Shown here in pieces: positions 1-64,000 of a stretch of DNA of 64,000 nucleotides. The DNA is from Bradyrhizobium sp. AZCC 1693 (lineage in GTDB: Bacteria; Pseudomonadota; Alphaproteobacteria; Rhizobiales; Xanthobacteraceae). Positions within the stretch are counted from its first letter, which is position 1. Each line of letters opens with the position of its first letter. The translations under genes and the position numbers were made by a program. Location of the stretch: positions 2,170,001 to 2,234,000 of the forward strand of contig NZ_JAZHSD010000001.1 of the NCBI RefSeq assembly GCF_036924745.1. Reading direction: 5' to 3'. Under the pieces are notes generated by a model that made no database searches, was not told where the DNA came from, and saw only the letters and a program-made list of their open reading frames with translations.

Positions 1-737
1 CCGTTGTCGCGTGCTCCTTCCAGCGCGCCATAGACGGAAAAATTGTCGATCTGCTTGCCCCATTGCGCCGAACTTTGGATACGTCCGAACGAACCGCCCA
101 TCGTGTTGATTTCGGCGCCCTGATAATTGAAGCCGTTCTTCATCAGCACATTAACCGCGCCGCCCAAGGCATTGAGGCCGAACGCGGGATTGTTGGTCAC
201 GACGGTGACCGACCTGATCGCCGCCGTCGGGATCAAGTCCCAGTTGACGGTGTCGCCGAACGCTTCGTTGACGCGCACGCCGTTCTGGTAGACCGCCAGC
301 CCCTGGGGAGTGCCGGCGACAGGAGACGCGACAAACCCACGGAACTGGATGTCCGGCTGAAACGGATTGCCGGTCGTGTCGCTGATGATGATGCCCGGAA
401 CCTGCTGCTGCAGCGCATCCGCAATGTTCAGCGATCCGGTGCGTGCGATCTGCCCTGCCCCGACCGCGTTGATGCTTGCCGGCACCTTGTCGACATCCAT
501 TCCCGAGCTGGCCGTCGTCGTGGGCGCGGTCGGGTAGACGAAAACCCTGCGCAGGTTCCTGGGGGCGGCCTGGGGGGCACCTCTGCTGCGGGCCGGCTTG
601 GCGGCTGTGGCCGGGGCGACGACCTCGATCGCGGGCAAGACCTCGCTGTCTCGGGGCGCAGTTTGGGCCTGAGCACAGTCAGTCCCGGGAACCACGCATA
701 TCGAGATTGTCCCGACCAGCAGCAAACGTACGCCCAT
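1..737 (-). CDS. TonB-dependent outer-membrane receptor, N-terminal part (cut by window edge)
   Basis: The reading frame is open from the ATG at 737-735 to the left edge, about 245 residues, and its 3' end lies outside. A signal peptide (MGVRLLLVGTISICVV..., likely cleaved after AQA) is followed by a TonB-box-like VLPAIEVVAPA. A Pro/Ala-rich linker and a plug domain follow, with short motifs such as DALQQQVPGI, FRGFVASPV, GVRVNEAFGD and NPAFGLNALGGAVN. Such receptors import metal chelates through the outer membrane using TonB energy. Its place beside a PQQ-associated ABC transporter suggests lanthanide or metallophore uptake, as for LutH of Methylorubrum; this is inference. A purine-rich stretch precedes the start. 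The substrate is not readable from sequence. Confidence 0.85.
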   Translation of the reverse strand, partial: MGVRLLLVGTISICVVPGTDCAQAQTAPRDSEVLPAIEVVAPATAAKPARSRGAPQAAPRNLRRVFVYPTAPTTTASSGMDVDKVPASINAVGAGQIARTGSLNIADALQQQVPGIIISDTTGNPFQPDIQFRGFVASPVAGTPQGLAVYQNGVRVNEAFGDTVNWDLIPTAAIRSVTVVTNNPAFGLNALGGAVNVLMKNGFNYQGAEINTMGGSFGRIQSSAQWGKQIDNFSVYGALEGARDN

Positions 738-906
738 ATGCCCCCGCCCCACTCCATTCCGGCTGCATTGACGGCTGCCGGTTAACTGCTGACGATACTA
801 GTGAGAAGGCGACGACGCGCGCTAGCCGCAAAAGATCGGATTCCCGAAATGCATTCCTCCCGGAACAGACCGGGAGCAATTCCCGATCCGCGCTTCGAAT
901 CCACCA

Positions 907-2259
907 TTAATGATGCGATCCGTGCGGGACGACCGCCTCCACCGTCACGCCTCCGTGGCCGGAGACGACTTTCAGCGTTCCGCCCAGCGCCAATATTCTC
1001 TCGCGCATGCCGATCAGGCCGAAGCCGTGCTTGTGATCCGGCGCCAGACCACGGCCGTTGTCGCTGATGCGCACCAGGGCGCAGCCGCGATTTCCATCCA
1101 TTCCCGCGGCCTGCTCGACCGTGACGCTGACGGAAGTCGCGTCGGCGTGGCGGAACGCGTTCGTCAGGGCTTCCTGAACGATGCGGTAAACTGTCAAGTC
1201 GATGACTTCTCCGGTCTGTTCCGGCGCGCACGCAATGTTCGCATCGATGGTTACGTCGGGACGGGACTCCCGCCACAACCGCAAGAGCACGCCAAGCGCC
1301 TCGCCAAGTCCAAGCTCCGCCAGCCCGACGGGCCGCAGCTTTTCCAGTATCCGGCGGTTGAACTGCTGGAGCGCATTGATCTGCTCCAGGATGGCGGCGC
1401 CATGCTTGCGCTGCGCATCCGCGCCCGCCGCGCGCCCGTCTTCCGAAAGCCGCATCAGCGCGCCGGCGTGGGCGCGCAGCGTAAAGAGATAGGGCCCAAA
1501 TTCGTCGTGCAGCTCGCGCGCAATCTCCTTGCGCTCCATATCCTGCAGCGAGACCGTGCGTTCGGCGAGCCGGCGCTTGTCCTCGACGGCCTCGCCGAGG
1601 GCGCCGGCAAGGTGGTTCAGCTTGGCACAGAGCGCCGCCAGTTCGGGCGCGCCACCGGGCTCGACGCGCGAACCATATTGCCCGGCCTCGATGTTCGCCA
1701 TGGCCTGCGAAAGCGCCTGCAGCGGCGCCAGCGCCCGCCCAACCACCGTCATCATCACCAGAAAGAGGGTGATCGCAATGGCGGAGCCGATCGCAAGCTG
1801 GGTTACGATCCCATCCCAGATCTCGGCCATTTCATCATTCGGATGCGACGTGATCACGAGCGATTGCGGCTTCCCGTGGATGGTGATGGGGACGCTCACC
1901 GCGGTCGTTTCCGGATGAACGAGCGCGATGAACCATGCCGGCGGCGACCGTTCGTCATCGCCGTTGCCGGAGCCCTCGCCTGCGGAGGTATCGCCCTGCC
2001 GCGCGATGCTGACGTGCCGGAGCCGGCTGAGGTCGCGAACGATCTGGTTCAGCCGCGCATCCGGGTCCGACGCCTCGTTCAGGCCGGGAACAATCGTCTC
2101 CACGAATTCGCGCGCCAGCCGTATGACGCTTTGATCCTCGGCCCGAACACGCGGGCCCGCCTCAACCACCAGCCGCGCGATATTGATGGCCAGACCGAGC
2201 GTCAGACCCAATGCCAGCAACAAGTTGATCCGCCCACGCAACGATAATTTCTGCCACAT
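907..2259 (-). CDS. NarL-type membrane sensor histidine kinase
   Basis: 450 residues from the ATG at 2259. The frame extends further upstream, but a membrane helix begins right after this start. Layout: TM1 about residues 12-32, a periplasmic sensor segment about 33-150, TM2 about 152-175, then HAMP. The HisKA_3 dimerisation domain has the phospho-acceptor His251 in RELHDEFGPY. A C-terminal HATPase has SDNGRGL and HGFGLIGMRER. It should phosphorylate the divergently encoded LuxR-type regulator. In Paracoccus the comparable FlhS/FlhR pair, next to formaldehyde genes, controls C1 oxidation; the same role here is inferred from the adjacent S-formylglutathione hydrolase and PQQ genes. Confidence 0.88.
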   Translation of the reverse strand: MWQKLSLRGRINLLLALGLTLGLAINIARLVVEAGPRVRAEDQSVIRLAREFVETIVPGLNEASDPDARLNQIVRDLSRLRHVSIARQGDTSAGEGSGNGDDERSPPAWFIALVHPETTAVSVPITIHGKPQSLVITSHPNDEMAEIWDGIVTQLAIGSAIAITLFLVMMTVVGRALAPLQALSQAMANIEAGQYGSRVEPGGAPELAALCAKLNHLAGALGEAVEDKRRLAERTVSLQDMERKEIARELHDEFGPYLFTLRAHAGALMRLSEDGRAAGADAQRKHGAAILEQINALQQFNRRILEKLRPVGLAELGLGEALGVLLRLWRESRPDVTIDANIACAPEQTGEVIDLTVYRIVQEALTNAFRHADATSVSVTVEQAAGMDGNRGCALVRISDNGRGLAPDHKHGFGLIGMRERILALGGTLKVVSGHGGVTVEAVVPHGSHH

Positions 2260-2308
2260 GAGGTTTGCCCCAATCGCGTCGCAATCAGTTCCTCCGTCGA
2301 GAGGACCG

Positions 2309-2337
2309 TTGACAGTCGAAAAACCGACGATCAGATT
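2309..2337 (+). promoter_or_regulatory. Candidate promoter of the response regulator
   Basis: In the 184-bp gap between the divergent kinase and regulator genes, TTGACA (2309-2314) lies 17 bp before a poor -10 (CAGATT, 2332-2337). The -35 is perfect but the -10 matches only half of the consensus, so activation or another sigma factor is possible. Confidence 0.3.
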
Positions 2338-2443
2338 GAAGCGTACAGCAATCTCGCGGGTGTTGCATATTCGACCTCGCGCGGCGTCAGTACGGCCTGA
2401 CGCGATGCAACAATGCAACGGAAGCAGTTCGGGGATCGATTCA

Positions 2444-3064
2444 ATGCGTGTTCTGATCGTCGACGATCATCCCATCGTTGCTTCGGGCTGCCGTACCGTA
2501 TTTGCCGACGAACCGGAAGTCGTGCTGCTGGAGGCTGCCGATGCGGAAAGCGGCGAACGCGCCTTCGTCACTGAGCGTCCCGATATCTGCGTGATCGATA
2601 TCAACCTGCCGACCGTGTCGGGCTTCGAACTGGCGCGGCGCATTCTTGCGCGCGCTGCTTCCGCTCGGATCATCATGTTCAGCATGAACGACGATCCGGT
2701 CTTCGCCGCGCGCGCCATCGAAATCGGCGCCAAGGGCTATGTGGCCAAGACGGGCGATCCGCAGGATCTGGTCGAGGCCATCCGTGAAGTCGGCAAAGGC
2801 GGGGTGTACCTGCCCTCCGCGATCGCGCGCAGCATCGCGTTCGCCGGTCCTGCATTCGCCCGCAGCCCGCTTTCCAAGCTCACTTCTCGGGAGATGGAGA
2901 TCCTGCGCCTGCTCAGCGCCGGCAAGAGCCTTTCCGAGATCGCGTGGATGGTTCATTCCTCGTACAAAACCGTTGCCAATACGTCGTCGATCATGCGCCA
3001 GAAGCTCGGCGTACGAACTTCCGCCGAACTGGTACGGCTGGCAATTGAAAGCGGCGTGGCGTAA
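2444..3064 (+). CDS. LuxR/NarL-family response regulator
   Basis: 206 residues. The receiver domain begins directly at the chosen ATG (MRVLIVDDHPIVASG). The acidic pair is Asp7/Asp8, the phospho-acceptor is Asp52 in VIDINLP, and the conserved Lys lies in the GAKGYVAK region. A C-terminal LuxR helix-turn-helix follows (LTSREMEILRLLSAGKSLSEIA). The frame is open upstream to 2183, but that part has no domain content. It is probably the output partner of the divergent kinase. By analogy with FlhR of Paracoccus it may activate formaldehyde and methanol oxidation genes; targets are not visible here. Confidence 0.9.
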   Translation: MRVLIVDDHPIVASGCRTVFADEPEVVLLEAADAESGERAFVTERPDICVIDINLPTVSGFELARRILARAASARIIMFSMNDDPVFAARAIEIGAKGYVAKTGDPQDLVEAIREVGKGGVYLPSAIARSIAFAGPAFARSPLSKLTSREMEILRLLSAGKSLSEIAWMVHSSYKTVANTSSIMRQKLGVRTSAELVRLAIESGVA

Positions 3065-3097
3065 GAGCGTGCCGCGCCGCGCAGGAGTTTTGAGATC

Positions 3098-3943
3098 ATG
3101 ACCATGCAGACCGTTTCGCTCAACACGTCATACGGCGGAACACAAGGCGTCTATCGACACGCCAGTCGCGAAACGGGGACCGACATGACTTTCTCGGTCT
3201 ATGTTCCTCCGCACGCCGGCGGCGTCAGGCTGCCGGTGGTCTGGTATCTCTCCGGTCTGACCTGCACCCATGCCAATGTGACGGAGAAGGGCGAATTCCG
3301 CAGCGCCTGTGCCGCACTCGGATTGATCTTCGTTGCGCCCGACACCAGCCCGCGCGGCGACGGCGTGCCCGGCGATCCTGCCAATGCCTACGACTTTGGG
3401 CTAGGCGCCGGCTTCTATGTCGATGCAACGCAGGAGCCGTTCGCCCGCAATTACCGCATGTGGAGTTATGTCACGGAAGAGCTGCCGAAACTCGTCGCCG
3501 GAAATTTTCCCGTCGCCCCCAACCGACAATCCATTCTCGGCCACTCCATGGGCGGCCACGGTGCACTGACGGTCGCGCTGCGCCATCCCGACCGCTATCG
3601 CGCGGCAAGCGCGTTTTCGCCGATTGTCGCTCCCTCGCAGGTGCCGTGGGGCATCAAGGCGCTCGGCGGCTACCTCGGCAGCGACCGGCAAGCATGGCGC
3701 AAGCACGATGCGGTTGCGTTGATCGAGGATGGCGCCAGAGTGCCCGATCTATTGGTCGACTACGGCGATGCCGATCAGTTTCTGACCGAGCAGCTCCGTC
3801 CGGAGTTGCTGCAGAGCGCATGCGAGAAAGCCAAAATCCCCCTCACCTTGCGCCGGCAGCCCGGTTATGATCACAGTTACTACTTCATCTCCACGTTCAT
3901 GTCCGATCATCTGCGCTGGCACGCGGAGCGCCTGAAGGGCTGA
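3098..3943 (+). CDS. fghA: S-formylglutathione hydrolase
   Basis: 281 residues, usual length for esterase D/FGH. The catalytic triad is visible: nucleophile Ser150 in GHSMGGHGA, an acid in VDYGDADQF (about 224-226) and His259 in GYDHSYYF. The family motifs YLSGLTCTHANVTEKGEF and SPRGDGVPGD are present. It hydrolyses S-formylglutathione to formate and glutathione in the cytoplasm, the second step of glutathione-dependent formaldehyde oxidation. GCAGGAG stands before the ATG. It follows the regulator by 33 bp and precedes the PQQ-associated transporter genes. The formate it makes could feed the formate dehydrogenase at the right end of the window. Confidence 0.95.
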   Translation: MTMQTVSLNTSYGGTQGVYRHASRETGTDMTFSVYVPPHAGGVRLPVVWYLSGLTCTHANVTEKGEFRSACAALGLIFVAPDTSPRGDGVPGDPANAYDFGLGAGFYVDATQEPFARNYRMWSYVTEELPKLVAGNFPVAPNRQSILGHSMGGHGALTVALRHPDRYRAASAFSPIVAPSQVPWGIKALGGYLGSDRQAWRKHDAVALIEDGARVPDLLVDYGDADQFLTEQLRPELLQSACEKAKIPLTLRRQPGYDHSYYFISTFMSDHLRWHAERLKG

Positions 3944-4059
3944 AACGGCGTGGAGCCATCCCACAGAGAATTGGGTTGCAAGCCAAAACAATTCGGTCAT
4001 GGTTCAGGTCAAACGGTCCGCCATACGGCGAATTCGAGAAGACCTGTCAGGGAGAAGCC

Positions 4060-5241
4060 ATGTTCCGATGGTTGGTCGTTGCGATCGGCTTGAGCGTCGC
4101 GGCCACTCCCGTGCTCGCGGCCGACCCGATCGAGATCGGCATCGGCTATCTCGGCCGCACCGGCGTCAAGGCGAAATTGTCACTCGTCGAATTGCCGGCG
4201 GAGAACGACGGGCTTGCCGGCGCGCGCCTTTCAATCGAGGACAACAACACCACAGGCAAGTTCCTCAACCAGCATTTCACGCTGGAGGAAGTCCGGCTGA
4301 GGGACGGTGAGGATGTCGCGAAGGCCGCAGCAGCGCTCGCCGAGCGCACCGGCTTCATCATCGCCGACCTTTCGGCGGACGAGCTATTGAAGGCTGCCGA
4401 CGCGCTTCGCGATCGCGGCACGCTGCTGTTGAATGCCGGCGCGATCGATGACCGATTGCGCGAGCGGGACTGCCGCGCCAATGTGATCCATGTCGCGCCA
4501 ACGCGCTCGATGCTCGCGGATGCACTCGCCCAATATCTGGTGTGGAAGCAATGGAAGCGCTGGCTGTTCGTCGTCGGCTCGCATGACCAAGACAAGCTCT
4601 ATGCCGACGCCTTGCGCCGTGCGGCAACGCGCTTCGGCGCCAAGATCGTTCAGGAACGAATTTTCGAAGATACCGGCGGCGCCCGCCGTACCGATAGCGG
4701 CGTGACCTTGATCCAGCGGCAAATGCCGGTATTCACCCAGCAGGCGCCGGCCTATGACGTCCTGGTTGCGGCGGACGAAAGCGAGGTATTCGCGTCCTAC
4801 CTGCCCTACCGCACCTGGGACCCGCGGCCGGTTGCCGGCTCGGCAGGCCTGGTTCCGACCAGTTGGCATGCCGCGCAGGACCAGTGGGGCGCGATCCAGA
4901 TCCAGAACCGGTTTACAAAACTGAACTCGCGACACATGACCGCACTGGACATGCAAGCCTGGACGGCAGCGCGCATGATCGGTGAAGCGGCGTCGCGCAC
5001 GAAATCGGGTGACCCAAAGGCGGTATCGGCGTTCCTAAAAGGGCCCGACTTTTCCATTGCGGCCTTCAAGGGCCGGCGGCTGACGCTGCGGGACTGGAAC
5101 CTGCAGCTTCGTCAGCCAATCCTGCTGGTCGATGGGCGCATGGTGGTCTCGGTTTCGCCGCAGGAGGGATTTTTGCACCAGGTCTCGGAGCTCGATACGC
5201 TTGGCACCGATCGGCCCGAGACCAAGTGCAAGCTGCAATGA
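4060..5241 (+). CDS. PQQ-dependent dehydrogenase-associated ABC substrate-binding protein
   Basis: 393 residues from the ATG at 4060, which follows AGGGAGAAGCC and opens a clear signal peptide (MFRWLVVAIGLSVAATPVLA). The mature part resembles type I periplasmic binding proteins of the Leu/Ile/Val type and the TIGR03863-like group found only beside PQQ-dependent alcohol dehydrogenases. Recognisable stretches include GIGYLGRTGVKAKL, SIEDNNTTGKF and FLHQVSELDTLG. It leads a tight operon with a beta-propeller, an ATPase and a permease. Its ligand is unknown; in lut-type loci the equivalent binding protein takes part in lanthanide uptake. Confidence 0.82.
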   Translation: MFRWLVVAIGLSVAATPVLAADPIEIGIGYLGRTGVKAKLSLVELPAENDGLAGARLSIEDNNTTGKFLNQHFTLEEVRLRDGEDVAKAAAALAERTGFIIADLSADELLKAADALRDRGTLLLNAGAIDDRLRERDCRANVIHVAPTRSMLADALAQYLVWKQWKRWLFVVGSHDQDKLYADALRRAATRFGAKIVQERIFEDTGGARRTDSGVTLIQRQMPVFTQQAPAYDVLVAADESEVFASYLPYRTWDPRPVAGSAGLVPTSWHAAQDQWGAIQIQNRFTKLNSRHMTALDMQAWTAARMIGEAASRTKSGDPKAVSAFLKGPDFSIAAFKGRRLTLRDWNLQLRQPILLVDGRMVVSVSPQEGFLHQVSELDTLGTDRPETKCKLQ

Positions 5242-5258
5242 AGGAGGATGGATTGCGT

Positions 5259-6230
5259 ATGTGGCGTCATTGCCTGGTTTCCGGAGTGGCTTTCCTGCTC
5301 GCGACGGTGACCCCCGCCTCGGCCTTCATCGCCTATGTGTCCAACGAGAAGAGCAACACCGTAACGGTGATCGATACCGACAGCTGGGCCGTCACCAAGA
5401 CCATCAAGGTCGGCCAGCGGCCGCGCGGCATCGAATTCACGAGGGATGGAAAGTTTGTGTTCGTTGCCGTCGGCGACGACGACAGCATTCAGGTCATCGA
5501 CGTTGCGAAGCAGGAGGTCGTCGATACCCTGCCCTCCGGCCCGGACCCTGAACTGTTCGCTCTCGATGCTGACGGCAAGATCCTCTACGTCGCCAACGAA
5601 AACGACAACACGGTGACCATCATCGACGTCGAGAAGCGCGCCCGTCTCGGCGAGATCCAGGTCGGCGTCGAGCCGGAGGGCATGGCCATCAGCCCGGACG
5701 GCAAGATCCTGATCAATACGTCCGAGACGACCAACATGGCGCATTTCATCGACACCACGACGCGCCAGATCGTCGCCAACGTCCTGGTCGATGCACGCCC
5801 GCGCTTCGCCGAGTTCAAGCGCGATAATTCCGAAGTGTGGGTGTCGTCGGAGATCGGCGGCACGGTTTCGATCATCGATCCGGTCAAGCGGGTGGTGACG
5901 GACAAGATTTCATTCAACATTCCGGGCCTCCGGAGCGAAGCCATCCAGCCGGTCGGCATCGGCATGACCAAGGACGGCAAGACCGCTTTCGTAGCCCTTG
6001 GCCCTGCCAATCGCATCGCTGTCGTGGATGCCGCCAGCCACAAGGTCACCAAATATCTGCTGGTGGGTCAGCGGGTCTGGCACATGGCATTCACCCCGGA
6101 CGAGAAATATCTGATGGTTACCAACGGCGTGTCGAACGACGTCTCGGTGATCGACGTCGCCGCGCAAAAGGTCATCAAGACGATCCAGGTCGGCGAACTG
6201 CCCTGGGGTATCACGATTGCACAACCATGA
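5259..6230 (+). CDS. YVTN beta-propeller protein of PQQ-associated ABC locus
   Basis: About 323 residues. A signal peptide (MWRHCLVSGVAFLLATVTPASA) precedes seven or so YVTN/NHL-like repeats, for example IAYVSNEKSNTVTVID, ILYVANENDNTVTIID and YLMVTNGVSNDVSVID. An AAGGAGG at 5241-5247 is ideally spaced for a TTG at 5253 two codons earlier, so translation may begin there. It matches the TIGR03866-like family found with PQQ-dependent catabolism transporters. It is probably periplasmic and probably assists binding or delivery, but no activity is established. Its last bases overlap the ATPase start (ATGA). Confidence 0.8.
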   Translation: MWRHCLVSGVAFLLATVTPASAFIAYVSNEKSNTVTVIDTDSWAVTKTIKVGQRPRGIEFTRDGKFVFVAVGDDDSIQVIDVAKQEVVDTLPSGPDPELFALDADGKILYVANENDNTVTIIDVEKRARLGEIQVGVEPEGMAISPDGKILINTSETTNMAHFIDTTTRQIVANVLVDARPRFAEFKRDNSEVWVSSEIGGTVSIIDPVKRVVTDKISFNIPGLRSEAIQPVGIGMTKDGKTAFVALGPANRIAVVDAASHKVTKYLLVGQRVWHMAFTPDEKYLMVTNGVSNDVSVIDVAAQKVIKTIQVGELPWGITIAQP

Positions 6231-7054
6231 CGGCCACTGACGCACTTTCCACCGGTAACGATAAGCGGGACGTCTCCTCCCGGCCCGAAGCCGCGGAGAA
6301 ACCTGCGTTGTCGATCGACGGCGTCAGCCATTCCTATGGCGCCCGACAGGCGCTGATCGACATCGGCTTTACCGTCGCACCGGCAAGCTTCACCGCGTTG
6401 CTCGGCCTGAACGGCGCCGGCAAGAGCACGCTGTTCTCGCTGGTCACGCGGCTGTTCGGAATCCAGCGCGGGCACATCGGGATCTTCGGCCATGACGTCG
6501 CGCGTGCGCCCGGCGAAGCATTGCGGCTGCTCGGCGTGGTGTTTCAGCCCCGCACGCTCGATCTCGACCTTTCGGTGACGCAGAACCTGCTGTATCACGC
6601 CGCGTTGCATGGCATCGCGAGGCGTGATGCCCGCGAACGCAGCCGCGAGGTGCTGGCGCGCATCGGCCTTGCCGACCGCGCCGGCAGCAAGGTGCGTGAC
6701 CTCTCCGGCGGCCAGATGCGGCGATTGGAAATTGCGCGGGCGCTGCTGCACCGCCCGCGTCTGCTGCTGCTCGACGAGGCAACCGTCGGCCTCGACGTCA
6801 AGGCGCGCGCCGATATCCTCAACCATGTCCGCCAGCTCGTTACCGAACAGGGAATAAGCGTGTTGTGGGCGACGCATCTGTTCGACGAGATCGGTTCGAA
6901 CGATGATCTGGTAGTGCTGCATCAGGGCCGCGTACTGGCCCAGGGCAAGGTAGCGCGGGTTATCGCCGATACCGGCGGCAGCGATATCAACACGGCGTTC
7001 ATGCGGCTGACCGGCTCCACCTCCACCGCACCGGGCGGGAGCTTGCCGTCATGA
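6227..7054 (+). CDS. ABC transporter ATPase, PQQ-associated
   Basis: 275 residues. Walker A is GLNGAGKST (about 60-68), the signature is LSGGQMRRLEIARAL and Walker B is LLLLDEATVGLD, followed by the H-loop in WATHLFDEI. A 25-residue polar N-terminal extension precedes the domain. The ATG overlaps the stop of the propeller gene and its own stop overlaps the permease start, indicating translational coupling. It resembles the TIGR03864-like ATPase of PQQ-dependent catabolism loci and the DrrA/NodI type that pairs with ABC-2 permeases. Direction of transport is uncertain: the ABC-2 permease points to export, while the binding protein suggests import. Confidence 0.88.
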   Translation: MTATDALSTGNDKRDVSSRPEAAEKPALSIDGVSHSYGARQALIDIGFTVAPASFTALLGLNGAGKSTLFSLVTRLFGIQRGHIGIFGHDVARAPGEALRLLGVVFQPRTLDLDLSVTQNLLYHAALHGIARRDARERSREVLARIGLADRAGSKVRDLSGGQMRRLEIARALLHRPRLLLLDEATVGLDVKARADILNHVRQLVTEQGISVLWATHLFDEIGSNDDLVVLHQGRVLAQGKVARVIADTGGSDINTAFMRLTGSTSTAPGGSLPS

Positions 7055-7899
7055 CGTCAGAAGCCATCAGGCCGGTCCGGCGCGGCTTCTCTCCCGCCGA
7101 ATATCTCACCTGCCTGAGCGGCATTGTCTGGCGCGAGGCGCTTCGTTTCCTGCATCAGCGCGAACGCTTCATCTCGGCGCTGGTGCGGCCGCTGGTGTGG
7201 CTGTTCATCTTCGCCGCCGGCTTCCGTCAGGTGCTCGGCCTCTCCATCATCCCCCCATACGAAACCTACATCCTGTACGAGGTCTACATCGCGCCGGGGC
7301 TGATGGCGATGATCCAGCTCTTCAACGGCATGCAGTCCTCGCTCTCCATGGTCTATGACCGCGAGATGGGCAATATGCGGACGCTGCTGGTGAGCCCGCT
7401 GCCGCGATGGTATCTCTTGTCCTGCAAGCTGCTGGCGGGAACCGCGGTCTCGCTGCTTCAGGTGTATGCCTTCCTGCTGATCGCCTGGTTCTGGGATATT
7501 GCGCCGCCGCCGGCCGGCTATCTCACGGTGCTGCCGGCGCTGGTGCTATCAGGCCTGATGCTCGGTGCCTTGGGCATGCTGATCTCCTCCGGCATCAAGC
7601 AGCTTGAGAATTTTGCGGGCGTGATGAACTTTGTCATCTTTCCGATGTTCTTCGCTTCCTCAGCGCTCTATCCGCTGTGGCGTATCCTGGAGAGCAGCCC
7701 GATGCTCTACTATGTCTGCCTGTTCAATCCGTTCACGCACGCCGTGGAGCTGATACGCTTTGCGCTGTACGGACAAATCAACTGGATCGCGCTCGCGGTC
7801 GTCGGCGGCTGCACGATCGTCTTCATGATTGGCGCGATCCTCGCCTACGATCCATCGCGCGGCCTGATCCGCCGCGGGCCGGCCGGAGGCGAGACATGA
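7051..7899 (+). CDS. ABC-2 type permease, PQQ-associated
   Basis: 282 residues with about six membrane helices, including LVRPLVWLFIFAAGF, LLAGTAVSLLQVYAFLLIA and IALAVVGGCTIVFMIGAIL. It has the ABC-2 layout: a cytoplasmic N-terminus ending RERFISALVRPL and the DREMGNMRTLLVSPLPRW loop. It is the membrane partner of the preceding ATPase (4-bp overlap). The family usually exports lipids, polysaccharides or drugs, yet in lut/PQQ loci it sits with a periplasmic binding protein; its true substrate here is unknown. Confidence 0.88.
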   Translation: MTSEAIRPVRRGFSPAEYLTCLSGIVWREALRFLHQRERFISALVRPLVWLFIFAAGFRQVLGLSIIPPYETYILYEVYIAPGLMAMIQLFNGMQSSLSMVYDREMGNMRTLLVSPLPRWYLLSCKLLAGTAVSLLQVYAFLLIAWFWDIAPPPAGYLTVLPALVLSGLMLGALGMLISSGIKQLENFAGVMNFVIFPMFFASSALYPLWRILESSPMLYYVCLFNPFTHAVELIRFALYGQINWIALAVVGGCTIVFMIGAILAYDPSRGLIRRGPAGGET

Positions 7900-8507
7900 G
7901 GTATCGGACCGCGATCGCGGTATGGCTCGCCGTTACGGCGACCGGCGGATTCTGCCATGCCGCCGATCCGCGCTATCCGGACTGGCCGTGCGCCCAGGCC
8001 AAGGTACCCGAGATTTCGCTCGCCGCGGTGTGGGCAGGCCCACCGCTCGACGACGTCTCCGGCAAGTGGAAGGACGATGCCAAGGTCAGCGCGCTGGTCG
8101 CAAAGCTGGCGGCAAGGCGGACCACACTCGAGGAAGCGCAAAGGGCAATCACGCAATATCTGAACGGTGCAGCCGACAAGACCGGAAGCGGAAAACTGCT
8201 GGTTGCCGGCCTGTTCGATTCCCTCAATGCCCAACGCTCCCAGGTTCTGAGCGGGCTGGAACGCGTCACCCGCAAGCAGCGCGAGGCGGCGGATAAAATC
8301 CGCAGCGACACACTTGCGTTGCAGGCGCTGCAGAGCGAAACGCCACCCGACCAGGCGAAGATCGACGATCTCGGCAATCAGCTTGTCTGGCAGACGCGCA
8401 TCTTCGAGGACCGGCGGAACGTCATCAAATTCGTCTGCGAAGTGCCGACGGCGATCGACCAGCGCCTGTTCGCGCTCGCGCGAACGATTCACCAGGAGAT
8501 AGAATAG
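7896..8507 (+). CDS. Exported helical protein of the PQQ-associated operon
   Basis: 203 residues starting with ATGA overlap on the permease. The signal peptide ends FCHAADPRYP. The mature protein has a PDWPCAQAKVPEISLAAVW segment with one Cys, then long charged helices (LSGLERVTRKQREAADKIRSD) and a second Cys in IKFVCEVPTAIDQRL. The two Cys could form a disulfide. No enzyme motif is seen. It is conserved by position as the last gene of this ABC operon, so a role as an accessory periplasmic subunit is plausible but unproven. It ends 3 bp from the convergent gene at 8511. Confidence 0.7.
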   Translation: MRYRTAIAVWLAVTATGGFCHAADPRYPDWPCAQAKVPEISLAAVWAGPPLDDVSGKWKDDAKVSALVAKLAARRTTLEEAQRAITQYLNGAADKTGSGKLLVAGLFDSLNAQRSQVLSGLERVTRKQREAADKIRSDTLALQALQSETPPDQAKIDDLGNQLVWQTRIFEDRRNVIKFVCEVPTAIDQRLFALARTIHQEIE

Positions 8508-8510
8508 CAG

Positions 8511-9086
8511 CTAACGCGGCAATGCAGTCTCTTCACCCGTCCGCGGCTCCGGCTGTGACTGCGCCACCGCCAGGCCGGCCCGCTCCCAGCCATCGGTTCC
8601 TTCCGGGTACCACGCCACATTGGAATAGCCGTATGCAAGGATTCGCTTTGCCGCGTTCCAGGACATCCAGCAATCGGCCTGACAGTAAACCACCACCAGC
8701 GCGGCGCGGTTGCCTGTTGTCGCGCGGACGAGCCCGCGCCGCAGATAGTCCTCCGTCGCGGCCGCGAGCTTTCCGTAGCCGGTGTCCGGCAGCCACATGC
8801 TGCCGGGAATGTTGGGCCGCGGCTTGTCGCGCCAGACCGTGCCTTCGGGAAGATTTTGCGGTTTTGGCGCGCGAGGCATTACGTCGATGAACACGGCCGC
8901 TTTTGCTCGCCAGATCGCCTCGGCTTCCGCCGTTGTGAGAACGCGCGCGCCAGCAAGGGTTGCGGGTACCGGCGCACGGTAGTCTTCCATACGGTACCCG
9001 TCGGGCTCGGGAGGCCTTTCCTGCGCTGATGTCGAGACAATGAAGGTGAATACCGCAAGGATCAGGCCTGCGAGCGTTTCCTTCAT
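8511..9086 (-). CDS. PQQ-dependent catabolism-associated Cys-Trp motif protein (rhodanese-like)
   Basis: 191 residues from the ATG at 9086; the frame extends upstream only through the neighbouring gene. A signal peptide (MKETLAGLILAVFTFIVSTSAQ) precedes a rhodanese-like fold with VFIDVMPRAPKP, IPGSMWLPDTGYG and VVVYCQADCWMSWNAAKR. The family is named for a CXXCW motif (TIGR03865-like), but the visible spacing is Cys-Gln-Ala-Asp-Cys-Trp, three residues between the cysteines. It is likely periplasmic and redox or sulfur handling. Its ATG overlaps the stop of the upstream binding-protein gene. Confidence 0.82.
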   Translation of the reverse strand: MKETLAGLILAVFTFIVSTSAQERPPEPDGYRMEDYRAPVPATLAGARVLTTAEAEAIWRAKAAVFIDVMPRAPKPQNLPEGTVWRDKPRPNIPGSMWLPDTGYGKLAAATEDYLRRGLVRATTGNRAALVVVYCQADCWMSWNAAKRILAYGYSNVAWYPEGTDGWERAGLAVAQSQPEPRTGEETALPR

Positions 9087-9967
9087 GGCGCTTTCGTTGC
9101 CGTCTCCGCGCCGATCGGCCGGTCGTTCTCGTCGAGCAAGGGCACGCCGAAGTCCAGCAATATCTTGTTGATGGCGGGCTGGTTCTCCTGGATCAGGCGG
9201 TTGAGCACCCGCTTCCAGTTCTGGTCGGCTCCGCGCACCCCCATGCCGATCCGAAACGCCAATCGCGGACCCGTCTTTTCCTGCACCAGCGGCGTGACAT
9301 GAAGCGGCGGGTTCGCCTTCTTCGCATAGAAGCCTGCCATCGGTCCCCATAGAATGCCGGCATCAATCTTACCCGACACCAGGTCGTCGATCATGGCCTC
9401 CGCTGACGAGTCGATACGCGTATCGACCATCAAATGATAGGGTTTGGCATTCGACATCAGGCCGTTGACCGCCATGTTCGTGGCAGGCGGCGTGCCGGCC
9501 ACGATGCCGATATGCTTGCCTTTCAGGCGCTCATCTTCCAGCGTCGCCACCTCTTCGAGGCCGCTGCCCTGCTTGGCGACCAGCGCATAGGCGGTGCGGT
9601 AATAGGGATTGGTGCCCTGAACCAGGTCGTCGCCTTGCGGGAAGCCCATGATGACATCGCAACGATGGGCGCCGAGCGTCATCCGGACGAAGCCGGTCGC
9701 CTGCGGGAAGTACATGTAGTCCAGTTTCTTCTGCAGCTTCTCGGCGAACAGTTCGGCGAGCTTGTTCTCGAATCCCTCACCCTTCTCGTTGGAGAACGGC
9801 AGATTGTGCGGATCGGCGCAGACGCGCAGCACCTTGGGATCGACGAGCTCGATCGATAAATCGCCGGTTTCCTTCATCTGCGCGCGCGCTGCATCGCGCC
9901 CGACAAGTACGGCGAGGACCGCCAATGTTGCAATCGCCAGCCAACGCTTTTGTCCGGCATATGTCAT
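9083..9967 (-). CDS. Quinoprotein dehydrogenase-associated putative substrate-binding protein
   Basis: 294 residues from the ATG at 9967 (a GTG at 9982 is an alternative). A signal peptide ends about GRDAARAQ. The mature part is a type II solute-binding domain (SBP_bac_3 like): LRVCADPHNLPFSNEKGEGFENKL, DVIMGFPQGDD, GIVAGTPPATNMA and SGKIDAGILWGP. The group resembles TIGR03871 and XoxJ/MoxJ, periplasmic partners of PQQ methanol dehydrogenases. XoxJ is thought to help activate XoxF. It forms a two-gene operon with the Cys-Trp protein, read away from the divergent metallohydrolase. Confidence 0.82.
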   Translation of the reverse strand: MTYAGQKRWLAIATLAVLAVLVGRDAARAQMKETGDLSIELVDPKVLRVCADPHNLPFSNEKGEGFENKLAELFAEKLQKKLDYMYFPQATGFVRMTLGAHRCDVIMGFPQGDDLVQGTNPYYRTAYALVAKQGSGLEEVATLEDERLKGKHIGIVAGTPPATNMAVNGLMSNAKPYHLMVDTRIDSSAEAMIDDLVSGKIDAGILWGPMAGFYAKKANPPLHVTPLVQEKTGPRLAFRIGMGVRGADQNWKRVLNRLIQENQPAINKILLDFGVPLLDENDRPIGAETATKAP

Positions 9968-10202
9968 CGAAAACTGCTGCACTTCCGGCCCACCATGGTT
10001 GCCAACTTCGGAAAAATATCGGCAACCCCGACGAACGAAGTTCCGTTGAAGCCGCAGACAAGCAAAATGCTAAGCTTGTCAATTGGCGCGTGCAACTGGA
10101 ATAATCCCGATAACGGCCTCGTTGCCTGTGCTGCGACGCAAACCTGGCTCCGATGAAGTATGAATTGCCCACAGCGCTTCGTGGTAAGACGGAGGCCGAA
10201 GT

Positions 10203-11126
10203 ATGGCTCATCCCTCATTGATCCTTGCCGCGCTAGCGATGCTCGCTTCTGCGACAGCTGCGTTGGCGCAGCAACAGGAGTTGCCCGTCAATTCCATTGC
10301 GGATGGCGTATTCGTGCACAATGGCAAAACCGCACAGATGACGCGCGAGAACGAGGGCGCGATCGGCAATGTCGGCTTCATCGTTGGCGAAGACGCGGTC
10401 GCTGTGATCGATACAGGTGGCAGCCTCCGCGAGGGCCGACAACTGATGGCAGCCATTCGTGCCCGGACCGATAAGCCCATCCGCTACGTCATCAATACGC
10501 ATGGCCACCCCGATCACGTTTTCGGCAACGGCGCTTTCGTGCAGGACGGAACGAGCTTTATCGGCCACGCGAACCTGCCACGCGCGCTGGCCGCGCGCGG
10601 ACAATTCTATCTCGACGCATTTCGCCGTACCATGGGCGATCAGTTGATCGATGAGATCCGCATCGTGCCGCCAACGCTGCTCGTTAATGGCACGCTCAAC
10701 CTGGATCTCGGCAAACGCCCCCTCGTCTTGCGGGCGTGGCCAGCCGCGCATAGCGACTGCGACCTCACGGTGGTCGATGAAAAATCCGGAACCCTGTTCG
10801 CGGGCGACCTCGTGTTTCTGGCCCACACGCCCGTGCTGGACGGCAGCATCCGCGGCTGGCTGCGCGCGCTCGACGAGCTCGGCGCCCTGCCCGCCGAACG
10901 CGTGGTTCCCGGTCACGGCCCTGTGAGCGGATGGCCGGCCGCCCTCGCCGACGAGCGCCGCTACCTCCAGAAGCTGGCCTCAGACGTGCGCGGGCTCATC
11001 GCAAGCGGCAAGCCGATAGCGGCGGCGGGCACGGCAGCGGGCTCGGAACGATCCCGGTGGGAATTGTTCGACGACTTCAACACCCGCAACGCAACCGCAG
11101 CATTTTCGGAAATTGAATGGGAATAG
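10203..11126 (+). CDS. Quinoprotein relay system zinc metallohydrolase
   Basis: 307 residues with signal peptide (ending ATAALAQQ) and a metallo-beta-lactamase fold. Zinc ligands lie in [11 protein letters not shown] (His100, His102, Asp104, His105), in [10 protein letters not shown] and in GHGPVSGW. It resembles SoxH and the TIGR04559-like quinoprotein relay hydrolase 2. GGAGG stands 7 bp before the ATG. It is probably periplasmic. With the SoxYZ-like carrier 54 bp downstream it likely forms a sulfur-carrier relay associated with PQQ dehydrogenases; the reaction is unknown. Confidence 0.85.
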
Positions 11127-11180
11127 CGCGCGTATTGCCCTATATTCCGTTCGTTGCTTTCATCCCTGTGAAGGTGGTGC

Positions 11181-11999
11181 ATGCCGGGATCTCTTTTCCG
11201 CCTGTTCGGCGTCGCTGGCCTGTTGCTGTTCGGCGCGCCGCTGGCGCTTGCGGCCGAGGCGAATGACCCTTGGCCCGGTCTGGTCCAGGACATCTTCAAC
11301 AACCGTCCGATGAACGATGGCAACGACGTGATCGCCATCGAAATGCCGTTCCGTGCCGAGGATGCCGCCATCGTGCCGGTGACCTTGCGAACGAAGCTGT
11401 CGCCCGGCGACAGCAGGCAGGTGCTGAACATTACGCTGGTGATCGACCAGAACCCCGCGCCGATGGCAGCGAAATTCCAGCTCGGGCCGGACGCCAAAGT
11501 GTCTGAGATCTCCACCCGCGTCCGCGTCAACAATTACACCGATGTTCATGCGGTGGCCGAACTGAGCGATGGCAAGCTCTACATGACCAAGACCTATGTG
11601 AAGGCGTCCGGCGGCTGTTCGGCGCCTGCCGCCAAGAACGCCGACGAGGCCAAGGGCAGGCTCGGCCAGATGCGCTACCGGCAGTTCGGAAAGGCCGGCG
11701 AAGGTCCCGCCAGCGGCGCGCGCGAGGCCCAGATCATGATCGGGCACCCCAACAATTCCGGCCTGCAGATGGACCAGGTCACGCAACTGTATGTCCCGGC
11801 CTTCTTCGTCAATGCGCTGCGGCTTTGGCAGGACGACAGCCTGGTATTGACGATGGAAGGCGGCATTTCAATTTCGGAAGATCCCAATATCAGGTTCACC
11901 TACGTGTCGAACGGCGCGAAACATTTCCGCGCCGAGGCCAAGGATACCGAGGGACACGTCTTCCAGCGTGAATGGAAGATCGACGATTCCGGGATTTGA
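11181..11999 (+). CDS. Quinoprotein dehydrogenase-associated SoxYZ-like carrier
   Basis: 272 residues. A signal peptide (ending PLALAAEAND) precedes a SoxY-like domain with the carrier motif ASGGCSAP at residues 142-149, Cys146 being the candidate attachment site. A SoxZ-like domain follows from about 165 (GAREAQIMIGHPNNSGLQMDQ, then FVNALRLW). In Sox sulfur oxidation, SoxY carries sulfur on this Cys; here SoxY and SoxZ are fused, as in the TIGR04557-like family found with PQQ dehydrogenases. It is co-transcribed with the metallohydrolase, its likely partner. Cargo is unknown. Confidence 0.88.
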   Translation: MPGSLFRLFGVAGLLLFGAPLALAAEANDPWPGLVQDIFNNRPMNDGNDVIAIEMPFRAEDAAIVPVTLRTKLSPGDSRQVLNITLVIDQNPAPMAAKFQLGPDAKVSEISTRVRVNNYTDVHAVAELSDGKLYMTKTYVKASGGCSAPAAKNADEAKGRLGQMRYRQFGKAGEGPASGAREAQIMIGHPNNSGLQMDQVTQLYVPAFFVNALRLWQDDSLVLTMEGGISISEDPNIRFTYVSNGAKHFRAEAKDTEGHVFQREWKIDDSGI

Positions 12000-12020
12000 T
12001 TCGGGGCCACTTGGAGCCCC

Positions 12021-12380
12021 TCAGAAACAGCGCACTTCCGCTTCGGCCTGGGCTCGTCTGAGCTCGTTGAGCGCGCTCGCCGCCTGCTCTGACGTGCGGA
12101 ACTGCCCGCCCAGATTTCCCCGGACCTGCGACATGCTGAGCACGGTTTCCGCCGTGACATACCGCTCAAAAGGCACGAGCGAAGCGATAACATCGATCGA
12201 ACAGGAGCATTGCTCGATCGCCTGCCGGGTCTCGCCGTTTGCTTTCAGGCAGCCAAACGCGTATTCGACGCGCGCCGACGTCGGATAATCGTTGATTTCC
12301 TGGGCGCGCGTGATCGCTGTCATCGTCAACAGCGCCGTCAACACGGCGACAATAGGTCGTACCGATCCGACAAGCGTCAT
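12021..12380 (-). CDS. Small exported protein of the quinoprotein locus
   Basis: 119 residues, signal peptide ending TAITRAQEIN. The mature part is about 95 residues with four cysteines, including FGCLKANG, EQCSCSID and a C-terminal EVRCF; these could bind a metal or pair as disulfides. No known domain is recognised. It is convergent with the SoxYZ-like gene (21 bp apart) and divergent from the NitT/TauT-type transporter. The start follows a GGGAGGAAG. Location among PQQ genes suggests a periplasmic accessory, but function is unknown. Confidence 0.65.
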   Translation of the reverse strand: MTLVGSVRPIVAVLTALLTMTAITRAQEINDYPTSARVEYAFGCLKANGETRQAIEQCSCSIDVIASLVPFERYVTAETVLSMSQVRGNLGGQFRTSEQAASALNELRRAQAEAEVRCF

Positions 12381-12466
12381 CGTCTTCCTCCCGCTAGTAA
12401 TTGTGGAAGCTATGCTATGACTGTCCCACAGAAAAGCGGATGTTCGAGGAAACGGCTCACGGCATC

Positions 12467-13441
12467 ATGAAGTTTTTTGTTCGCCTGCTGCTCGCTACGA
12501 TTGTTTCGGTCTCGCTCGGCACCTGCTGCAGCGCCGAGGTTTTGCGCGTTGCGGTGCAGAAGACCGGAACATTCGCCTGGGAACTCGCGGTGATCCGCGC
12601 GCACGGCCTCGACAAGCGGGCCAACCTTTCGGTTGAGATTCTCGAACTGGCGAGCCCCGAGGCGGGCAAGATCGCGCTTCGCGCCGGGAATGCCGACATT
12701 GTGGTCACCGACTGGCTTTGGGTGTCGCGCGAACGCGGGCTTGGCGCCAAGCTGACGTTCTACCCGTACTCGAGCGCGCTCGGCGCCGTGATGGTACCCG
12801 CCGCATCTTCGATCCAGACCTTGGCCGATCTCAGGGGTCGCAAGCTCGCCGTCGCGGGAGGCCCGATCGACAAGAGCTGGCTGTTGCTGCTGGCGTGGTT
12901 GAAGAAGAGCGGCATCGACCTGAAGTCGGAGGCGGAAATCGCGTACGGCGCGCCGCCGCTGCTGGCTGCGAAGACGCTCAGCGGAGAAATGGATGCGACC
13001 TTGAACTACTGGAATTTCTGCGCCGGACTGGAAGCGAAGGGTTTTCGCCGCATCGCCGGCATTGAAGATCTGCTGCCGAAACTCGGCGCCAAGGGCCGCA
13101 CCGCGATGATCGGCTACGCCTTCGACGAGAAATGGGCGAACGCAAACCAGGATAAAATTGCCCGGTTCATCGCCATGACCCGCGCCGCGAAAGAGATCCT
13201 GTCGACCTCGGATGCGGAGTGGGAGAAAATTGCGCCGCTGACCGGCGCTCCCGACGCTGCGACGCTGCGCGCCTATCGCGACCGCTATCGGGAGGGAATT
13301 CCGCGCCGCCCGGTCGCCGACGAAGAAGCCGACGCACGCATCCTCTACCGCGTGCTGGCTGAGATCGGCGGCCGCGAACTTGTCGGGCCGGCGCCTGAAC
13401 TCGATTCCGGGACATTCTATCACGCGATCCCAGGAGGCTGA
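12467..13441 (+). CDS. NitT/TauT-family ABC substrate-binding protein
   Basis: 324 residues from the ATG at 12467, chosen because a signal peptide follows (MKFFVRLLLATIVSVSLGTCCSAE). The mature protein is NMT1/SsuA-like: VLRVAVQKTGTFAWELAVIRAHGL, GNADIVVTDWLWVSRERG, LRGRKLAVAGGPIDKSW and MDATLNYWNF. It binds a small solute for the permease and ATPase that follow. Members of this group sit in XoxF-type loci, so the ligand may be related to methanol, formaldehyde, PQQ or metal handling; that is inference. Its stop is 1 bp before the permease GTG. Confidence 0.82.
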   Translation: MKFFVRLLLATIVSVSLGTCCSAEVLRVAVQKTGTFAWELAVIRAHGLDKRANLSVEILELASPEAGKIALRAGNADIVVTDWLWVSRERGLGAKLTFYPYSSALGAVMVPAASSIQTLADLRGRKLAVAGGPIDKSWLLLLAWLKKSGIDLKSEAEIAYGAPPLLAAKTLSGEMDATLNYWNFCAGLEAKGFRRIAGIEDLLPKLGAKGRTAMIGYAFDEKWANANQDKIARFIAMTRAAKEILSTSDAEWEKIAPLTGAPDAATLRAYRDRYREGIPRRPVADEEADARILYRVLAEIGGRELVGPAPELDSGTFYHAIPGG

Positions 13442-13442
13442 G

Positions 13443-14180
13443 GTGCCGCGTCTGCTGTCATTCGCCGTGCTGCTTGCAACCTGGTGGATCGGCTCGCTGC
13501 TTGCCGGTGACGCGAAGCTGCCGCCTCCCCCCACCGTGCTCGCGGCCATGATTGCGGAAGCCAGATCGGGTAATTTATTCTTCCATCTCGGCGTGACGTT
13601 GGCGCGCGTTGCGCTCGCCTTCACGCTGGCAATGTCGTTGGGCGCCGCCATCGGATATCTGATGGGCCGGGTACGGCTTGCCGATCGGCTGGGCGACCCC
13701 TGGCTGATCCTGCTGCTCAATCTGCCGGCGCTCGTGGTCATCGTGCTCGCCTACATCTGGGCTGGATTGACTGAAGTCGCGGCAATTGCGGCAATCGCCA
13801 TCAACAAACTCCCGACCGCAGTCGTTACACTGCGCGAGGGCGCGCGCGCCCTCGATGCGGCGCTCGACGAAATGGCGACCGTATTTGCGTTGTCGCGCTG
13901 GAAGAAATTCCGGCACGTTATTTTGCCGCAACTGTCGCCCTACATCGCAGCCGCTGCGCGATCAGGACTTTCCCTGGTCTGGAAGATCGTCCTTGTTGCG
14001 GAGTTACTCGGACGTCCGAACGGGGTTGGTTTCGAGATTGGCGTGGCGTTCCAGCTGTTCGACATTCCGCTATTGCTTGCTTATTCACTGAGCTTCGCTG
14101 TGGTCGTGCTCCTCATTGAAACCGTATTGGTGCAGCCATTTGAGGCCCGGCTATCCCGGTGGCGTCCCCGTGCGGCTTGA
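13443..14180 (+). CDS. NitT/TauT-family ABC permease
   Basis: 245 residues from a GTG at 13443, preceded by CAGGAGGCTGA. An upstream in-frame ATG at 13380 would fall inside the previous gene. About six helices and the binding-protein-dependent permease EAA loop are visible (DEMATVFALSRWKKFRHVILPQLSPYI). It pairs with the binding protein before and the ATPase after, overlapping the latter by 11 bp. Substrate unknown. Confidence 0.85.
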   Translation: MPRLLSFAVLLATWWIGSLLAGDAKLPPPPTVLAAMIAEARSGNLFFHLGVTLARVALAFTLAMSLGAAIGYLMGRVRLADRLGDPWLILLLNLPALVVIVLAYIWAGLTEVAAIAAIAINKLPTAVVTLREGARALDAALDEMATVFALSRWKKFRHVILPQLSPYIAAAARSGLSLVWKIVLVAELLGRPNGVGFEIGVAFQLFDIPLLLAYSLSFAVVVLLIETVLVQPFEARLSRWRPRAA

Positions 14181-14898
14181 GGTCGATATCGCCAGCAAGA
14201 CGTTCAAGAGCGCGGCGGGCGAACAGCACGACGTGATCGCCGGCGTGGCCTTTGCACTTGATGCGGGAGAAGTTGGTGTATTGGTCGGTCCATCCGGCTG
14301 CGGCAAGAGTACGATGCTCAGGATTCTCGCCGGCCTCGACCACGACTTTCAAGGGCGCGTCTCGCGCCCGGTCGGCGCACGGGTAGGCTTCGTCTTCCAG
14401 GAGCCGCGGCTGCTGCCCTGGCGGTCGGTCGAAGAAAATGTGCGACTTGTTGCACCCCTGGCCGATGAAGCGAAGCTTTCAGCGCTGTTCGAGATTCTCG
14501 AGCTGAAGGCGCATCGCAACCACTTTCCCGGCGAGTTATCGCTCGGCCTCGCCCGGCGCGTTGCGCTCGCCCGCGCGTTCGCCGTCGAGCCGGAGTTCCT
14601 CATTCTCGACGAGCCGCTCGCCTCGCTCGATGCCGCCCTCGCCGCCCGTCTGCGCGATGAGATTGCCATGTTGATGGACGGCCGTTCCATGATAACGTTG
14701 CTGGTTACCCATGACGTGGACGACGCGGTTCGCCTCGGCGACCGCCTGTTCCTGCTGTCGCCGCGCCCGGCTCGGATTCTCGCCGACCTGCCCATCCGCA
14801 CCCCGCGCAGCGCTCGGCGAGAGGCCGAAATCGCTGCGATCAAGTCAGACGTCACGCGGCGGATCAATGGCGATCCCGCCGAGCGGGATACCTCATAG
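14170..14898 (+). CDS. NitT/TauT-family ABC ATPase
   Basis: 242 residues from the GTG at 14170, overlapping the permease end. Walker A is GPSGCGKST, the Q-loop FVFQEPRLLPWRSVEENV, the signature LSLGLARRVALARAFA and Walker B FLILDEPLASLD, with the H-loop in LVTHDVDDAV. The signature reads LSLGL instead of LSGGQ, a common variation in this family. It powers the adjacent importer and ends 47 bp before the pentapeptide gene. Confidence 0.86.
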   Translation: MRLEVDIASKTFKSAAGEQHDVIAGVAFALDAGEVGVLVGPSGCGKSTMLRILAGLDHDFQGRVSRPVGARVGFVFQEPRLLPWRSVEENVRLVAPLADEAKLSALFEILELKAHRNHFPGELSLGLARRVALARAFAVEPEFLILDEPLASLDAALAARLRDEIAMLMDGRSMITLLVTHDVDDAVRLGDRLFLLSPRPARILADLPIRTPRSARREAEIAAIKSDVTRRINGDPAERDTS

Positions 14899-14945
14899 GC
14901 AGCGCCCGAAACCGGTGCTAACATGCAGCATCGACGGGGTTGACG

Positions 14946-15740
14946 ATGAAACGCTCGATCGGAATCGCAGCTCTCGGTCTTGCTCTTGTGACTATGACGG
15001 CGACAGCGCAGGACATGATGCGTCACGTGGACCTGTCGTCGCCCGATATGGTCTCGGCCGAAATGACCCGGGGAGAGGTCGAGGCAGCGCTCGCTGCGGC
15101 GACCACCGCCGCGCCAGCCGATTTTACAGGAAAGAGATTATCCGGCCTCGACCTTTCCGGGCTGAATTTGTCCGGCGCGATTTTCCGCGCGGCACGGCTC
15201 AACAAGACAAAGCTCGCCGGCGCCAGACTCGACCGTGCCATCCTCGACCAGGCATGGCTGCTCGAGGCGGACCTGACCGGCGCAAGCCTGAAGGGCGCAA
15301 ACCTGTTCGCTTCGCAGATGCCTCGCGCCCGCCTCGACGGCGCCGATCTCTCGGGCGCACGCATCGCTGCTGATCTCACCGGCGCTAGCCTCGTCGGAGC
15401 TTCCATCGCGGACGCAAATTTGGGCGCCGACATGCGTAACCAGTCGATGGGCCTGATGCGCGCGATACTAAGATCCGCGAATCTGGAACGGCTGAATGCG
15501 CGCGGTGCCGACCTGTCGCGTGTCGATCTCGAATTTGCCGCGCTGAAGGGCAGCGACCTCACCAGCGCTTCTCTCAAGGGAGCCCAGCTCGGAGGAGCCG
15601 ACTTGACCGGTATCACCGTCATCGATACCGATTTCGACGGTGCCGATCTCGATTCAGCCAGGTTGATCGCCCCAATCGGCCTCGACCGGGCGAGAAATTT
15701 CGATAAGGCCAAAAATCGAGACCGTCTGATAAAGCAATGA
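14946..15740 (+). CDS. Exported pentapeptide-repeat protein
   Basis: 264 residues (ATG 14946; a TTG two codons earlier at 14940 is possible). A signal peptide (MKRSIGIAALGLALVTMTATAQ) precedes about 35 tandem A(D/N)LXX pentapeptides, for example GLDLSGLNLSGAIF, ANLFASQMPRARLDGADLSGA and GADLTGITVIDTDFDGADL. These should form a right-handed quadrilateral beta-helix. The signal peptide places it in the periplasm, unlike the cytoplasmic gyrase-protecting type. It follows the NitT/TauT operon by 47 bp, so it may be co-transcribed. Function unknown. Confidence 0.82.
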   Translation: MKRSIGIAALGLALVTMTATAQDMMRHVDLSSPDMVSAEMTRGEVEAALAAATTAAPADFTGKRLSGLDLSGLNLSGAIFRAARLNKTKLAGARLDRAILDQAWLLEADLTGASLKGANLFASQMPRARLDGADLSGARIAADLTGASLVGASIADANLGADMRNQSMGLMRAILRSANLERLNARGADLSRVDLEFAALKGSDLTSASLKGAQLGGADLTGITVIDTDFDGADLDSARLIAPIGLDRARNFDKAKNRDRLIKQ

Positions 15741-15775
15741 CGGCTCTGAACATTCCGCGATGAAAGGATTGCCCG

Positions 15776-16120
15776 ATGCGATGGACTCTGGCTTTGGTGG
15801 CCCTGCTGTCAGCGAGCGCCAATGAAGCGGCCGCGCAGGGAAAAGGCGTCCGATTGTGGAATTTGACCACCGCGACCATTTCGGAGTTTCAGCTTTCCCC
15901 CGCCGGAAAGAGCGACTGGGGTCCCAACCAGACCCTGAACGACAAGGACAAGGAAGTCGACCACGACGAACGCCTGCGTATCACGGGGGTGGAGCCAGGA
16001 CGCTATGACGCCAAGGTCGGCTATCGCGGCTCGAAACATTGCTTCGTGCGCGGCATCGAGATCAAGGCCGACGCCGTGTTTTCGATCGCGGACAAGGATT
16101 TGAAGGACTGCAACAAGTAG
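15776..16120 (+). CDS. Small exported protein with acidic segment
   Basis: 114 residues with signal peptide ending NEAAAQGKG. The mature part is about 92 residues, beta-rich (VRLWNLTTATISEFQLSP, RYDAKVGYRG), with an acidic stretch NDKDKEVDHDE and two Cys (KHCFVRG, LKDCNK) likely disulfide-bonded. The acidic stretch recalls a metal site but does not fit a canonical EF-hand loop. It is the last rightward gene of the locus, 35 bp after the pentapeptide gene. No family recognised. Confidence 0.65.
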   Translation: MRWTLALVALLSASANEAAAQGKGVRLWNLTTATISEFQLSPAGKSDWGPNQTLNDKDKEVDHDERLRITGVEPGRYDAKVGYRGSKHCFVRGIEIKADAVFSIADKDLKDCNK

Positions 16121-16148
16121 CCGCTACGGCCTCCTCGCCGACGATGGT

Positions 16149-16385
16149 TCAGCCTGCGGACCACACGGCATCCTGGAATGCCTTTTGGTTGTTACGCGGA
16201 TATTCGCAGCGCCATTTCACCGCTGTCCATTTCGGATGCTCGCCAACCCACTGCGCGATGTAGGGCTGCGCCGCCATGACGCACTGCCGTAACGAAACAT
16301 CTGAAGAAAAGACCAGATGGGTTTCCTCGCAGGTGGTCGGCGAGAGCACCGCACAGACGGTCACGATCAAATCTATCGCAGTCAT
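16149..16385 (-). CDS. Small conserved-type protein of unknown function
   Basis: 78 residues: a hydrophobic start (MTAIDLIVTVCAVLSPTTC) then EETHLVFSSDVSLRQCVMAAQP and VKWRCEYP. There are four Cys in all. It looks like the short Cys-bearing exported proteins common in Bradyrhizobiaceae. Codon use fits the genome (GC-rich third positions). Function unknown; it may be exported or membrane-anchored. Confidence 0.55.
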   Translation of the reverse strand: MTAIDLIVTVCAVLSPTTCEETHLVFSSDVSLRQCVMAAQPYIAQWVGEHPKWTAVKWRCEYPRNNQKAFQDAVWSAG

Positions 16386-16491
16386 GGCTGAGATCCCTTG
16401 AATTGCTCCCGAATAGATAACGCAAAAAGCTACGGTAACAGGTGGCGGAAAGTTTCACTACACCGTGAAAGCCGGAAATCCGGCCAGAGCC

Positions 16492-17364
16492 CTAAAAGTT
16501 AACGCCAAATACCAACCGGGCCTGATGGCGTTCGAAATTGACGAGATCAAGGCTGGCAGTTGACCCCGCCGGACGCCCCCAGGCCTGAATGCTCCAGCTC
16601 GCGGTCAGTCGCGAGCTTTTCGACAACTGGAAATACGCGGTGGGACCGACAAACAACGCCTGTCCTGCAAGTTCCTCCAGGCCGATCCCCTCGTATTTCC
16701 GCAAGTAACGCGCTTCACCGCCCAGGAGGAAACCGGGACCCAACTGCGCCATTAGCCCAAGCGCCGCTCCTGCGGTGGATTCCCGCTCCATCACACCACT
16801 GCCGACAAAGCGCGTCCACTCCGGTTCGTAGATCAGGTTGAACGCCGCGACGACGCGGTCCGGCACGAGCTCCCGGTCGAACGCCAGCCTGAACTCCGTT
16901 CCGAAACTCCGGACCGTTTCAGCCGTCGTCTCATCGACCCGATGGGCGTGCGCCTCCGCCGCGAACGTGAGCCCGAATGGCGCCGTTTCCCGATCGAGAA
17001 AGCGGTAGCGCAGATCGAGCGACCCACCCTGCCACGATAGCCGGCGCTGGTCGTCAAGACCTGGCACGCCACTGATCAGGTGTGACGCAAACGCGCTTCC
17101 GATCTCGATTCGAAAATTCCGGACAGGCACAAACTCAAGTTCGAACTCCTGGCCGACGGCCCGATAACGCCCGCCGTTCTTGCCGAAGCGTCCGGTCGTC
17201 TCGCTTTGAAACTCCCGTTCGCCGACATTGCCGACATCGGTGCCGATCATGAAGCCGAACAGATGCTCGGTATCGATGCCCTCGGCATGGACGCAGGCCG
17301 GCAACAGCACAGCAAGAGACACGACCGCCGCCTGAAAAGTCTTTGCACGCGTGGATATTCGCAT
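16492..17364 (-). CDS. Outer-membrane beta-barrel-like protein
   Basis: 290 residues. The signal peptide ends LPACVHAEG. The mature protein consists of alternating amphipathic strands (RNFRIEIGSAFASHL, GGSLDLRYRF, FGLTFAAEAHAHR, YFQLSKSSRLTASWSIQAWG) and ends in Phe (LVFGVNF), the usual outer-membrane barrel signature. About 270 mature residues would allow 10-14 strands. It lies downstream of pqqA on the same strand, 322 bp away. No specific family is recognised; a porin or channel for the PQQ locus is only a guess. Confidence 0.65.
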   Translation of the reverse strand: MRISTRAKTFQAAVVSLAVLLPACVHAEGIDTEHLFGFMIGTDVGNVGEREFQSETTGRFGKNGGRYRAVGQEFELEFVPVRNFRIEIGSAFASHLISGVPGLDDQRRLSWQGGSLDLRYRFLDRETAPFGLTFAAEAHAHRVDETTAETVRSFGTEFRLAFDRELVPDRVVAAFNLIYEPEWTRFVGSGVMERESTAGAALGLMAQLGPGFLLGGEARYLRKYEGIGLEELAGQALFVGPTAYFQLSKSSRLTASWSIQAWGRPAGSTASLDLVNFERHQARLVFGVNF

Positions 17365-17686
17365 TCAGCGGGTCACGGGGTTGAACGGGTAAGTCCGGCG
17401 GCGTCAGCCGAGGGCATACCCTAGCATGATGCGGGGACCGTCGGCGAGCCATGGGAACATGTGGAATACAGGCGGGAGAGAGAGGAATCAGGACCGGACC
17501 GCCTTCCGGCGGCCGTCTACAGGGGCTCCTGTCCACTTTGGCGATATCCACTCTGGCAGGATCCGCGCCCTGCTTGCTGAAGGCTGTGGAGAACTTGCAG
17601 GAATCATACAGCTTGGGATCGGACAGCTTGCCCGGCCCGCAGCGACAAGCTGTTGCCGGAGCCGGGCAGACCGTTCGACGCGTTTG
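17365..17686 (-). other. Intergenic stretch downstream of pqqA
   Basis: 322 bp without a convincing gene; the open frames here are out-of-frame continuations around pqqA. It carries a possible hairpin on the pqqA transcript: TGCCCGGC (17629-17636) can pair with GCCGGGCA (17661-17668). CAGCTTG (17624-17630) can alternatively pair with CAAGCTG (17646-17652). The two pairings exclude each other. No U-tract follows, so termination or attenuation is speculative. Confidence 0.35.
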
Positions 17687-17767
17687 TTATTTACGCGCCG
17701 CGCAGGCGTACATGTTGATTTCCATGCCCACCGGCACTTCCACAATCTTCGGAGTTTTCCAACTCAT
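17687..17767 (-). CDS. pqqA: PQQ precursor peptide PqqA
   Basis: 26 residues beginning MSWKTPKIVEVPVG and ending MEINMYACAARK. This is the classic PqqA: the Glu and Tyr of the E-x-x-x-Y motif (MEINMY) are cross-linked by PqqE and become the PQQ backbone. GGGAGAAA stands 8 bp before the ATG. It is a ribosomally made precursor for the redox cofactor of quinoprotein dehydrogenases. No pqqB, pqqC, pqqD or pqqE follows within the window, so this is a detached copy; the maturation genes must lie elsewhere. Confidence 0.95.
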   Translation of the reverse strand: MSWKTPKIVEVPVGMEINMYACAARK

Positions 17768-17790
17768 CAGGGTTTCTCCCAAGCAGTGCT

Positions 17791-17807
17791 GGCACGACAT
17801 TCGTGCC
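17791..17807 (-). promoter_or_regulatory. Palindrome in pqqA leader
   Basis: GGCACGA and TCGTGCC are perfect 7-bp arms separated by 3 bp, ending 24 bp before the pqqA ATG and just before its ribosome site. It could be a leader hairpin or an operator; nothing decides between them. Confidence 0.35.
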
Positions 17808-17892
17808 GGCACCAAAACTAGGTTGACCTCGAACATAGCGCAAGCTCGGAAGGTCAATCGCTGAAGCATTTTGGACACGCCTGACGTCAGAA

Positions 17893-17930
17893 ACTTCCCT
17901 CTTGGACAAAGCTACTTCGCTCTTGGACAA
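17893..17930 (-). repeat. Phased direct repeat upstream of pqqA
   Basis: Two 17-bp copies, ACTTCCCTCTTGGACAA (17893-17909) and ACTTCGCTCTTGGACAA (17914-17930), differ at one base. They are offset by exactly 21 bp, two helical turns. They lie 126-163 bp upstream of the pqqA start in a 326-bp gene-free stretch (17768-18093), next to a perfect palindrome CTGACGTCAG at 17881-17890. The phasing fits a dimeric activator site for pqqA; no regulator is assigned. Confidence 0.45.
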
Positions 17931-18093
17931 GGCAGGCAAACGCGAGGGGCGGATCGACGCATGCATCGAATCGATCACGCTTCGCGAATTCGATTTACCT
18001 TCCGAAGCCGACCGGCGAAGGCGGAGACTTCGGACGGGTTGTTGACGTGCTTGCCGAAGCGGCGACACTCCGTCACCGCCTTCAGCTCAGCCT

Positions 18094-18429
18094 TCAGCAA
18101 TCCTTGTCCGCGGCCTTGCTATCAGCTTTGGCACCTTCTTTGGCGCCTTCGGCCTGCTGTGCAGCCGTCGGCTCGCCTTGCATCTGCCGCTGCGTATCCT
18201 GCGAAGACGCTGCAACGTCGCCGGTCGTTCGATTCATCGTGTCGGTCGGCGGATGTTGACCGGTGTTGCCGGCCATACCCGTTGTCTGGCTGTCGCCCAT
18301 CTTGGCGGGGCCGGAGCCCGCGTCCTTCAGGCTGGCGGCGCGGCCGGTGTCACAGGGACCAGCCAATGCTGCGCCGGTGCTCAAAACCAGGATGGAGCAA
18401 CCGGCAATCACGAGCTGTTTCATTTTCAT
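18094..18429 (-). CDS. Small exported hydrophilic protein
   Basis: 111 residues from the ATG at 18429 (MKMKQLVIAGCSILVLSTGAALAGPC); the frame extends 10 codons upstream, but the EcfG-type promoter at 18474-18498 fits this start. The mature part is Ala/Gly/Gln/Lys-rich and low complexity (TAAQQAEGAKEGAKADSKAADKDC), with Cys at both ends. It is probably periplasmic and probably stress-induced. No family recognised. Confidence 0.65.
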   Translation of the reverse strand: MKMKQLVIAGCSILVLSTGAALAGPCDTGRAASLKDAGSGPAKMGDSQTTGMAGNTGQHPPTDTMNRTTGDVAASSQDTQRQMQGEPTAAQQAEGAKEGAKADSKAADKDC

Positions 18430-18473
18430 CTGTCTCTCCTGTTCTCGTGAAGCACGCACGACGTGTGAGAGGC

Positions 18474-18498
18474 AACCGACCCATTGCTTGCAGGTTCC
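18474..18498 (-). promoter_or_regulatory. EcfG-type (general stress) promoter
   Basis: On the minus strand GGAAC (18498-18494), 16 bp, then GGTT (18477-18474). This fits the alphaproteobacterial EcfG pattern GGAAC-N16/17-NGTT. The -10 lies 45 bp before the start of the small exported protein at 18429. Confidence 0.6.
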
Positions 18499-18561
18499 GG
18501 GTGGCTACGTGAATCCTGACATGTTTAATCTGAAACCCGGACCCTTTTGGCGAGGCCAGCT

Positions 18562-18825
18562 ATGGAACCGATTCAGCGAGGGTTGATCACTGTTCTTTTC
18601 ACTACGTGTTTGGGATCGGCGGCCTTTGCCCAGGACAGGCAGCCTGACCAAACCGCACCAAATGCCGAGACCGCTGTACCCGCCAACGGGCCCTCGCTGA
18701 CCGGAAAAGAGCGCATGGGCAGAAAGTGGATGGACGAGCAACGGATCGACAATTGCAACGTGCCGATCAACAAGCGCGGGAGCAGGCCACGATCCAGCAC
18801 CTGCCTCCATGTTCCTTCGGGATGA
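18562..18825 (+). CDS. Small exported protein of unknown function
   Basis: 87 residues from the ATG at 18562 (an ATG at 18547 is possible). The signal peptide is MEPIQRGLITVLFTTCLGSAAFAQ. The mature part is 63 residues, polar, ending KWMDEQRIDNCNVPINKRGSRPRSSTCLHVPSG with two Cys in the basic tail. It is divergent from the preceding small exported gene. Unknown function. Confidence 0.55.
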   Translation: MEPIQRGLITVLFTTCLGSAAFAQDRQPDQTAPNAETAVPANGPSLTGKERMGRKWMDEQRIDNCNVPINKRGSRPRSSTCLHVPSG

Positions 18826-18893
18826 TCGGCCGCGACGGCGCAGCGGTACGACTGCGCAACATGATCCCGCGCCGTCGCACGTGTCCGCCGCGG

Positions 18894-20390
18894 CTATTCC
18901 CAGGCCCAGGCGGAGAAGTCGTTCTCGAATTGCGGGACTTCCTTCCACACGCCCTTCAGCTTCTTGTTCGCGATGGTGATCCATTGCGGCTGGAACAGGA
19001 AGCCGGCGACCGCGTCGGTCGCCAGCATGCGCTGCGCGTCGCCGAGCAATTTGGCGCGCTCGGCCTCGGCCGGTGTTGCCCTGATCTGCTGGTAGAGCGC
19101 GTTGAAGGCTTCGTTGTTGTAGCCGAGATAGTAGTCGGACTCGGTCAGCTTCACGAGGTCGAACGGCTCGACATGCGAGACGATGGTGAGATCGAAATTG
19201 TGCGGACCGTTACCGGCGAACACCTGTGACAGCCACTGCGCCCATTCGACGTTCTCGATCTTGGCGATGATGCCGACCTTGGCGAGCTGGGCTGCGAGGA
19301 CTTCGCCGCCCTGCCGCGCGTAAGGCGGCGGCGGCAGCTTGAGGCTGAGCTCCAGCGGCGTCTTCACGCCCGCTTCCGCCAGCAGCTTCTTGGCCTTTTC
19401 GGGGTCGTAGGGATTGATGCCTGTCGTGTCGACGTAACCCAGCGATCCCGGCGTATAGAAGCTGCCGATCGGCGCGCCAAAGCCATCGACGGCGCCGTCG
19501 ATCATCGCCTTGCGATCGATGGCGGCGAGAATGGCGCGGCGAACCCGCACATCGTCGAGCGGCTTCTTCCGTTCGTTGATGCCGACGATGGTCTTGGCCT
19601 TGGAGCCGCCGATCAACACATTGAAGCGCGGATCGGCCTTGAACTGCGCCACGCTGCGCGCCACTGCGGCACGCGGAAACGCGTCGACGTCGCCCGACAA
19701 CAGCCCCGCGACTTGCGCCGAGGGATCGCTGACAAAGCGGATGGTCACCTTGGAAAGCTTGATCGCGGCGGCGTTGCGATAATCCGGCCATTTGTTCAGG
19801 GTGATCGACGATCCCTTGGCCCAGGCGCCGAGCGTATAGGGTCCGGTGCCGACCGGCTGCGTCGCATTGGTCGGCGCGCTCTTCGGCTCAACGATCGAGC
19901 CGCCCGCCTGCCCCAGCAGGAACGGCAAGTTCGGTTCGGAATATTTGAGCACGACCACGATGGTTTCCGCATCGGGCGCGGTGACCTGCTCAAACGCCTG
20001 GTACAGGCTCTTGTCCTTGTTGGTGCTGGTCGGCACCGCGTTGCGTTCATAGGAGAACTTTACCGCCGCGGAATCGAACGGCTCGCCGTTATGGAATTTG
20101 ACGCCCTTGCGGAGCTTGAACGTATAGGTCTTCAGGTCGGCCGACGCCTGCCAGCTCTCGGCGAGCAACGGCGATACCGAACCGTCCTCGTTGATCTTGG
20201 TCAACGTCTCATAGAGGTTGTAGAGCGTGACCTCGGCGATCGCCGCAGCCGCCGCGTTGGTGGGATCGAGCCCCGGCGGCTCCAGCCCCATGCCCATGAC
20301 GACGCTGTCCTTCTTGCCCTGCGCGAAGCTCGGCAGCGGCGTTGCGGCGAACGCGGCGGCCACCGCGACAATGGTCAGTTTTTTCAGCAT
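18894..20390 (-). CDS. Peptide/nickel-type ABC substrate-binding protein
   Basis: 498 residues with a signal peptide (MLKKLTIVAVAAAFAATPLPSFAQ), then an SBP_bac_5 (DppA/OppA) fold: ETLTKINEDGSVSPLLAESW, YTFKLRKGVKFHNGEPF, DAFPRAAVARSVAQFK and GSFYTPGSLGYVDTTG. GGGGGAGTA precedes the ATG. It ends the leftward unit amidase-permease-permease-ATPase-ATPase and supplies the ligand to it. The ligand (peptide, opine or amide) is not readable; the amidase upstream suggests an amide-bearing compound. Confidence 0.9.
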   Translation of the reverse strand: MLKKLTIVAVAAAFAATPLPSFAQGKKDSVVMGMGLEPPGLDPTNAAAAAIAEVTLYNLYETLTKINEDGSVSPLLAESWQASADLKTYTFKLRKGVKFHNGEPFDSAAVKFSYERNAVPTSTNKDKSLYQAFEQVTAPDAETIVVVLKYSEPNLPFLLGQAGGSIVEPKSAPTNATQPVGTGPYTLGAWAKGSSITLNKWPDYRNAAAIKLSKVTIRFVSDPSAQVAGLLSGDVDAFPRAAVARSVAQFKADPRFNVLIGGSKAKTIVGINERKKPLDDVRVRRAILAAIDRKAMIDGAVDGFGAPIGSFYTPGSLGYVDTTGINPYDPEKAKKLLAEAGVKTPLELSLKLPPPPYARQGGEVLAAQLAKVGIIAKIENVEWAQWLSQVFAGNGPHNFDLTIVSHVEPFDLVKLTESDYYLGYNNEAFNALYQQIRATPAEAERAKLLGDAQRMLATDAVAGFLFQPQWITIANKKLKGVWKEVPQFENDFSAWAWE

Positions 20391-20441
20391 GTTACTCCCC
20401 CGAATATCTCAGACAATTTTAGTGCAGTCCCGTGTAAAAGG

Positions 20442-21473
20442 CTAACCCTCCGCCGAGACCGGCGGCAGCGCCATCACGGCCTTGGCGTGGTGGCATGCGG
20501 CAAGGTGCGCTGTGCCGACGTTGCGCAGCGCCGGCGCGGTGTCGCGGCAATGCTGGTCGGCCAGTGGACAGCGCGATGCGTAGGCGCATCCTGTCGCGCC
20601 GGTCGACTGCGAAGCGATCTGTTGGGCGCCGCGGCGGCGGCGTACCCCGCCGGCCCGGGCGCGCGGCACGGCCTCGAGCAACGCCCGCGTGTAGGGGTGG
20701 GCGCAATGCGCGAACAGATCCTCAGGGCTCCCCTGCTCGACGATCCGGCCGAGATACATCACCGCGATCTCGTCGCAGAGATAATCCACCACCGCGAGAT
20801 CGTGGCTGATCAGGACGTAGCTCAACCCGAACTGGTCCTGCAGGTCTTGCAGGAGATTGAGCACCTGCGCCTGCACGGAGACGTCGAGCGCACTGACCGG
20901 CTCATCGGCGACAATCAGTTTTGGCTGGGTGATCAGCGCACGCGCGATCGCGATGCGCTGGCGCTGGCCGCCGGAGAATTCATGCGGGAACTTGTCCATG
21001 TCGGCGTCGCGCAGCCCGACCTGCCGCAGCACGCCGGCAACGCGCTGGCGCAGCGTGGCGCGATCCATGCGTCCGAGCGCGGTCAAAGGCTCCGCGACGA
21101 TACGTGCAACGGTCTGTCGTGGGTCCAGCGAGCCATAGGGATCCTGAAACACCATCTGGAAATCACGCCGGGCGCGGCGCAACTCGTCAGCCGGCATCCG
21201 GTGCAGGTCACGGCCCATCAGCGACACCGAGCCCGACGACGGCTGTTCCAGCGCCATCACCAGCCGCGCGAAGGTCGACTTTCCCGATCCGGACTCGCCG
21301 ACCACGCCAAGGCTTCGGCCTGCCATCACCTGCGCGGTGACGCCGTTGAGCGCATGCACCTGCCCGGCCGGCTTGAACATGCTTTCGCGCGGCAGTGTGT
21401 AGCGCTGCATCAGATCCTTCACATCGAGCAGCGGCTGCTCGGCGGGTGGCGGCGTCTGTTCAAGCATGGTCAT
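20442..21473 (-). CDS. Dipeptide/oligopeptide ABC ATPase, second subunit (DppF/OppF-like)
   Basis: 343 residues from the ATG at 21473, which overlaps the previous stop by 4 bp. Walker A is GESGSGKST, the Q-loop MVFQDPYGSLDPRQTV, the signature [15 protein letters not shown] and Walker B LIVADEPVSALD. The C-terminal oligopeptide-transporter segment carries Cys of the GCAYASRCPLADQHC cluster, typical of the family's iron-sulfur-like tail. It forms a heterodimer with the preceding ATPase. Confidence 0.9.
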   Translation of the reverse strand: MTMLEQTPPPAEQPLLDVKDLMQRYTLPRESMFKPAGQVHALNGVTAQVMAGRSLGVVGESGSGKSTFARLVMALEQPSSGSVSLMGRDLHRMPADELRRARRDFQMVFQDPYGSLDPRQTVARIVAEPLTALGRMDRATLRQRVAGVLRQVGLRDADMDKFPHEFSGGQRQRIAIARALITQPKLIVADEPVSALDVSVQAQVLNLLQDLQDQFGLSYVLISHDLAVVDYLCDEIAVMYLGRIVEQGSPEDLFAHCAHPYTRALLEAVPRARAGGVRRRRGAQQIASQSTGATGCAYASRCPLADQHCRDTAPALRNVGTAHLAACHHAKAVMALPPVSAEG

Positions 21474-22483
21474 GCGCCCAACGCTCCAACCGCCTCGGCC
21501 ATCGAAACATCCGTCCTGAGACAGCGCACGCCATGGCCGGCGCCGACGTCCACTGCGGCCGGCAGCGCCACACGGCAACGATCTTCGACGATCGCGCAAC
21601 GGTCAGCGAAGGTGCAGCCGGCGGGCAGATCGGCAAGTTCGGGCACGGTGCCGGCGATGGTCTTCAGCCTTGTGCCCTTCCGCGCACCAAGGCGCGGGCG
21701 AGCGCGAAACAGACCCTGCGTATAGGGATGCCCCATGCGCGTGAACACGGCATTCGTCGCGCCGTTCTCGACGACGGTGCCGCCATACATCACGATCATA
21801 CGCTGCACATTCTCGGCGATGACGCCGAGATCGTGCGAAATCAGGATCATCGACATGCCGCGCTCGGCAACGAGGTCTGCAATCAGATCGAGGATCTGTC
21901 CCTGGATCGTAACGTCGAGCGCCGTGGTCGGCTCATCGGCGATCAGCACGTCGGGCTGGCAGGCCAGCGCCATGGCAATGGTCACGCGCTGGCGCTGGCC
22001 GCCCGAGAACTGATGCGGATAGGAATCGACGCGTTTTGCCGCATCGGGAAGGCCGACACGATCGAGCAAGGCGATGGCTTCCTTGCGCGCCTCTGCCGCC
22101 GAGCAATTGGTGTGGCGCCGCAACGGCTCGGCCACCTGACGGCCGATCGTGTGCATCGGATTGAGCGCGGTCATCGGCTCCTGGAAGATCATGCTGATGC
22201 GGTTGCCGCGCAGCTTGCAGTAATTCGTATCCGACAGCCCCACCAGCTCGCTGCCATCGAGGCGGATGCTGCCGCTGATGACGGCGCTCTCGGGCAGCAG
22301 GCCCATCAGCGCGAGCACGGTGACGGATTTGCCGCATCCGGATTCGCCGACGAGGCCGAGGGTCTCGCCGCGCTTCAGCGCGAAGCTGACGCCGCGAACG
22401 GCCTGCGCGGGCCCGCGGCTGGTGTTGAGCCGGACGCCGAGATCCCTGACTTCGATCAAAGGTGCGTTGGCTGATACGCTCAT
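21470..22483 (-). CDS. Dipeptide/oligopeptide ABC ATPase, first subunit (DppD/OppD-like)
   Basis: 337 residues from the ATG at 22483; the long frame upstream belongs to the permease in another frame. Walker A is GESGCGKSV, the Q-loop [17 protein letters not shown], the signature [16 protein letters not shown] and Walker [13 protein letters not shown]. The C-terminal [14 protein letters not shown] segment is the oligopeptide ATPase tail. It starts 3 bp after the permease stop and drives import with the DppF-like partner. Confidence 0.9.
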
Positions 22484-22485
22484 GC

Positions 22486-23382
22486 TCAACGCTCCCGCGC
22501 CAGCCGGGGATCGAGCAGGTCGCGCAACCCGTCGCCGAGCAGATTGAGGCCAAGCACGGCGACGGCGATCGCAGCGCCCGGATAGACCGCGAGCATCGGC
22601 GACTGGAACAGCAGCGTCTGCGCGTCGTTCAGCATGCGGCCCCAGGACGGCTGCGGCGGCTGCGTGCCGAGCCCGAGATAGGACAGCGCCGCTTCGGCCA
22701 GGATCGCGAGTGCGAACTGGATCGTCCCCTGCACGATCAGGATCGGCAGGACGTTCGGCAGCACGTGCTCGATGGTGATGCGGAAGCCGCCTTTGCCGGA
22801 GGCGCGCGCGGCCAGCACGAACTCCCGCGCCCAGATCGCATTGGCCGATCCACGGGTCAGCCGGACCAGGGTTGGGATCTGGAAGATGCCGATGGCGATG
22901 ATCGAGGTCACCATGCCCGGGCCGGCGACGGCGGCCAGCATGATCGCCGAGAGCACCGCGGGAAATGCGAAGGTGAAGTCGCTCATCCGCATGATGAGTT
23001 CTTCGGTCCAGCCCCTGCGCGCGGAGGCGATCAGCCCAAGGCACACCCCGAAGGTGAGGCCGATCCCGACGGCGATGATGCCGACCATGATGGTGGAGCG
23101 GGCGCCGACCAGCAGCAACGAGACGATATCGCGGCCAAGCACGTCGGTGCCGAGCCAGTGCGCAGCCGACGGCGGCCGCAGCTTGGAAGCCACGTCGATT
23201 TCATAGGCTGACCACGGCGTCCAGACCAGCGACAGCAGGGCAGCACACAGCACCATCAGACTGAGAGTGCCGCCCGCAACAAAGCTGCGATGGCGCAGCG
23301 CGCGGCGCCAGAAGCCGGTCGCGAGCCGCGGACGCGCGGTGGTGGCCGCAACCTCGACTGAGGCGCTCAGCGGGGTGCTCAT
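22486..23382 (-). CDS. Dipeptide-type ABC permease (DppC-like)
   Basis: 298 residues from the ATG at 23382, 4-bp overlap with the first permease. The N-terminus is polar (MSTPLSASVEVAATTARPRL). Helices follow (SFVAGGTLSLMVLCAALLSLVW, IAVGIGLTFGVCLGLI), then the EAA-type loop near EFVLAARASGKGGFRITIEHVLPN and a DGLRDLLDPRL end. It forms the membrane channel with the DppB-like permease. Confidence 0.9.
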   Translation of the reverse strand: MSTPLSASVEVAATTARPRLATGFWRRALRHRSFVAGGTLSLMVLCAALLSLVWTPWSAYEIDVASKLRPPSAAHWLGTDVLGRDIVSLLLVGARSTIMVGIIAVGIGLTFGVCLGLIASARRGWTEELIMRMSDFTFAFPAVLSAIMLAAVAGPGMVTSIIAIGIFQIPTLVRLTRGSANAIWAREFVLAARASGKGGFRITIEHVLPNVLPILIVQGTIQFALAILAEAALSYLGLGTQPPQPSWGRMLNDAQTLLFQSPMLAVYPGAAIAVAVLGLNLLGDGLRDLLDPRLARER

Positions 23383-24329
23383 AGGTTGTGTACCTTGATG
23401 CGCGGATCGATGAAGGCATAGAGCACATCGACCACGAAGTTGACGATGACGACCACGGCTGCCAGCAGCATCACGCAGTTGCGCACCACGATCAGGTCGC
23501 GATTGGCGATCGACTGGAAGATCAGCCGGCCGAGACCCGGCAGATAGAACACGTTCTCGATCACGATCGTGCCCGCCAGCAGATTGGCGAACTGTAAACC
23601 CATCACCGTCATGACGGGGATCATCGCGTTGCGCAGCACATGGCGCCACAATACGTCGCGTTTGCTCAAGCCCTTGGCGCGCGCGGTGCGCACGAAATCC
23701 TCGCGCAGCACCTCGAGTACCGCGGAGCGCGTGACCCGTGCGAGGATCGCCGCCTGCACCACCGATAGCGAGATCGCCGGCAACAGCAGCGACTTGATCC
23801 CGGCGATGATGCTTTCGTCCCAGCCCGCAAATCCGCCGGCCGAAAGCCATTGCAGCTTCACCGAGAACAGCAGGATCAGCAGGATGGCGAACCAGAAGTT
23901 GGGAAGCGCTATCCCGAACTGCGTCAGCGACATCACACCTACATCGCCGAGCTTGTTGTGATTTGCCGCCGTATAGATGCCGGCGGACAGAGCCAGCACG
24001 ACCGTCATGGACATGGACATGATCGCCAATGGAATTGTCAGCGTGAGACGCTCCGCAATCAATGCTGCAACAGGCGTGCCATAGGCATAGCTGTTGCCGA
24101 GATCGCCCGTCAGCAGCCCCGCGATCCAATGGACGTACCGATAGTGCAGCGGTTGATCCAGCCCGAGCTTGACCGTCAGCGCCCGGACCGCATCAGGCGA
24201 GGCATCCGCGCCCATCAGCATCTGCGCGGCGTTGCCGGGCAAGGCATCCAGGACAAGGAAGATAATCAGCGACGCGCCGACCAGCGTCGCTATCAGCGTC
24301 AGAAAGCGGCGGAAAATGAAGACGCTCAA
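23379..24329 (-). CDS. Dipeptide-type ABC permease (DppB-like)
   Basis: 316 residues starting with a TTG at 24329. The DppB hallmark N-terminus is clear (FIFRRFLTLIATLVGASLIIFLVLDALPG), as is the loop DFVRTARAKGLSKRDVLWRHVLRNAM. No ATG stands closer to the domain start, and the nearest in-frame upstream codon in the repeat is TAA. The ribosome site AAGGGA lies in the last unit of the tandem repeat at 24337-24390. First permease of the importer, 86 bp after the amidase. Confidence 0.88.
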   Translation of the reverse strand: MSVFIFRRFLTLIATLVGASLIIFLVLDALPGNAAQMLMGADASPDAVRALTVKLGLDQPLHYRYVHWIAGLLTGDLGNSYAYGTPVAALIAERLTLTIPLAIMSMSMTVVLALSAGIYTAANHNKLGDVGVMSLTQFGIALPNFWFAILLILLFSVKLQWLSAGGFAGWDESIIAGIKSLLLPAISLSVVQAAILARVTRSAVLEVLREDFVRTARAKGLSKRDVLWRHVLRNAMIPVMTVMGLQFANLLAGTIVIENVFYLPGLGRLIFQSIANRDLIVVRNCVMLLAAVVVIVNFVVDVLYAFIDPRIKVHNL

Positions 24330-24336
24330 GTCCAGA

Positions 24337-24390
24337 TTCCCTTGTTGGCGGCCAATCCCTTGTTAGCGGCCAATCCCTTGTTAGCAGGCA
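24337..24390. repeat. Three 18-bp tandem repeats ahead of dppB-like gene
   Basis: Three contiguous 18-bp units (24337-24354, 24355-24372, 24373-24390), plus-strand core CCCTTGTTRGCGGCCA, differ at two or three positions. Read on the minus strand each carries AACAAGGGA, a ribosome-site-like word. Only the last copy is placed to serve the TTG start at 24329. Confidence 0.75.
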
Positions 24391-24415
24391 CGTGTGGCGC
24401 CAGCCACATTTTCGC

Positions 24416-25846
24416 TTAGCCGGCCAGGCTCGGCCAGCGGCCAAGCAGATCTTGCGAGGTCTCAAACAGCGCGCTGACGCGCAGCAATTCGACGTCTCCA
24501 CGGAATTGCCCGACCAACTGGATGCCGATCGGCAGGCCATCCGCATCAAAGCCGCAGGGCAGACTGACGGCGGGATGACCGGTCATGTTGAACGGCATCG
24601 TCCAGGGAAACCAGCTCGGCCGCACGTCGCTGAATACCCGCCCGTCGATTTCTATCGTGCCGAACAGGTCCTGATCGATCGGAAGCGCGGTTCGGGTGAT
24701 GGTTGGCATCGCGACAATGTCGACCCTTTGCAACAATGTCTGAACCCGCCGGAACAGGGCCGTACGGTCAAACATCGCCCGTTGATAGTCAACACCGCTG
24801 ACCTTCGTGGCCAGCGCCAGTTGCTTCATGAAGGTCTCGCTCAGCACGTCGCCATGGTCGGCCGCAAGCTTCTCGAACCGCGCGCGCCACGCGGTGTGAT
24901 TGATGGCGCGCCAGATCGGCTCCACCTCAAATCCGTCGCCGGACATTTCCTCGACCTCGGCCCCAAGGGCCTCCAGCCTGGCAAGCGCGACCTTGAATGC
25001 CGCGACGACATCGGCCGCAACCGGCCGGCCGGGCGGCGCGAGGCAGAATGCAATCTTGCGCCCGCGCAGATCGCCGTTCGGCGCCGATCCGTCGACAAAG
25101 TTCCACTGCGGAAATCCGATCGACCACGGATCAGAAGCGTCTTCTCCCGACATCGCCTGCATCATCAAGGCGGTGTCTGCGACGGTGCGCGTCGTCGGCG
25201 TCACATAGGTCTGGTTGCCGAACGCGTCCTGCACCTGGCTGTGGGGAATAACGCCGTTGCTTTGCTTCAGCCCGACAACGCCGTTGCAGGCTGACGGAAT
25301 CCGCGTCGAGCCGCCGCCATCCGTCGCGATCGCAAGAGGTGCAATGCCGCTGGCAACCGCAACCGCCGCTCCCCCGCTTGAACCACCGCTCGAGCGCGCG
25401 CCACTCCAGGCATTGCGCGTGCGGCCGAACAATGGCGAGTCCGTCAGGCACTTGGTGCCGAACTCGGGCGTCGTGGTCTTGCCCAAGAGGATGGCACCCT
25501 CTGCCCGCATGCGCGCCACGGCGACCGCATCATGGTCGGGAATGTTGTCCTTGTAGGGGATCGCTCCGAAGGTCGTTCGCACCCCCTTGGTGTTGACGAT
25601 ATCCTTCACGGTGAACGGAATGCCGTGAAGCAGGCCGAGCCGCCCCCCGGCCATGACCTCACGCTCCGCATTCTTCGCCTCGGCCATCGCCTCATCGCCG
25701 CACAGCGTGATGAAGCAGTTCAGCCCGGGCTGCATTCGCTCGGCACGCGCAAGAACGGCGCGCGTGATTTCGACCGGCGAAACATCCTTGCGGGCGATCC
25801 GCGCGCGGAGTTCGGTCGCAGGCAGCAAGCACAGTTCATCGCTCAT
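24416..25846 (-). CDS. Amidase-signature family hydrolase
   Basis: 476 residues from the ATG at 25846 (MSDELCLLPATELRARI); the frame extends upstream without domain content. The amidase signature triad is complete: Lys81 in FTVKDIVN, the cis-Ser about 156 in SSGGSSGGAA and nucleophile Ser180 in GGGSTRIP. It hydrolyses a C-N amide bond, probably in the cytoplasm (no signal peptide). It heads the unit with the peptide-type importer, suggesting that an imported amide is the substrate. It is divergent from a LysR regulator. Exact substrate unknown. Confidence 0.9.
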   Translation of the reverse strand: MSDELCLLPATELRARIARKDVSPVEITRAVLARAERMQPGLNCFITLCGDEAMAEAKNAEREVMAGGRLGLLHGIPFTVKDIVNTKGVRTTFGAIPYKDNIPDHDAVAVARMRAEGAILLGKTTTPEFGTKCLTDSPLFGRTRNAWSGARSSGGSSGGAAVAVASGIAPLAIATDGGGSTRIPSACNGVVGLKQSNGVIPHSQVQDAFGNQTYVTPTTRTVADTALMMQAMSGEDASDPWSIGFPQWNFVDGSAPNGDLRGRKIAFCLAPPGRPVAADVVAAFKVALARLEALGAEVEEMSGDGFEVEPIWRAINHTAWRARFEKLAADHGDVLSETFMKQLALATKVSGVDYQRAMFDRTALFRRVQTLLQRVDIVAMPTITRTALPIDQDLFGTIEIDGRVFSDVRPSWFPWTMPFNMTGHPAVSLPCGFDADGLPIGIQLVGQFRGDVELLRVSALFETSQDLLGRWPSLAG

Positions 25847-25928
25847 CGCGCTAAAATCCCCTGGGTCGAATGACGCAAAGATGACATCCACATTGACTTC
25901 AGGTCCAATACCGTCACACAACTGACCC

Positions 25929-25943
25929 ATACGAGATCGGTAT
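25929..25943 (+). promoter_or_regulatory. LysR-type operator (ATAC-N7-GTAT)
   Basis: ATAC (25929-25932), seven bases, GTAT (25940-25943) is the classic T-N11-A LysR box. It is centred 15 bp before the lysR start in the 104-bp gap to the divergent amidase. It likely serves autoregulation and control of the amidase-transporter unit. Confidence 0.6.
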
Positions 25944-25950
25944 AGCAAAA

Positions 25951-26838
25951 ATGGACCTCCGGCGTCTCCGCTATTTCGTTGCCGTAGCAGAAGAGCGCAG
26001 CGTTGGCCGGGCGGCCGTCCGCCTGCGCATGGCGCAGCCGCCATTGTCGGTCCAGATCCGCAAATTGGAATCGGAAGTAGGAACCCCGCTGTTTCGCCGG
26101 GGCACGCGAGGGATGGAGTTGACCGCGGCCGGTCGCGCCTTGTTGTCGCGCGCGCGTGAAGCGCTGGCGCTAACGGCCGAAGGTTTTGAGGCAGCCCGCG
26201 CGGTGGCGGCGGGGCGCCGGGGAAGACTGTCGGTCGGTTACATGTTCGCGCTCGCTCACGCCATGTTGCCGAGGCTGGTTCCGGAACTTCGAAGGGCCCT
26301 TCCCAAGGTCGATCTGGAGTTCATCGAACTGAGCGCATCGACGCGCGAGGCACGGCTGCTGGATCACAGCGTGACTGTCGCGCTGTGCATGCCGGCCATT
26401 CGCCACAGCGAGATCGAGGTCTCCACGATCGGAACGCAGCGATTGATGCTGGCCATGCCGGCCGGTTCGCATCTGGCGCGCGCAGCGGCCGTGCCGGTGA
26501 AAAAGCTGCAGGGCCGCCCGCTGATAAGCTTGCCCGGACCTGCCGAGGATCCCGCGACCTCCGTTGTGACGTCGCTGCTGAGGCGGCATCAGGTCAGCAT
26601 GCCGGTCGCGAATCGGGTCGAGACGGTGCACTCGGCGCTCAGCCTCGTTCTTGCCGGCGAGGGCATGGCGATCCTTCCCGCCTGCGCCCAGCTCGGATGC
26701 CCGACCGGCGTCGTGTTCAGGCCCTTCCTCGACGCCGACGACGCCATCGACGTCGCGGTTTGCTGGCGCCGGGATTCTCTCAATCCGCTGGTCCGGAATT
26801 TTCTCAAATGCGCGGAAAAGGTGATCCGCCAGGCCTGA
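25951..26838 (+). CDS. LysR-family transcriptional regulator
   Basis: 295 residues. The N-terminal winged helix-turn-helix is MDLRRLRYFVAVAEERSVGRAA, with MAQPPLSVQIRKLESEVG and PLFRRGTRGMELTAAGRALL; an inducer-binding domain follows from about residue 90. Divergent orientation to the amidase and the ATAC-N7-GTAT box suggest it controls the amidase and peptide-type importer. The inducer is unknown. It is convergent with the flavin-binding gene, 33 bp apart. Confidence 0.92.
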   Translation: MDLRRLRYFVAVAEERSVGRAAVRLRMAQPPLSVQIRKLESEVGTPLFRRGTRGMELTAAGRALLSRAREALALTAEGFEAARAVAAGRRGRLSVGYMFALAHAMLPRLVPELRRALPKVDLEFIELSASTREARLLDHSVTVALCMPAIRHSEIEVSTIGTQRLMLAMPAGSHLARAAAVPVKKLQGRPLISLPGPAEDPATSVVTSLLRRHQVSMPVANRVETVHSALSLVLAGEGMAILPACAQLGCPTGVVFRPFLDADDAIDVAVCWRRDSLNPLVRNFLKCAEKVIRQA

Positions 26839-26871
26839 TGCCATCGGCCGCCGGATCGCGAACTCAGCGCA

Positions 26872-27483
26872 TCACCACATCGTCTGCCGCGCGCGCTCCG
26901 GCCATTCCCGATCGTATTTCTCGCCGCCGACGGCGTTGTCGCTCATCTCGGCAAGGATCTGGCCGGGCGTCGGCAGGCTTCGGGCGTCGACGCGCTTGTC
27001 TGGATTCCAGAGATCGGAGCGCACTATGGCGCGTGCGCACTGGAAGTAGACCTCCTCCACCGTCATGACGATGACGGTGCGCGGTGCCTTGCCCTCCATC
27101 TTGAACGACGCGAGCAGGTCCGGATCGGCGGAGACATGCGCGCGGCCGTTGATACGCAGCGTGCTGCCGGAGCCCGGGATGAGAAACAACAGCGCCACCC
27201 GGGGATCACGCACGATGTTGCGCAGCGAATCGCAACGGTTGTTGCCGCGGCGATCCGGCATCATCAGCGTCTTCTCGTCGTGGATGCGAACGAAGCCCGG
27301 CAGGTCGCCGCGCGGCGAACAATCCAGTCCCTCCGGCCCGCAGGTCGCCAGCGCCGCGAACGGTGAGTTGTCCATCAACGCCCGATAGGCCGGCGTGATC
27401 CTGTCCGCGACCTTGACCGTCGAGGCATCGTTAGGAAAGCCGTAGATGGCCTCGAGCTGCTCGATGGTCGCGACAACGGTCAT
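26872..27483 (-). CDS. Pyridoxamine 5'-phosphate oxidase-family flavin protein
   Basis: 203 residues from the ATG at 27483 (27510 is a possible earlier ATG). The fold is the FMN-binding split barrel: ALMDNSPFAALATCGPEGLDCSPRGD, TLMMPDRRGNNRCDSLRNIVRDPRVALLFLIPG and TLRINGRAHVS. This matches the MSMEG_1061-like subgroup (TIGR04025-like) rather than true PdxH. It lies 14 bp after phnN on the same strand, so it is probably the last gene of the phn operon. Its substrate and any link to phosphonates are unknown. Confidence 0.82.
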   Translation of the reverse strand: MTVVATIEQLEAIYGFPNDASTVKVADRITPAYRALMDNSPFAALATCGPEGLDCSPRGDLPGFVRIHDEKTLMMPDRRGNNRCDSLRNIVRDPRVALLFLIPGSGSTLRINGRAHVSADPDLLASFKMEGKAPRTVIVMTVEEVYFQCARAIVRSDLWNPDKRVDARSLPTPGQILAEMSDNAVGGEKYDREWPERARQTMW

Positions 27484-27497
27484 TTCCGGTTTCCCTT

Positions 27498-28097
27498 TCA
27501 ATCGTCCCATTTCTCGCCCTTGATGGCGCGGACGAGTTGGCGGGCATGGTATTCGGCACTGCTGATATTGACGATGGTCACGTCCGCCGCAACCAAGGCA
27601 TCCTCGACCACCCGACCCAGGCGGTTTTCGACCGTGCCGTCGCTGCCTCGTGCCCGCATCGCAATCCGTTCAGCCAGAACGTTTGGCGGCGCCGTGATCG
27701 AAACCACCACCACGTCGGCATAGGCGCGGCGAATTGCGCCGATGACGGTGCGCGAGACGTTGGCGACGATGGTTCGTCCGGCGCGGATTTCGTCGTCGAT
27801 CGCGCGCCACAGTGCGTAGCGGTGGCCGTGGGCTTCCCAATGCATGGCATACTCGCCACGCGTCAACGCTTCCTGAAACATGCCGATGCTGACCTCTTCG
27901 TTTTCCTCCGATGCCGATGCTTCACGCGTAATCACGCGTCGCGGAAACACGATGTTGCGATCATCGGCACAGGCTGCCTTGGCAAGGCCGAGCAGCGTAT
28001 CCTTGCCCGCGCCGCTTGGGCCGACCACGAGCACCAGCCGGCCCGGCCCGATGGCAGCGGCCTGATCTGCTGTTGTGGTTGTCAGCGTCTCCGTCAT
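27498..28097 (-). CDS. phnN: Ribose 1,5-bisphosphate phosphokinase PhnN
   Basis: 199 residues, guanylate-kinase-like P-loop protein. Walker A is VGPSGAGKDTLL; FPRRVITREASASEENEEV and IVANVSRTVIGAIRRAY follow. It phosphorylates ribose 1,5-bisphosphate to PRPP, the salvage end of the C-P lyase pathway, in the cytoplasm. The start overlaps the phnM stop by 4 bp (ATGA). Confidence 0.93.
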   Translation of the reverse strand: MTETLTTTTADQAAAIGPGRLVLVVGPSGAGKDTLLGLAKAACADDRNIVFPRRVITREASASEENEEVSIGMFQEALTRGEYAMHWEAHGHRYALWRAIDDEIRAGRTIVANVSRTVIGAIRRAYADVVVVSITAPPNVLAERIAMRARGSDGTVENRLGRVVEDALVAADVTIVNISSAEYHARQLVRAIKGEKWDD

Positions 28098-29245
28098 GCC
28101 ACCCGCCGCCCTTCCCGCCAGACGCTGCGCACCACCGGAATGCCGCGGGCGACATGCACCCGGATCAGATCGGCACGCTTGCCGGCTGCGATCTCGCCAC
28201 GGTCCGCAAGGCCCACGGCTTCGGCCGGCGTCTTGGTGACCGTGCGGACGGCGGCGGCCAGGTCGATCGCCGGGACATGCAGCGGCAATTGCAGTGCTGC
28301 CATCAGCAGGCTCGAGGGGATGTAGTCGGACGACAGGATATCCAACAATCCCTCGCGGGCGAGATCGATGGCCGCGATGTTGCCGGAATGCGAACCACCC
28401 CGGACCACGTTCGGCGCCCCCATCAGGATGCCGATGCCGGCCTGATGCAGCCCGCGCGCAGCTTCCATCGTGGTCGGGAATTCCGCCACCGCAACACGAT
28501 CCTGTATCGCGTCGGCGACATTTTCCTCGGTCGTGTCGTCGTGGCTGGCGAGCGGAATTTCATATTGATGGGCGAGCGCGACGATCTCACGCATGTTTGT
28601 CGCGGCATATGTCTTCTGATAGTGGAAGCGCTTCTCGAACAGCGCATCGAGCTCGGCGTCGGTTTTGCCGCCCCCCTTCCCGCGGTAGTAGTCGCGCAGC
28701 TTGACCTCGTCGCGGAACTGGCGCTGCCCCGGCGTGTGGTCCATCAGCGACATCAGCCGCACGTCCGGCCGGTCGACCAACTCCTTGGCTTCTTCGACCA
28801 CACTCGGCATCGGGATTTCGCAGCGCAGGTGCAGGAAGTGATCGGCGCGAAGCAGGTTCGCATCGCGCGCGGATGTGATCGCTTCTGCAAGCACGCCTGC
28901 CCTGCCATCAACCTCCTCGGCGCCATCCTCACGCCAGACCCGCAGCGAATCCAGCACGGTCGTGATGCCCGAAGTAGCCAACTGTCCGTCGTAGGAGACC
29001 ACCGCCGCGATCGGATCCCAGAACACCTTCGGGCGCGGCACATAGTGCATTTCCAGATGGTCGGTGTGCAGTTCGATCAGGCCGGGCATGATCAGGTCGC
29101 CGCCGGCATCCTCGCTACCTGCGGGCGCATTGCCTTCGCCGAATTCGGCGATGCGGCCATCGGCGAGAGCGGCCCAGCCACGCTCGATCACGCGATCGGC
29201 GAGCACGATGCGGGCGTTACCGAGGACGATGTCTTGCCTTGTCAT
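28094..29245 (-). CDS. phnM: Ribose 1-methylphosphonate 5-triphosphate diphosphatase PhnM (operon copy)
   Basis: 383 residues of the amidohydrolase superfamily. Metal-binding motifs are GLIELHTDHLEMH near residues 55-67, a central Lys region, and [24 protein letters not shown] and LSSDYIPSSLL near the end hold the last ligand. It removes pyrophosphate from alpha-D-ribose 1-methylphosphonate 5-triphosphate before C-P cleavage by PhnJ. It lies between phnL and phnN. A second phnM (39317-40510) is present in the same locus. Confidence 0.93.
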   Translation of the reverse strand: MTRQDIVLGNARIVLADRVIERGWAALADGRIAEFGEGNAPAGSEDAGGDLIMPGLIELHTDHLEMHYVPRPKVFWDPIAAVVSYDGQLATSGITTVLDSLRVWREDGAEEVDGRAGVLAEAITSARDANLLRADHFLHLRCEIPMPSVVEEAKELVDRPDVRLMSLMDHTPGQRQFRDEVKLRDYYRGKGGGKTDAELDALFEKRFHYQKTYAATNMREIVALAHQYEIPLASHDDTTEENVADAIQDRVAVAEFPTTMEAARGLHQAGIGILMGAPNVVRGGSHSGNIAAIDLAREGLLDILSSDYIPSSLLMAALQLPLHVPAIDLAAAVRTVTKTPAEAVGLADRGEIAAGKRADLIRVHVARGIPVVRSVWREGRRVA

Positions 29246-29260
29246 CTCGCATCTCTTCCT

Positions 29261-29971
29261 TCAAGCCGCGGCGGCAAATGACGTCACGTCGACGATCCGG
29301 TCGGCGATCAGATGCCGAATTTCATCGTCATGGACGATCGCCACCATCGCAACGCCCTGACGTTTCTTCTCTTCAATCAACTCAACGACAACAGCGCGAT
29401 TGGCCGCGTCGAGCGAGGCCGTGGGTTCATCCAGCAACAGAATCGGCAGGTCGGAGATGAAACCATGCGCGATGTTGACCCGCTGCTGTTCGCCGCCGGA
29501 GAATGTCGACGGCGGCAGTGCCCACAGCCGCTCGGGAATGTTGAGGCGGCGCAGCAGCGCGCCTGCCTGCTCGCGGGCTTCCGCGCGTGCAGATCCGTTC
29601 GCAATCAGGGGCTCCGCCACCACGTCCATGGTGGCAACCCGCGGCACCGCACGCAGGAACTGGCTGACATAGCCGATGGTCGAGCGGCGCACGCTGAGCA
29701 CCTGCCGCGGCTCGGCCGTGGCAAGATCGATCACCGCGCCCCGATGCCGGATGCCGATCCGGCCGCCATCGCAGCGGTAATTGCCAAAGATCATTTTCAG
29801 GATCGAGGATTTGCCGGCGCCTGAAGGGCCCGACAGCACCACGCATTCGCCCGGCTCGACATGGAACGAGACGCCGCGCACCACGGGCAGCTCGACGCCG
29901 CCCTGCAGGTGCATCGTGAAGGTTTTCCCGGCGTTGTTAATGTCGATCATCGCAGTCATAGGCGCGCTCAT
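29261..29971 (-). CDS. phnL: C-P lyase ABC-type subunit PhnL
   Basis: 236 residues. Walker A is SGPSGAGKSSILKM, the signature FSGGEQQRVNIAHGF and Walker B PILLLDEPTASLD. PhnL resembles an ABC ATPase but works with the C-P lyase core (PhnGHIJ) rather than a permease; it is needed with PhnGHI for the nucleosidase-like step with ATP. Its start overlaps the phnK stop (ATGA). Confidence 0.93.
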   Translation of the reverse strand: MSAPMTAMIDINNAGKTFTMHLQGGVELPVVRGVSFHVEPGECVVLSGPSGAGKSSILKMIFGNYRCDGGRIGIRHRGAVIDLATAEPRQVLSVRRSTIGYVSQFLRAVPRVATMDVVAEPLIANGSARAEAREQAGALLRRLNIPERLWALPPSTFSGGEQQRVNIAHGFISDLPILLLDEPTASLDAANRAVVVELIEEKKRQGVAMVAIVHDDEIRHLIADRIVDVTSFAAAA

Positions 29972-30768
29972 GCCGGCAAAATCGAGGAAACGAGCAGTTG
30001 AGTGTAGGGCTCGCGGGGGTCGTCGAGTACCTGGTCGGTCAGGCCGGTCTCGATGACACGACCGCCCTTCATCACCATCACGCGATGCGACAGCAGCCGC
30101 GCCACAGCGAGATCATGGGTGACGACGATGGCGGCAAGGCCGAGCTCGCTGACGAGATTGCGCATCAGATCGAGCAGCCGCGCCTGCACCGATACGTCGA
30201 GCCCGCCGGTCGGCTCGTCCATGAACACCAGCCGCGGCTCAGTGACCAGATTGCGCGCGATCTGCAGCCGCTGCCGCATGCCACCCGAATAGGTCCGCGG
30301 CGCGTCGTCGATGCGTGCGGTATCGATGTCGACGCGCTCCAGCCAGGACGAGGCGCTGTCGCGGATACGGCCATAGTGATTCCAGCCTACCGCCATCAGC
30401 CGTTCGCCGACATTGGCGCCGGCCGAGACTGCCATCCGCAGGCCCAGCGCGGGGTCCTGATGCACATAGCCCCAGTCCGTGCGGAACAGAAAGCGGCGCT
30501 CGGCTTCGCCGAGGCTGGCGAGATCGCGCAACACGCCGTCCCGCATCCGGTACGACACGCGGCCGGCGCTCGGCGCGAGCTGCGCCGACAGCAGCTGCAA
30601 AAGCGTCGACTTGCCCGATCCGGACTCGCCGACGATCGCCAGCACTTCACCGGGGTAAAGCGAAAAGGATACGTCGCGGCAGGCGGTCAGCCGGCCATAG
30701 TTCTTGCCAAGGTGATCGGCGACCAGAAGCGGTTCGTCGTCCTGCACCGGATTATGCGGCTCAGCCAT
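29968..30768 (-). CDS. phnK: C-P lyase ABC-type subunit PhnK
   Basis: 266 residues from the ATG at 30768, which overlaps the phnJ stop by 8 bp. Walker A is GESGSGKSTLLQL, the signature YSGGMRQRLQIARNL and Walker B LVFMDEPTGGLD. PhnK binds the PhnGHIJ core at PhnJ and uses ATP; it is cytoplasmic. The longer upstream frame lies inside phnJ. Confidence 0.93.
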   Translation of the reverse strand: MAEPHNPVQDDEPLLVADHLGKNYGRLTACRDVSFSLYPGEVLAIVGESGSGKSTLLQLLSAQLAPSAGRVSYRMRDGVLRDLASLGEAERRFLFRTDWGYVHQDPALGLRMAVSAGANVGERLMAVGWNHYGRIRDSASSWLERVDIDTARIDDAPRTYSGGMRQRLQIARNLVTEPRLVFMDEPTGGLDVSVQARLLDLMRNLVSELGLAAIVVTHDLAVARLLSHRVMVMKGGRVIETGLTDQVLDDPREPYTQLLVSSILPA

Positions 30769-31645
30769 GCGCCCTCTCCTTGTGCGGTGCCGCGCTCTCG
30801 CTGCTGCGGTGGCCGGCCAACTGGCGGGACTCGCAATAATCGGTGTCGGAACAGACGAACATCCGTCCGCCCTTGTCATCGGTGACGATTTCGTCGAGGT
30901 AGGAATCGCCGGCGCCGCACAGCGCGCAGGGCGCGTCGAACCGGTAGCGCGTGAACGGGTGGTCCTCGAAATCGAGCGACACCACGTCGGTGTGCGGCGG
31001 GATCGCATAGATGCGCTTCTCACGTCCCGCGCCGAACAGTTGCAGTGCGGGGCAATTGTCCATCTTTGGATTGTCGAATTTCGGCGTCGGCGACGGGTCC
31101 ATCACATAGCGCGCATTCACCTTCACCGGGTAGGCGTAGGAAGTCGCGATATGGCCGAAGCGCGCGATGTCTTCATACAGCTTGACATGCATCAGGCCAT
31201 ACTCGCCAAGCGCATGCATGCGCCGCGTCTCGGTCTCGCGCGGCTCCAGGAACCGCAGCGGCTCCGGGATCGGCACCTGATAGACCAGCACCTGCCCGGC
31301 ATGCAGCGGCGCCTCGGGAATCCGGTGCCGGGTCTGGATCACGGTGGCGTCCGTCGTGGAGGTGGTGGTTGCGACGCCGGCGGTCTTGCCGAAGAATTTC
31401 CGAATCGAGATCGCGTTGGTGGTGTCGTCCGAACCCTGGTCAATCACCTTGAGCACGTCATCAGGCCCGAGGATCGCTGCTGTCACCTGCACGCCGCCGG
31501 TTCCCCAGCCATAGGGCATCGGCATCTCGCGGCTGGCGAACGGCACCTGATAGCCGGGGATCGCGATCGCCTTGAGGATCGCGCGACGGATCATTCGTTT
31601 TGTCTGCTCGTCGAGATAGGCGAAATTGTAAGCTGGCGCGTTCAT
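30761..31645 (-). CDS. phnJ: C-P lyase catalytic subunit PhnJ
   Basis: 294 residues from the ATG at 31645 (overlapping phnI by 4 bp). This radical-SAM-type enzyme cleaves the C-P bond of ribose 1-methylphosphonate 5-phosphate to methane (or alkane) and the 1,2-cyclic phosphate. The four key cysteines are in place: Cys240 and Cys243 (PCALCGAGD), Cys265 (FVCSDTDY) and Cys271 (CESRQ). Three bind the 4Fe-4S cluster and one takes part in catalysis. Length matches the family. Confidence 0.96.
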   Translation of the reverse strand: MNAPAYNFAYLDEQTKRMIRRAILKAIAIPGYQVPFASREMPMPYGWGTGGVQVTAAILGPDDVLKVIDQGSDDTTNAISIRKFFGKTAGVATTTSTTDATVIQTRHRIPEAPLHAGQVLVYQVPIPEPLRFLEPRETETRRMHALGEYGLMHVKLYEDIARFGHIATSYAYPVKVNARYVMDPSPTPKFDNPKMDNCPALQLFGAGREKRIYAIPPHTDVVSLDFEDHPFTRYRFDAPCALCGAGDSYLDEIVTDDKGGRMFVCSDTDYCESRQLAGHRSSESAAPHKERAHG

Positions 31646-32745
31646 TCCGCAGCCTCCTGCATTTGCGGGGCCTCGTTCGCCTCGGCGAATTCCTTGCGAA
31701 GCTTCCGCAGCAGGCCGAGTTCGGACTGGAAATCGACGTAGTGCGGCAATTTCAGATGCTCGACAAAGCCGGTCGCCTGCACATTGTCCGAGTGCGACAT
31801 CACGAATTCCTCGTCCTGGCCGGGCGCAATCACCTCCTCGCCGAGCTCTCGGGCGCGCAGGCTGCGATCGACCAGCGCCATCGACATGGTCTTGCGCTCG
31901 CTTTGTCCGAACGCCAGGCCATAGCCGCGCGTAAAACATGGCGCTTCCGTCGCCGAGCCCTTGAACTGATTGACCATCTGGCATTCCGTCATCGCGATCG
32001 AACCGAGCGGAACGGCGAAGCCGGCATCCTCTGCCATGAATTCCACCTCCACCTCGCCGAAACGAATCTCGCCGGCAAAGGGGTGGTTGCGGCCATAGCC
32101 GCGCTGCGAGGAATATCCGAGCGCCAGCAGAAAGCCCTCGTCGGCGCGCGCCAGATTTTGCAGGCGCAGATCGCGATCCGCAGGGAAATTGAGCGGCTCG
32201 CGTGTCAGATCGCCGACGGGAGCGTCAGGATCCGCGACCGGCGACGGCTCGATCAGGCCATCGCGGCCAAGAATGTCGGTCACGCGCGGGGTCGCCGCGG
32301 CGGCGGCTTCCCCGGCCGTCGGAGCCTCGGGCGCGAACCCCTCGGCGAGTTGGGGGTCGAGCAGGCGATGGGTGTAATCGAACGTCGGACCAAGAATTTG
32401 CCCACCCGGAATATCCTTGAACGTGGAGGAAATCCGGCGGCGCACCTGCATCGCGCCGGTGTCGACCGGCTCGGTCGCGCCGAAACGTGGCAGCGTGGCG
32501 CGGAAAGCGCGCACCAGGAAGATCGCCTCGATCAGGTCGCCGCGCGCCTGCTTGATGGCGAGCGCCGCCAATTCGCGGTCGTAGAGCGAGCCTTCGGTCA
32601 TGACGCGGTCGACGCCAAGCGAAAGCTGCTCGGAGATCTGGGCCAGCGACAATTCGGGAACGTCGCGGTCGCCGCGCCGCTCATGCGCCAGCAGGCGATG
32701 GGCGTTCTCGATGGCGCGCTCGCCTCCCTTGACGGCAACATACAT
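31642..32745 (-). CDS. phnI: C-P lyase core subunit PhnI
   Basis: 367 residues with the PhnI pattern MYVAVKGGERAIENAHRLLAHERRGD at the start and GYSSQRGYGRNHPFAGEIRFGEV and GFVEHLKLPHYVDFQSELGLLR late. PhnI, with PhnG, H and L, joins the phosphonate to the ribose of ATP, releasing adenine. The start is 2 bp after phnH. Confidence 0.95.
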   Translation of the reverse strand: MYVAVKGGERAIENAHRLLAHERRGDRDVPELSLAQISEQLSLGVDRVMTEGSLYDRELAALAIKQARGDLIEAIFLVRAFRATLPRFGATEPVDTGAMQVRRRISSTFKDIPGGQILGPTFDYTHRLLDPQLAEGFAPEAPTAGEAAAAATPRVTDILGRDGLIEPSPVADPDAPVGDLTREPLNFPADRDLRLQNLARADEGFLLALGYSSQRGYGRNHPFAGEIRFGEVEVEFMAEDAGFAVPLGSIAMTECQMVNQFKGSATEAPCFTRGYGLAFGQSERKTMSMALVDRSLRARELGEEVIAPGQDEEFVMSHSDNVQATGFVEHLKLPHYVDFQSELGLLRKLRKEFAEANEAPQMQEAAE

Positions 32746-32747
32746 GG

Positions 32748-33353
32748 TCAGCCTCCCCTCACGAGCCGGGTCGTGCGCGGTATGGCGACGATGGAATCGT
32801 CATGAACCAGCACGACATCGATGCCGCGCGGAAACAGTGCGGCGTTGATGGCCAACCGCTCGAACAGATCCCGCGGCCGGATTGAAGCGCGCAGCGTCGC
32901 CGAGCCGTCGATGCCGGGGCCCTGCAACTCGACCACGGGGCCATCCGTCAGGCTTTCGACCTGCAGAACCAGCGTCGTCGAGCGATCCGGATACTCATTG
33001 CTGCCGAACGCGAAGCGATCGAGCGCCGGAAGGTTTTCGGGATCTCCTATCAGCGCAAAACTGGCGATCGATGAATCCGTAACGACCGGCGCGCTGGTGT
33101 GGAACTTGAGCCACTCGGCGACATCCGCTGTCGCCGACATCCAGCCATCGAGCCAGACCGGCGTATCGTGGTCGAACAGGGTCAGCGCGATCGCGGCGGC
33201 GCCGCGCATCATCGTATCAGGCGCACCCGCTGCAGGCTGGATACGCTGAACGCTGCCGGGACGCGCCATTGCGTCCATGACGGACCGAAAGGTCGATTGC
33301 GCCGACAATACCTTGTCGGCAAATCCTGCGGGCAATTCGGCAACGCTCGTCAT
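32748..33353 (-). CDS. phnH: C-P lyase core subunit PhnH
   Basis: 201 residues from the ATG at 33353 (a GTG at 33365 would overlap phnG). It is recognisable by FRSVMDAMARPGSVQRI near the start, LFDHDTPVWLD, and GTNEYPDRS-like and ELQGPGIDG elements. PhnH is a PLP-fold-like scaffold subunit of the PhnGHIJ complex. The ATG is 1 bp after the phnG stop, so translation is coupled. Confidence 0.92.
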   Translation of the reverse strand: MTSVAELPAGFADKVLSAQSTFRSVMDAMARPGSVQRIQPAAGAPDTMMRGAAAIALTLFDHDTPVWLDGWMSATADVAEWLKFHTSAPVVTDSSIASFALIGDPENLPALDRFAFGSNEYPDRSTTLVLQVESLTDGPVVELQGPGIDGSATLRASIRPRDLFERLAINAALFPRGIDVVLVHDDSIVAIPRTTRLVRGG

Positions 33354-33354
33354 G

Positions 33355-33831
33355 TCAGCCCTCACCGCGCACCAGTGTGTAGAAATCGACCCGTGTTGCC
33401 GCGGCCTCCGCGACCTTGCGGTTTTGCCTTTCGATCATCACCGCACGCAGCGGTGCGACGACATGGGTTTCGATCGCACCAGCGAGCTCAGCCGACTGCA
33501 CCATGGCGTCGCACAGCGCGATCAGCCTGGCCTTTTCCCGGTCGCGGCCCAGCGTGTAGCCAAAGCCGACCTCGCCAGTCGACAGCCGCACCGCGGCACG
33601 CGATACCGTCGCCTCGCCGAGATTGAACGGCGCACCGTCGCCGCCGACGCGGCCTCGCACCATCACGAGACCATTCTCGGGCTCACGCAGGTTTTCGTGG
33701 ATCGGCAACACGATCGTCCCGAGACGCCCTTCTATGTCGGCTATTGCGGAATGAGCCAGCACCGCCATCACAGCCTTGCGCCGCGCCTGCCCGCCACCTT
33801 CGTTTTCCATACTTTCGTCGCTCGCCATCAT
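33355..33831 (-). CDS. phnG: C-P lyase core subunit PhnG
   Basis: 158 residues. PhnG motifs RKAVMAVLAHSAIADIE, VMVRGRVGGDGAPFNLGEATVSRAAVRL and GFGYTLGRDREKA are clear. First gene of the leftward C-P lyase operon, directly downstream of the PhnF palindrome, which begins 16 bp before the start. PhnG contributes to the purine-nucleoside step of the complex. Confidence 0.93.
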   Translation of the reverse strand: MMASDESMENEGGGQARRKAVMAVLAHSAIADIEGRLGTIVLPIHENLREPENGLVMVRGRVGGDGAPFNLGEATVSRAAVRLSTGEVGFGYTLGRDREKARLIALCDAMVQSAELAGAIETHVVAPLRAVMIERQNRKVAEAAATRVDFYTLVRGEG

Positions 33832-33846
33832 ATCGGCCTTGCCGGA

Positions 33847-33878
33847 ATCAAGTTGTCTATGATACTAGACAACTTGAT
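33847..33878. promoter_or_regulatory. Probable PhnF operator, 32-bp palindrome
   Basis: Perfect inverted repeat: ATCAAGTTGTCTA (33847-33859) and TAGACAACTTGAT (33866-33878), 6-bp spacer. It sits in the divergent phnG/phnF gap, ending 63 bp before phnF and beginning 16 bp above phnG. GntR/HutC proteins such as PhnF bind TTGTCTA-type palindromes, so repression of both genes from here is likely. Confidence 0.78.
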
Positions 33879-33941
33879 AACGAAGCGCCATGACGATTTC
33901 GTGACACCGAGGTGATTTTTGCCGATGCCCCATTTCGTTCC

Positions 33942-34673
33942 ATGAGCGTCCAGGACGCGCCCTCCGGCGTCGCCTTGTGGCGGCAGGTCGCCGACGGCAT
34001 CGAGCGCGGCATCGCCGACGGCCGCTTTGTTGCCGGCGAAAAGCTGCCGGGCGAGATCGAGATCGCCGAAACCTATCGGGTCAACCGCCACACCGTTCGC
34101 CGGGCGCTGGCCACGCTCGCCGAACGCGGCCTGGTGCGCGCCGAGCGCGGCAGCGGCACCTATGTCGAGACCCGGCGCCTCGCCTATCCCCTGCGCTCAC
34201 GGACGCGCTTTTCTGAAATCGTCGGCGCCGGCGGCCGGGAGCCGCGCGGCCAATTCATCGACGCGACGGAGGAAGAAGCCACGCGCGAGCTGGCGCGAGA
34301 GCTTGGATTGAAGACCGGGGCGCCGCTGATCCGGATCGAATCGGTGCGGCTCGCCGACCGCGTGCCCATCTGCGTCAGCACCACCTGGCTTTCGGCCGAA
34401 CGCTTCCCCGACGCCGGGAAGGTGTTCGCCAATCTGCGCTCGATGACCAAGCTGCTGGCGCATTACGGCATCCGGGATTTTCGCCGCGCGTCGACCCGGA
34501 TCACCGCCGGTATCGTGGACGCGACCGACGCCGCGCGGCTAGACCTCGCGCTCGGACGTCCGGTGCTCGTGGTCGATAGCACCGACGTCGATACTGGTGG
34601 CGAGCCACTGACGACCAAGCGTTCGCGTTTTGCAGCGGAGCGCGTCGAGTTCTTGGTAGAGAATGGTTTGTAG
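33942..34673 (+). CDS. phnF: GntR/HutC-family phosphonate regulator PhnF
   Basis: 243 residues from the ATG at 33942 (a GTG at 33912 is also possible). A GntR winged helix (ALWRQVADGIERGIADGRF, LPGEIEIAETYRVNRHTVRRAL) is followed by a UTRA effector domain from about 100 (RTRFSEIVGAGGREPRGQF). It is divergent from phnG across a strong palindrome and presumably represses the phn genes until phosphonate or low phosphate releases it. Its TAG stop falls in the left outer arm of the repeat that follows. Confidence 0.92.
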   Translation: MSVQDAPSGVALWRQVADGIERGIADGRFVAGEKLPGEIEIAETYRVNRHTVRRALATLAERGLVRAERGSGTYVETRRLAYPLRSRTRFSEIVGAGGREPRGQFIDATEEEATRELARELGLKTGAPLIRIESVRLADRVPICVSTTWLSAERFPDAGKVFANLRSMTKLLAHYGIRDFRRASTRITAGIVDATDAARLDLALGRPVLVVDSTDVDTGGEPLTTKRSRFAAERVEFLVENGL

Positions 34674-34761
34674 GGTCCGCAAAGCGGGGCGTGCCCACCA
34701 TTGGCGCCTGTGCGGGCCAATGGTGGGCACGGCGCTAACGCGCCTCTGCCCACCCTACAAA
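34667..34761. repeat. REP/RUP-like palindromic element
   Basis: Nested inverted repeats. Inner 16-bp arms CGTGCCCACCATTGGC (34690-34705) and its complement (34716-34731); outer 10-bp arms TTTGTAGGGT (34667-34676) and ACCCTACAAA (34752-34761). It lies between the convergent phnF and phnE. GTGCCCACC/GGTGGGCAC palindromes of this kind occur as dispersed repeats in Bradyrhizobium genomes (recalled, not searched). It may also stop transcription from both sides. Confidence 0.7.
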
Positions 34762-34765
34762 GTAC

Positions 34766-35614
34766 CTACGCGACCGCCCGCTGTCCGATGATGGCAAAAC
34801 GCAGTTTGCCCGAGATCCAGTCGATCGCGGCCACTGCGACCAAAATCATCAGGATCAGGAACGAGACCTTCTGCCACTCCAGCACGCGAATTTGCTCGGC
34901 CAGTTGCAGACCGATGCCGCCCGCCCCGACGATACCGATGATGGTGGCCGAGCGGGTATTCGATTCGATGAAGTAAAGCACCTGCCCCGCGATAACAGGC
35001 AGCACCTGGGGCATCAGGCCGAAGCGTATTTCGTGCAGCGCGTCGCCGCCGGAAGCCCTGATCCCCTCGACCTGCTTCCTGTCGGCGGCTTCGATGGCCT
35101 CGGAAAACAATTTGCCGAACGCGCCGAAGTCGGACAGCGCGATCGCCAGCACACCGGCAAACGGGCCGAGGCCAACAACGTTGATCCACACCAGCGCCCA
35201 GATCAGCGTATCGACACCGCGGATGGAATCAAGGAACCGCCGCACCGGGAAGCGAAGCAGGTTCGACGGAATGATGTTCCGCGCCGCCAGCAGGCTGACC
35301 GGCAGTGCCGCCACGGCAGCCAGGGTCGTGCCGAGCAGCGCGATCGACAGCGTCTCACCGAGGGCTGCGAGATAGGCGGGCAGCGAGGAGCCGGGATCGG
35401 GTGGAATCATCATCACCGTGATCCAGCCGAGCTGGCTCAGGCCCGACACCAGTTTGGCCGGCGAGAAGCCGAGATCGACCAGCCCGAACACGAAGATCGC
35501 GAACACAGCCAACATCACCGCCGGCATGGCGAGGCGCGCCGATGCGGGCCGGTCGAAGACATCAGGGTATTTGGTCCGGAGCGCGCCTGTATCCGGTTTC
35601 GGCAACTGGCTCAT
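34766..35614 (-). CDS. phnE: Phosphonate ABC permease PhnE (second copy)
   Basis: 282 residues with about six helices. The PhnE marks are LAALGETLSIALLGTTLAAVAALPVSLLAARN, DSIRGVDTLIWALVWINVVGLGPFAGVLAIALSD and SNTRSATIIGIVGAGGIGLQL. It overlaps the upstream phnE by 4 bp. Two different PhnE subunits together form the PhnCDE channel in many rhizobia. Last gene of the phnCDE unit. Confidence 0.92.
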   Translation of the reverse strand: MSQLPKPDTGALRTKYPDVFDRPASARLAMPAVMLAVFAIFVFGLVDLGFSPAKLVSGLSQLGWITVMMIPPDPGSSLPAYLAALGETLSIALLGTTLAAVAALPVSLLAARNIIPSNLLRFPVRRFLDSIRGVDTLIWALVWINVVGLGPFAGVLAIALSDFGAFGKLFSEAIEAADRKQVEGIRASGGDALHEIRFGLMPQVLPVIAGQVLYFIESNTRSATIIGIVGAGGIGLQLAEQIRVLEWQKVSFLILMILVAVAAIDWISGKLRFAIIGQRAVA

Positions 35615-36495
35615 GCGCGAGCCTCCTTGCCGAACAGTTTTCCGCGCAGCCAGCCGGTCGTGATATCGATGACGAAGACGGTGACGATGATGGTGACGAG
35701 GATCGCGCTGACGTCGGAGTAATAGAACTTGCGGATCGCGACGACGAGCTCCTGCCCGATGCCGCCGGCGCCAACAAAACCCATCACCGAGGCCTCGCGG
35801 ACATTGATCTCAAAGCGCAGCAGCGCATAGCTGGCATAACCCGCCGTGACCTGCGGCAACACCGCAAAGCGCATGCAGGAGAGCCAGCTTGCGCCGGTCG
35901 AGCGCACACCCTCTACCGGTTTCATGTCGGCGTTCTCGACAATCTCGGAGAACAACTTTCCGAGCGCGCCGGCGGAATGTACGGCGATTGCAAATACGCC
36001 CGCCATCGGCCCGAGGCCGAAGGCGATGACGAAAATCAGCGCGAATACGATGCCGGGAACCGTGCGCGCGAACTCGAGGAGACGCCGGACGACGAAGCGC
36101 AGCCATGGCGCGGGCGACGTGTTCTGCGCGGCGAAGAAATTCAGCACAAAGGCGAGGACCGCGCCGGTCAGGGTGCCGACATAGCTGATGAGAATGGTCT
36201 CGCCGAGCATCTTGAGCCACTTCTGCCAGCCCCAGAACCATTCACCGAAATTGGTCCATACCCGCGTGCCGTCTTCCAGGGTAAGAATGCGATCGAAATA
36301 GCTGACGAAGTTGCCGAAATAGCTGAAGAGCGTGCGCAGATTCACTTCCGCGCCGATCGCTGCGATAATCAACGCGGCGAAGAAAACTGCCGCCGCCAAA
36401 ATCACCTTCAAACGTTTGCGCGCGACCGCCTTGCGATAGGTATCGTTGAGCACCGCCAGTTGCTGGTCTGGAAGGATGGATATGGCATTCGCCAT
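35611..36495 (-). CDS. phnE: Phosphonate ABC permease PhnE (first copy)
   Basis: 294 residues from the ATG at 36495 (earlier TTG and GTG codons are less likely). A polar N-terminus precedes helices, then GETILISYVGTLTGAVLAFVLNFFAAQN, LEFARTVPGIVFALIFVIAFGLGPMAGVFAIAVHS and EASVMGFVGAGGIGQEL. It differs from the second PhnE, with an extended periplasmic loop after the first helix. It lies downstream of the terminator-like hairpin that follows phnD. Confidence 0.92.
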   Translation of the reverse strand: MANAISILPDQQLAVLNDTYRKAVARKRLKVILAAAVFFAALIIAAIGAEVNLRTLFSYFGNFVSYFDRILTLEDGTRVWTNFGEWFWGWQKWLKMLGETILISYVGTLTGAVLAFVLNFFAAQNTSPAPWLRFVVRRLLEFARTVPGIVFALIFVIAFGLGPMAGVFAIAVHSAGALGKLFSEIVENADMKPVEGVRSTGASWLSCMRFAVLPQVTAGYASYALLRFEINVREASVMGFVGAGGIGQELVVAIRKFYYSDVSAILVTIIVTVFVIDITTGWLRGKLFGKEARA

Positions 36496-36513
36496 CGGGA
36501 TCACTGTGCCCAA

Positions 36514-36573
36514 GTGTTAAACAGAATAGGCGTTAAACAGAACGAGTGTTAAACAGAACGGCGTTAGACAGAA
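36514..36573. repeat. Four short tandem repeats between phnD and phnE
   Basis: Four units built on GYGTTARACAGAA begin at 36514, 36530, 36546 and 36561 (periods 16, 16, 15 bp); the last has G for A in one place. They fill the space between the phnD terminator and phnE. On the minus strand the unit reads TTCTGTTTAAC. Purpose unknown. Confidence 0.75.
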
Positions 36574-36599
36574 AAAGGCCGGGTCGCTTGGACCCGGCC
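36572..36599 (-). terminator. Intrinsic terminator after phnD
   Basis: On the minus strand GGCCGGGTC pairs perfectly with GACCCGGCC (9-bp GC-rich stem, 5-base loop) and is followed at once by TTTTT. It lies 22 bp after the phnD stop and before phnE, so it should lower permease expression relative to the binding protein. Confidence 0.82.
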
Positions 36600-36620
36600 A
36601 GGCTCGTCTAGGTCTATTGA

Positions 36621-37556
36621 TCAGGACGCCTTCTTTTTACGCAACGCATCGACGAACTTGATCAATTCGACGGTGCCATCCCAGTCCTTGGTGGTGGCCG
36701 GATTGAAGCCCTTCTTCTGACCGTCGGACAGACGGTCGAACGCAGCCTTGTCCTTGGCCGGCGCTTCGGTGAAAGCCTTGGCAATTGCGGCCTTCAGATC
36801 GGCCGGGAGGTCCGAATTATAGGCGTAGGGCCCGTTGATGATCGGGGCCGATTTGTGGATGATCCGGAAGTCGTCCTTCTTCATCGGCGAACCGTCGGCG
36901 TTCTTCAGCATGCCCTTGTGCAGCATCTGGGCGAGCGTGGAATCGTCGTCGTTGGTCCACTGATTGGCGGCGACCTCAACGGTGCCCTGCGACAGCGCCA
37001 GCATGGCGTTCTCGTGGCTGCCGGTGAAGACGACCTTGCCGAAATAGCCATCGGCGTCGGAAATGCCGAGCTTGTCGAGTTCGAAGCGCGGCACGTTGTT
37101 GCCCGACGTCGAGTTCGGGTCGACCAGGCCGAGATTCTTGCCCTTCAGTTGATCGATGTTCTTGTAGGGGCTCGACGCCTTGACGAAGAACACCGAATAA
37201 TAGCCGGTCGAACCGTCGGCATTGATGTCGTTGGCGAAGGCATCGGTCTTGACGCCGGTCAGCCGGGCGCGAGCGAACGACGCCGAGCCGTAGCTGGCGA
37301 TATGGATATTGCCGGCGCGCTGGCCTTCGATCACGGCCGCGTAATCGTTGGCAATGCGTAATGTGACCTTGACGCCGAGTTCCTTGGAGAGATACGCGAC
37401 GAACGGCGTCCAGCGCTCGGTCACGCCCGAGGCGTTTTCGGCCGGCACCACGGCAAAAGTCAGTTCCGGATATTTGTTCTTCCAGTCCTGCGCCAAGGCG
37501 GAAGCGGTAAACGCCAGCGCGGCCGCGCCGGCGAGAACGATACGACGAGTGATCAT
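36621..37556 (-). CDS. phnD: Phosphonate ABC substrate-binding protein PhnD
   Basis: 311 residues from the ATG at 37556; the signal peptide is MITRRIVLAGAAALAFTASALAQ. Mature motifs are LTFAVVPAENASGVTERWTPFVAYLSKELG, GNIHIASYGSASFARA, DPNSTSGNNVPRFELDKLG and AANQWTNDDDSTL. It binds phosphonates (and possibly phosphite) in the periplasm for PhnCE. It stands between phnC and phnE, with a strong terminator behind it. Confidence 0.95.
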   Translation of the reverse strand: MITRRIVLAGAAALAFTASALAQDWKNKYPELTFAVVPAENASGVTERWTPFVAYLSKELGVKVTLRIANDYAAVIEGQRAGNIHIASYGSASFARARLTGVKTDAFANDINADGSTGYYSVFFVKASSPYKNIDQLKGKNLGLVDPNSTSGNNVPRFELDKLGISDADGYFGKVVFTGSHENAMLALSQGTVEVAANQWTNDDDSTLAQMLHKGMLKNADGSPMKKDDFRIIHKSAPIINGPYAYNSDLPADLKAAIAKAFTEAPAKDKAAFDRLSDGQKKGFNPATTKDWDGTVELIKFVDALRKKKAS

Positions 37557-37632
37557 GGTGAGCCCTCTAGTTGTGGTTACGCCTCTTCGCCGAATGCAGG
37601 TTTGCAACCGGCTACCCGTACAGAAATGACAC

Positions 37633-38448
37633 TCAGGCTGCGGCCGCCGTGCCGAGTTCAGGCATCGCCGCAGCGCCGGGTGCCTGCGCAGGCGCGCCAC
37701 CCATGACGTCATCGGCTTCGAGATCGTAGAGTTCGCGCGCGATACGATCGGTCAGGGTCTCGGGCGCGCCATCGAACACCACCCGTCCCGCCGCCATGCC
37801 GATCAGGCGGTCGCAATAGCTTCGCGCGAGATCGAGCGAATGCAGGTTGCAGATCACGGTGATACCGAAATGCTTGTTGATGCGCAGCAGCGCATCCATC
37901 ACGATCCGCGTGTTGCGGGGATCGAGCGAGGCGATCGGCTCGTCGGCGAGAATGATGTCGGGTTCTTGCACCAGCGCGCGTGCGATTGCGACGCGCTGCT
38001 GCTGGCCGCCGGAAAGCTGGTCGGCGCGCTGGGCGGCGATCGACGCCATATCGAACTGTTCCAGCGCCGACATCGCCAGCGCCCTGTCCTCTTCGGGCCA
38101 AAGCTGCGTCAGCGAGCGCCAGGACGGGATTTCGGCCAGCCGCCCCATCAGCACATTGGTCAGGACGTCGAGCCGGCCGACCAAATTGAACTGCTGAAAG
38201 ATCATCGCGGAGCGCGCACGCCACTGCCGCAGATCCTTGCCGCGCAGCGCGGTCACGTCAACGCCTTCAAAGAGGATGCGCCCCTCGGAAGGTTCAGCGA
38301 GGCGGTTGATCATGCGAAGCAGCGTGGATTTGCCGGCGCCGGAGCGGCCGATCACGCCGACGAAGCTGCCGGGCGCGATCGAAAATGACGCGTTATCCAC
38401 TGCGGCCTTGGTGCCGAACCGGCACGTCAAACCTTCTACCACCAGCAT
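37633..38448 (-). CDS. phnC: Phosphonate ABC ATPase PhnC
   Basis: 271 residues. Walker A is [13 protein letters not shown], the Q-loop [23 protein letters not shown] (typical of PhnC), the signature [15 protein letters not shown] and Walker [13 protein letters not shown]. The C-terminal tail is Ala/Pro-rich. First gene of phnCDEE, 46 bp downstream of a PhoB-box-like element. Confidence 0.94.
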
Positions 38449-38494
38449 GCAATGCTCCAGAGTTCCAGTCGTGGAGCATCGCTAACGGCTCGAT

Positions 38495-38512
38495 CTAACA
38501 GTTGTGTGACAC
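38495..38512 (-). promoter_or_regulatory. Possible PhoB box upstream of phnC
   Basis: On the minus strand GTGTCAC-ACAA-CTGTTAG: two 7-bp half-sites with 4-bp spacing, each matching CTGTCAT at five of seven positions. It ends 47 bp before phnC. It is weaker than the box facing the opposite way. Confidence 0.45.
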
Positions 38513-38563
38513 GACTGCTGCGGTGCGGCGTTCCTCCACAGCCCTCGTCCACAGCCTTGGCAG

Positions 38564-38592
38564 GCGTCACGTATCCGTCATGATCCTGTCAT
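38564..38592 (+). promoter_or_regulatory. Triple PhoB-box half-sites upstream of acyltransferase-phnM2
   Basis: GCGTCAC (38564), CCGTCAT (38575) and CTGTCAT (38586) are spaced exactly 11 bp apart. The last two form a near-perfect PhoB box (CTGTCAT-N4-CTGTCAT consensus). It lies 63 bp before the acyltransferase ATG. Phosphate-starvation induction through PhoB is expected. Confidence 0.72.
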
Positions 38593-38654
38593 CAAGCGCA
38601 TCGAAGACGAGCGGACGCCAACGATCTTTCCCCGATTTCTGATGGACACCACCG

Positions 38655-39320
38655 ATGGCCGGCAAGATGCTTTCCACTGAACCGGCCGTCGACCCCACCG
38701 CCTCGGTGCGCAACTGCCAGCTTGGCGCCTATACCGAGGTCGGCGCCCGGACCATCCTGCTCGAAGTCGAGATGGCCGACTATTCCTACGTCGTGAACGA
38801 TTCGCAGATCACCTACACGACGATCGGAAAATTCTGTTCGATCGCGGCGATGACGCGGCTCAACCCGGGCAATCATCCGATGCACCGGGCATCACAAGCG
38901 CATTTCACCTACCGTGCCAGCAGCTATTTTCAGGGCGAGAGCGATGATGCCGATTTCTTTGCATGGCGGCGCGGGCATCACGTCCATATCGGCCATGACG
39001 TCTGGATCGGCCACGGCGCGGTCATTCTGCCCGGCCGCTCGATCGGCACCGGCGCAGTGATCGCGGCCGGCGCCATCGTGACCAGGGACGTCCCTGCCTA
39101 CACAATCGTTGCAGGCAACCCGGCCCGGCCGATCAGGCGGCGCTTTCCCGAATCCGTCGCGGGCCGGCTTGCGGAGCTTGCATGGTGGGACTGGGACCAT
39201 GAGACGCTTCGCCGCGCCCTGCCCGATTTCCGCAAGCTCGATGTCGAGGGCTTTCTCGACAAGTACGAATCGGCCGAAACATCCGTCCGTCAGCAATTCA
39301 ACCAGAGTGCCGCATCGTGA
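38655..39320 (+). CDS. Phosphonate-locus hexapeptide-repeat acyltransferase
   Basis: 221 residues with a left-handed beta-helix of hexapeptide repeats ([82 protein letters not shown]). It resembles the TIGR03308-like family found only in phn loci and xenobiotic acetyltransferases. It may acylate aminoalkylphosphonates, the role PhnO has in E. coli, though that is inference. The stop overlaps the second phnM (ATGA). Confidence 0.88.
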
Positions 39321-40510
39321 CCGAACTGTTCATTGAAGGTGGCCGAGCCCTGCTCGGCCATGAGATCCACAAAACCACGTTGCGGATTGCCGGCCGCGAG
39401 ATCGTCGCCGTGGGTACGGATAGCAGCCACAGTTCGCCCGGCATCGATGCCGGCGGCTTGCTGGTGCTGCCGGGCATTGTCGACCTGCATGGCGATGCGT
39501 TCGAGCGACAGATGATGCCGCGCCCCGGCGTCGATTTTCCGATCGACGTCGCATTGATCGACAGCGACCGGCAGGCGGTAAGCAACGGGATCACGACCGT
39601 CTACCACGCCACGACCTGGTCGTGGGAGCCTGGCCTGCGCAGCGCGGACAATGCGCGGAAATTGCTGGAGGCGATCGAGCAGATGCGGCCGCAGCTCGCC
39701 GCCGACACCCGCTTCCATTTGCGGCACGAGACCTACAACCTCGACGCCGAAAGCGAGATCATCGACTGGCTGGGGCAAGGACGCGTCGACCTGTTCGCAT
39801 TCAACGACCACATGGACTCGACCGTGGCGAGCCTCGCCAAGCCGCAGAAACGCAGCCGAATGGTCGAGCGCACGGGTCTCACCGATGAGGCGTTCGATCG
39901 CCTGGCGCAAAACGTGATCTCCCGCGGCCACGACGTACCGGCGTCGATCACCCGGCTGGCGCAGGCAGCGCGCATGGCTGATGTCCGGATGCTTTCACAC
40001 GACGACGAAAGCCCGGCGATGCGGCAGGCCTTTCGTGCGCAGCGCGTTGCCATCGCCGAATTTCCGGTCAACGAGGAAACCGCCCGCGAGGCCGCCGCGG
40101 CTGGCGACTTCATCGTGTTCGGCGCGCCCAATGTCGTGCGCGGCGGCAGCCATACCGGCTGGACCAAGGCCTCCGATATGATCGCCAAGGGCCTCTGTTC
40201 AGTGCTCGCGTCGGACTATTATTATCCAGCGCCGCTGCTGGCGGCCTTCCGGCTTGCGGCCGACGGCGTGCTGCCGCTGGCGGAGGCGTGGCAATTGATC
40301 TCCTCGGCGCCGGCGCGAGCCGCCGGCCTCGCCGATCGCGGCCTGCTCGCCGCGGGACAGCGCGCCGACATCATTCTCGTCGATGACACGGCGCCGTTGC
40401 GCCCGCGGGTCGTCGCGGTCATTGCAGCGGGACGCCTCGTGCATCTGACGGAGGCGAACCGTCTCGTCCGTTCGTCCGTCGCGCCCCGCAAGGCAGTTGC
40501 GGCCGCGTGA
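39317..40510 (+). CDS. phnM: Ribose 1-methylphosphonate 5-triphosphate diphosphatase PhnM (second copy)
   Basis: 397 residues, amidohydrolase fold. Metal motifs are [35 protein letters not shown] and [12 protein letters not shown], with [12 protein letters not shown]. It is clearly paralogous to the operon PhnM at 28094-29245 but diverged in sequence (for example [10 protein letters not shown] against ELHTDHLEMH). It is coupled to the acyltransferase and placed under a PhoB-box-like element. Either the two differ in substrate or one backs up the other. Confidence 0.92.
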
Positions 40511-40530
40511 GCGGGCCCTATTCTGGCGCG

Positions 40531-41220
40531 ATGGCAAACTATCCCCGTTACGCAATCTATTACACCGCCACGCCGGGCAGCGCGCCCGACCGGTTCGGCG
40601 CATCGCTGCTCGGCTACGATGCCCATGGCGGCGACGACCTGCCCTTTCCGGATGGGCTCCCATTGGACTGGCGCGATCTGACGCACGATCCGCGCAAATA
40701 CGGCTTTCACGCCACGCTGAAGGCGCCGATGGCGCTGGCCGACGGCAAGGCCGAGTCACAGCTTGCTGCGGCATGCCAATTGTTCGCGGATCTGGTCCGG
40801 CCTGTACCGGTGATCCAACCGATCGTCGATTCGATCAGCGGTTTCATCGCGGTGATTCCGGCCGAACCGTCGGCGGAGCTCGAACTGCTCGCCGGCGACG
40901 CCACCAAGGCATTCGATTCGTTCCGGGCCACCCTCAGCCCGGAAGACCGCGCACGGCGAAATCCCGACAAGCTGACGCCGCGGCAGCGCGACTATCTCGA
41001 CCGCTGGGGCTACCCTTACGTCTTCGAGGAATTTCGCTTCCACATGACGCTGACGGGACGGCTTCCCGCAGAACGGCGCGAGCAGGTTGTGGCGATGCTG
41101 CGCGGCAGGTTTGCGGCAACAGGCATCGGGCCGCTCGCGATCGACGCGATCGCCCTGTGCCGTCAGGAAAACCCGAATTCGCGGTTTCGGGTCATCGGCC
41201 GCTGGCAGTTGCGGACCTGA
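40531..41220 (+). CDS. DUF1045 phosphonate-locus protein, 2H phosphoesterase-like
   Basis: 229 residues from the ATG at 40531 (an upstream GTG at 40507 is possible). Two HxT motifs mark the 2H phosphoesterase fold: YGFHATLKAP (His60, Thr62) and FRFHMTLTG (His171, Thr173). It matches the TIGR03223-like family restricted to phn loci. 2H enzymes open cyclic phosphates, so it may open ribose 1,2-cyclic phosphate 5-phosphate, the PhnP step, for which no phnP is present here. That is inference. It follows phnM2 by 20 bp. Confidence 0.85.
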   Translation: MANYPRYAIYYTATPGSAPDRFGASLLGYDAHGGDDLPFPDGLPLDWRDLTHDPRKYGFHATLKAPMALADGKAESQLAAACQLFADLVRPVPVIQPIVDSISGFIAVIPAEPSAELELLAGDATKAFDSFRATLSPEDRARRNPDKLTPRQRDYLDRWGYPYVFEEFRFHMTLTGRLPAERREQVVAMLRGRFAATGIGPLAIDAIALCRQENPNSRFRVIGRWQLRT

Positions 41221-41257
41221 CGTCCCCGGGTGCCAGCGCGCCAGGCCGCCAGCCGCG

Positions 41258-42439
41258 CTATCTCCGCTGGTTGTAGACGTCGAGGCAGACGGCGCCGAGC
41301 AGCACCAGCCCCTTGATCACCTGCTGGTAGTCGATGCCGATGCCAAGGATGGACATGCCGTTGTTCATGACCCCCATGATCATGGCCCCGATCACCGCGC
41401 CGCCGACCCTGCCGACGCCGCCATAGGCGGACGCGCCGCCGATGAAGCAGGCCGCGATGACGTCGAGCTCGAAGCCGGCTCCCGCCTTCGGCGTCGCGGT
41501 ATTGAGCCGCGCGGCGAAGACGAGGCCGGCCAAAGCCGCCAGCGCGCCCATGTTGACGAAGGTCAGAAACGTCAGCCGCTCGGTCTTGATGCCGGACAGG
41601 CTCGCGGCCCTGGCGTTGCCGCCGATGGCATAGATATGGCGGCCAATCACGGTGCGGGTGGTGACGAAGCCATAGAGCGCGATCAGCGCCGTCATGATCA
41701 CCAGCACGTTGGGCAGGCCGCGATGCGAGGCGATCAGGCCGGCGAAGAACACGATCACGGCGAACAGCACCGCGCTCTTGGCGACGAAGAAGCCGAAGGG
41801 CTCGACCTCGATGCCGTGCGAGGCCTGCCGTGCCCGGCTCTTGGCGCTGGTATAGACAAGGGCCACTGCCAATACGGCACCGATCAACAGCGACGTCGGA
41901 TAGAGCGTGCCGGCGCCGGGAAACAATTCGGGAATGAAGCCCGAGGACAGTTTCTGGAAGGTCGGCGGAAACGGTCCGACCGACTGGCCTGCCAGGATCG
42001 CGAGCGCCAGCCCCTTGAACACCAGCATGCCGGCCAGCGTCACGATAAAGGACGGGATCTTGAAATAAGCCACCCAATAGCCCTGCGCGGCGCCGATCAG
42101 CGCACCAACCAGCAGGCAGGCGAGGAAAGCCAGCGGATAGGCAATGTGATAGCGCACCATCAGCACCGCGGCGACGGCGCCGACGAAGCCCGCGACCGAG
42201 CCCACCGACAGGTCGATATGGCCGGTGACAATGATCAGCAGCATGCCGAGCGCCATGATCACGATGTAGCTGTTCTGCAGCACCAGGTTGGTCAGGTTCA
42301 GCGGCTGCAGCAGCGTGCCGTCGGTCATGACCTGGAAGAACAGCATGATCGCAAACAGCGACAGCAGCATGCCGTAATTGCGCAGATTGTTCTTGATGAA
42401 GCCGGTGTGCCCGGGCAGCGCAACCGCCTTGTCGGTCAT
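41258..42439 (-). CDS. gguB: Sugar ABC permease GguB/MmsB-like
   Basis: 393 residues with ten or so helices of the ribose/xylose permease family: GMLLIIVTGHIDLSVGSVAGFVGA, KIPSFIVTLAGMLVFKGLAL, TVIGRHIYAIGGNARAASLSGI and GAVIGAMIMGVMNNGMSILGI. It is the membrane component of the ChvE-GguAB importer for arabinose, galactose or xylose. It overlaps gguA by 4 bp and ends the leftward sugar unit. Confidence 0.9.
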   Translation of the reverse strand: MTDKAVALPGHTGFIKNNLRNYGMLLSLFAIMLFFQVMTDGTLLQPLNLTNLVLQNSYIVIMALGMLLIIVTGHIDLSVGSVAGFVGAVAAVLMVRYHIAYPLAFLACLLVGALIGAAQGYWVAYFKIPSFIVTLAGMLVFKGLALAILAGQSVGPFPPTFQKLSSGFIPELFPGAGTLYPTSLLIGAVLAVALVYTSAKSRARQASHGIEVEPFGFFVAKSAVLFAVIVFFAGLIASHRGLPNVLVIMTALIALYGFVTTRTVIGRHIYAIGGNARAASLSGIKTERLTFLTFVNMGALAALAGLVFAARLNTATPKAGAGFELDVIAACFIGGASAYGGVGRVGGAVIGAMIMGVMNNGMSILGIGIDYQQVIKGLVLLGAVCLDVYNQRR

Positions 42440-43998
42440 GGCCGCAAATCTCCCTGAAGTACTTTCTTGTCCATTTCCTTGTTGCGCATGATGGCGCGCA
42501 TGATCCTTTCCTGGGTGGCCTCGGCGGCGGCGAATTCTCCGACAAAGGCGCCGTCATTCATCACGCAAATGCGGTCGCAGACCCCGAGCAGCTCCGGCAT
42601 CTCCGACGAGATCATCACCACTCCCTTGCCCGCCTCGGCGAGCTCGTTGATGATACAATAGATTTCGTATTTTGCCCCGACATCGATGCCGCGCGTCGGC
42701 TCGTCGAGGATTAATACTTTCGGATCGGTCATCAGCCATTTCGACAGCACCACCTTCTGCTGGTTGCCGCCGGAGAGCTGACCGGTCTCCTGATAGACAT
42801 CGGAACAGCGGATCCGCATCCGGGTGCGGTAGTCGCTCGCAACGCGCAGCTCGGACATGTCATCGATCATGCCTTTCGGCGCGACGCGGCCGAGGCTTGC
42901 CAGCGTGATGTTCTTGCGGACGTCGCTGTCCAGGATCAGGCCGAGCTGCTTGCGGTCCTCGGTGACGTAAGCGAGGCCGGCGTCGATCGCCGCCGCCACA
43001 TCAGACAGGTTGACTTCCCTGCCATCGAGCCAGATGCGGCCGGTGATCCGATCCCCCCAGGCCCGGCCGAACAGGCTCATGGCGAATTCGGTGCGGCCAG
43101 CGCCCATCAGCCCGGCGATTCCGACCACCTCGCCGCGCCGGACCTCGAAATCGACGCCCTTTATTATCAGGCGTTCCCGGTGTTGTGGGTGGTACACTGT
43201 CCAGTCCTGAACGGCGAAGACCGGTTCGCCGATCGTGGCGGTGCGCTGCGGAAAGCGATGGGCAAGGTCGCGATCGACCATGCTGCGGATGATCCGATCC
43301 TCTTCCACCGGCTCGGCCCGGCAATCGATGCTGTCGACGGTGCGGCCGTCGCGCAGCACCGTGATCCGGTCGGCCACACGGGCAACCTCCGACAATTTGT
43401 GCGAGATCAGGATCGAGGCGATGCCCTGGGCGCGGAACGCAAGCAGACGATCCAGTAGTGCGGCGCTGTCGTTCTCGTTCAGGCTGGCGGTCGGCTCGTC
43501 GAGAATCAATAGTCGCACCCTCTTGGACAAGGCCTTGGCGATTTCCACCAATTGCTGCTTGCCGACGCCAAGGTCCGTCACCAGCGTATCGGGCATCTCG
43601 GTGAGGCCGACCTGGGCGAGCAGTTCCTGGGTCCGGCGGTAGACCGTGTCACGGTCGATCACGCCAAGGCGCGACGGCGGATGCGACAGGAAAATGTTCT
43701 CCGCGATCGACATCAGCGGAATCAGCGCCAGTTCCTGATGAATGATGATGATGCCGAGCGCTTCGGAATCATTGACGTCGCGAAAGCGCCGTTCCTCGCC
43801 GTCGAAGATGATGCTGCCTTCGTAGTCACCATGGGGGTAGACGCCGCTGAGAACCTTCATCAGGGTCGACTTGCCGGCGCCGTTCTCGCCGACCAGCGCA
43901 TGGATCTGCCCGGCCTCCACCGTGAAGTTGACGTCGCGCAGGGCCTGCACGCCGGAAAAACTCTTGCTTACGCCGCGCATTTCGAGAATTGCGGTCAT
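42436..43998 (-). CDS. gguA: Sugar ABC ATPase GguA-like (double ABC domain)
   Basis: 520 residues with two ABC domains. First: GENGAGKSTLMKVLSGVYPHG, signature ending LGVGKQQLVEIAKAL, LLILDEPTASLNE. Second, from about 260: GLMGAGRTEFAMSLFG (degenerate Walker A), LSGGNQQKVVLSKWL, VLILDEPTRGIDVG. This is the architecture of sugar importers of the Rbs/Xyl/Ara class. It works with gguB and the disrupted chvE upstream. Confidence 0.92.
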   Translation of the reverse strand: MTAILEMRGVSKSFSGVQALRDVNFTVEAGQIHALVGENGAGKSTLMKVLSGVYPHGDYEGSIIFDGEERRFRDVNDSEALGIIIIHQELALIPLMSIAENIFLSHPPSRLGVIDRDTVYRRTQELLAQVGLTEMPDTLVTDLGVGKQQLVEIAKALSKRVRLLILDEPTASLNENDSAALLDRLLAFRAQGIASILISHKLSEVARVADRITVLRDGRTVDSIDCRAEPVEEDRIIRSMVDRDLAHRFPQRTATIGEPVFAVQDWTVYHPQHRERLIIKGVDFEVRRGEVVGIAGLMGAGRTEFAMSLFGRAWGDRITGRIWLDGREVNLSDVAAAIDAGLAYVTEDRKQLGLILDSDVRKNITLASLGRVAPKGMIDDMSELRVASDYRTRMRIRCSDVYQETGQLSGGNQQKVVLSKWLMTDPKVLILDEPTRGIDVGAKYEIYCIINELAEAGKGVVMISSEMPELLGVCDRICVMNDGAFVGEFAAAEATQERIMRAIMRNKEMDKKVLQGDLRP

Positions 43999-44052
43999 CG
44001 CGCCATCACGTCCATTATCTGTCTATCTCGTTGCGGTCGCATACAGGCAGGT

Positions 44053-44080
44053 GGCGGCGCCGGTGATCGCCGGCGCCGCC
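44053..44080 (-). terminator. Hairpin between chvE and gguA
   Basis: GGCGGCGCCGG pairs with CCGGCGCCGCC (11 bp, 6-base loop), 8 bp after the chvE stop. No T-tract follows, so it is more likely a mRNA-protecting hairpin that keeps binding-protein message abundant than a full terminator. Confidence 0.5.
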
Positions 44081-44088
44081 GTTGCTTG

Positions 44089-45163
44089 TTAGTCGAACTG
44101 CGAACGCTTGTAGTAGCCGCTGTCGATCAGCACCTTCTCCCAGTTGCTCTTGTCGACGACGACGGGCTTCAGGAGATAGGAAGGTACCACCTTGACGCCG
44201 TTATTGTAGGTCTTGGTGTCGTTGACGGTCACTTCCTTGCCGCTGAGGGCTGCGTCGACCATGTCGGCAGTGACGCGGGCGAGATCGCGGGTATCCTTGA
44301 AGATGGTCGAATACTGTTCGCCGCGCTGCATCGACTTGATCGACGGCACTTCGGCATCCTGCCCGCTGACAACAGGCATCGCCATGTTGCCGCTGCCATA
44401 GCCGACCCCCTTCAACGACGAGAGAATGCCGATGGAGAGCCCGTCATAGGGAGACAGCACCGCATCGACCCGCTTGCGGCCGTAGAACGCGCTCAGCAGG
44501 TTACTCCATGCGTGCCTGGGCGGTGGCGCCGTCCCAGCGCAGGGTCGAGACCTTGTCCATGCCTTTCTGGCCGCTGCCGATCACCAGCTTGCCGTTGTCG
44601 ATATAGGGCTGCAGCACCGACATCGAACCATTGTAGAAGAAGTAGGCGTTGTTATCGTCCGGCGAGCCACCGAACAATTCGACATTGAAGGGCCCCTTGC
44701 CTTCCTTCAGCCCGAGCCCCTGCTCGATCGACTGCGCCTGCAGCACGCCGACCTGGAAATTGTCGAACGTGGCGTAGTAGTCGACATTGGGCGTGTCGCG
44801 GATCAACCGATCATAGGCGATGACCGTGATCCCCTTGGCCTTGGCCTGCTTCAGCACGTCCGACAGCGTGGTGCCGTCGATCGCCGCGATCACCAGCACC
44901 TTGGCGCCCTTGGTCACCATGTTCTCGACCTGCGAGAGCTGGTTCGGAATGTCGTCCTCGGCATATTGCAGGTCAGTGCCGTAGCCGCGCTCCTTCAGGA
45001 TTTTTACAATATTGTTGCCATCGTCGATCCAGCGCGCCGACGATTTGGTCGGCATCGCGATGCCGACGGTTCCCTTGCCCTGGGCGAACGCGCCGGTCAC
45101 CGCCGTCGCGGCCATGGTTGCTGCCAGCGCAAGGACGGACAATGTGGTCTTCAGACTAGTCAT
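44089..45163 (-). pseudogene. chvE: chvE-like sugar-binding protein gene with frameshift
   Basis: The N-terminal 220 residues (signal peptide ending TGAFAQ, then [40 protein letters not shown]) stop at a TAA at 44503-44501 after [11 protein letters not shown]. The rest ([12 protein letters not shown]..., then [15 protein letters not shown]..., ending YYKRSQFD) continues in the next frame down to 44089. One surplus base in the GAGT at 44506-44503 explains it; removing it gives 357 residues, the usual ChvE length. ChvE-type proteins bind galactose, arabinose or other aldoses. It is either a recent lesion or a sequencing error. Confidence 0.88.
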
Positions 45164-45277
45164 GTTTCACTCCCTTTGATCATCGAGGATCTATGGTTCC
45201 GGATCGTCAGACCGCTGAATGCGGCTCTTGAAACTCAGTCGTTTCTCGCACGTTTGTGCGCGCCTCGTGTTCCTCCA

Positions 45278-46236
45278 TCAAGCCGTTGCAAGTTTTACGT
45301 CTGGTTCAGGGCGGCCAGGCGCGGCGACATCGAGCACGAAGGTGCGGCCATGGCCGGGATCGGCGCGTTTCGCTTCCTCGGCCATTCCCTGCCAGGCCGA
45401 GGTAACGAGCAGCCGTGAGAAATCCCGCCCGACAAAGGCAGGGCAGCTCGACTGCCGGGCCGGCACACGCAGGCTGCGCAGATGCTCGCCTTGCGGACTG
45501 TAGACATCAATGCAGCCGCCACCCCAGCGCGCGTTCCAGATCAGCCCGTCGGCATCGACCACCGCGCCGTCGATGCCGCCACCGCCCCGGCGGGTGACCA
45601 GCGCGGCGGGCTCGCCGCGCGGCAGGCCGGTCGCCGCATCGAGGTCGACGCGGAACAGGATGTTCTTACCCGTGTCGGCGAAATAGCCGACAGTCCCGTC
45701 CGGCGAGAAACAGATCGCGTTCGGGATCGTGATGTGGTCGTAGAGGCGCGACAGCTCACCGCGATGCAGCGCATAGATGGCGCCCAGCCCCCGCTCGGCG
45801 CGGCGGCCCATGGTGCCGATCCAGAACGTGCCGGACGGATGAACCCGGGCATCGTTCGAACGCGTTGCGGCATTGTCGGCTTCCAGCGGACAGTACAGCG
45901 TCATCCGCCTATCGGCCGCATCGCGGATATAGAGGCCGTCATCGGCAACGAGGAGGTGGCGAAGCGCGTCGATCCGCCCAAGCGCGCTGCCCATCACGCC
46001 GAGGGAATGGATGGTGATCCGGCCGGTATCAAGCCGCGCCTCGAACAGCCGCCGTTCGACGAATGGATGGTGATCCGGCCGGTATCAAGCCGCGCCTCGA
46101 ACAGCCGCCGTTCGACGATGTCGAACCACCAGGCCGTATCTGTGACGGCGTCGTAGGTCGGCCCCTCGCCAAGATGGCACTGCTCGTCGCAGAGAACGCT
46201 CGTCGGTACCTCTTCCATTGTATGATCGCCGATCAT
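45278..46236 (-). pseudogene. SMP-30/gluconolactonase-family gene disrupted by tandem duplication
   Basis: The start (MIGDHTMEEVPTSVLCDEQCHLGEGPTYDAVTDTAWWFDI...) follows GGAGGGAGCGGGCA and overlaps the galM stop. After about 57 residues, frame is lost because a 56-bp segment (46005-46060 and 46061-46116) is exactly doubled. The remaining 240 codons (ARVHPSGTFWIGTM, SFSPDG-like NAICFSPDGTVGYFADTG, GGIDGAVVDADGLIWNARWGGG) are intact in another frame to 45278. Removing one copy restores a 300-residue protein. SMP-30 lactonases open aldonolactones made by the adjacent dehydrogenase. Confidence 0.92.
46005..46116. repeat. Exact 56-bp tandem duplication
   Basis: The 56 bases at 46005-46060 recur unchanged at 46061-46116, directly adjoining. 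56 is not a multiple of three, so the SMP-30 frame shifts by two. Identity of both copies points to a very recent event or an assembly artefact. Confidence 0.97.
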
Positions 46237-47372
46237 TGCCCGCTCCCTCCAGGCAACTCTACCTCGAATTGTGTCCCGATTGCGCCCTGGATCGCATGCG
46301 TGAAGCGGTACAGCGTGGTGTGGCGATAGACTTCGCCCGGCGAAAGCCGCGCGGTCGGAAAGTCGGGCCGATTGGGTGTATTGGGCCAAGCGTGCGGCTC
46401 GAGGCACATGGCATCGGACTGCCGATAGAGGCGACCGCCCTTTCCGGCGGTAGAGCCGTCGAGAAAGTTTCCGGAATAGACCTGCAGGCCAGGCTGATTG
46501 GTGAACAGCTCGAGCACGCGGCCGGATGCAGGCTCAGCGAGCCGCGCGGCGAAACGAGGCGCGCCGCTGGCCGGGTCGAGACAGAAATTGTGATCATAGC
46601 CGCGGCCCGCGCGCAGTTGCGGATGGTCGTTACGTATCCGCGCGCCGATCTCGACGCCTGCCCGGAAGTCGAACGGCGTATCCGTTACCGCACTGGGCGG
46701 CTGCGGCAGCGGGATCGCGCCGGCATCGATGGCGATAAAATGATCGGCGGCCACGGTAAGGTGATGATCGAGAATACTCCGGCCCGACCGCGCACCGGCC
46801 AGATTGAAAAAGCTGTGATTGGTCAGATTGACCACGGTGGGGCGATCGGTCCGCGCCGTCATGTCGAGCACTAGTTCCATCGGCCCGGCAAGCCGCCAGG
46901 TCACCTCCACCTCCAGCGTGCCGGGATAACCTTCCTCGCCATCGGCGCTGGTGTACGCAAGCGTCACGGCCGGATGAGCGCCATCCTCGATCGCGACAAT
47001 GCGCCAGTTGCGGCGATCGAAGCCCTCCGGCCCGCCATGCAACGCATTGGCGCCGTTATTTGCCACGAGTTGCACGTCAGTGCCGTCGAGCCTGAAGCGC
47101 GCGCCGGCGATGCGGTTGGCGTAACGCCCGACGGTTGCGCCGAAAAACTGGCGGCGGGCGAGATATCCCTCGAACGCGTCATGGCCGAGCACGATGTCGT
47201 CGCGACGTCCGGCAACATCGGGCACCAGCATTGCCTGCAGCGACGCGCCATAGGTCATGATGCGCGCTTCCAGTCCATCGGCGGCGTGCAGCGTAACGCG
47301 TTCGACTTCGGTGCCGTCGGGCAGCAGCCCGAAGGTGGAACACGCGACACGAGGAATGGAAGACACGTGCAT
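46233..47372 (-). CDS. galM: Aldose 1-epimerase (mutarotase)
   Basis: 379 residues. Motifs are GASLQAMLVPD, GRYANRIAGARFRLDG, NNGANALHGGPEGFDRRNW (catalytic His region), NLTNHSFFNLAG and the Glu-bearing CLEPHAWPNTPNRPDFP. It interconverts alpha and beta anomers of galactose or arabinose in the cytoplasm ahead of the dehydrogenase. Its first 118 bp overlap the end of the dehydrogenase frame, while the SMP-30 gene overlaps its stop. Confidence 0.92.
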   Translation of the reverse strand: MHVSSIPRVACSTFGLLPDGTEVERVTLHAADGLEARIMTYGASLQAMLVPDVAGRRDDIVLGHDAFEGYLARRQFFGATVGRYANRIAGARFRLDGTDVQLVANNGANALHGGPEGFDRRNWRIVAIEDGAHPAVTLAYTSADGEEGYPGTLEVEVTWRLAGPMELVLDMTARTDRPTVVNLTNHSFFNLAGARSGRSILDHHLTVAADHFIAIDAGAIPLPQPPSAVTDTPFDFRAGVEIGARIRNDHPQLRAGRGYDHNFCLDPASGAPRFAARLAEPASGRVLELFTNQPGLQVYSGNFLDGSTAGKGGRLYRQSDAMCLEPHAWPNTPNRPDFPTARLSPGEVYRHTTLYRFTHAIQGAIGTQFEVELPGGSGQ

Positions 47373-48301
47373 GTCGCGTCCTCGAAGGGCTCTACCGTGC
47401 GGCGGCGTCCCAGCAGGAACGCGTCGGCAACGAGCTGGAGCGGCGCGAGATCGACGTCGGTCTCCCCGGTTGCGCAGAGCTCGCGGAAGCGGCGATAGAG
47501 CCCGGCATATTCGGCGTCCGGGGCATCGACGAGTTGCTTGCCCCCTGCCCGCAACCTCGCCCCGCCCATGGAAAGCGTGACCGGGCCGCCGTCGGTGTCG
47601 AGATCAATGTCCCAGCTCTGCGGGCCGGTCTGGAGGAAGTCGAATTCGGCCGTGATCTTCAGCCCCTGCGCATCGCTGAGCGCGAGGGTTGCAGCGATCG
47701 GCGCGTCGCGATTGGCGGGGAATGCGAGATCGGCCGACGTCACGAACAATGACTGCGGCAAGATCCACGTCAGGATCGAAAGCGCGTTGATGCCGGGGTC
47801 GAACACGCCGAGCCCGCCTGCCTCGAAGATCCAGGCCTGCCCCGGATGCCAGACCCGCACGTCTTCCTTCCAGGTAATTTTCACAGCCGTGACCTTTCGG
47901 CCGGCCAGCAATTGCCGCGCCGGCTCGACCGCCGGTGCGTACCGCGAGTGCCAGGTGGCGAACAGCGTGCGTTGCGCTGCCCTCGCGGCGGTCACGAGCG
48001 GAGTGATTTCAGCGACCGTCGCGCCGGGCGGTTTTTCCAGCATCACATGCTTGCCGGCGGCAAGCGCCATTGCCGCCTGCGCGTGGCGAACCTGCGGCGG
48101 GGTGCATAGCGCCACCGCGTCGATCGGCGGACCGTCGCGCAACAGTTCATCGAGCGTCGCCGCATGCGGCACGCCGGGAAGCGAGGCATTGCGGCTGGCG
48201 ACGGCAACCAGCTCCACGCCGTCAGTCGCAGCGATCGCCGGCACATGCTGGTCGCGTGCGATCTTGCCGAAGCCGACGATAGCGACGCGAAGCGGGCTCA
48301 T
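47255..48301 (-). CDS. Gfo/Idh/MocA aldose 1-dehydrogenase (galactose/arabinose type), C-terminally extended
   Basis: 348 residues. Rossmann motif is VAIVGFGKIARDQH; the EKPPG motif (VMLEKPPGAT), ATWHSRYAPAVEP, WKEDVRVWHPGQAWIFE and GGLGVFDPGINALSILTWILP closely match the L-arabinose/D-galactose 1-dehydrogenase of Azospirillum (about 309 residues, recalled). Homologous sequence ends near RRRTVEPFED, about 308, but the frame runs 40 more residues to 47255 inside galM. The tail is Cys/Pro-rich and non-homologous in look. Loss of the normal stop is suspected. It oxidises the sugar to its lactone with NAD(P). Confidence 0.85.
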   Translation of the reverse strand: MSPLRVAIVGFGKIARDQHVPAIAATDGVELVAVASRNASLPGVPHAATLDELLRDGPPIDAVALCTPPQVRHAQAAMALAAGKHVMLEKPPGATVAEITPLVTAARAAQRTLFATWHSRYAPAVEPARQLLAGRKVTAVKITWKEDVRVWHPGQAWIFEAGGLGVFDPGINALSILTWILPQSLFVTSADLAFPANRDAPIAATLALSDAQGLKITAEFDFLQTGPQSWDIDLDTDGGPVTLSMGGARLRAGGKQLVDAPDAEYAGLYRRFRELCATGETDVDLAPLQLVADAFLLGRRRTVEPFEDATCTCLPFLVSRVPPSGCCPTAPKSNALRCTPPMDWKRAS

Positions 48302-49077
48302 GATTGCTCTCCAGGCTCGACTGCCGCAGGGGTCGCAGATGCGGCACCGGACGATGCCGGAGCCCCCTCATGACGACGCAATCCATTGTGGATCACCTCG
48401 GCCATGGCGGCGGTCGCCGCCTCAGCATCGCCGCTCTCGATCGCATCGACAATGCGCTGATGCCACAGCAGCACTGTCTCGCGGTCCTGCGTCTCGACCG
48501 GCGCGCTGAGCAGGAACGAGGCGCGTAACGCCGCCTCGATAACGTTGCCGATCGAGCGCATGAACAAATTGCCGGAGGCGTTGGCGACGGCCAGGTGCAG
48601 GGCAAGATCGCCGTCGGCAAAACCAACGGAGTCGGAGGCCTCCGCCCGCATTCGCGCGATGCTCCGGTGCAACTCGGCGATGTCGGCCTCCGAGCGCCGG
48701 CCAGCGGCGAGCGCAGCCGCGCGCGGTTCGACGGCGAGGCGAATCTCGGCGAGATCGTTGAGAAAGCGCCGGTCGATGCCGGCGTCGAGATGCCAGGCCA
48801 GCACATCGGCATCGAACATGTTCCAGGCGCCGCGCTCGCGCACCACGGTGCCAACCCGCGCCTTGGTGGTGAGCAACCCCTTCGCAACCAGGGTCTTGAC
48901 GCTCTCGCGCAACACCGGCCGCGATACGCCGAACATCGCCGTGAGTTCGGCATCGCCCGGCAGACGGCCGCCTTCGGCGTAACGGCCGGCGATGATGTCG
49001 ACGCCGATGCTGCGGGCAACCTCGGCGTGGTTGGAATGCGCGCGCCGCGTCGGGATGACGACAAGCCGGGACGTCAT
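48298..49077 (-). CDS. FadR-type GntR transcriptional regulator
   Basis: 259 residues. The GntR helix-turn-helix lies about 20-85 (HAEVARSIGVDIIAGRYAEGGRLPGDAELTAMFGVSRPVLRESVKTL). An FCD effector domain follows (EIRLAVEPRAAALAAGRR, FADGDLALHLAVANASGNLFMRSI). It overlaps the permease stop and dehydrogenase start by 4 bp each, so it is transcribed within the sugar unit it probably represses. The palindrome at 53818-53836 between ytfQ-like and garD genes is a candidate target. Confidence 0.9.
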   Translation of the reverse strand: MTSRLVVIPTRRAHSNHAEVARSIGVDIIAGRYAEGGRLPGDAELTAMFGVSRPVLRESVKTLVAKGLLTTKARVGTVVRERGAWNMFDADVLAWHLDAGIDRRFLNDLAEIRLAVEPRAAALAAGRRSEADIAELHRSIARMRAEASDSVGFADGDLALHLAVANASGNLFMRSIGNVIEAALRASFLLSAPVETQDRETVLLWHQRIVDAIESGDAEAATAAMAEVIHNGLRRHEGAPASSGAASATPAAVEPGEQS

Positions 49078-50057
49078 GATTTCTGGACTCCTGCCTTACG
49101 GGGGCCGGCGCGGCGGGCGATGCCCAGCATGGCCTGCTGCAGGGCGATGAACGCGAAAAGCAGGATACCGGTCACGATCTTGGTCCACCAGCTCGACAAG
49201 GTTCCATCGAAATTGATGTAGGTCTGGATCAGGCCCTGAATCAACACGCCGAGCAACGTGCCGACCACCGATCCCTGCCCGCCGGTCAGCAAGGTGCCGC
49301 CGATCACCACAGCCGCAATGGAATCGAGTTCGACGCCGACGGCCGACAGCGAGTAGCCCGCCGCGGTGTAGAAGGAGAACACAATGCCGGCGAGCCCGGC
49401 AAGGACGCTCGACAGCATATAGATGCGCACCGTCATCGATCCGACCGGAATGCCCATCAGGGCCGTGGTCGCGCGGCTGCCGCCGAGCGCATAGACGTTG
49501 GCCCCGAAACGGGTGAAATGCAGCAGCACGGCCCCCGCCGCGACCACCGCCAGCATGATGAGGGCGATTGCCGTCAGCCGGCCTCCCCCGGGTAGCCGGA
49601 GCGCGAAATCCGACACGGTCGAATAGAGCGGCGCTGATATCGGCGTTGATTCCGTCGACATCAGGAAGCTGGCGCCGCGGGCGAGGAACATGCCCGCCAG
49701 CGTGACGATGAAGGGCGGCATGTCGAAGAAATGGATGACGGCGCCCATGGCCGCGCCGAAGGCGGCGCACAGCAGCAGGATCGCGGCGAAGGCAACGAGC
49801 GGCGGCACACCAAGACGCTCGATCGCCAGCGCGACGAATACGGTGGTGAAGCCGATCACCGAGCCGACCGACAGGTCGATGCCCCCGGAAATGATCACGA
49901 AGGTCATGCCGGTGGCGACGATGCCGAGAAAGGCGTTGTCGGTCAGCAAATTGGCGGCCACCCGGGTGGAAGCGAAATTGGGAAATTGCACCGTGCAGAG
50001 TGCAAATCCGACGACGAAAACAATGGCCGTGATCGCGACCGGCGGCAGACCCCTCAT
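49074..50057 (-). CDS. yjfF: Sugar ABC permease YjfF-like
   Basis: 327 residues from the ATG at 50057 (4-bp overlap with the upstream permease gene). Helices and motifs are GIVATGMTFVIISGGIDLSVGSVIGFT, MPPFIVTLAGMFLARGASFL, NVYALGGSRATTALMGI and ELDSIAAVVIGGTLLTGGQGSVVG. It resembles YjfF, one of two unequal permeases of the E. coli galactofuranose importer YtfQRT-YjfF. Confidence 0.86.
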   Translation of the reverse strand: MRGLPPVAITAIVFVVGFALCTVQFPNFASTRVAANLLTDNAFLGIVATGMTFVIISGGIDLSVGSVIGFTTVFVALAIERLGVPPLVAFAAILLLCAAFGAAMGAVIHFFDMPPFIVTLAGMFLARGASFLMSTESTPISAPLYSTVSDFALRLPGGGRLTAIALIMLAVVAAGAVLLHFTRFGANVYALGGSRATTALMGIPVGSMTVRIYMLSSVLAGLAGIVFSFYTAAGYSLSAVGVELDSIAAVVIGGTLLTGGQGSVVGTLLGVLIQGLIQTYINFDGTLSSWWTKIVTGILLFAFIALQQAMLGIARRAGPRKAGVQKS

Positions 50058-51052
50058 TGGCGGGCCCTCCCCAGCGCGGCCCCGGCATTGGCAAAGCGCG
50101 GCGACTGCAGCAGCAGGACGACCAGCACGACAGCCGCCTTCACCACGAGATTGAACTCCGGCGGATAGCCCGACAGCAGGATGCCGGTGTTCATGGCCTG
50201 GATGATCAGCGCGCCGACCATCGCCAGCACCAGGCTGAAACGCCCGCCGAACAGCGAGGTGCCGCCGATCACCACCGCCAGAATCGCGTCGAGCTCGAGC
50301 CAGAGCCCGGCATTGTTGGCGTCCGCGCCCATGATATCGGCGGCGGCAATCACGCCGGCGAGCGCCGCGCACAGGCCGCACCAGACATAGACCGCGAGGA
50401 TCATGCCGCGCGTCCCGATCCCGGCCAGTTCACTCGCCCTTGCATTGCCGCCGGTCGCCTCGATCAACAGGCCGAGCGCGGAGCCACGGACCACCGCACC
50501 GGTGACGATCAACATGCCGAGCACGACCACGACCGGCGCCGGCACGCCGAGCAGCGCGCCGTTGCCGAGCCAGACCAGGTCAGGCGCGGTGAAGGTGACG
50601 ATGCGGCCCTCGGTAATGAGCTGCACAACGCCCCGGCCCGCCACCATCAGGATCAAGGTGGCGACGATCGGCTGGATACCGAGTACCGCAACAAGAAAGC
50701 CGTTCCACAGCCCGCATAGCAATCCAGCGCCGAGGGCTGCGGCGAGCGCCAGCGGCAGGCCGTGGGCATCGGCAAGGCTCGCGGCAATGGCGCCTGATAT
50801 CGCCATGACCGCGCCTACCGACAGGTCGATACCCCGCGTGGCGATGACCAGCACCATTCCCAAAGCAAGCAGCGCGACCGGTGCGCCGCGATTCAGGACG
50901 TCGATCAGGCTGCCGAACAGTCGGCCGTCCTGCATCCGCAGATCGAAGAATTGCGGCGAGACGGCGCGGTCGACCGCGAGGATCACCAGCAAGGCGATGA
51001 TCTGGGCAACGCCACGGCTTTGCAGCAGTCTTTGCAGCAGGCTTGGCATCAT
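50054..51052 (-). CDS. ytfT: Sugar ABC permease YtfT-like
   Basis: 332 residues; ALGMVLVIATRGIDLSVGAVMAISGAIAASL, GIQPIVATLILMVAGRGVVQLITEGRIVTF and ATGGNARASELAGIGTRGM match YtfT. It overlaps the ATPase stop by 4 bp and pairs with YjfF-like protein to form the channel. Substrate is probably a furanose form of galactose or a related sugar, judged from its family and the galM/galactose genes nearby. Confidence 0.87.
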   Translation of the reverse strand: MMPSLLQRLLQSRGVAQIIALLVILAVDRAVSPQFFDLRMQDGRLFGSLIDVLNRGAPVALLALGMVLVIATRGIDLSVGAVMAISGAIAASLADAHGLPLALAAALGAGLLCGLWNGFLVAVLGIQPIVATLILMVAGRGVVQLITEGRIVTFTAPDLVWLGNGALLGVPAPVVVVLGMLIVTGAVVRGSALGLLIEATGGNARASELAGIGTRGMILAVYVWCGLCAALAGVIAAADIMGADANNAGLWLELDAILAVVIGGTSLFGGRFSLVLAMVGALIIQAMNTGILLSGYPPEFNLVVKAAVVLVVLLLQSPRFANAGAALGRARQ

Positions 51053-52593
51053 GATGGCCCGGCTTCCGCACCGGCGGTGCTTGCTGCGGCAATTGCCGCA
51101 AGAATATTGGAGACGTCGATGGCCTCCCCTTCCAGCTCATCGATGTGGCTGCGATCGCGCAGCACGATTACCCGGTCGGAATAGGTCACGATCTCGTCGA
51201 GCTCGGAAGAAATCACCAGCAGCGCCAGGCCGTCGTCGCACAATTCGCGGATCAGGCGGATGATCTCGGCGTGGGCGCCGACATCGATGCCACGGGTCGG
51301 TTCGTCGAGCACCAGAACGCGCGGCGCGGTGGCGAGCCAGCGGGCGAGCAGCACCTTCTGCTGGTTGCCGCCGGACAATAGGCCGATCGGGCGCTCCGGC
51401 TCCGGCGGGCGGATGTCGAGCAGCCTGATGAAACGCACGGCGATCTCTTCCTGCTCGGCGCGCGACAGCGGTTTTGCGAGGCCGCGCTTGGCCTGCAGCG
51501 CCAGCACGATGTTTTCGCGCACGGTGAGATCGGCAATGATGCCCTCGGTCTTGCGCTCTTCCGAGCAATAGCCGAAGCCATGCGCGACCGCATCGCGCGG
51601 CGATTGCAGCCGGACCGGCGTGCCTTCAACCGTGGCGCTGCCGCTGTCGGCGCGCTCGGCGCCAAACACCAGCCGCGCGGTTTCGGTGCGCCCCGACCCG
51701 AGCAGGCCGGCGAGGCCAACCACCTCGCCGCGGCGAAGCGCGAGATCGAACGGCGCGACATAGCCGGCCTTGCCGTAATTTTCGAAATGCGCGCAGATCT
51801 CCCCCACCTCCCGCACCTGCGCCGCCGCGCGCTCACTCGTCGTCTCGGCGAGTTCGCGCCCGAGCATCATGCGGATCAACTCGATCCGCGGCAGTTCGGC
51901 GGTCGTCCGCTCGCCGATCAGCCGGCCATTGCGCAAAACCGTGATGCGGTCGCAGATCTCATAGACCTGATCGAGAAAATGCGTGACGAAGACAACGCCG
52001 ATACCGCGCAACGCGAGCTTGCGCATCACCGCGAAAAGAATCTCGACCTCATGGCGATCGAGGCTAGCGGTCGGCTCGTCGAGGATCAGCACCCGCGCCG
52101 ACTGGTCGACGGCGCGCGCGATCGCGGCGATGTGCTGAACCGCGACCGAATAGTTTCCGAGCGACTCGGCGACATCGATATGCAGGTCGAACTCCGCAAG
52201 CAGTTCGGTGGCGCAGCGGCGCATCTCGGCCTCGCGCACCAGACCGAACCGCGTCGGCTGCCTGCCGAGAAAGAGGTTTTGCGCCACCGACAGGTTCTGG
52301 AGCAGATTGACCTCCTGATAGACCGTCGCAATTCCCGCATCGACCGCTGCCTTGGCCGAGCGCGGCGCGACCTCGGCGCCACCGAGCCTGACGATGCCGG
52401 CGTCGCGCGGGAAGACGCCGGTCACCGCCTTGATCAGGGTGGACTTGCCTGCGCCGTTCTCGCCGAGCAGCGCGTGAATTTCGCCGGCCCGCAAGGTGAA
52501 ATCCACCTCCTGCAGGGCGCGCAGCGTGCCGAAGCTTTTGCTCAGGCCGCGCACCTCCAGCAAAGCTGAACCAGGGTCGGAACTTGCATTCAT
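51049..52593 (-). CDS. ytfR: Sugar ABC ATPase YtfR-like (double ABC domain)
   Basis: 514 residues from the ATG at 52593. First domain: GENGAGKSTLIKAVTGVFPRD, VYQEVNLLQNLSVAQNLFLG (typical of YtfR), VLILDEPTASLDRHE. Second: GLLGSGRTETARLVFG (degenerate Walker A), LSGGNQQKVLLARWL, VLVLDEPTRGIDVG. It drives the YtfT/YjfF importer. The longer frame upstream has no domain content. Confidence 0.9.
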   Translation of the reverse strand: MNASSDPGSALLEVRGLSKSFGTLRALQEVDFTLRAGEIHALLGENGAGKSTLIKAVTGVFPRDAGIVRLGGAEVAPRSAKAAVDAGIATVYQEVNLLQNLSVAQNLFLGRQPTRFGLVREAEMRRCATELLAEFDLHIDVAESLGNYSVAVQHIAAIARAVDQSARVLILDEPTASLDRHEVEILFAVMRKLALRGIGVVFVTHFLDQVYEICDRITVLRNGRLIGERTTAELPRIELIRMMLGRELAETTSERAAAQVREVGEICAHFENYGKAGYVAPFDLALRRGEVVGLAGLLGSGRTETARLVFGAERADSGSATVEGTPVRLQSPRDAVAHGFGYCSEERKTEGIIADLTVRENIVLALQAKRGLAKPLSRAEQEEIAVRFIRLLDIRPPEPERPIGLLSGGNQQKVLLARWLATAPRVLVLDEPTRGIDVGAHAEIIRLIRELCDDGLALLVISSELDEIVTYSDRVIVLRDRSHIDELEGEAIDVSNILAAIAAASTAGAEAGPS

Positions 52594-52679
52594 GCCGGCA
52601 TCACTCCTACCGACGTTCGCATCAAGCGCGAACGCCCGGCATGTTCGCCTCATGAGGCGGATTCGTCGAGAAGGCTTTT

Positions 52680-52714
52680 GCCGCCGGGCCGGGGCTGGCT
52701 TGAGACCCGGCGGC
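52680..52714 (-). terminator. Hairpin between ytfQ-like and ytfR-like genes
   Basis: GCCGCCGGG and CCCGGCGGC (9-bp perfect arms, 17-base loop), 14 bp after the binding-protein stop. No T-run follows on the minus strand. As for chvE, it probably stabilises the binding-protein message and only partly ends transcription. Confidence 0.45.
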
Positions 52715-52728
52715 GCAACGCCGGCCGA

Positions 52729-53703
52729 TCAGTAGCCGAGGCCCTTCTTGCTGTCGTAGATCTTCTGCGGATCGTCGGCAGCCGTGTAGAGCTTCGATTC
52801 CGTCTGGATCCACTTCGGCGGCACCGTTCCCTTCGCCTTGAAGGCCATGATGGCGTCCAGCGCCGGACCTGCCATGTTCGGCGTCAGCTCCACGGTGGCG
52901 TTGGCCTCGCCGGCCGCGATCGCCTTGAAGATATCGGGCACCGCGTCGATCGACACCGTCAGGACGTCCTTGCCCGGCTTGAGGCCGGCTTCCTTCATCG
53001 CCTGGATCGCACCGACCATCATGTCGTCGTTATGGGCGTAGACGGCGCAGATCGTCTTGCCGCCGCCTTCGGCCTTGATGAAGCTTTCCATCACTTCCTT
53101 GCCCTTGGCGCGGGTGAAATCGCCGGTCTGGCTGCGCACCACCTTGAGATTGGCGTTCTTGGCGACGACGCTGTCAAAACCCTTCTTGCGGTTGGTCGCG
53201 ACGCTCGCGCCGACCGTGCCCTGCAGCTCGACGACATTGCATGCCTTGCCGCCCACCGTCTTCGCCAGCCATTCGCCGGCCACCGCACCTTCGTGCACGC
53301 TGTCCGAGGTGACGGCGGTGAGATAGAGTTCCTTGCCCGACGGATCGATGTCGCGATCGAGCAGCACGACCGGGATCTTGGCTTCCTTGGCCTCCTTCAG
53401 CACCGCATCCCAGCCGCTCGACACGACCGGCGCGAGGAAGATGGCGTCAACGCCTTGCGCGATAAAGGAGCGGATCGCCTTGATCTGGTTCTCCTGCTTC
53501 TGCTGGGCGTCGGCGATCTTGAGCGTGACCTTTCGCTTGGTAGCCTCGGTTTTTGAGACGGAGGTTTCCGCCGCACGCCAGCCGGATTCTGATCCGATCT
53601 GGGAAAAGCCGACGGTCAGTTCGGCAGCAGTTGCGGGAAGCGAAAGGGTGATGGCGACCAGGGCGGTGGCCGCAAGGAGGGCTTTGGAGGTCATGAGGCG
53701 CAT
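52729..53703 (-). CDS. ytfQ: Sugar ABC substrate-binding protein YtfQ-like
   Basis: 324 residues. The signal peptide ends LPATAAELT. The mature part follows YtfQ: VGFSQIGSESGWRAAETSVSK, DAQQKQENQIKAIRSFIAQGVDAIFLAPVV, VVLLDRDIDPSG, VYAHNDDMMVGAIQAMKEAG and MAGPALDA. YtfQ of E. coli binds galactofuranose in the periplasm. It is the first gene of a leftward run of eleven same-strand genes reaching 41258. Confidence 0.9.
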   Translation of the reverse strand: MRLMTSKALLAATALVAITLSLPATAAELTVGFSQIGSESGWRAAETSVSKTEATKRKVTLKIADAQQKQENQIKAIRSFIAQGVDAIFLAPVVSSGWDAVLKEAKEAKIPVVLLDRDIDPSGKELYLTAVTSDSVHEGAVAGEWLAKTVGGKACNVVELQGTVGASVATNRKKGFDSVVAKNANLKVVRSQTGDFTRAKGKEVMESFIKAEGGGKTICAVYAHNDDMMVGAIQAMKEAGLKPGKDVLTVSIDAVPDIFKAIAAGEANATVELTPNMAGPALDAIMAFKAKGTVPPKWIQTESKLYTAADDPQKIYDSKKGLGY

Positions 53704-53817
53704 TCTCCCAAAATGTTTGTTCAGAGTGCCTGCATCTCCGAATTCGGTATCAAGGCACCTTTGAAGCTGCCTATTGGCGACAGCGCGGGCAATATTTCAC
53801 GGAAGATTGGCGCTGAC

Positions 53818-53836
53818 TAGTAATATTATTTTACTA
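53818..53836. promoter_or_regulatory. Candidate GntR operator between ytfQ-like gene and garD
   Basis: TAGTAA (53818-53823), 7 bp, TTACTA (53831-53836), in a very AT-rich patch of the 318-bp divergent gap 53704-54021. Nothing else in that gap looks coding: the garD frame is open back to 53851 but without domain content. Symmetry and location suit the FadR-type regulator of this locus. Confidence 0.45.
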
Positions 53837-54021
53837 TTGGGCTCCAGCCGATGACCCTCACCAGCCAGGATTTGCGTCCCGTGCGGACTAGACGGCGAAC
53901 TCACATCCGCCGGCTTGTTGGCGGAAGGCCGCTTGATTGCATGCGCGGTTTGACCTTGATTGCCTCGATCAGGCGGCGCAGCTACGCGTTGCCTGATGCC
54001 GCCCGTGAACAAGGATTCGAC

Positions 54022-55557
54022 ATGCAGCCCGTCACCGCGAACCCGCTCTACATCCGCATGCACGCGGACGATAACGTCGCAATCGTCGCGAACCACGGCG
54101 GTCTGCACCCGGGCGCCGAATTCGCGTGCGGCTTGCGGCTGGTCGAGCAGATTCCGCAAGGCCACAAGGTTGCCCTCGCCGATATCGGCGAAGGCGAAGT
54201 CATTCGCCGCTACGGCGAGGTCATCGGCCGCGCCGCAGCGCCGATATCTAAGGGCAGTTGGGTCAAGGAATCGCTGGTACAGATGCCCGACGCACCCTCG
54301 TTCGACAATCTGCCGACGCCGAACGGCGGCGCGATCAGGCTGCCGCCGCTGGAAGGCTACACGTTCGAAGGTTTTCGCAATGCCGACGGTTCGGTCGGCA
54401 CCCGCAACATCCTCGCGATCTCGACCAGCGTGCAATGCGTCGCCGGCACGGTCGAGTTCGCGCTCGACCGGATTCGCAAGGAGCTGTTGCCGAAATATCC
54501 CAATGTCGACGACGTAGTGGCGATCACGCATGCCTATGGCTGCGGGGTCGCGATCAACGCGCCGGGCGCCGCCGTCCCGATCCGCACGCTGCAGAACCTC
54601 GCCCGCAATCCCAATTTTGGCGGCGAGGTGATGATCGTTGGCCTCGGCTGCGAGAAGCTGCAGCCCGAGCTGTTGCTGCCCGAGGGCATGAACGCCGACG
54701 ACGAAATCATGCGCATGCAGGACGAAGGCCTCACCGGTTTCGGCGAGATCGTCGAGGACATCGTGCAGATGGCCGATGCGCGTCTCAAGATCTTGAACCG
54801 GCGCCAGCGCGAAACCTGCCCGGCGTCGGCGCTGGTGGTCGGCATGCAATGCGGCGGCAGCGATGCGTTCTCGGGCGTGACCGCCAATCCGGCGCTGGGT
54901 TTTGCCGCCGATCTCCTGGTGCGCGCCGGCGCGACCGTGATGTTCTCCGAGGTCACCGAAGTGCGCGACGCCATCCACCTGCTGACGCCGCGCGCGACGA
55001 ACCAGGATGTTGCGGACGCCCTGGTGCGCGAGATGGCCTGGTATGACCGCTATCTCGCCGGCGGCGAAGCCGATCGCAGCGCCAACACCACGCCGGGCAA
55101 CAAGAAGGGCGGCCTGTCCAACATCGTCGAGAAGGCGATGGGTTCCGTCATCAAGTCCGGCACCAGCCCGATCGCGGGCGTGCTCGCGCCGGGTGAGCGG
55201 GTAAGCCAAAAAGGGCTGATTTTTGCGGCAACGCCGGCCAGCGATTTTGTCTGCGGCACGCTGCAATTGGCCTCCGGCATGACGCTGCACGTCTTCACCA
55301 CCGGCCGCGGCACGCCCTACGGGCTTGCTGCCGTGCCGGTCATCAAGGTCTCGACGCGCAGCGAGTTGAAGCAACGCTGGCACGATCTGATCGACGTCGA
55401 CGCCGGCAGCATCGCAACCGGCGAAGCGACGATCGAAGACGTGGGCTGGGAACTCTTCCGTCTCATGCTTGACGTGGCGAGCGGCCGCGAGACCTGGGCC
55501 GAACACTGGAAGCTGACCAACGCGCTTGCGCTGTTCAATCCGGGCCCGGTGACATAG
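54022..55557 (+). CDS. garD: Galactarate dehydratase
   Basis: 511 residues from the ATG at 54022, chosen because AAGGA precedes it and homologous sequence starts there. A SAF-like N-terminal domain ([17 protein letters not shown]) leads into the UxaA/GarD catalytic part: [56 protein letters not shown] and [17 protein letters not shown]. These match E. coli GarD closely. It dehydrates galactarate to 5-keto-4-deoxyglucarate, needs Fe(II), and is cytoplasmic. Divergence from the ytfQ-like operon suggests joint control. Confidence 0.93.
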
Positions 55558-55615
55558 CAATGGCTCGGCGCCCTGGTCGCAAGGCTGCAACCGCCATGGC
55601 CGAGCCGATCCATGG

Positions 55616-56071
55616 CTAGGCCGCTACAAGCCTTTCGATCTGCGGTATCGGATGCGAAGTTAATTGCTTCGGAATTTCGCCGACGATCCGGTCCGTAACC
55701 TCGGCATGAAATGCCTTGCGCAGGTTGCCGAGAATCTTCGCCGGCGCGATGACGACGAGCTTGTCGAAACGATTGTCATGGGCATGACGGTAGAGCGCTT
55801 CCGCGATCTCTACGGCGAACCGCTCCTTTGCGATGTGATGCCAATCGACCTCCTCTACCGCGCTTCGCGCCGTACCGACGCTTGAAACCGAGCGCCCTGG
55901 ACGATCGGTGCCCTGCTCGCGCGTTGCCGGATTATCCTGCTGCAGGATTTGCTCGACTTCGAGCTTGACTTGCTGCGCGGTGCCTTTGTTGCGAAGAAAG
56001 AGCGCCTTCTGGCCGTCGCCGATCAGAACGAGTGCATTGTGGGAGATAACGGGGGTCGGTTCATTGGTCAT
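55616..56071 (-). CDS. Host-attachment-family protein
   Basis: 151 residues from the ATG at 56071. The pattern ALVLIGDGQKALFLRNKG, EVDWHHIAKERFAVEIAEALYRHAHDNRFDKLVVIAPAKILGNLR and HPIPQIERL matches the Pfam Host_attach group, originally from Agrobacterium attachment mutants and structurally like eRF1-type domains. Actual role unknown; often stress-linked in rhizobia. It is convergent with garD. GGCTCGGC (55562-55569) and GCCGAGCC (55599-55606) between the two could form a weak shared hairpin. Confidence 0.85.
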   Translation of the reverse strand: MTNEPTPVISHNALVLIGDGQKALFLRNKGTAQQVKLEVEQILQQDNPATREQGTDRPGRSVSSVGTARSAVEEVDWHHIAKERFAVEIAEALYRHAHDNRFDKLVVIAPAKILGNLRKAFHAEVTDRIVGEIPKQLTSHPIPQIERLVAA

Positions 56072-56216
56072 TATTTTGATGCCTCCATGCGGGCCAACGC
56101 ATGAATCGCCGCGTGGTTGCCTCTGCGACGATGACGCCCAGGCCGGTCGCAACGCACCCGCCGCGATCGGCACCTCATCCTCCTTCTTCGCGCATTGATG
56201 GAACTCCGGTCTCATT

Positions 56217-56264
56217 GCTCCCCAGCAGCGGAACCAAAGCGCTCCCCAGCATCGGAACCAAAGC
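56217..56264. repeat. 24-bp tandem repeat, two copies
   Basis: Two adjoining 24-bp units (56217-56240 and 56241-56264) with core GCTCCCCAGCAKCGGAACC differ at one base. Each contains GGAACC, but no GTT follows at promoter spacing. They lie between the host-attachment gene and a small exported gene. Confidence 0.8.
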
Positions 56265-56315
56265 GGGTGCGGATGCTTTTGTGCACCGAGGGCAGCATTC
56301 GATGAGGAGGAACTT

Positions 56316-56639
56316 ATGAGGAAGATCGCAATCGGCCTGCTGGCCGGCGCGGGTGCGCTCCTGACCGGCAGCGCAAATGCGTCTGACGTCTACACCAGCA
56401 GCGAATATACGAACTCCGACCTGATACAGCAGGTTCGCATGGTCTGTGACGACAGCGGGCGCTGCTATCGCACCCGCGGCGGCAGCCGCGTGATCGTGCG
56501 CGATTCGTACGCCTACGCGCCGCGCGAGCGATACATCGAGCATCGACGCTATCGCGATTGGGATGAACCGCGCGCCGGCTTCGGCATCCGTGCGCCCGGC
56601 GTGAGCGTGGGCGTCGGCGTCGACAGCGACCGCTGGTAG
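56316..56639 (+). CDS. Small exported Arg/Tyr-rich protein
   Basis: 107 residues. The signal peptide is MRKIAIGLLAGAGALLTGSANAS. The mature part has two Cys (VCDDSGRCYRT), an Arg/Tyr-rich centre (YAPRERYIEHRRYRDWD) and a glycine/valine tail (APGVSVGVGVD). GAGGAGG lies before the ATG. The type is common in Bradyrhizobium, with unknown function, presumably in the envelope. Confidence 0.65.
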   Translation: MRKIAIGLLAGAGALLTGSANASDVYTSSEYTNSDLIQQVRMVCDDSGRCYRTRGGSRVIVRDSYAYAPRERYIEHRRYRDWDEPRAGFGIRAPGVSVGVGVDSDRW

Positions 56640-56663
56640 GACAATCCAGGAGAGACGTCCCCA

Positions 56664-56695
56664 GGAGAGACTTCGGCTCAGTCTGAAGTCTCTCC
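56664..56695 (+). terminator. Hairpin after small exported gene
   Basis: GGAGAGACTTC pairs with GAAGTCTCTCC (11 bp, 10-base loop), 24 bp after the stop. No T-run follows, so termination strength is uncertain. Confidence 0.5.
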
Positions 56696-56726
56696 GCCGG
56701 AGTCGGGGATATTTCATTTGCCCGCA

Positions 56727-56751
56727 GGAACGGCGGTCGACGGCACCTGTT
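56727..56751 (+). promoter_or_regulatory. EcfG-type promoter of CBS gene
   Basis: GGAAC (56727-56731), 16 bp, TGTT (56748-56751), 37 bp before the CBS gene start. It fits the alphaproteobacterial general-stress sigma pattern. Confidence 0.55.
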
Positions 56752-56787
56752 AGCCCGATGAAGCAACCGCCAAAAGGAGAGCCTCAC

Positions 56788-57219
56788 ATGAAAGTTTCCG
56801 ATGCGATGACGTCTGAGGTTCAACTCTGCACGCCCGATGACACATTAAAGGACGCCGCGCAGGCCATGGCGGCGCTCGGCGTCGGCTTGCTGCCGGTAAC
56901 CGACAATGAGCGCCTGGTTGGCATGATCTCCGACCGGGATATCGCGATCCGCGGTATCGGCATGGGCCGAGGTCCGGAGGGACGGGTCGGCGACGTGATG
57001 ACGGCCGACGTCAGGTATTGTTACGAAGACCAGAATCTCGACGAGGTGAGTGCGATCATGGGCGACATCCAGGTCCGTCGCCTGCCGGTGCTCAATCGCA
57101 GCAAGCGGCTCGTCGGCATCATCGCGCTGGGCGACATTGCGCTGATCCAGGGCGGCAGTGGCACGGGCGCGGCGTTGTGCGGAATTTCACGCCCCGGTGG
57201 ACAGCACGCACAGGTTTGA
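56788..57219 (+). CDS. CBS-domain-pair protein
   Basis: 143 residues from the ATG at 56788, after AAAGGAGAGCC. Two CBS motifs: VSDAMTSEVQLCTPDDTLKDAAQAMAALGVGLLPVTDNERLVGMISDRDIAIRGI, then VGDVMTADVRYCYEDQNLDEVSAIMGDIQVRRLPVLNRSKRLVGIIALGDIAL. Stand-alone CBS pairs bind adenine nucleotides and sense energy state. The EcfG-type promoter suggests induction under stress. Target unknown. Confidence 0.88.
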   Translation: MKVSDAMTSEVQLCTPDDTLKDAAQAMAALGVGLLPVTDNERLVGMISDRDIAIRGIGMGRGPEGRVGDVMTADVRYCYEDQNLDEVSAIMGDIQVRRLPVLNRSKRLVGIIALGDIALIQGGSGTGAALCGISRPGGQHAQV

Positions 57220-57410
57220 CCTGTGCCGCTTTGAGAGGAAGCTCGTTGCCGTGACCAGCGCCGCCTCCGGCATTAGCGAGGCCCCCGCAAGTCCCCGCAT
57301 CACGCGGGAATGAACCGCCGGCATCTTGTCCACGAACGAAGCGAATGCCGGTGCGCGCAGACAACGGCATTCGCGCAAGCATCTGGCAGCCATCAGGCTG
57401 CGGGCCGTCA

Positions 57411-57659
57411 TTATTTTTTGGTGCCGGGTCCGGCATCCATGCTGGAAGAACTGCCGCTGGACGAAGTGCCGGATTTCATTTTGCCAGCGGTCCCCGTCGT
57501 CGTTCCCTTTTTCACGTTAGTGTGCTTGGTCGTGCTTTTGGTCGCGCCGGGGCCGACATTTCCTTCGCCTGCTGCGCCGGGTGCTGGCTGCATTTGTGCG
57601 AGCACGCCCCCCGTCGACAGCAACAGGGCACATGCGCAAGCCAGGATAGTTTTCTTCAT
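57411..57659 (-). CDS. Small exported Ser/Gly/Lys-rich protein
   Basis: 82 residues from the ATG at 57659, after AAGGAG. The signal peptide is MKKTILACACALLLSTGGVLAQ. The mature part is low complexity: Gly/Thr/Lys (VGPGATKSTTKHTNVKKG) and Ser-rich (SGTSSSGSSSS). It is likely disordered and periplasmic. An EcfG-type promoter stands 31 bp upstream. The frame runs upstream to 57797, but the signal peptide and promoter fix this start. Confidence 0.7.
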   Translation of the reverse strand: MKKTILACACALLLSTGGVLAQMQPAPGAAGEGNVGPGATKSTTKHTNVKKGTTTGTAGKMKSGTSSSGSSSSMDAGPGTKK

Positions 57660-57689
57660 GAGGAACTCCTTTGATTGAAGCGACTCTTC

Positions 57690-57714
57690 AACCCAGGCTC
57701 CCGCGAAGGGTTCC
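57690..57714 (-). promoter_or_regulatory. EcfG-type promoter
   Basis: Minus strand GGAAC (57714-57710), 16 bp, GGTT (57693-57690), 31 bp before the small exported gene at 57659. General-stress sigma pattern. Confidence 0.65.
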
Positions 57715-57735
57715 GACGCAAAAAAGTGAGTGGCA

Positions 57736-57972
57736 TCACGCCGAGGCGAGCACCGGAGGTTCGGACTGTCGCCGCCTGAATTGCTGATAGGCCGCAATTG
57801 CCTTGTTGGCCAGCATCAACCGCCGTCGCTCGCCGCGGCGCACCATCAACTCTATCGTGTCGCTGAGAAAGCGGCTGGCCACCAACGGATCGCCCAACTC
57901 CCCGGTACGGTTGAGATAGTCCCAGGCGATTTCAATCGAACTTTCTATCAGCAGGGGCAACGGTTCCGTCAT
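57736..57972 (-). CDS. Small protein of unknown function (stress-type)
   Basis: 78 residues from the ATG at 57972. The next ATG upstream (57984) would leave almost no leader after the EcfG-type promoter, so 57972 is preferred. The protein is cytoplasmic and helical: IESSIEIAWDYLNRTGELGDP, SRFLSDTIELMVRRGERRRLMLANKAIAAYQQF. Similar short proteins are common in Bradyrhizobiaceae. No known domain. Confidence 0.7.
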   Translation of the reverse strand: MTEPLPLLIESSIEIAWDYLNRTGELGDPLVASRFLSDTIELMVRRGERRRLMLANKAIAAYQQFRRRQSEPPVLASA

Positions 57973-57997
57973 GTCTACGTCCAACCATTTTTGGGAG

Positions 57998-58022
57998 AAC
58001 GTTTGGCCGCAATCTCCGTTCC
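57998..58022 (-). promoter_or_regulatory. EcfG-type promoter
   Basis: Minus strand GGAAC (58022-58018), 16 bp, CGTT (58001-57998): the full consensus. The -10 ends 26 bp before the gene start at 57972. Confidence 0.75.
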
Positions 58023-58060
58023 TGATTCAGCTTGCCGGGAGGCAGGCTTCGCAAAAACCG

Positions 58061-58231
58061 TTACGGTCCTCCTGCAACGGCGCCTGCAATCACCATCGCC
58101 AGATCGTCCAGATCGATCTTGCCCTTGACGACGAGGCCGTCGGCGTTGTCGACGCTAAGCGACTGCGGATCGTTCGCCGCTTGCCGTTTCAGCTCCGCAA
58201 CGATCGCTTCCTTCAGTTTCTCTTCGAGCAT
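58061..58231 (-). CDS. Very small acidic/helical protein
   Basis: 56 residues: MLEEKLKEAIVAELKRQAAND, then PQSLSVDNADGLVVKGKIDLDDLAM and a VIAGAVAGGP end. A charged amphipathic helix is followed by a short strand and turn. It lies 36 bp downstream of the next small gene on the same strand, so the two may be co-transcribed. Codon choice is strongly genome-like. Function unknown. Confidence 0.6.
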   Translation of the reverse strand: MLEEKLKEAIVAELKRQAANDPQSLSVDNADGLVVKGKIDLDDLAMVIAGAVAGGP

Positions 58232-58267
58232 TCGCAATGTCTCCAGCCGCCGCGCAACGCGCGGCGG

Positions 58268-58426
58268 CTAATGAGTGTTGGTCTCATGCCATTTTTCCAG
58301 ATCGGGTTTTGACTCTCCCGATCGCTGCTCCTTTTCCGGATTCCCTTTCCAGGGTTTATCGGTCTGCTTGTGCGATCCCCAGTCCGTCTGCTGACGCGGA
58401 TCATCGGTAGGCTTCTCTTTGCTCAT
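58268..58426 (-). CDS. Very small hydrophilic protein
   Basis: 52 residues from the ATG at 58426, preceded by GGAGGTGTCCAA. The composition is almost entirely polar (KEKPTDDPRQQTDWGSHKQTDKPWKGNPEKEQRSG), so the protein is probably disordered, like desiccation- or stress-related small proteins. The long upstream frame has no such start signal. It shares a divergent gap with the gene at 58565. Confidence 0.65.
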   Translation of the reverse strand: MSKEKPTDDPRQQTDWGSHKQTDKPWKGNPEKEQRSGESKPDLEKWHETNTH

Positions 58427-58507
58427 TTGGACACCTCCGGAATTGGAAGCAGTGGGCCCGCGATTTGGTTCCCCGCGGCGGTAACCGGCCCAATCCACAG
58501 CAATTTG

Positions 58508-58526
58508 GGTTCCAAAGTTTGGAACC
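58508..58526. promoter_or_regulatory. Perfect palindrome in divergent gap
   Basis: GGTTCCAAA-G-TTTGGAACC: 9-bp arms around one base, midway between genes starting at 58426 (minus) and 58565 (plus). It contains GGAAC on each strand, but neither has GTT at promoter spacing, so an operator is more likely than paired EcfG promoters. Confidence 0.45.
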
Positions 58527-58564
58527 GAACAGACAGACGATGAGCCCGCTTCTATTTTTTTCTG

Positions 58565-58756
58565 ATGGACAAGAAGGCCGAGGCTCGACTCCGGCAGGAT
58601 TTGCAAATCGAGGCGCTGGTGGCGCTGGAACAAGCGCGAGCCATGCCGCATGGTCCTGCGCGAAGCGAGGCGCTGAAACGCGCAGGTATTCTCCAGAACG
58701 CGGCTGATATGCAGGGCGTGCGGTTCGCCAAACGCGGGCGTCCTCCAAAGACCTGA
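58565..58756 (+). CDS. Small basic protein of unknown function
   Basis: 63 residues: MDKKAEARLRQDLQIEALVALEQARAMPHGPARSEALKRAGILQNAADMQGVRFAKRGRPPKT. An amphipathic helical body is followed by a basic AT-hook-like tail (KRGRPPK). Close relatives are widespread in Bradyrhizobium (recalled). The GRP core could touch the DNA minor groove, but no function is known. Confidence 0.65.
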   Translation: MDKKAEARLRQDLQIEALVALEQARAMPHGPARSEALKRAGILQNAADMQGVRFAKRGRPPKT

Positions 58757-58795
58757 TCCCCTCTCGAGCAGCATCATCGGCGAGCGCAGGCCAAC

Positions 58796-58821
58796 GGAAC
58801 CCGGAAACCGGTTGCCACGTT
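58796..58821 (+). promoter_or_regulatory. EcfG-type promoter
   Basis: GGAAC (58796-58800), 17 bp, CGTT (58818-58821), 29 bp before the gene at 58850. Full consensus with the longer spacer. Confidence 0.7.
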
Positions 58822-58849
58822 GCTCTCCGGGACAGCAAGGAGGCTTCCA

Positions 58850-59077
58850 ATGGGATTGGCCGAATACATGATCGTCTCCAGGCCGGACGGCTGGACGGTT
58901 CTCCACGACGGGAACGCGGAGCACGATTACGACACGAAGGAAGCAGCGTTCGAAGCGGCCGTCGCAGCCGCCTCGCTGGCGATCCGCCAAGGCCACGAGG
59001 TCCATGTCAGCGTTCCCGGCCGCGAGGCCGGCAACAGGGCGGCGCTTGGCGTGAATGATTCCCAAAGCGCGTCGTGA
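58850..59077 (+). CDS. Small DUF2188-like protein
   Basis: 75 residues from the ATG at 58850, after AAGGAGG. The core DGWTVLHDGNAEHDYDTKEAAFEAAVAAASLAIRQGHEVHVSVPG has the beta-alpha pattern of DUF2188-type proteins. It is probably cytoplasmic. An EcfG-type promoter stands upstream. Function unknown. Confidence 0.72.
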   Translation: MGLAEYMIVSRPDGWTVLHDGNAEHDYDTKEAAFEAAVAAASLAIRQGHEVHVSVPGREAGNRAALGVNDSQSAS

Positions 59078-59183
59078 TAGGTCCGCCGCGCCGGAGTGGT
59101 CCGAATAATTTGGCCAAGCCGGCACGCAGCGCGCGGGGTTCGCGTTTGCCGAGCGTGCGATGGATGAATCCAGGGAGGACTTC

Positions 59184-59411
59184 ATGGGCGACTTCAGGGA
59201 CATTCAGCACGGCGTCAATGATCCCGTTGATGGCGTCGACGTGAAGCGAAAGTTCAACGACAACCAGACGCCACACGAACGCGCCCAGGCCGCGGCCGAC
59301 GTCCGCTCCAGCGCCATTGCCGCGCCGGACGAGGAGTTCTTGCCGGAAGCGCTGAGGCGCCGGCCGACGGGTCCGCTCAATCCACGGACCGGCCGTCGTC
59401 CCGCTGCCTAG
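59184..59411 (+). CDS. Small hydrophilic protein
   Basis: 75 residues from the ATG at 59184, chosen because GGGAGG lies 6 bp ahead (the ATG at 59160 has no such site). Polar and probably disordered: DIQHGVNDPVDGVDVKRKFNDNQTPHERAQ, ending PTGPLNPRTGRRPAA. Unknown function; lies in the stress-type patch. Confidence 0.6.
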   Translation: MGDFRDIQHGVNDPVDGVDVKRKFNDNQTPHERAQAAADVRSSAIAAPDEEFLPEALRRRPTGPLNPRTGRRPAA

Positions 59412-59606
59412 ACAGATTTCGCGCGCAACTCACGCGAGCGCTGGCGCCATAACGATCGCAGTACGGCATCTGCATGCGCCGATGGAACCATCCCCCACGT
59501 CAAAAACAAGATCGTGATAGGTGACGCAGCCCACATTCGCGCGTGACCGTTGGCCGTAATGCGGTGGTGCAAAGCCACACTGCAAATCGAGCCAACGGAG
59601 TTTTCC

Positions 59607-59831
59607 ATGAAGCGTCTGTTGATTTCCGGATTCGTGGCAGTCGCCCTGCTCGCTGTCGCGACCACGATGCGCTCGCATTCAATTTCCAATGAACGTTCCA
59701 CCGTAACCACTGGCGTAGCGCTGTCGAAGAAATCTCCGGCCTCCGCGGGCGTAACCAGGCTTCCGACAGAGGAGTTCGAGGATATGTCGCTGGTGTTCTC
59801 GACGCCCGCGAAACATACGAAACCGGAATAG
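59607..59831 (+). CDS. Small membrane-anchored or exported protein
   Basis: 74 residues from the ATG at 59607, after ACGGAG. A hydrophobic N-terminus (MKRLLISGFVAVALLAVATT) is followed by a polar tail (RLPTEEFEDMSLVFSTPAKHTKPE). There is no clear cleavage site, so it may be an anchor. It ends 18 bp from the convergent WD40-cytochrome gene. Unknown function. Confidence 0.55.
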   Translation: MKRLLISGFVAVALLAVATTMRSHSISNERSTVTTGVALSKKSPASAGVTRLPTEEFEDMSLVFSTPAKHTKPE

Positions 59832-59849
59832 TCACCGCGCCGCCTCGCG

Positions 59850-61190
59850 CTATCGCTTGGTCGCGCGCTCGAGAAATTGCACGAGCGCGGCGCGATCCTG
59901 CTCCGAACCGATGCGCTGCTCCGGCATCTTGGTGCCGGGCGTATAGGCCTGCGGCCCGATCTCGAACAGTTTGGAAACCGTCTCCGGCGTCCAGACGATA
60001 TCGAGCCGCTTGAGTGCTTCGGAAAAATTATAGCCCGGCGCGGTTGCAATCCGGCGGCCGAAGAGGCCGGCGAGCGTAGGCCCTGCGCGGTTGGCCTGAT
60101 CGGCGCCAAGCGTATGGCACGCGACACAGGCGCGGAAGATCTCCGCGCCATGATCGCCGGCATAGGCGGCGAGCGGGTCCCCTGCCGTCTCCAGCAGAAT
60201 TGGATCGATCGGCTCACCCGTCGCCACGTTCCAGCGCCGGATGATGTTGTCGGCGCCGCCGGTCAGCAACGTGCGGCTATCGGGCATAAAGGCCACCGAC
60301 CAGACCGGCAGCCCGGGGCCGACCAGCGTGCGCGCCAGATTGCGCGCCTTGCGATCGATGACGCCCACCGACCCGCCGATGCTCGCGGCGGCGACCTGCG
60401 CGCCATCAGGCGAGATCGCAATCGAGATCACGGGCCTCGGCCCGGCCGCGACCTCGCCGGTCCGCGCGCCCTCGACTGTCAGAAAGTAAACCTTGCCGTC
60501 CGCACCGCCGACCGCGATCTCACCGTCGGTGCCGGCGGCCACGGCGTTGAGCGGGGTCGGCATCGGAACCACGGTTGGCGTTTGGGCGCCTGACAGTGGC
60601 CAGATTCGAACGCTCAGGTCGTAGCTAACGCTGACCAGGGCGCGACCATCGGCGGTAAACGCCACACCGTTGACGTTCTGCGTATGCTCGTCAAGCACGC
60701 GCGGCGCGCGGCCAGCGAGCGGCCAGAGTCGCACCGTGCGGTCCCAGGAGGCGGATGCGAGCGTAGCGCCATTGGGGGAAGCCGCCAGCGCGACGATCGG
60801 CGCCGTGTGACCCTCCAGTACCTTGTCGGGCTCTGCCTTGCCAAAAGTCCAGATCGCGATACGCCCATCGGCACCGGCGGTCGCCGCGCGTCCGTCAGCG
60901 AGCAGCACGACCGCATTGACGGCATCGGAATGGAAACGAAGCACCTGCTCGGCCGCATTGCGCGTCAGCGACCAGCGGATCGCGGTCGAATCGAAGCTGC
61001 CGGAGATCGCGATTTGCCCATCGGCCGAGACCGCCAGCGCCCGCACCGGCCCGCCGTGCCCTCGCAACTGCGCGCTGGCCTCCGTCACGCCGATCGGCAG
61101 CGCCATCAACGCGGCCGCCAGCGTCAGAAGCGCCGATCGGCCTCTGCTGGAGCGCGGAGCTTTCGCCGAAACCGATCGTGCCATTCCCAT
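59850..61190 (-). CDS. WD40-repeat and cytochrome c fusion protein
   Basis: 446 residues. A signal peptide (ending TEASAQLRG) precedes about seven WD40 repeats (GHGGPVRALAVSADGQIAISGSFDSTAIRWSL, and others) over residues 42-325. A cytochrome c domain follows, with heme motif CVACH (355-359), GPTLAGLFGR and axial Met about 422 in TKMPEQ. It is periplasmic; the propeller may dock a partner while the heme moves electrons. It ends the formate dehydrogenase operon, so an electron-transfer link to that enzyme is plausible. Confidence 0.85.
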   Translation of the reverse strand: MGMARSVSAKAPRSSRGRSALLTLAAALMALPIGVTEASAQLRGHGGPVRALAVSADGQIAISGSFDSTAIRWSLTRNAAEQVLRFHSDAVNAVVLLADGRAATAGADGRIAIWTFGKAEPDKVLEGHTAPIVALAASPNGATLASASWDRTVRLWPLAGRAPRVLDEHTQNVNGVAFTADGRALVSVSYDLSVRIWPLSGAQTPTVVPMPTPLNAVAAGTDGEIAVGGADGKVYFLTVEGARTGEVAAGPRPVISIAISPDGAQVAAASIGGSVGVIDRKARNLARTLVGPGLPVWSVAFMPDSRTLLTGGADNIIRRWNVATGEPIDPILLETAGDPLAAYAGDHGAEIFRACVACHTLGADQANRAGPTLAGLFGRRIATAPGYNFSEALKRLDIVWTPETVSKLFEIGPQAYTPGTKMPEQRIGSEQDRAALVQFLERATKR

Positions 61191-61195
61191 CGGCC

Positions 61196-61582
61196 TCAGC
61201 GCACGCCCGGCCTGTCGCGGTCGAGCCCCTTGGCGTGCAAGTCGTCGAGATATTCCTGAAAGCGCCGCTCGGCATTGACGCCGAGATCGCGCAGGAACGC
61301 CCAGGAGTAGATTCCGGTTGAGTGCATATCGTCGAACCCGATCCTGACGGCATAATTGCCGACAGGATCAACGGAAAGAATGGTCACATTACGTTTGCCG
61401 CCAACCGTCTTGCGCTCGGCTTCGGAATGGCCCCGCACTTCGGCGGAGGGACTGGCCACCCGGAGCAATTCGGCGGAGAGGTCGAACGTATTGCCGTCGT
61501 CAAAGGTGACCCGCAGTGTGCGGCGGTCTTTCGGCAAGCGAATTTCGACCGGCCACGCCACAGACATGTCAGGTGCGCTCAC
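61196..61582 (-). CDS. DUF971 (gamma-butyrobetaine hydroxylase N-like) protein
   Basis: 128 residues. The pattern PVEIRLPKDRRTLRVTFDDGNTFDLSAELLRVASPSAE, ILSVDPVGNYAVRIGFDDMHSTGIYSWAFLRDLG matches stand-alone DUF971 proteins, whose fold binds a metal in related enzymes. Such genes often sit by molybdenum- or iron-sulfur-enzyme genes. Here it is 5 bp upstream of the WD40-cytochrome gene in the formate dehydrogenase operon. Role unknown, perhaps cluster or cofactor assembly. Confidence 0.82.
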   Translation of the reverse strand: MSAPDMSVAWPVEIRLPKDRRTLRVTFDDGNTFDLSAELLRVASPSAEVRGHSEAERKTVGGKRNVTILSVDPVGNYAVRIGFDDMHSTGIYSWAFLRDLGVNAERRFQEYLDDLHAKGLDRDRPGVR

Positions 61583-61600
61583 GCGGCGCTCCAGGCCCGA

Positions 61601-61756
61601 TCACCCCGGACCGACAAGGTTGTGGCCAGGATTACCCACCCTGGCGCTGCCGGTCGCGAAGGCTTCATAACTCGGCCGCTGAACGGAATTCAGCACGATC
61701 GACATTCCGGCCGCGACTATCGCCGCGAACACCAGGGCCGCAACAAAGGCTTTCAT
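61601..61756 (-). CDS. 51-residue membrane peptide in the formate dehydrogenase operon
   Basis: 51 residues: a single N-terminal helix (MKAFVAALVFAAIVAAGMSIVL) then a short periplasmic tail (NSVQRPSYEAFATGSARVGN, ending NLVGPG). GGGAGTGCC lies before the ATG at 61756. It sits 30 bp after the gamma-subunit gene and 18 bp before the DUF971 gene, same strand. Likely a small accessory or assembly subunit of the membrane enzyme, by position only. Confidence 0.68.
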   Translation of the reverse strand: MKAFVAALVFAAIVAAGMSIVLNSVQRPSYEAFATGSARVGNPGHNLVGPG

Positions 61757-61786
61757 GGCACTCCCTCAATTCTTGACCGGGCCGGA

Positions 61787-62791
61787 TTATCCGGCCGCCA
61801 CGGGTCGCGTCGCACCATCCGAGGCCGCGCGTGCCTTTGCCTGCTCCTCCTCGGCCCAGAGCGAGTGATGCTCTTTGGCCCAATTGACATCGACCGTACC
61901 GCTGCCCATCGCCTCGAAAGCCCCTTCCATGCCGATAGTGCCGATGTAGATGTGCGCCAGCATCGCCGCCACGAACAGGACCGCCACGATCGAGTGAACA
62001 ATCTGCGCCCATTGCATTCCCTCGATCCCGGACAGGTAGAACGGGAACATCAGCAAATAGCCGCTTACCGCAACGGCAGTGCCGCCGATGATGACGATCC
62101 AGTAAATCGCCTTCTGCCCAGCGTTAAAGCGATAGGCCGGTGGATGATCGTGGCCGACGATGCCGCCGCCTCGCTTCAGCCAATCGACATCCACCTTGTT
62201 CGGGATGTTTCCGGCGATCCAGATCAGGAAGATCACTACCACCCCGATGGTGAACGGAAAGCTCAGATAGATGTGCGCATACTTCGCCCATTGCGACCAC
62301 TCGGAAAACGCGTCGAAGCCAATGAGTGGCAGGAGCAGCGGACGACCGAACGTGATGTTCAGTCCCGAGATGGCCAGAACGATGAAACAGGCCGCGGTCA
62401 CCCAGTGCACGAAGCGCTCGAATGCCGTAAAGCGCACGATGGTACGCCCCGAGCGGCCGCTCTCGAGCCGGACCATGCCGCGGCGGAGGTAGAAGATCAC
62501 GAGCACGGCCAGCATGCCCAGGATGGCAATGCCGCCGATCCACCGCAGCGTCACATTACGGAATTCCCGCCAATCGCGGCCGGCGGGCTGTACGAGCACG
62601 CCTGAACGCTGATCGGGAATGCTGACGCGCCCCTGGATCCGGTTCAGCTCCTGCAGGAGCTGCTGCTCCTTGACCGAACTCGCGGTCGGATTCACCTGCT
62701 GGGCAACTGATGGCGCCGGCAATGCGATGACCAGCAGAAGAAAGGCCCACGCACCGATAGTGAGGCGGATCAATCTTGCAAACGACGCCAT
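61787..62791 (-). CDS. Formate dehydrogenase gamma subunit (cytochrome b556)
   Basis: 334 residues. An N-terminal hydrophobic segment and about 65 periplasmic residues precede four helices of the di-heme cytochrome b: VRFTAFERFVHWVTAACFIVLAISGL (heme His), HIYLSFPFTIGVVVIFLIW, KAIYWIVIIGGTAVAVSGYLLMFPF and WAQIVHSIVAVLFVAAMLAHIYIGTIG (heme His). It anchors the enzyme and passes electrons to quinone. Next to the beta-subunit gene (45-bp gap). Confidence 0.92.
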   Translation of the reverse strand: MASFARLIRLTIGAWAFLLLVIALPAPSVAQQVNPTASSVKEQQLLQELNRIQGRVSIPDQRSGVLVQPAGRDWREFRNVTLRWIGGIAILGMLAVLVIFYLRRGMVRLESGRSGRTIVRFTAFERFVHWVTAACFIVLAISGLNITFGRPLLLPLIGFDAFSEWSQWAKYAHIYLSFPFTIGVVVIFLIWIAGNIPNKVDVDWLKRGGGIVGHDHPPAYRFNAGQKAIYWIVIIGGTAVAVSGYLLMFPFYLSGIEGMQWAQIVHSIVAVLFVAAMLAHIYIGTIGMEGAFEAMGSGTVDVNWAKEHHSLWAEEEQAKARAASDGATRPVAAG

Positions 62792-62836
62792 AGGTCCCTC
62801 TCCCCGATATCTGTGCGATCGCAGCCGATGCTGTCC

Positions 62837-63433
62837 TCAGGACTCAATCGTCTCGCGATAGGCGGTCTTCCAGCCCCACGCCCCGGAGCCGTAGCCGCGT
62901 TTCATCACGCGTTCTTTGTAAATTTGGGCGATGATTTCGCCGTCACCGGCGAGCAAGGATTTGGTCGAGCACATTTCGGCGCATAGCGGCAGCTTGCCCT
63001 CGGCGAGACGATTCGCACCATACTTCTCGTACTCCTCCCTGCTGCCGTCGGCCTCGGGCCCACCGGCGCAGAAGGTGCATTTGTCCATCTTGCCGCGCGA
63101 GCCGAAATTGCCGACCTTCGGATATTGCGGCGCACCGAACGGACAGGCGTAGAAGCAATAGCCGCAGCCGATGCACAGGTCCTTGGAGTGAAGCACGACG
63201 CCGTCGGCCGTGGTGTAGAAGCAATTTACCGGGCAAACCGCCGCGCAGGGCGCGTCGGTGCAATGCATGCAGGCCATCGAGACCGAACGCTCGCCCGGCT
63301 TGCCATCGTTGATGGTGACGACGCGGCGCCGGTTGATGCCCCAGGGCACCTCGTGCTCGTTCTTGCAGGCAGTGACGCAGGCATTGCATTCGATGCAACG
63401 GTCGGCGTCGCAGAGAAATTTCATACGTGCCAT
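62837..63433 (-). CDS. Formate dehydrogenase beta subunit (4Fe-4S, FDH3 type)
   Basis: 198 residues with four ferredoxin-type clusters: CIECNACVTACKNE, CMHCTDAPCAAVCPV, CIGCGYCFYACPFG and the CTFC ... CAEMC pair. This is the short FDH3-type beta subunit lacking the C-terminal transmembrane helix of E. coli FdnH. It relays electrons from the alpha subunit to the gamma subunit. It starts 12 bp after the alpha stop. Confidence 0.93.
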   Translation of the reverse strand: MARMKFLCDADRCIECNACVTACKNEHEVPWGINRRRVVTINDGKPGERSVSMACMHCTDAPCAAVCPVNCFYTTADGVVLHSKDLCIGCGYCFYACPFGAPQYPKVGNFGSRGKMDKCTFCAGGPEADGSREEYEKYGANRLAEGKLPLCAEMCSTKSLLAGDGEIIAQIYKERVMKRGYGSGAWGWKTAYRETIES

Positions 63434-63445
63434 GGTCGTTGCTCC

Positions 63446-64000
63446 TTATGCCGCCGCGATTTGGCAGAGAGTGACTTTAGGCTCCTGCATACCGGTCGCG
63501 GGATCATAGCCGTAGGTGGTTATCGTATTCGCGCTTTCGCCGAGAACGATCGGATCGGTGCCCTTCGGGTAGGCGTCACGAAGGTCCTTGCCTGCGAACC
63601 AGCCGCCGAAGTGGAAGGGCATCCAGGCAACACCCTTGCCGATCCGCTCGGTGACCAGCGCCTTCATCTTGGCCTTGGAATTGCTCTCGGCGCCTGTGAC
63701 CCAGACCCAGCCGCCGTCCTTGATGCCGCGTTCGGCGGCATCGGCCGGGCTGATCTCGATGAACATGTCCTGCTGCAATTCTGCGAGCCATGGATTGGTC
63801 CGGGTCTCCTCGCCGCCTCCCTCATATTCGACAAGGCGACCCGAGGAGAGGATGAGCGGAAACTGCTTGGCGATCCCCTTTTCCACCGCCGCCTTCTGCA
63901 CGGAGAAACCGATGTTGGGCACACGGAACTGCTTGGCGTCCGGCCGCGTCGGATACTTCGCCACCAGATCGACGCGCGGAGTGTAGATCGGCTCGCGGTG
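63446..64000 (-). CDS. Formate dehydrogenase alpha subunit, C-terminal part (cut by window edge)
   Basis: 185 residues in frame from the right edge to the stop at 63446; the start lies outside. This is the molybdopterin dinucleotide-binding C-terminal domain: FPLILSSGRLVEYEGGGEETRTNPWLAELQQDMFIEISPADAAERGI, GWVWVTGAESNSKAKMKALVTERIGKGVAWMPFHFGGWF, ANTITTYGYDPATGMQE. It matches large subunits of periplasmic or membrane formate dehydrogenases. The active-site Cys or Sec is not in view. It oxidises formate to CO2. Confidence 0.92.
   Translation of the reverse strand, partial: HREPIYTPRVDLVAKYPTRPDAKQFRVPNIGFSVQKAAVEKGIAKQFPLILSSGRLVEYEGGGEETRTNPWLAELQQDMFIEISPADAAERGIKDGGWVWVTGAESNSKAKMKALVTERIGKGVAWMPFHFGGWFAGKDLRDAYPKGTDPIVLGESANTITTYGYDPATGMQEPKVTLCQIAAA

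Follow-up and report, generated by a model that had tools for sequence, protein, structure and literature searches.

An SMP-30/gluconolactonase (SGL) lactonase gene in Bradyrhizobium sp. AZCC 1693 contains two adjoining copies of a 56-base unit and is now read in two frames of 80 and 239 residues, which raises the question of whether the duplication is a reversible switch, a recent ordinary mutation, an error of assembly, or the origin of an enzyme built from two chains. The copies had been described as identical in a preliminary description of the window (the whole stretch of 64,000 nucleotides analyzed here), and this was confirmed by Tandem Repeats Finder (46005-46118, period 56, 100% matches, score 228), by a repeat-pair search (46005-46060 versus 46061-46116, identity 100%), and by a search with the 56-base unit allowing up to 3 mismatches, which found exactly two sites in the window against 0.00 expected from 100 shuffles. 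The features of the minus-strand lactonase gene are as follows.

46005..46060, no strand assigned: duplication copy A, the gene-sense downstream copy of the exact 56-base tandem pair
46061..46116, no strand assigned: duplication copy B, the gene-sense upstream copy of the pair
46117..46118, no strand assigned: microhomology of 2 bases, GA on the plus strand, the sole extension of the repeat beyond two full units
45994..46236, minus strand: lactonase N-terminal frame, with 59 native residues (including the LGEGP motif and E24) and 21 out-of-frame residues, followed by TGA
45278..45997, minus strand: lactonase C-terminal frame, 239 amino acids, covering Pfam SGL positions 44-245 of 246
45992..45997, minus strand: GTGATG, in which the N-frame stop TGA overlaps the possible C-frame starts GTG and ATG

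The C-terminal frame scores 179.6 bits against PF08450 (positions 44-245 of 246), and the N-terminal frame alone scores 23.1 bits over positions 1-41, which is below the cut-off of 26.3. E24 lies on the N-terminal frame and N154 and D204 lie on the C-terminal frame, so that not all three are found on one chain; these residues, which we take to be the metal-binding residues of the SMP-30/SGL lactonases, are invariant across 22 aligned intact relatives. By sequence, the closest solved structure for the family is 2ghs (AGR_C_1268p), and 7plb and regucalcin were also found. The intact database relative P0005, a protein of 300 amino acids, matches 2ghs over residues 14-295 with 340 bits, whereas the gene in the window is split after residue 59. 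Among the best 120 of 3405 matches, the nearest proteins are 93% identical to the lactonase and 300 amino acids long, in a database that is clustered at 90% and may hide a same-species copy.

The gene was compared with 82 relatives' loci, comprising the 80 best named loci (77 of them labelled Bradyrhizobium) and those of the genomes G019 and G031. The lactonase is one open frame with no stops in 82/82 loci, and the duplication is absent from all of them. In 80 of the 82 loci, the N part and the C part start 183 bases apart; in the other two the distances are 186 and 198 bases, both in frame. The spacing in the window is 239 bases, exactly 56 more than in the 80 loci, in agreement with the earlier claim that the duplication breaks the lactonase frame. 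The intact length of 300 residues given in the same description also agrees with the 298-300 residues of the 16 best-ranked named relatives, for which the start codon was chosen by a script. Sequence resembling the duplication unit (at least 38/56 bases identical) occurs once in 36 and is absent from 46 of the 82 loci, and it never occurs twice. The 15-mer that spans the junction between the copies is present in 6 of 265 genus genomes, the window genome included, and in the 4 of the 5 other genomes that were inspected it lies in unrelated places, where the sequence spanning the junction agrees at only 13-18 of 56 bases. Exact tandem duplications with a period between 20 and 400 are rare: the 56-base pair is the one array in the 64-kb window, and none was detected in a further 18 stretches of 20 kb from the window genome, in G019 or G031 (20 kb each), or across 849,768 bases from the 80 relatives' loci. 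In the protein database, three 238-residue relatives (P0017, P0033, and P0071) start exactly at the internal MGSAL (MGSALG); they were considered as similar split genes and set aside, since their longest listed contigs are 1052-1493 bases and cut contigs are equally likely.

The lactonase lies in a run of minus-strand genes in the order, from high to low coordinates, ytfQ, ytfR, ytfT, yjfF, a GntR/FCD regulator, a Gfo/Idh/MocA dehydrogenase, galM, lactonase, chvE, gguA, and gguB, which, because of the shared strand and gene overlaps, probably form a single operon.

52729..53703, minus strand: ytfQ, galactofuranose-binding protein, open frame
51049..52653, minus strand: ytfR-like ATPase, open frame
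50054..51052, minus strand: ytfT-like permease, open frame
49074..50057, minus strand: yjfF-like galactofuranose permease, open frame, with a start inferred from the overlap with the preceding gene
48298..49077, minus strand: GntR/FCD regulator, open frame
47255..48301, minus strand: Gfo/Idh/MocA sugar dehydrogenase (gal), lacking the stop of its near relatives (codon ~311, at the galM start) and running to 348 amino acids
46233..47372, minus strand: galM, aldose 1-epimerase, open frame, with a stop that overlaps the lactonase start as ATGA
44501..45163, minus strand: chvE N part, 220 amino acids, terminated by TAA at one extra base
44089..44502, minus strand: chvE C part, in a different frame from the N part
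42436..43998, minus strand: gguA, multiple-sugar transporter ATPase, open frame
41258..42439, minus strand: gguB, multiple-sugar transporter permease, open frame

The gene names and an adjoining galactarate/altronate dehydratase (53851-55557) suggest that the sugar handled by these genes is galactofuranose or galactose. In comparison with the ChvE-GguAB and YtfQRT-YjfF transporters, the GguA, GguB, YtfQ, and YjfF proteins of the window pass the NCBIfam cut-offs, whereas YtfR (802.6 versus 850 bits) and YtfT (469.2 versus 535 bits) fall below them and ChvE is spread over two frames. Consensus scans gave 1 promoter against 1.4 expected, which is at chance level, and 10 terminator-like sites where 6.4 +- 3.0 were expected. 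The part of the literature that the search reached contained no report of this locus.

The gene directly downstream of the lactonase, chvE, carries an independent 1-base frameshift, in which one extra base leads to the TAA. Of the 76 relatives' loci with a chvE match, 75 keep the gene in a single open frame and one, a MAG locus (L042), has a stop; 6 loci have no match. The two pieces match the ChvE profile NF040907 in separate frames with 330.8 and 207.6 bits, neither of which reaches the cut-off of 460, and the only other matches of this profile in the genome score 44 and 23 bits. The genome has seven other strong SGL matches, whose identity to the lactonase C-terminal frame is no more than 23-29%, and two weak ones. 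As the other SGL matches are distant and there is no other good ChvE match, neither the lactonase nor chvE has a close spare copy. In a plasmid collection, 7 records match the window, all of them at chvE only.

The missing stop of the Gfo/Idh/MocA gene was considered as a third break in the operon and was dropped, as run-on ends also occur among relatives. In 18 near relatives' loci (L032-L047, L112, and L113) the stop is at the same codon in 17 and two codons earlier in 1. Of the 82 loci examined, 80 have a gal match, and in 13 of these the frame extends at least 40 codons beyond the aligned end, so that run-on is tolerated in the genus.

The extent of such damage around the locus was estimated from 119 ORFs in 140 kb of G019, the closest relative found, of which 94 have an orthologue in the window genome and 13 of these were flagged. 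Clear internal frame breaks among the 13 are those of chvE and the lactonase; one more gene possibly has such a break, and the other 10 appear to be upstream extensions, non-coding frames, or diverged ends, as judged by stop positions and best frames. In the reverse comparison, 92 orthologues were obtained for 179 ORFs and 11 were flagged, the gal run-on among them. The gene with a possible break in the first comparison lies outside the window, at G000:C1:2261478-2262472 of the window genome; its product shares 97.6% identity with the G019 orthologue across residues 33-328, and its first 30 residues are in another frame, which possibly reflects a further break or a different start.

These counts bear on whether the duplication exists in the living strain at all. 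A one-copy gene could have been rendered as two copies by an untrimmed 56-base overlap between assembled pieces or by a consensus error, and the perfect identity of the copies and the rarity of such duplications in the genome sample fit an untrimmed overlap. The genome, however, is a single 7.6 Mb contig that is 99.97% complete, and the lactonase DNA has no other genomic copy beyond one weak 36-base match, so that it is not a repeat of the kind at which contigs usually end. The chvE frameshift would need an error of its own, whereas none of the other 11 flagged orthologues has a clear internal break and only one has a possible one. The breakpoint also has a microhomology and a hairpin, as is frequent in real slippage. 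Both breaks are present in the assembled sequence, and we regard assembly error as an unlikely explanation and a minor rival.

The duplication had also been described as a fresh mutation, and the comparisons bear this out. There are 0 differences between the two 56-base copies, and the pooled synonymous distance to G019 over the compared genes is 0.26; under an assumed neutral clock, 0 differences in 56 bases place the duplication, with 95% confidence, within about the last 0.21 of the time since the split from G019. Against G019, the dN/dS values are 0.15 and 0.12 in the two pieces of the lactonase, 0.05 and 0.03 in those of chvE, and 0.01-0.14 in the other operon genes. For the same pieces in the intact pair G019-G031, they are 0.09 and 0.13 for the lactonase and 0.03 and 0.04 for chvE. 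The halves of the lactonase thus remain near the values of intact genes, with the C piece against G031, at 0.20, a little above the 0.13 of G019-G031. Since no clear relaxation is seen in dN/dS, selection probably held until recently.

The position of the break allows one further reading, in which the gene is split at a blade boundary, translation restarts at GTGATG, and the first blade, made separately, joins the others to form a functional propeller. Native residues 1-59 are retained in the N part, and the C part starts at residue 62 or 63, so that the two frames together lack no more than residues 60-61 (60-62 with the ATG as start), and the TGA of the first overlaps both possible starts of the second. 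In an AlphaFold2 model of the intact relative L032 (mean pLDDT 91.8), strands 54-59 and 64-69 are joined by a loop, and the break lies within it. Strands 23-29, 34-39, 44-49, and 54-59, which precede it in the model, would make up the first blade by our count. The break at a blade end and the retention of nearly all residues make a two-chain enzyme conceivable, and, if real, it would be a direct route to a split enzyme and a snapshot of a propeller that a single slippage event has divided between two blades. Against this, the N part carries the 21-residue out-of-frame end, no strong ribosome-binding site was seen upstream of the restart by inspection of the sequence, GTG-ATG are ordinary V-M codons in near relatives also, and the mutation is too young for selection on the split form to show. 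With such a tail, no clear ribosome-binding site, and so young a mutation, a working two-chain lactonase is very unlikely.

We conclude that the split lactonase is probably the result of one recent replication-slippage event in a sugar operon that had become dispensable, and not an evolved switch. Slippage is the most likely origin of the duplication, and a single event during replication would have doubled the 56 bases, shifted the frame, and split the gene. The breakpoint lies within the loop of a short hairpin.

46110..46126, no strand assigned: inverted repeat with perfect 7-bp arms and a 3-base loop, with the duplication breakpoint inside the loop

The polymerase may have paused at this 7-bp hairpin, and the new strand may then have re-annealed 56 bases back through the 2-base match. 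The chance that one of two breakpoints falls in such a loop is 0.3% for a 3-base loop and 1.6% for loops of 3-8 bases, for a coincidence that was spotted post hoc. The DNA around the breakpoint folds only mildly better than shuffled sequences, with z-scores of -0.6 to -2.1 in four foldings. In the available part of PMC4134008, slippage on hairpin templates is reported in vitro for archaeal polymerases.

The operon may have been dispensable to the lineage or to the laboratory culture, which would explain how two of its genes could break. The lactonase and chvE breaks are most likely ordinary mutations in an operon that is being lost, a reading of the sequence that rests on two breaks, few for a claim of decay, with the remaining operon genes open. 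On this reading, the locus is a clean and roughly datable case of how a catabolic operon may begin to decay, with two adjacent genes broken by two kinds of mutation and little other decay.

The preliminary description had gone further and called the duplication in effect a switch. In a phase-variable switch, one-copy and two-copy forms would interconvert and the population would toggle sugar oxidation. Published cases give this idea some ground. In the available part of PMC4169377, tandem duplications that arose de novo within a beta-lactamase gene are reported to revert at measurable rates of 3.6e-5 and 9.3e-7. Like the duplication in the window, they are exact and arise in coding sequence, some with short direct repeats at their borders; they differ in being in frame and selected for a new activity, with reversion observed, whereas the lactonase has lost its frame. 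Pneumococcal capsule genes are reported to phase-vary by such duplications (Waite et al. 2001, 2003, as cited in the available parts of PMC4022640 and PMC4243769), and the lactonase likewise has an exact tandem duplication that throws a coding sequence out of frame. In the capsule genes, however, phase variation is reported in culture, whereas the lactonase duplication is known from a single genome, lies in a metabolic operon, and has another, unrelated break beside it.

Because published in-gene duplications revert, reversion of the lactonase duplication to one copy is plausible, and, the two copies being identical, exact deletion of one would be physically possible at a low rate, as a by-product of the mutation. 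A switch is a stronger claim, and it is not supported. The duplication occurs only in the window genome among those compared, no repeat is present at the site in the relatives, and the junction is not at this gene in the other genomes examined. Nor is there a simple-repeat contingency tract of many short units, as the window has two 56-base copies only and each of the 82 relatives' loci has at most one unit-like sequence. The gene chvE, broken by a single extra base, would stay broken, so that a return to one copy would not restore the binding protein of the transporter. A lactonase is also an improbable switch point, because sugar lactones open without an enzyme too. A phase-variable switch is therefore very unlikely, and the case advises caution, in that an exact tandem duplication should not be called a switch before relatives and neighboring genes have been checked.

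Two further features of the window were observed apart from the operon. A short array of GTTAAACAGAA-like units, with a period of 16 and 3.8 copies, is located at 36513-36574, just downstream of a phosphonate-binding protein gene. At 59850-61190, on the minus strand, a gene encodes a WD40-repeat protein that carries a cytochrome c domain at its C terminus.
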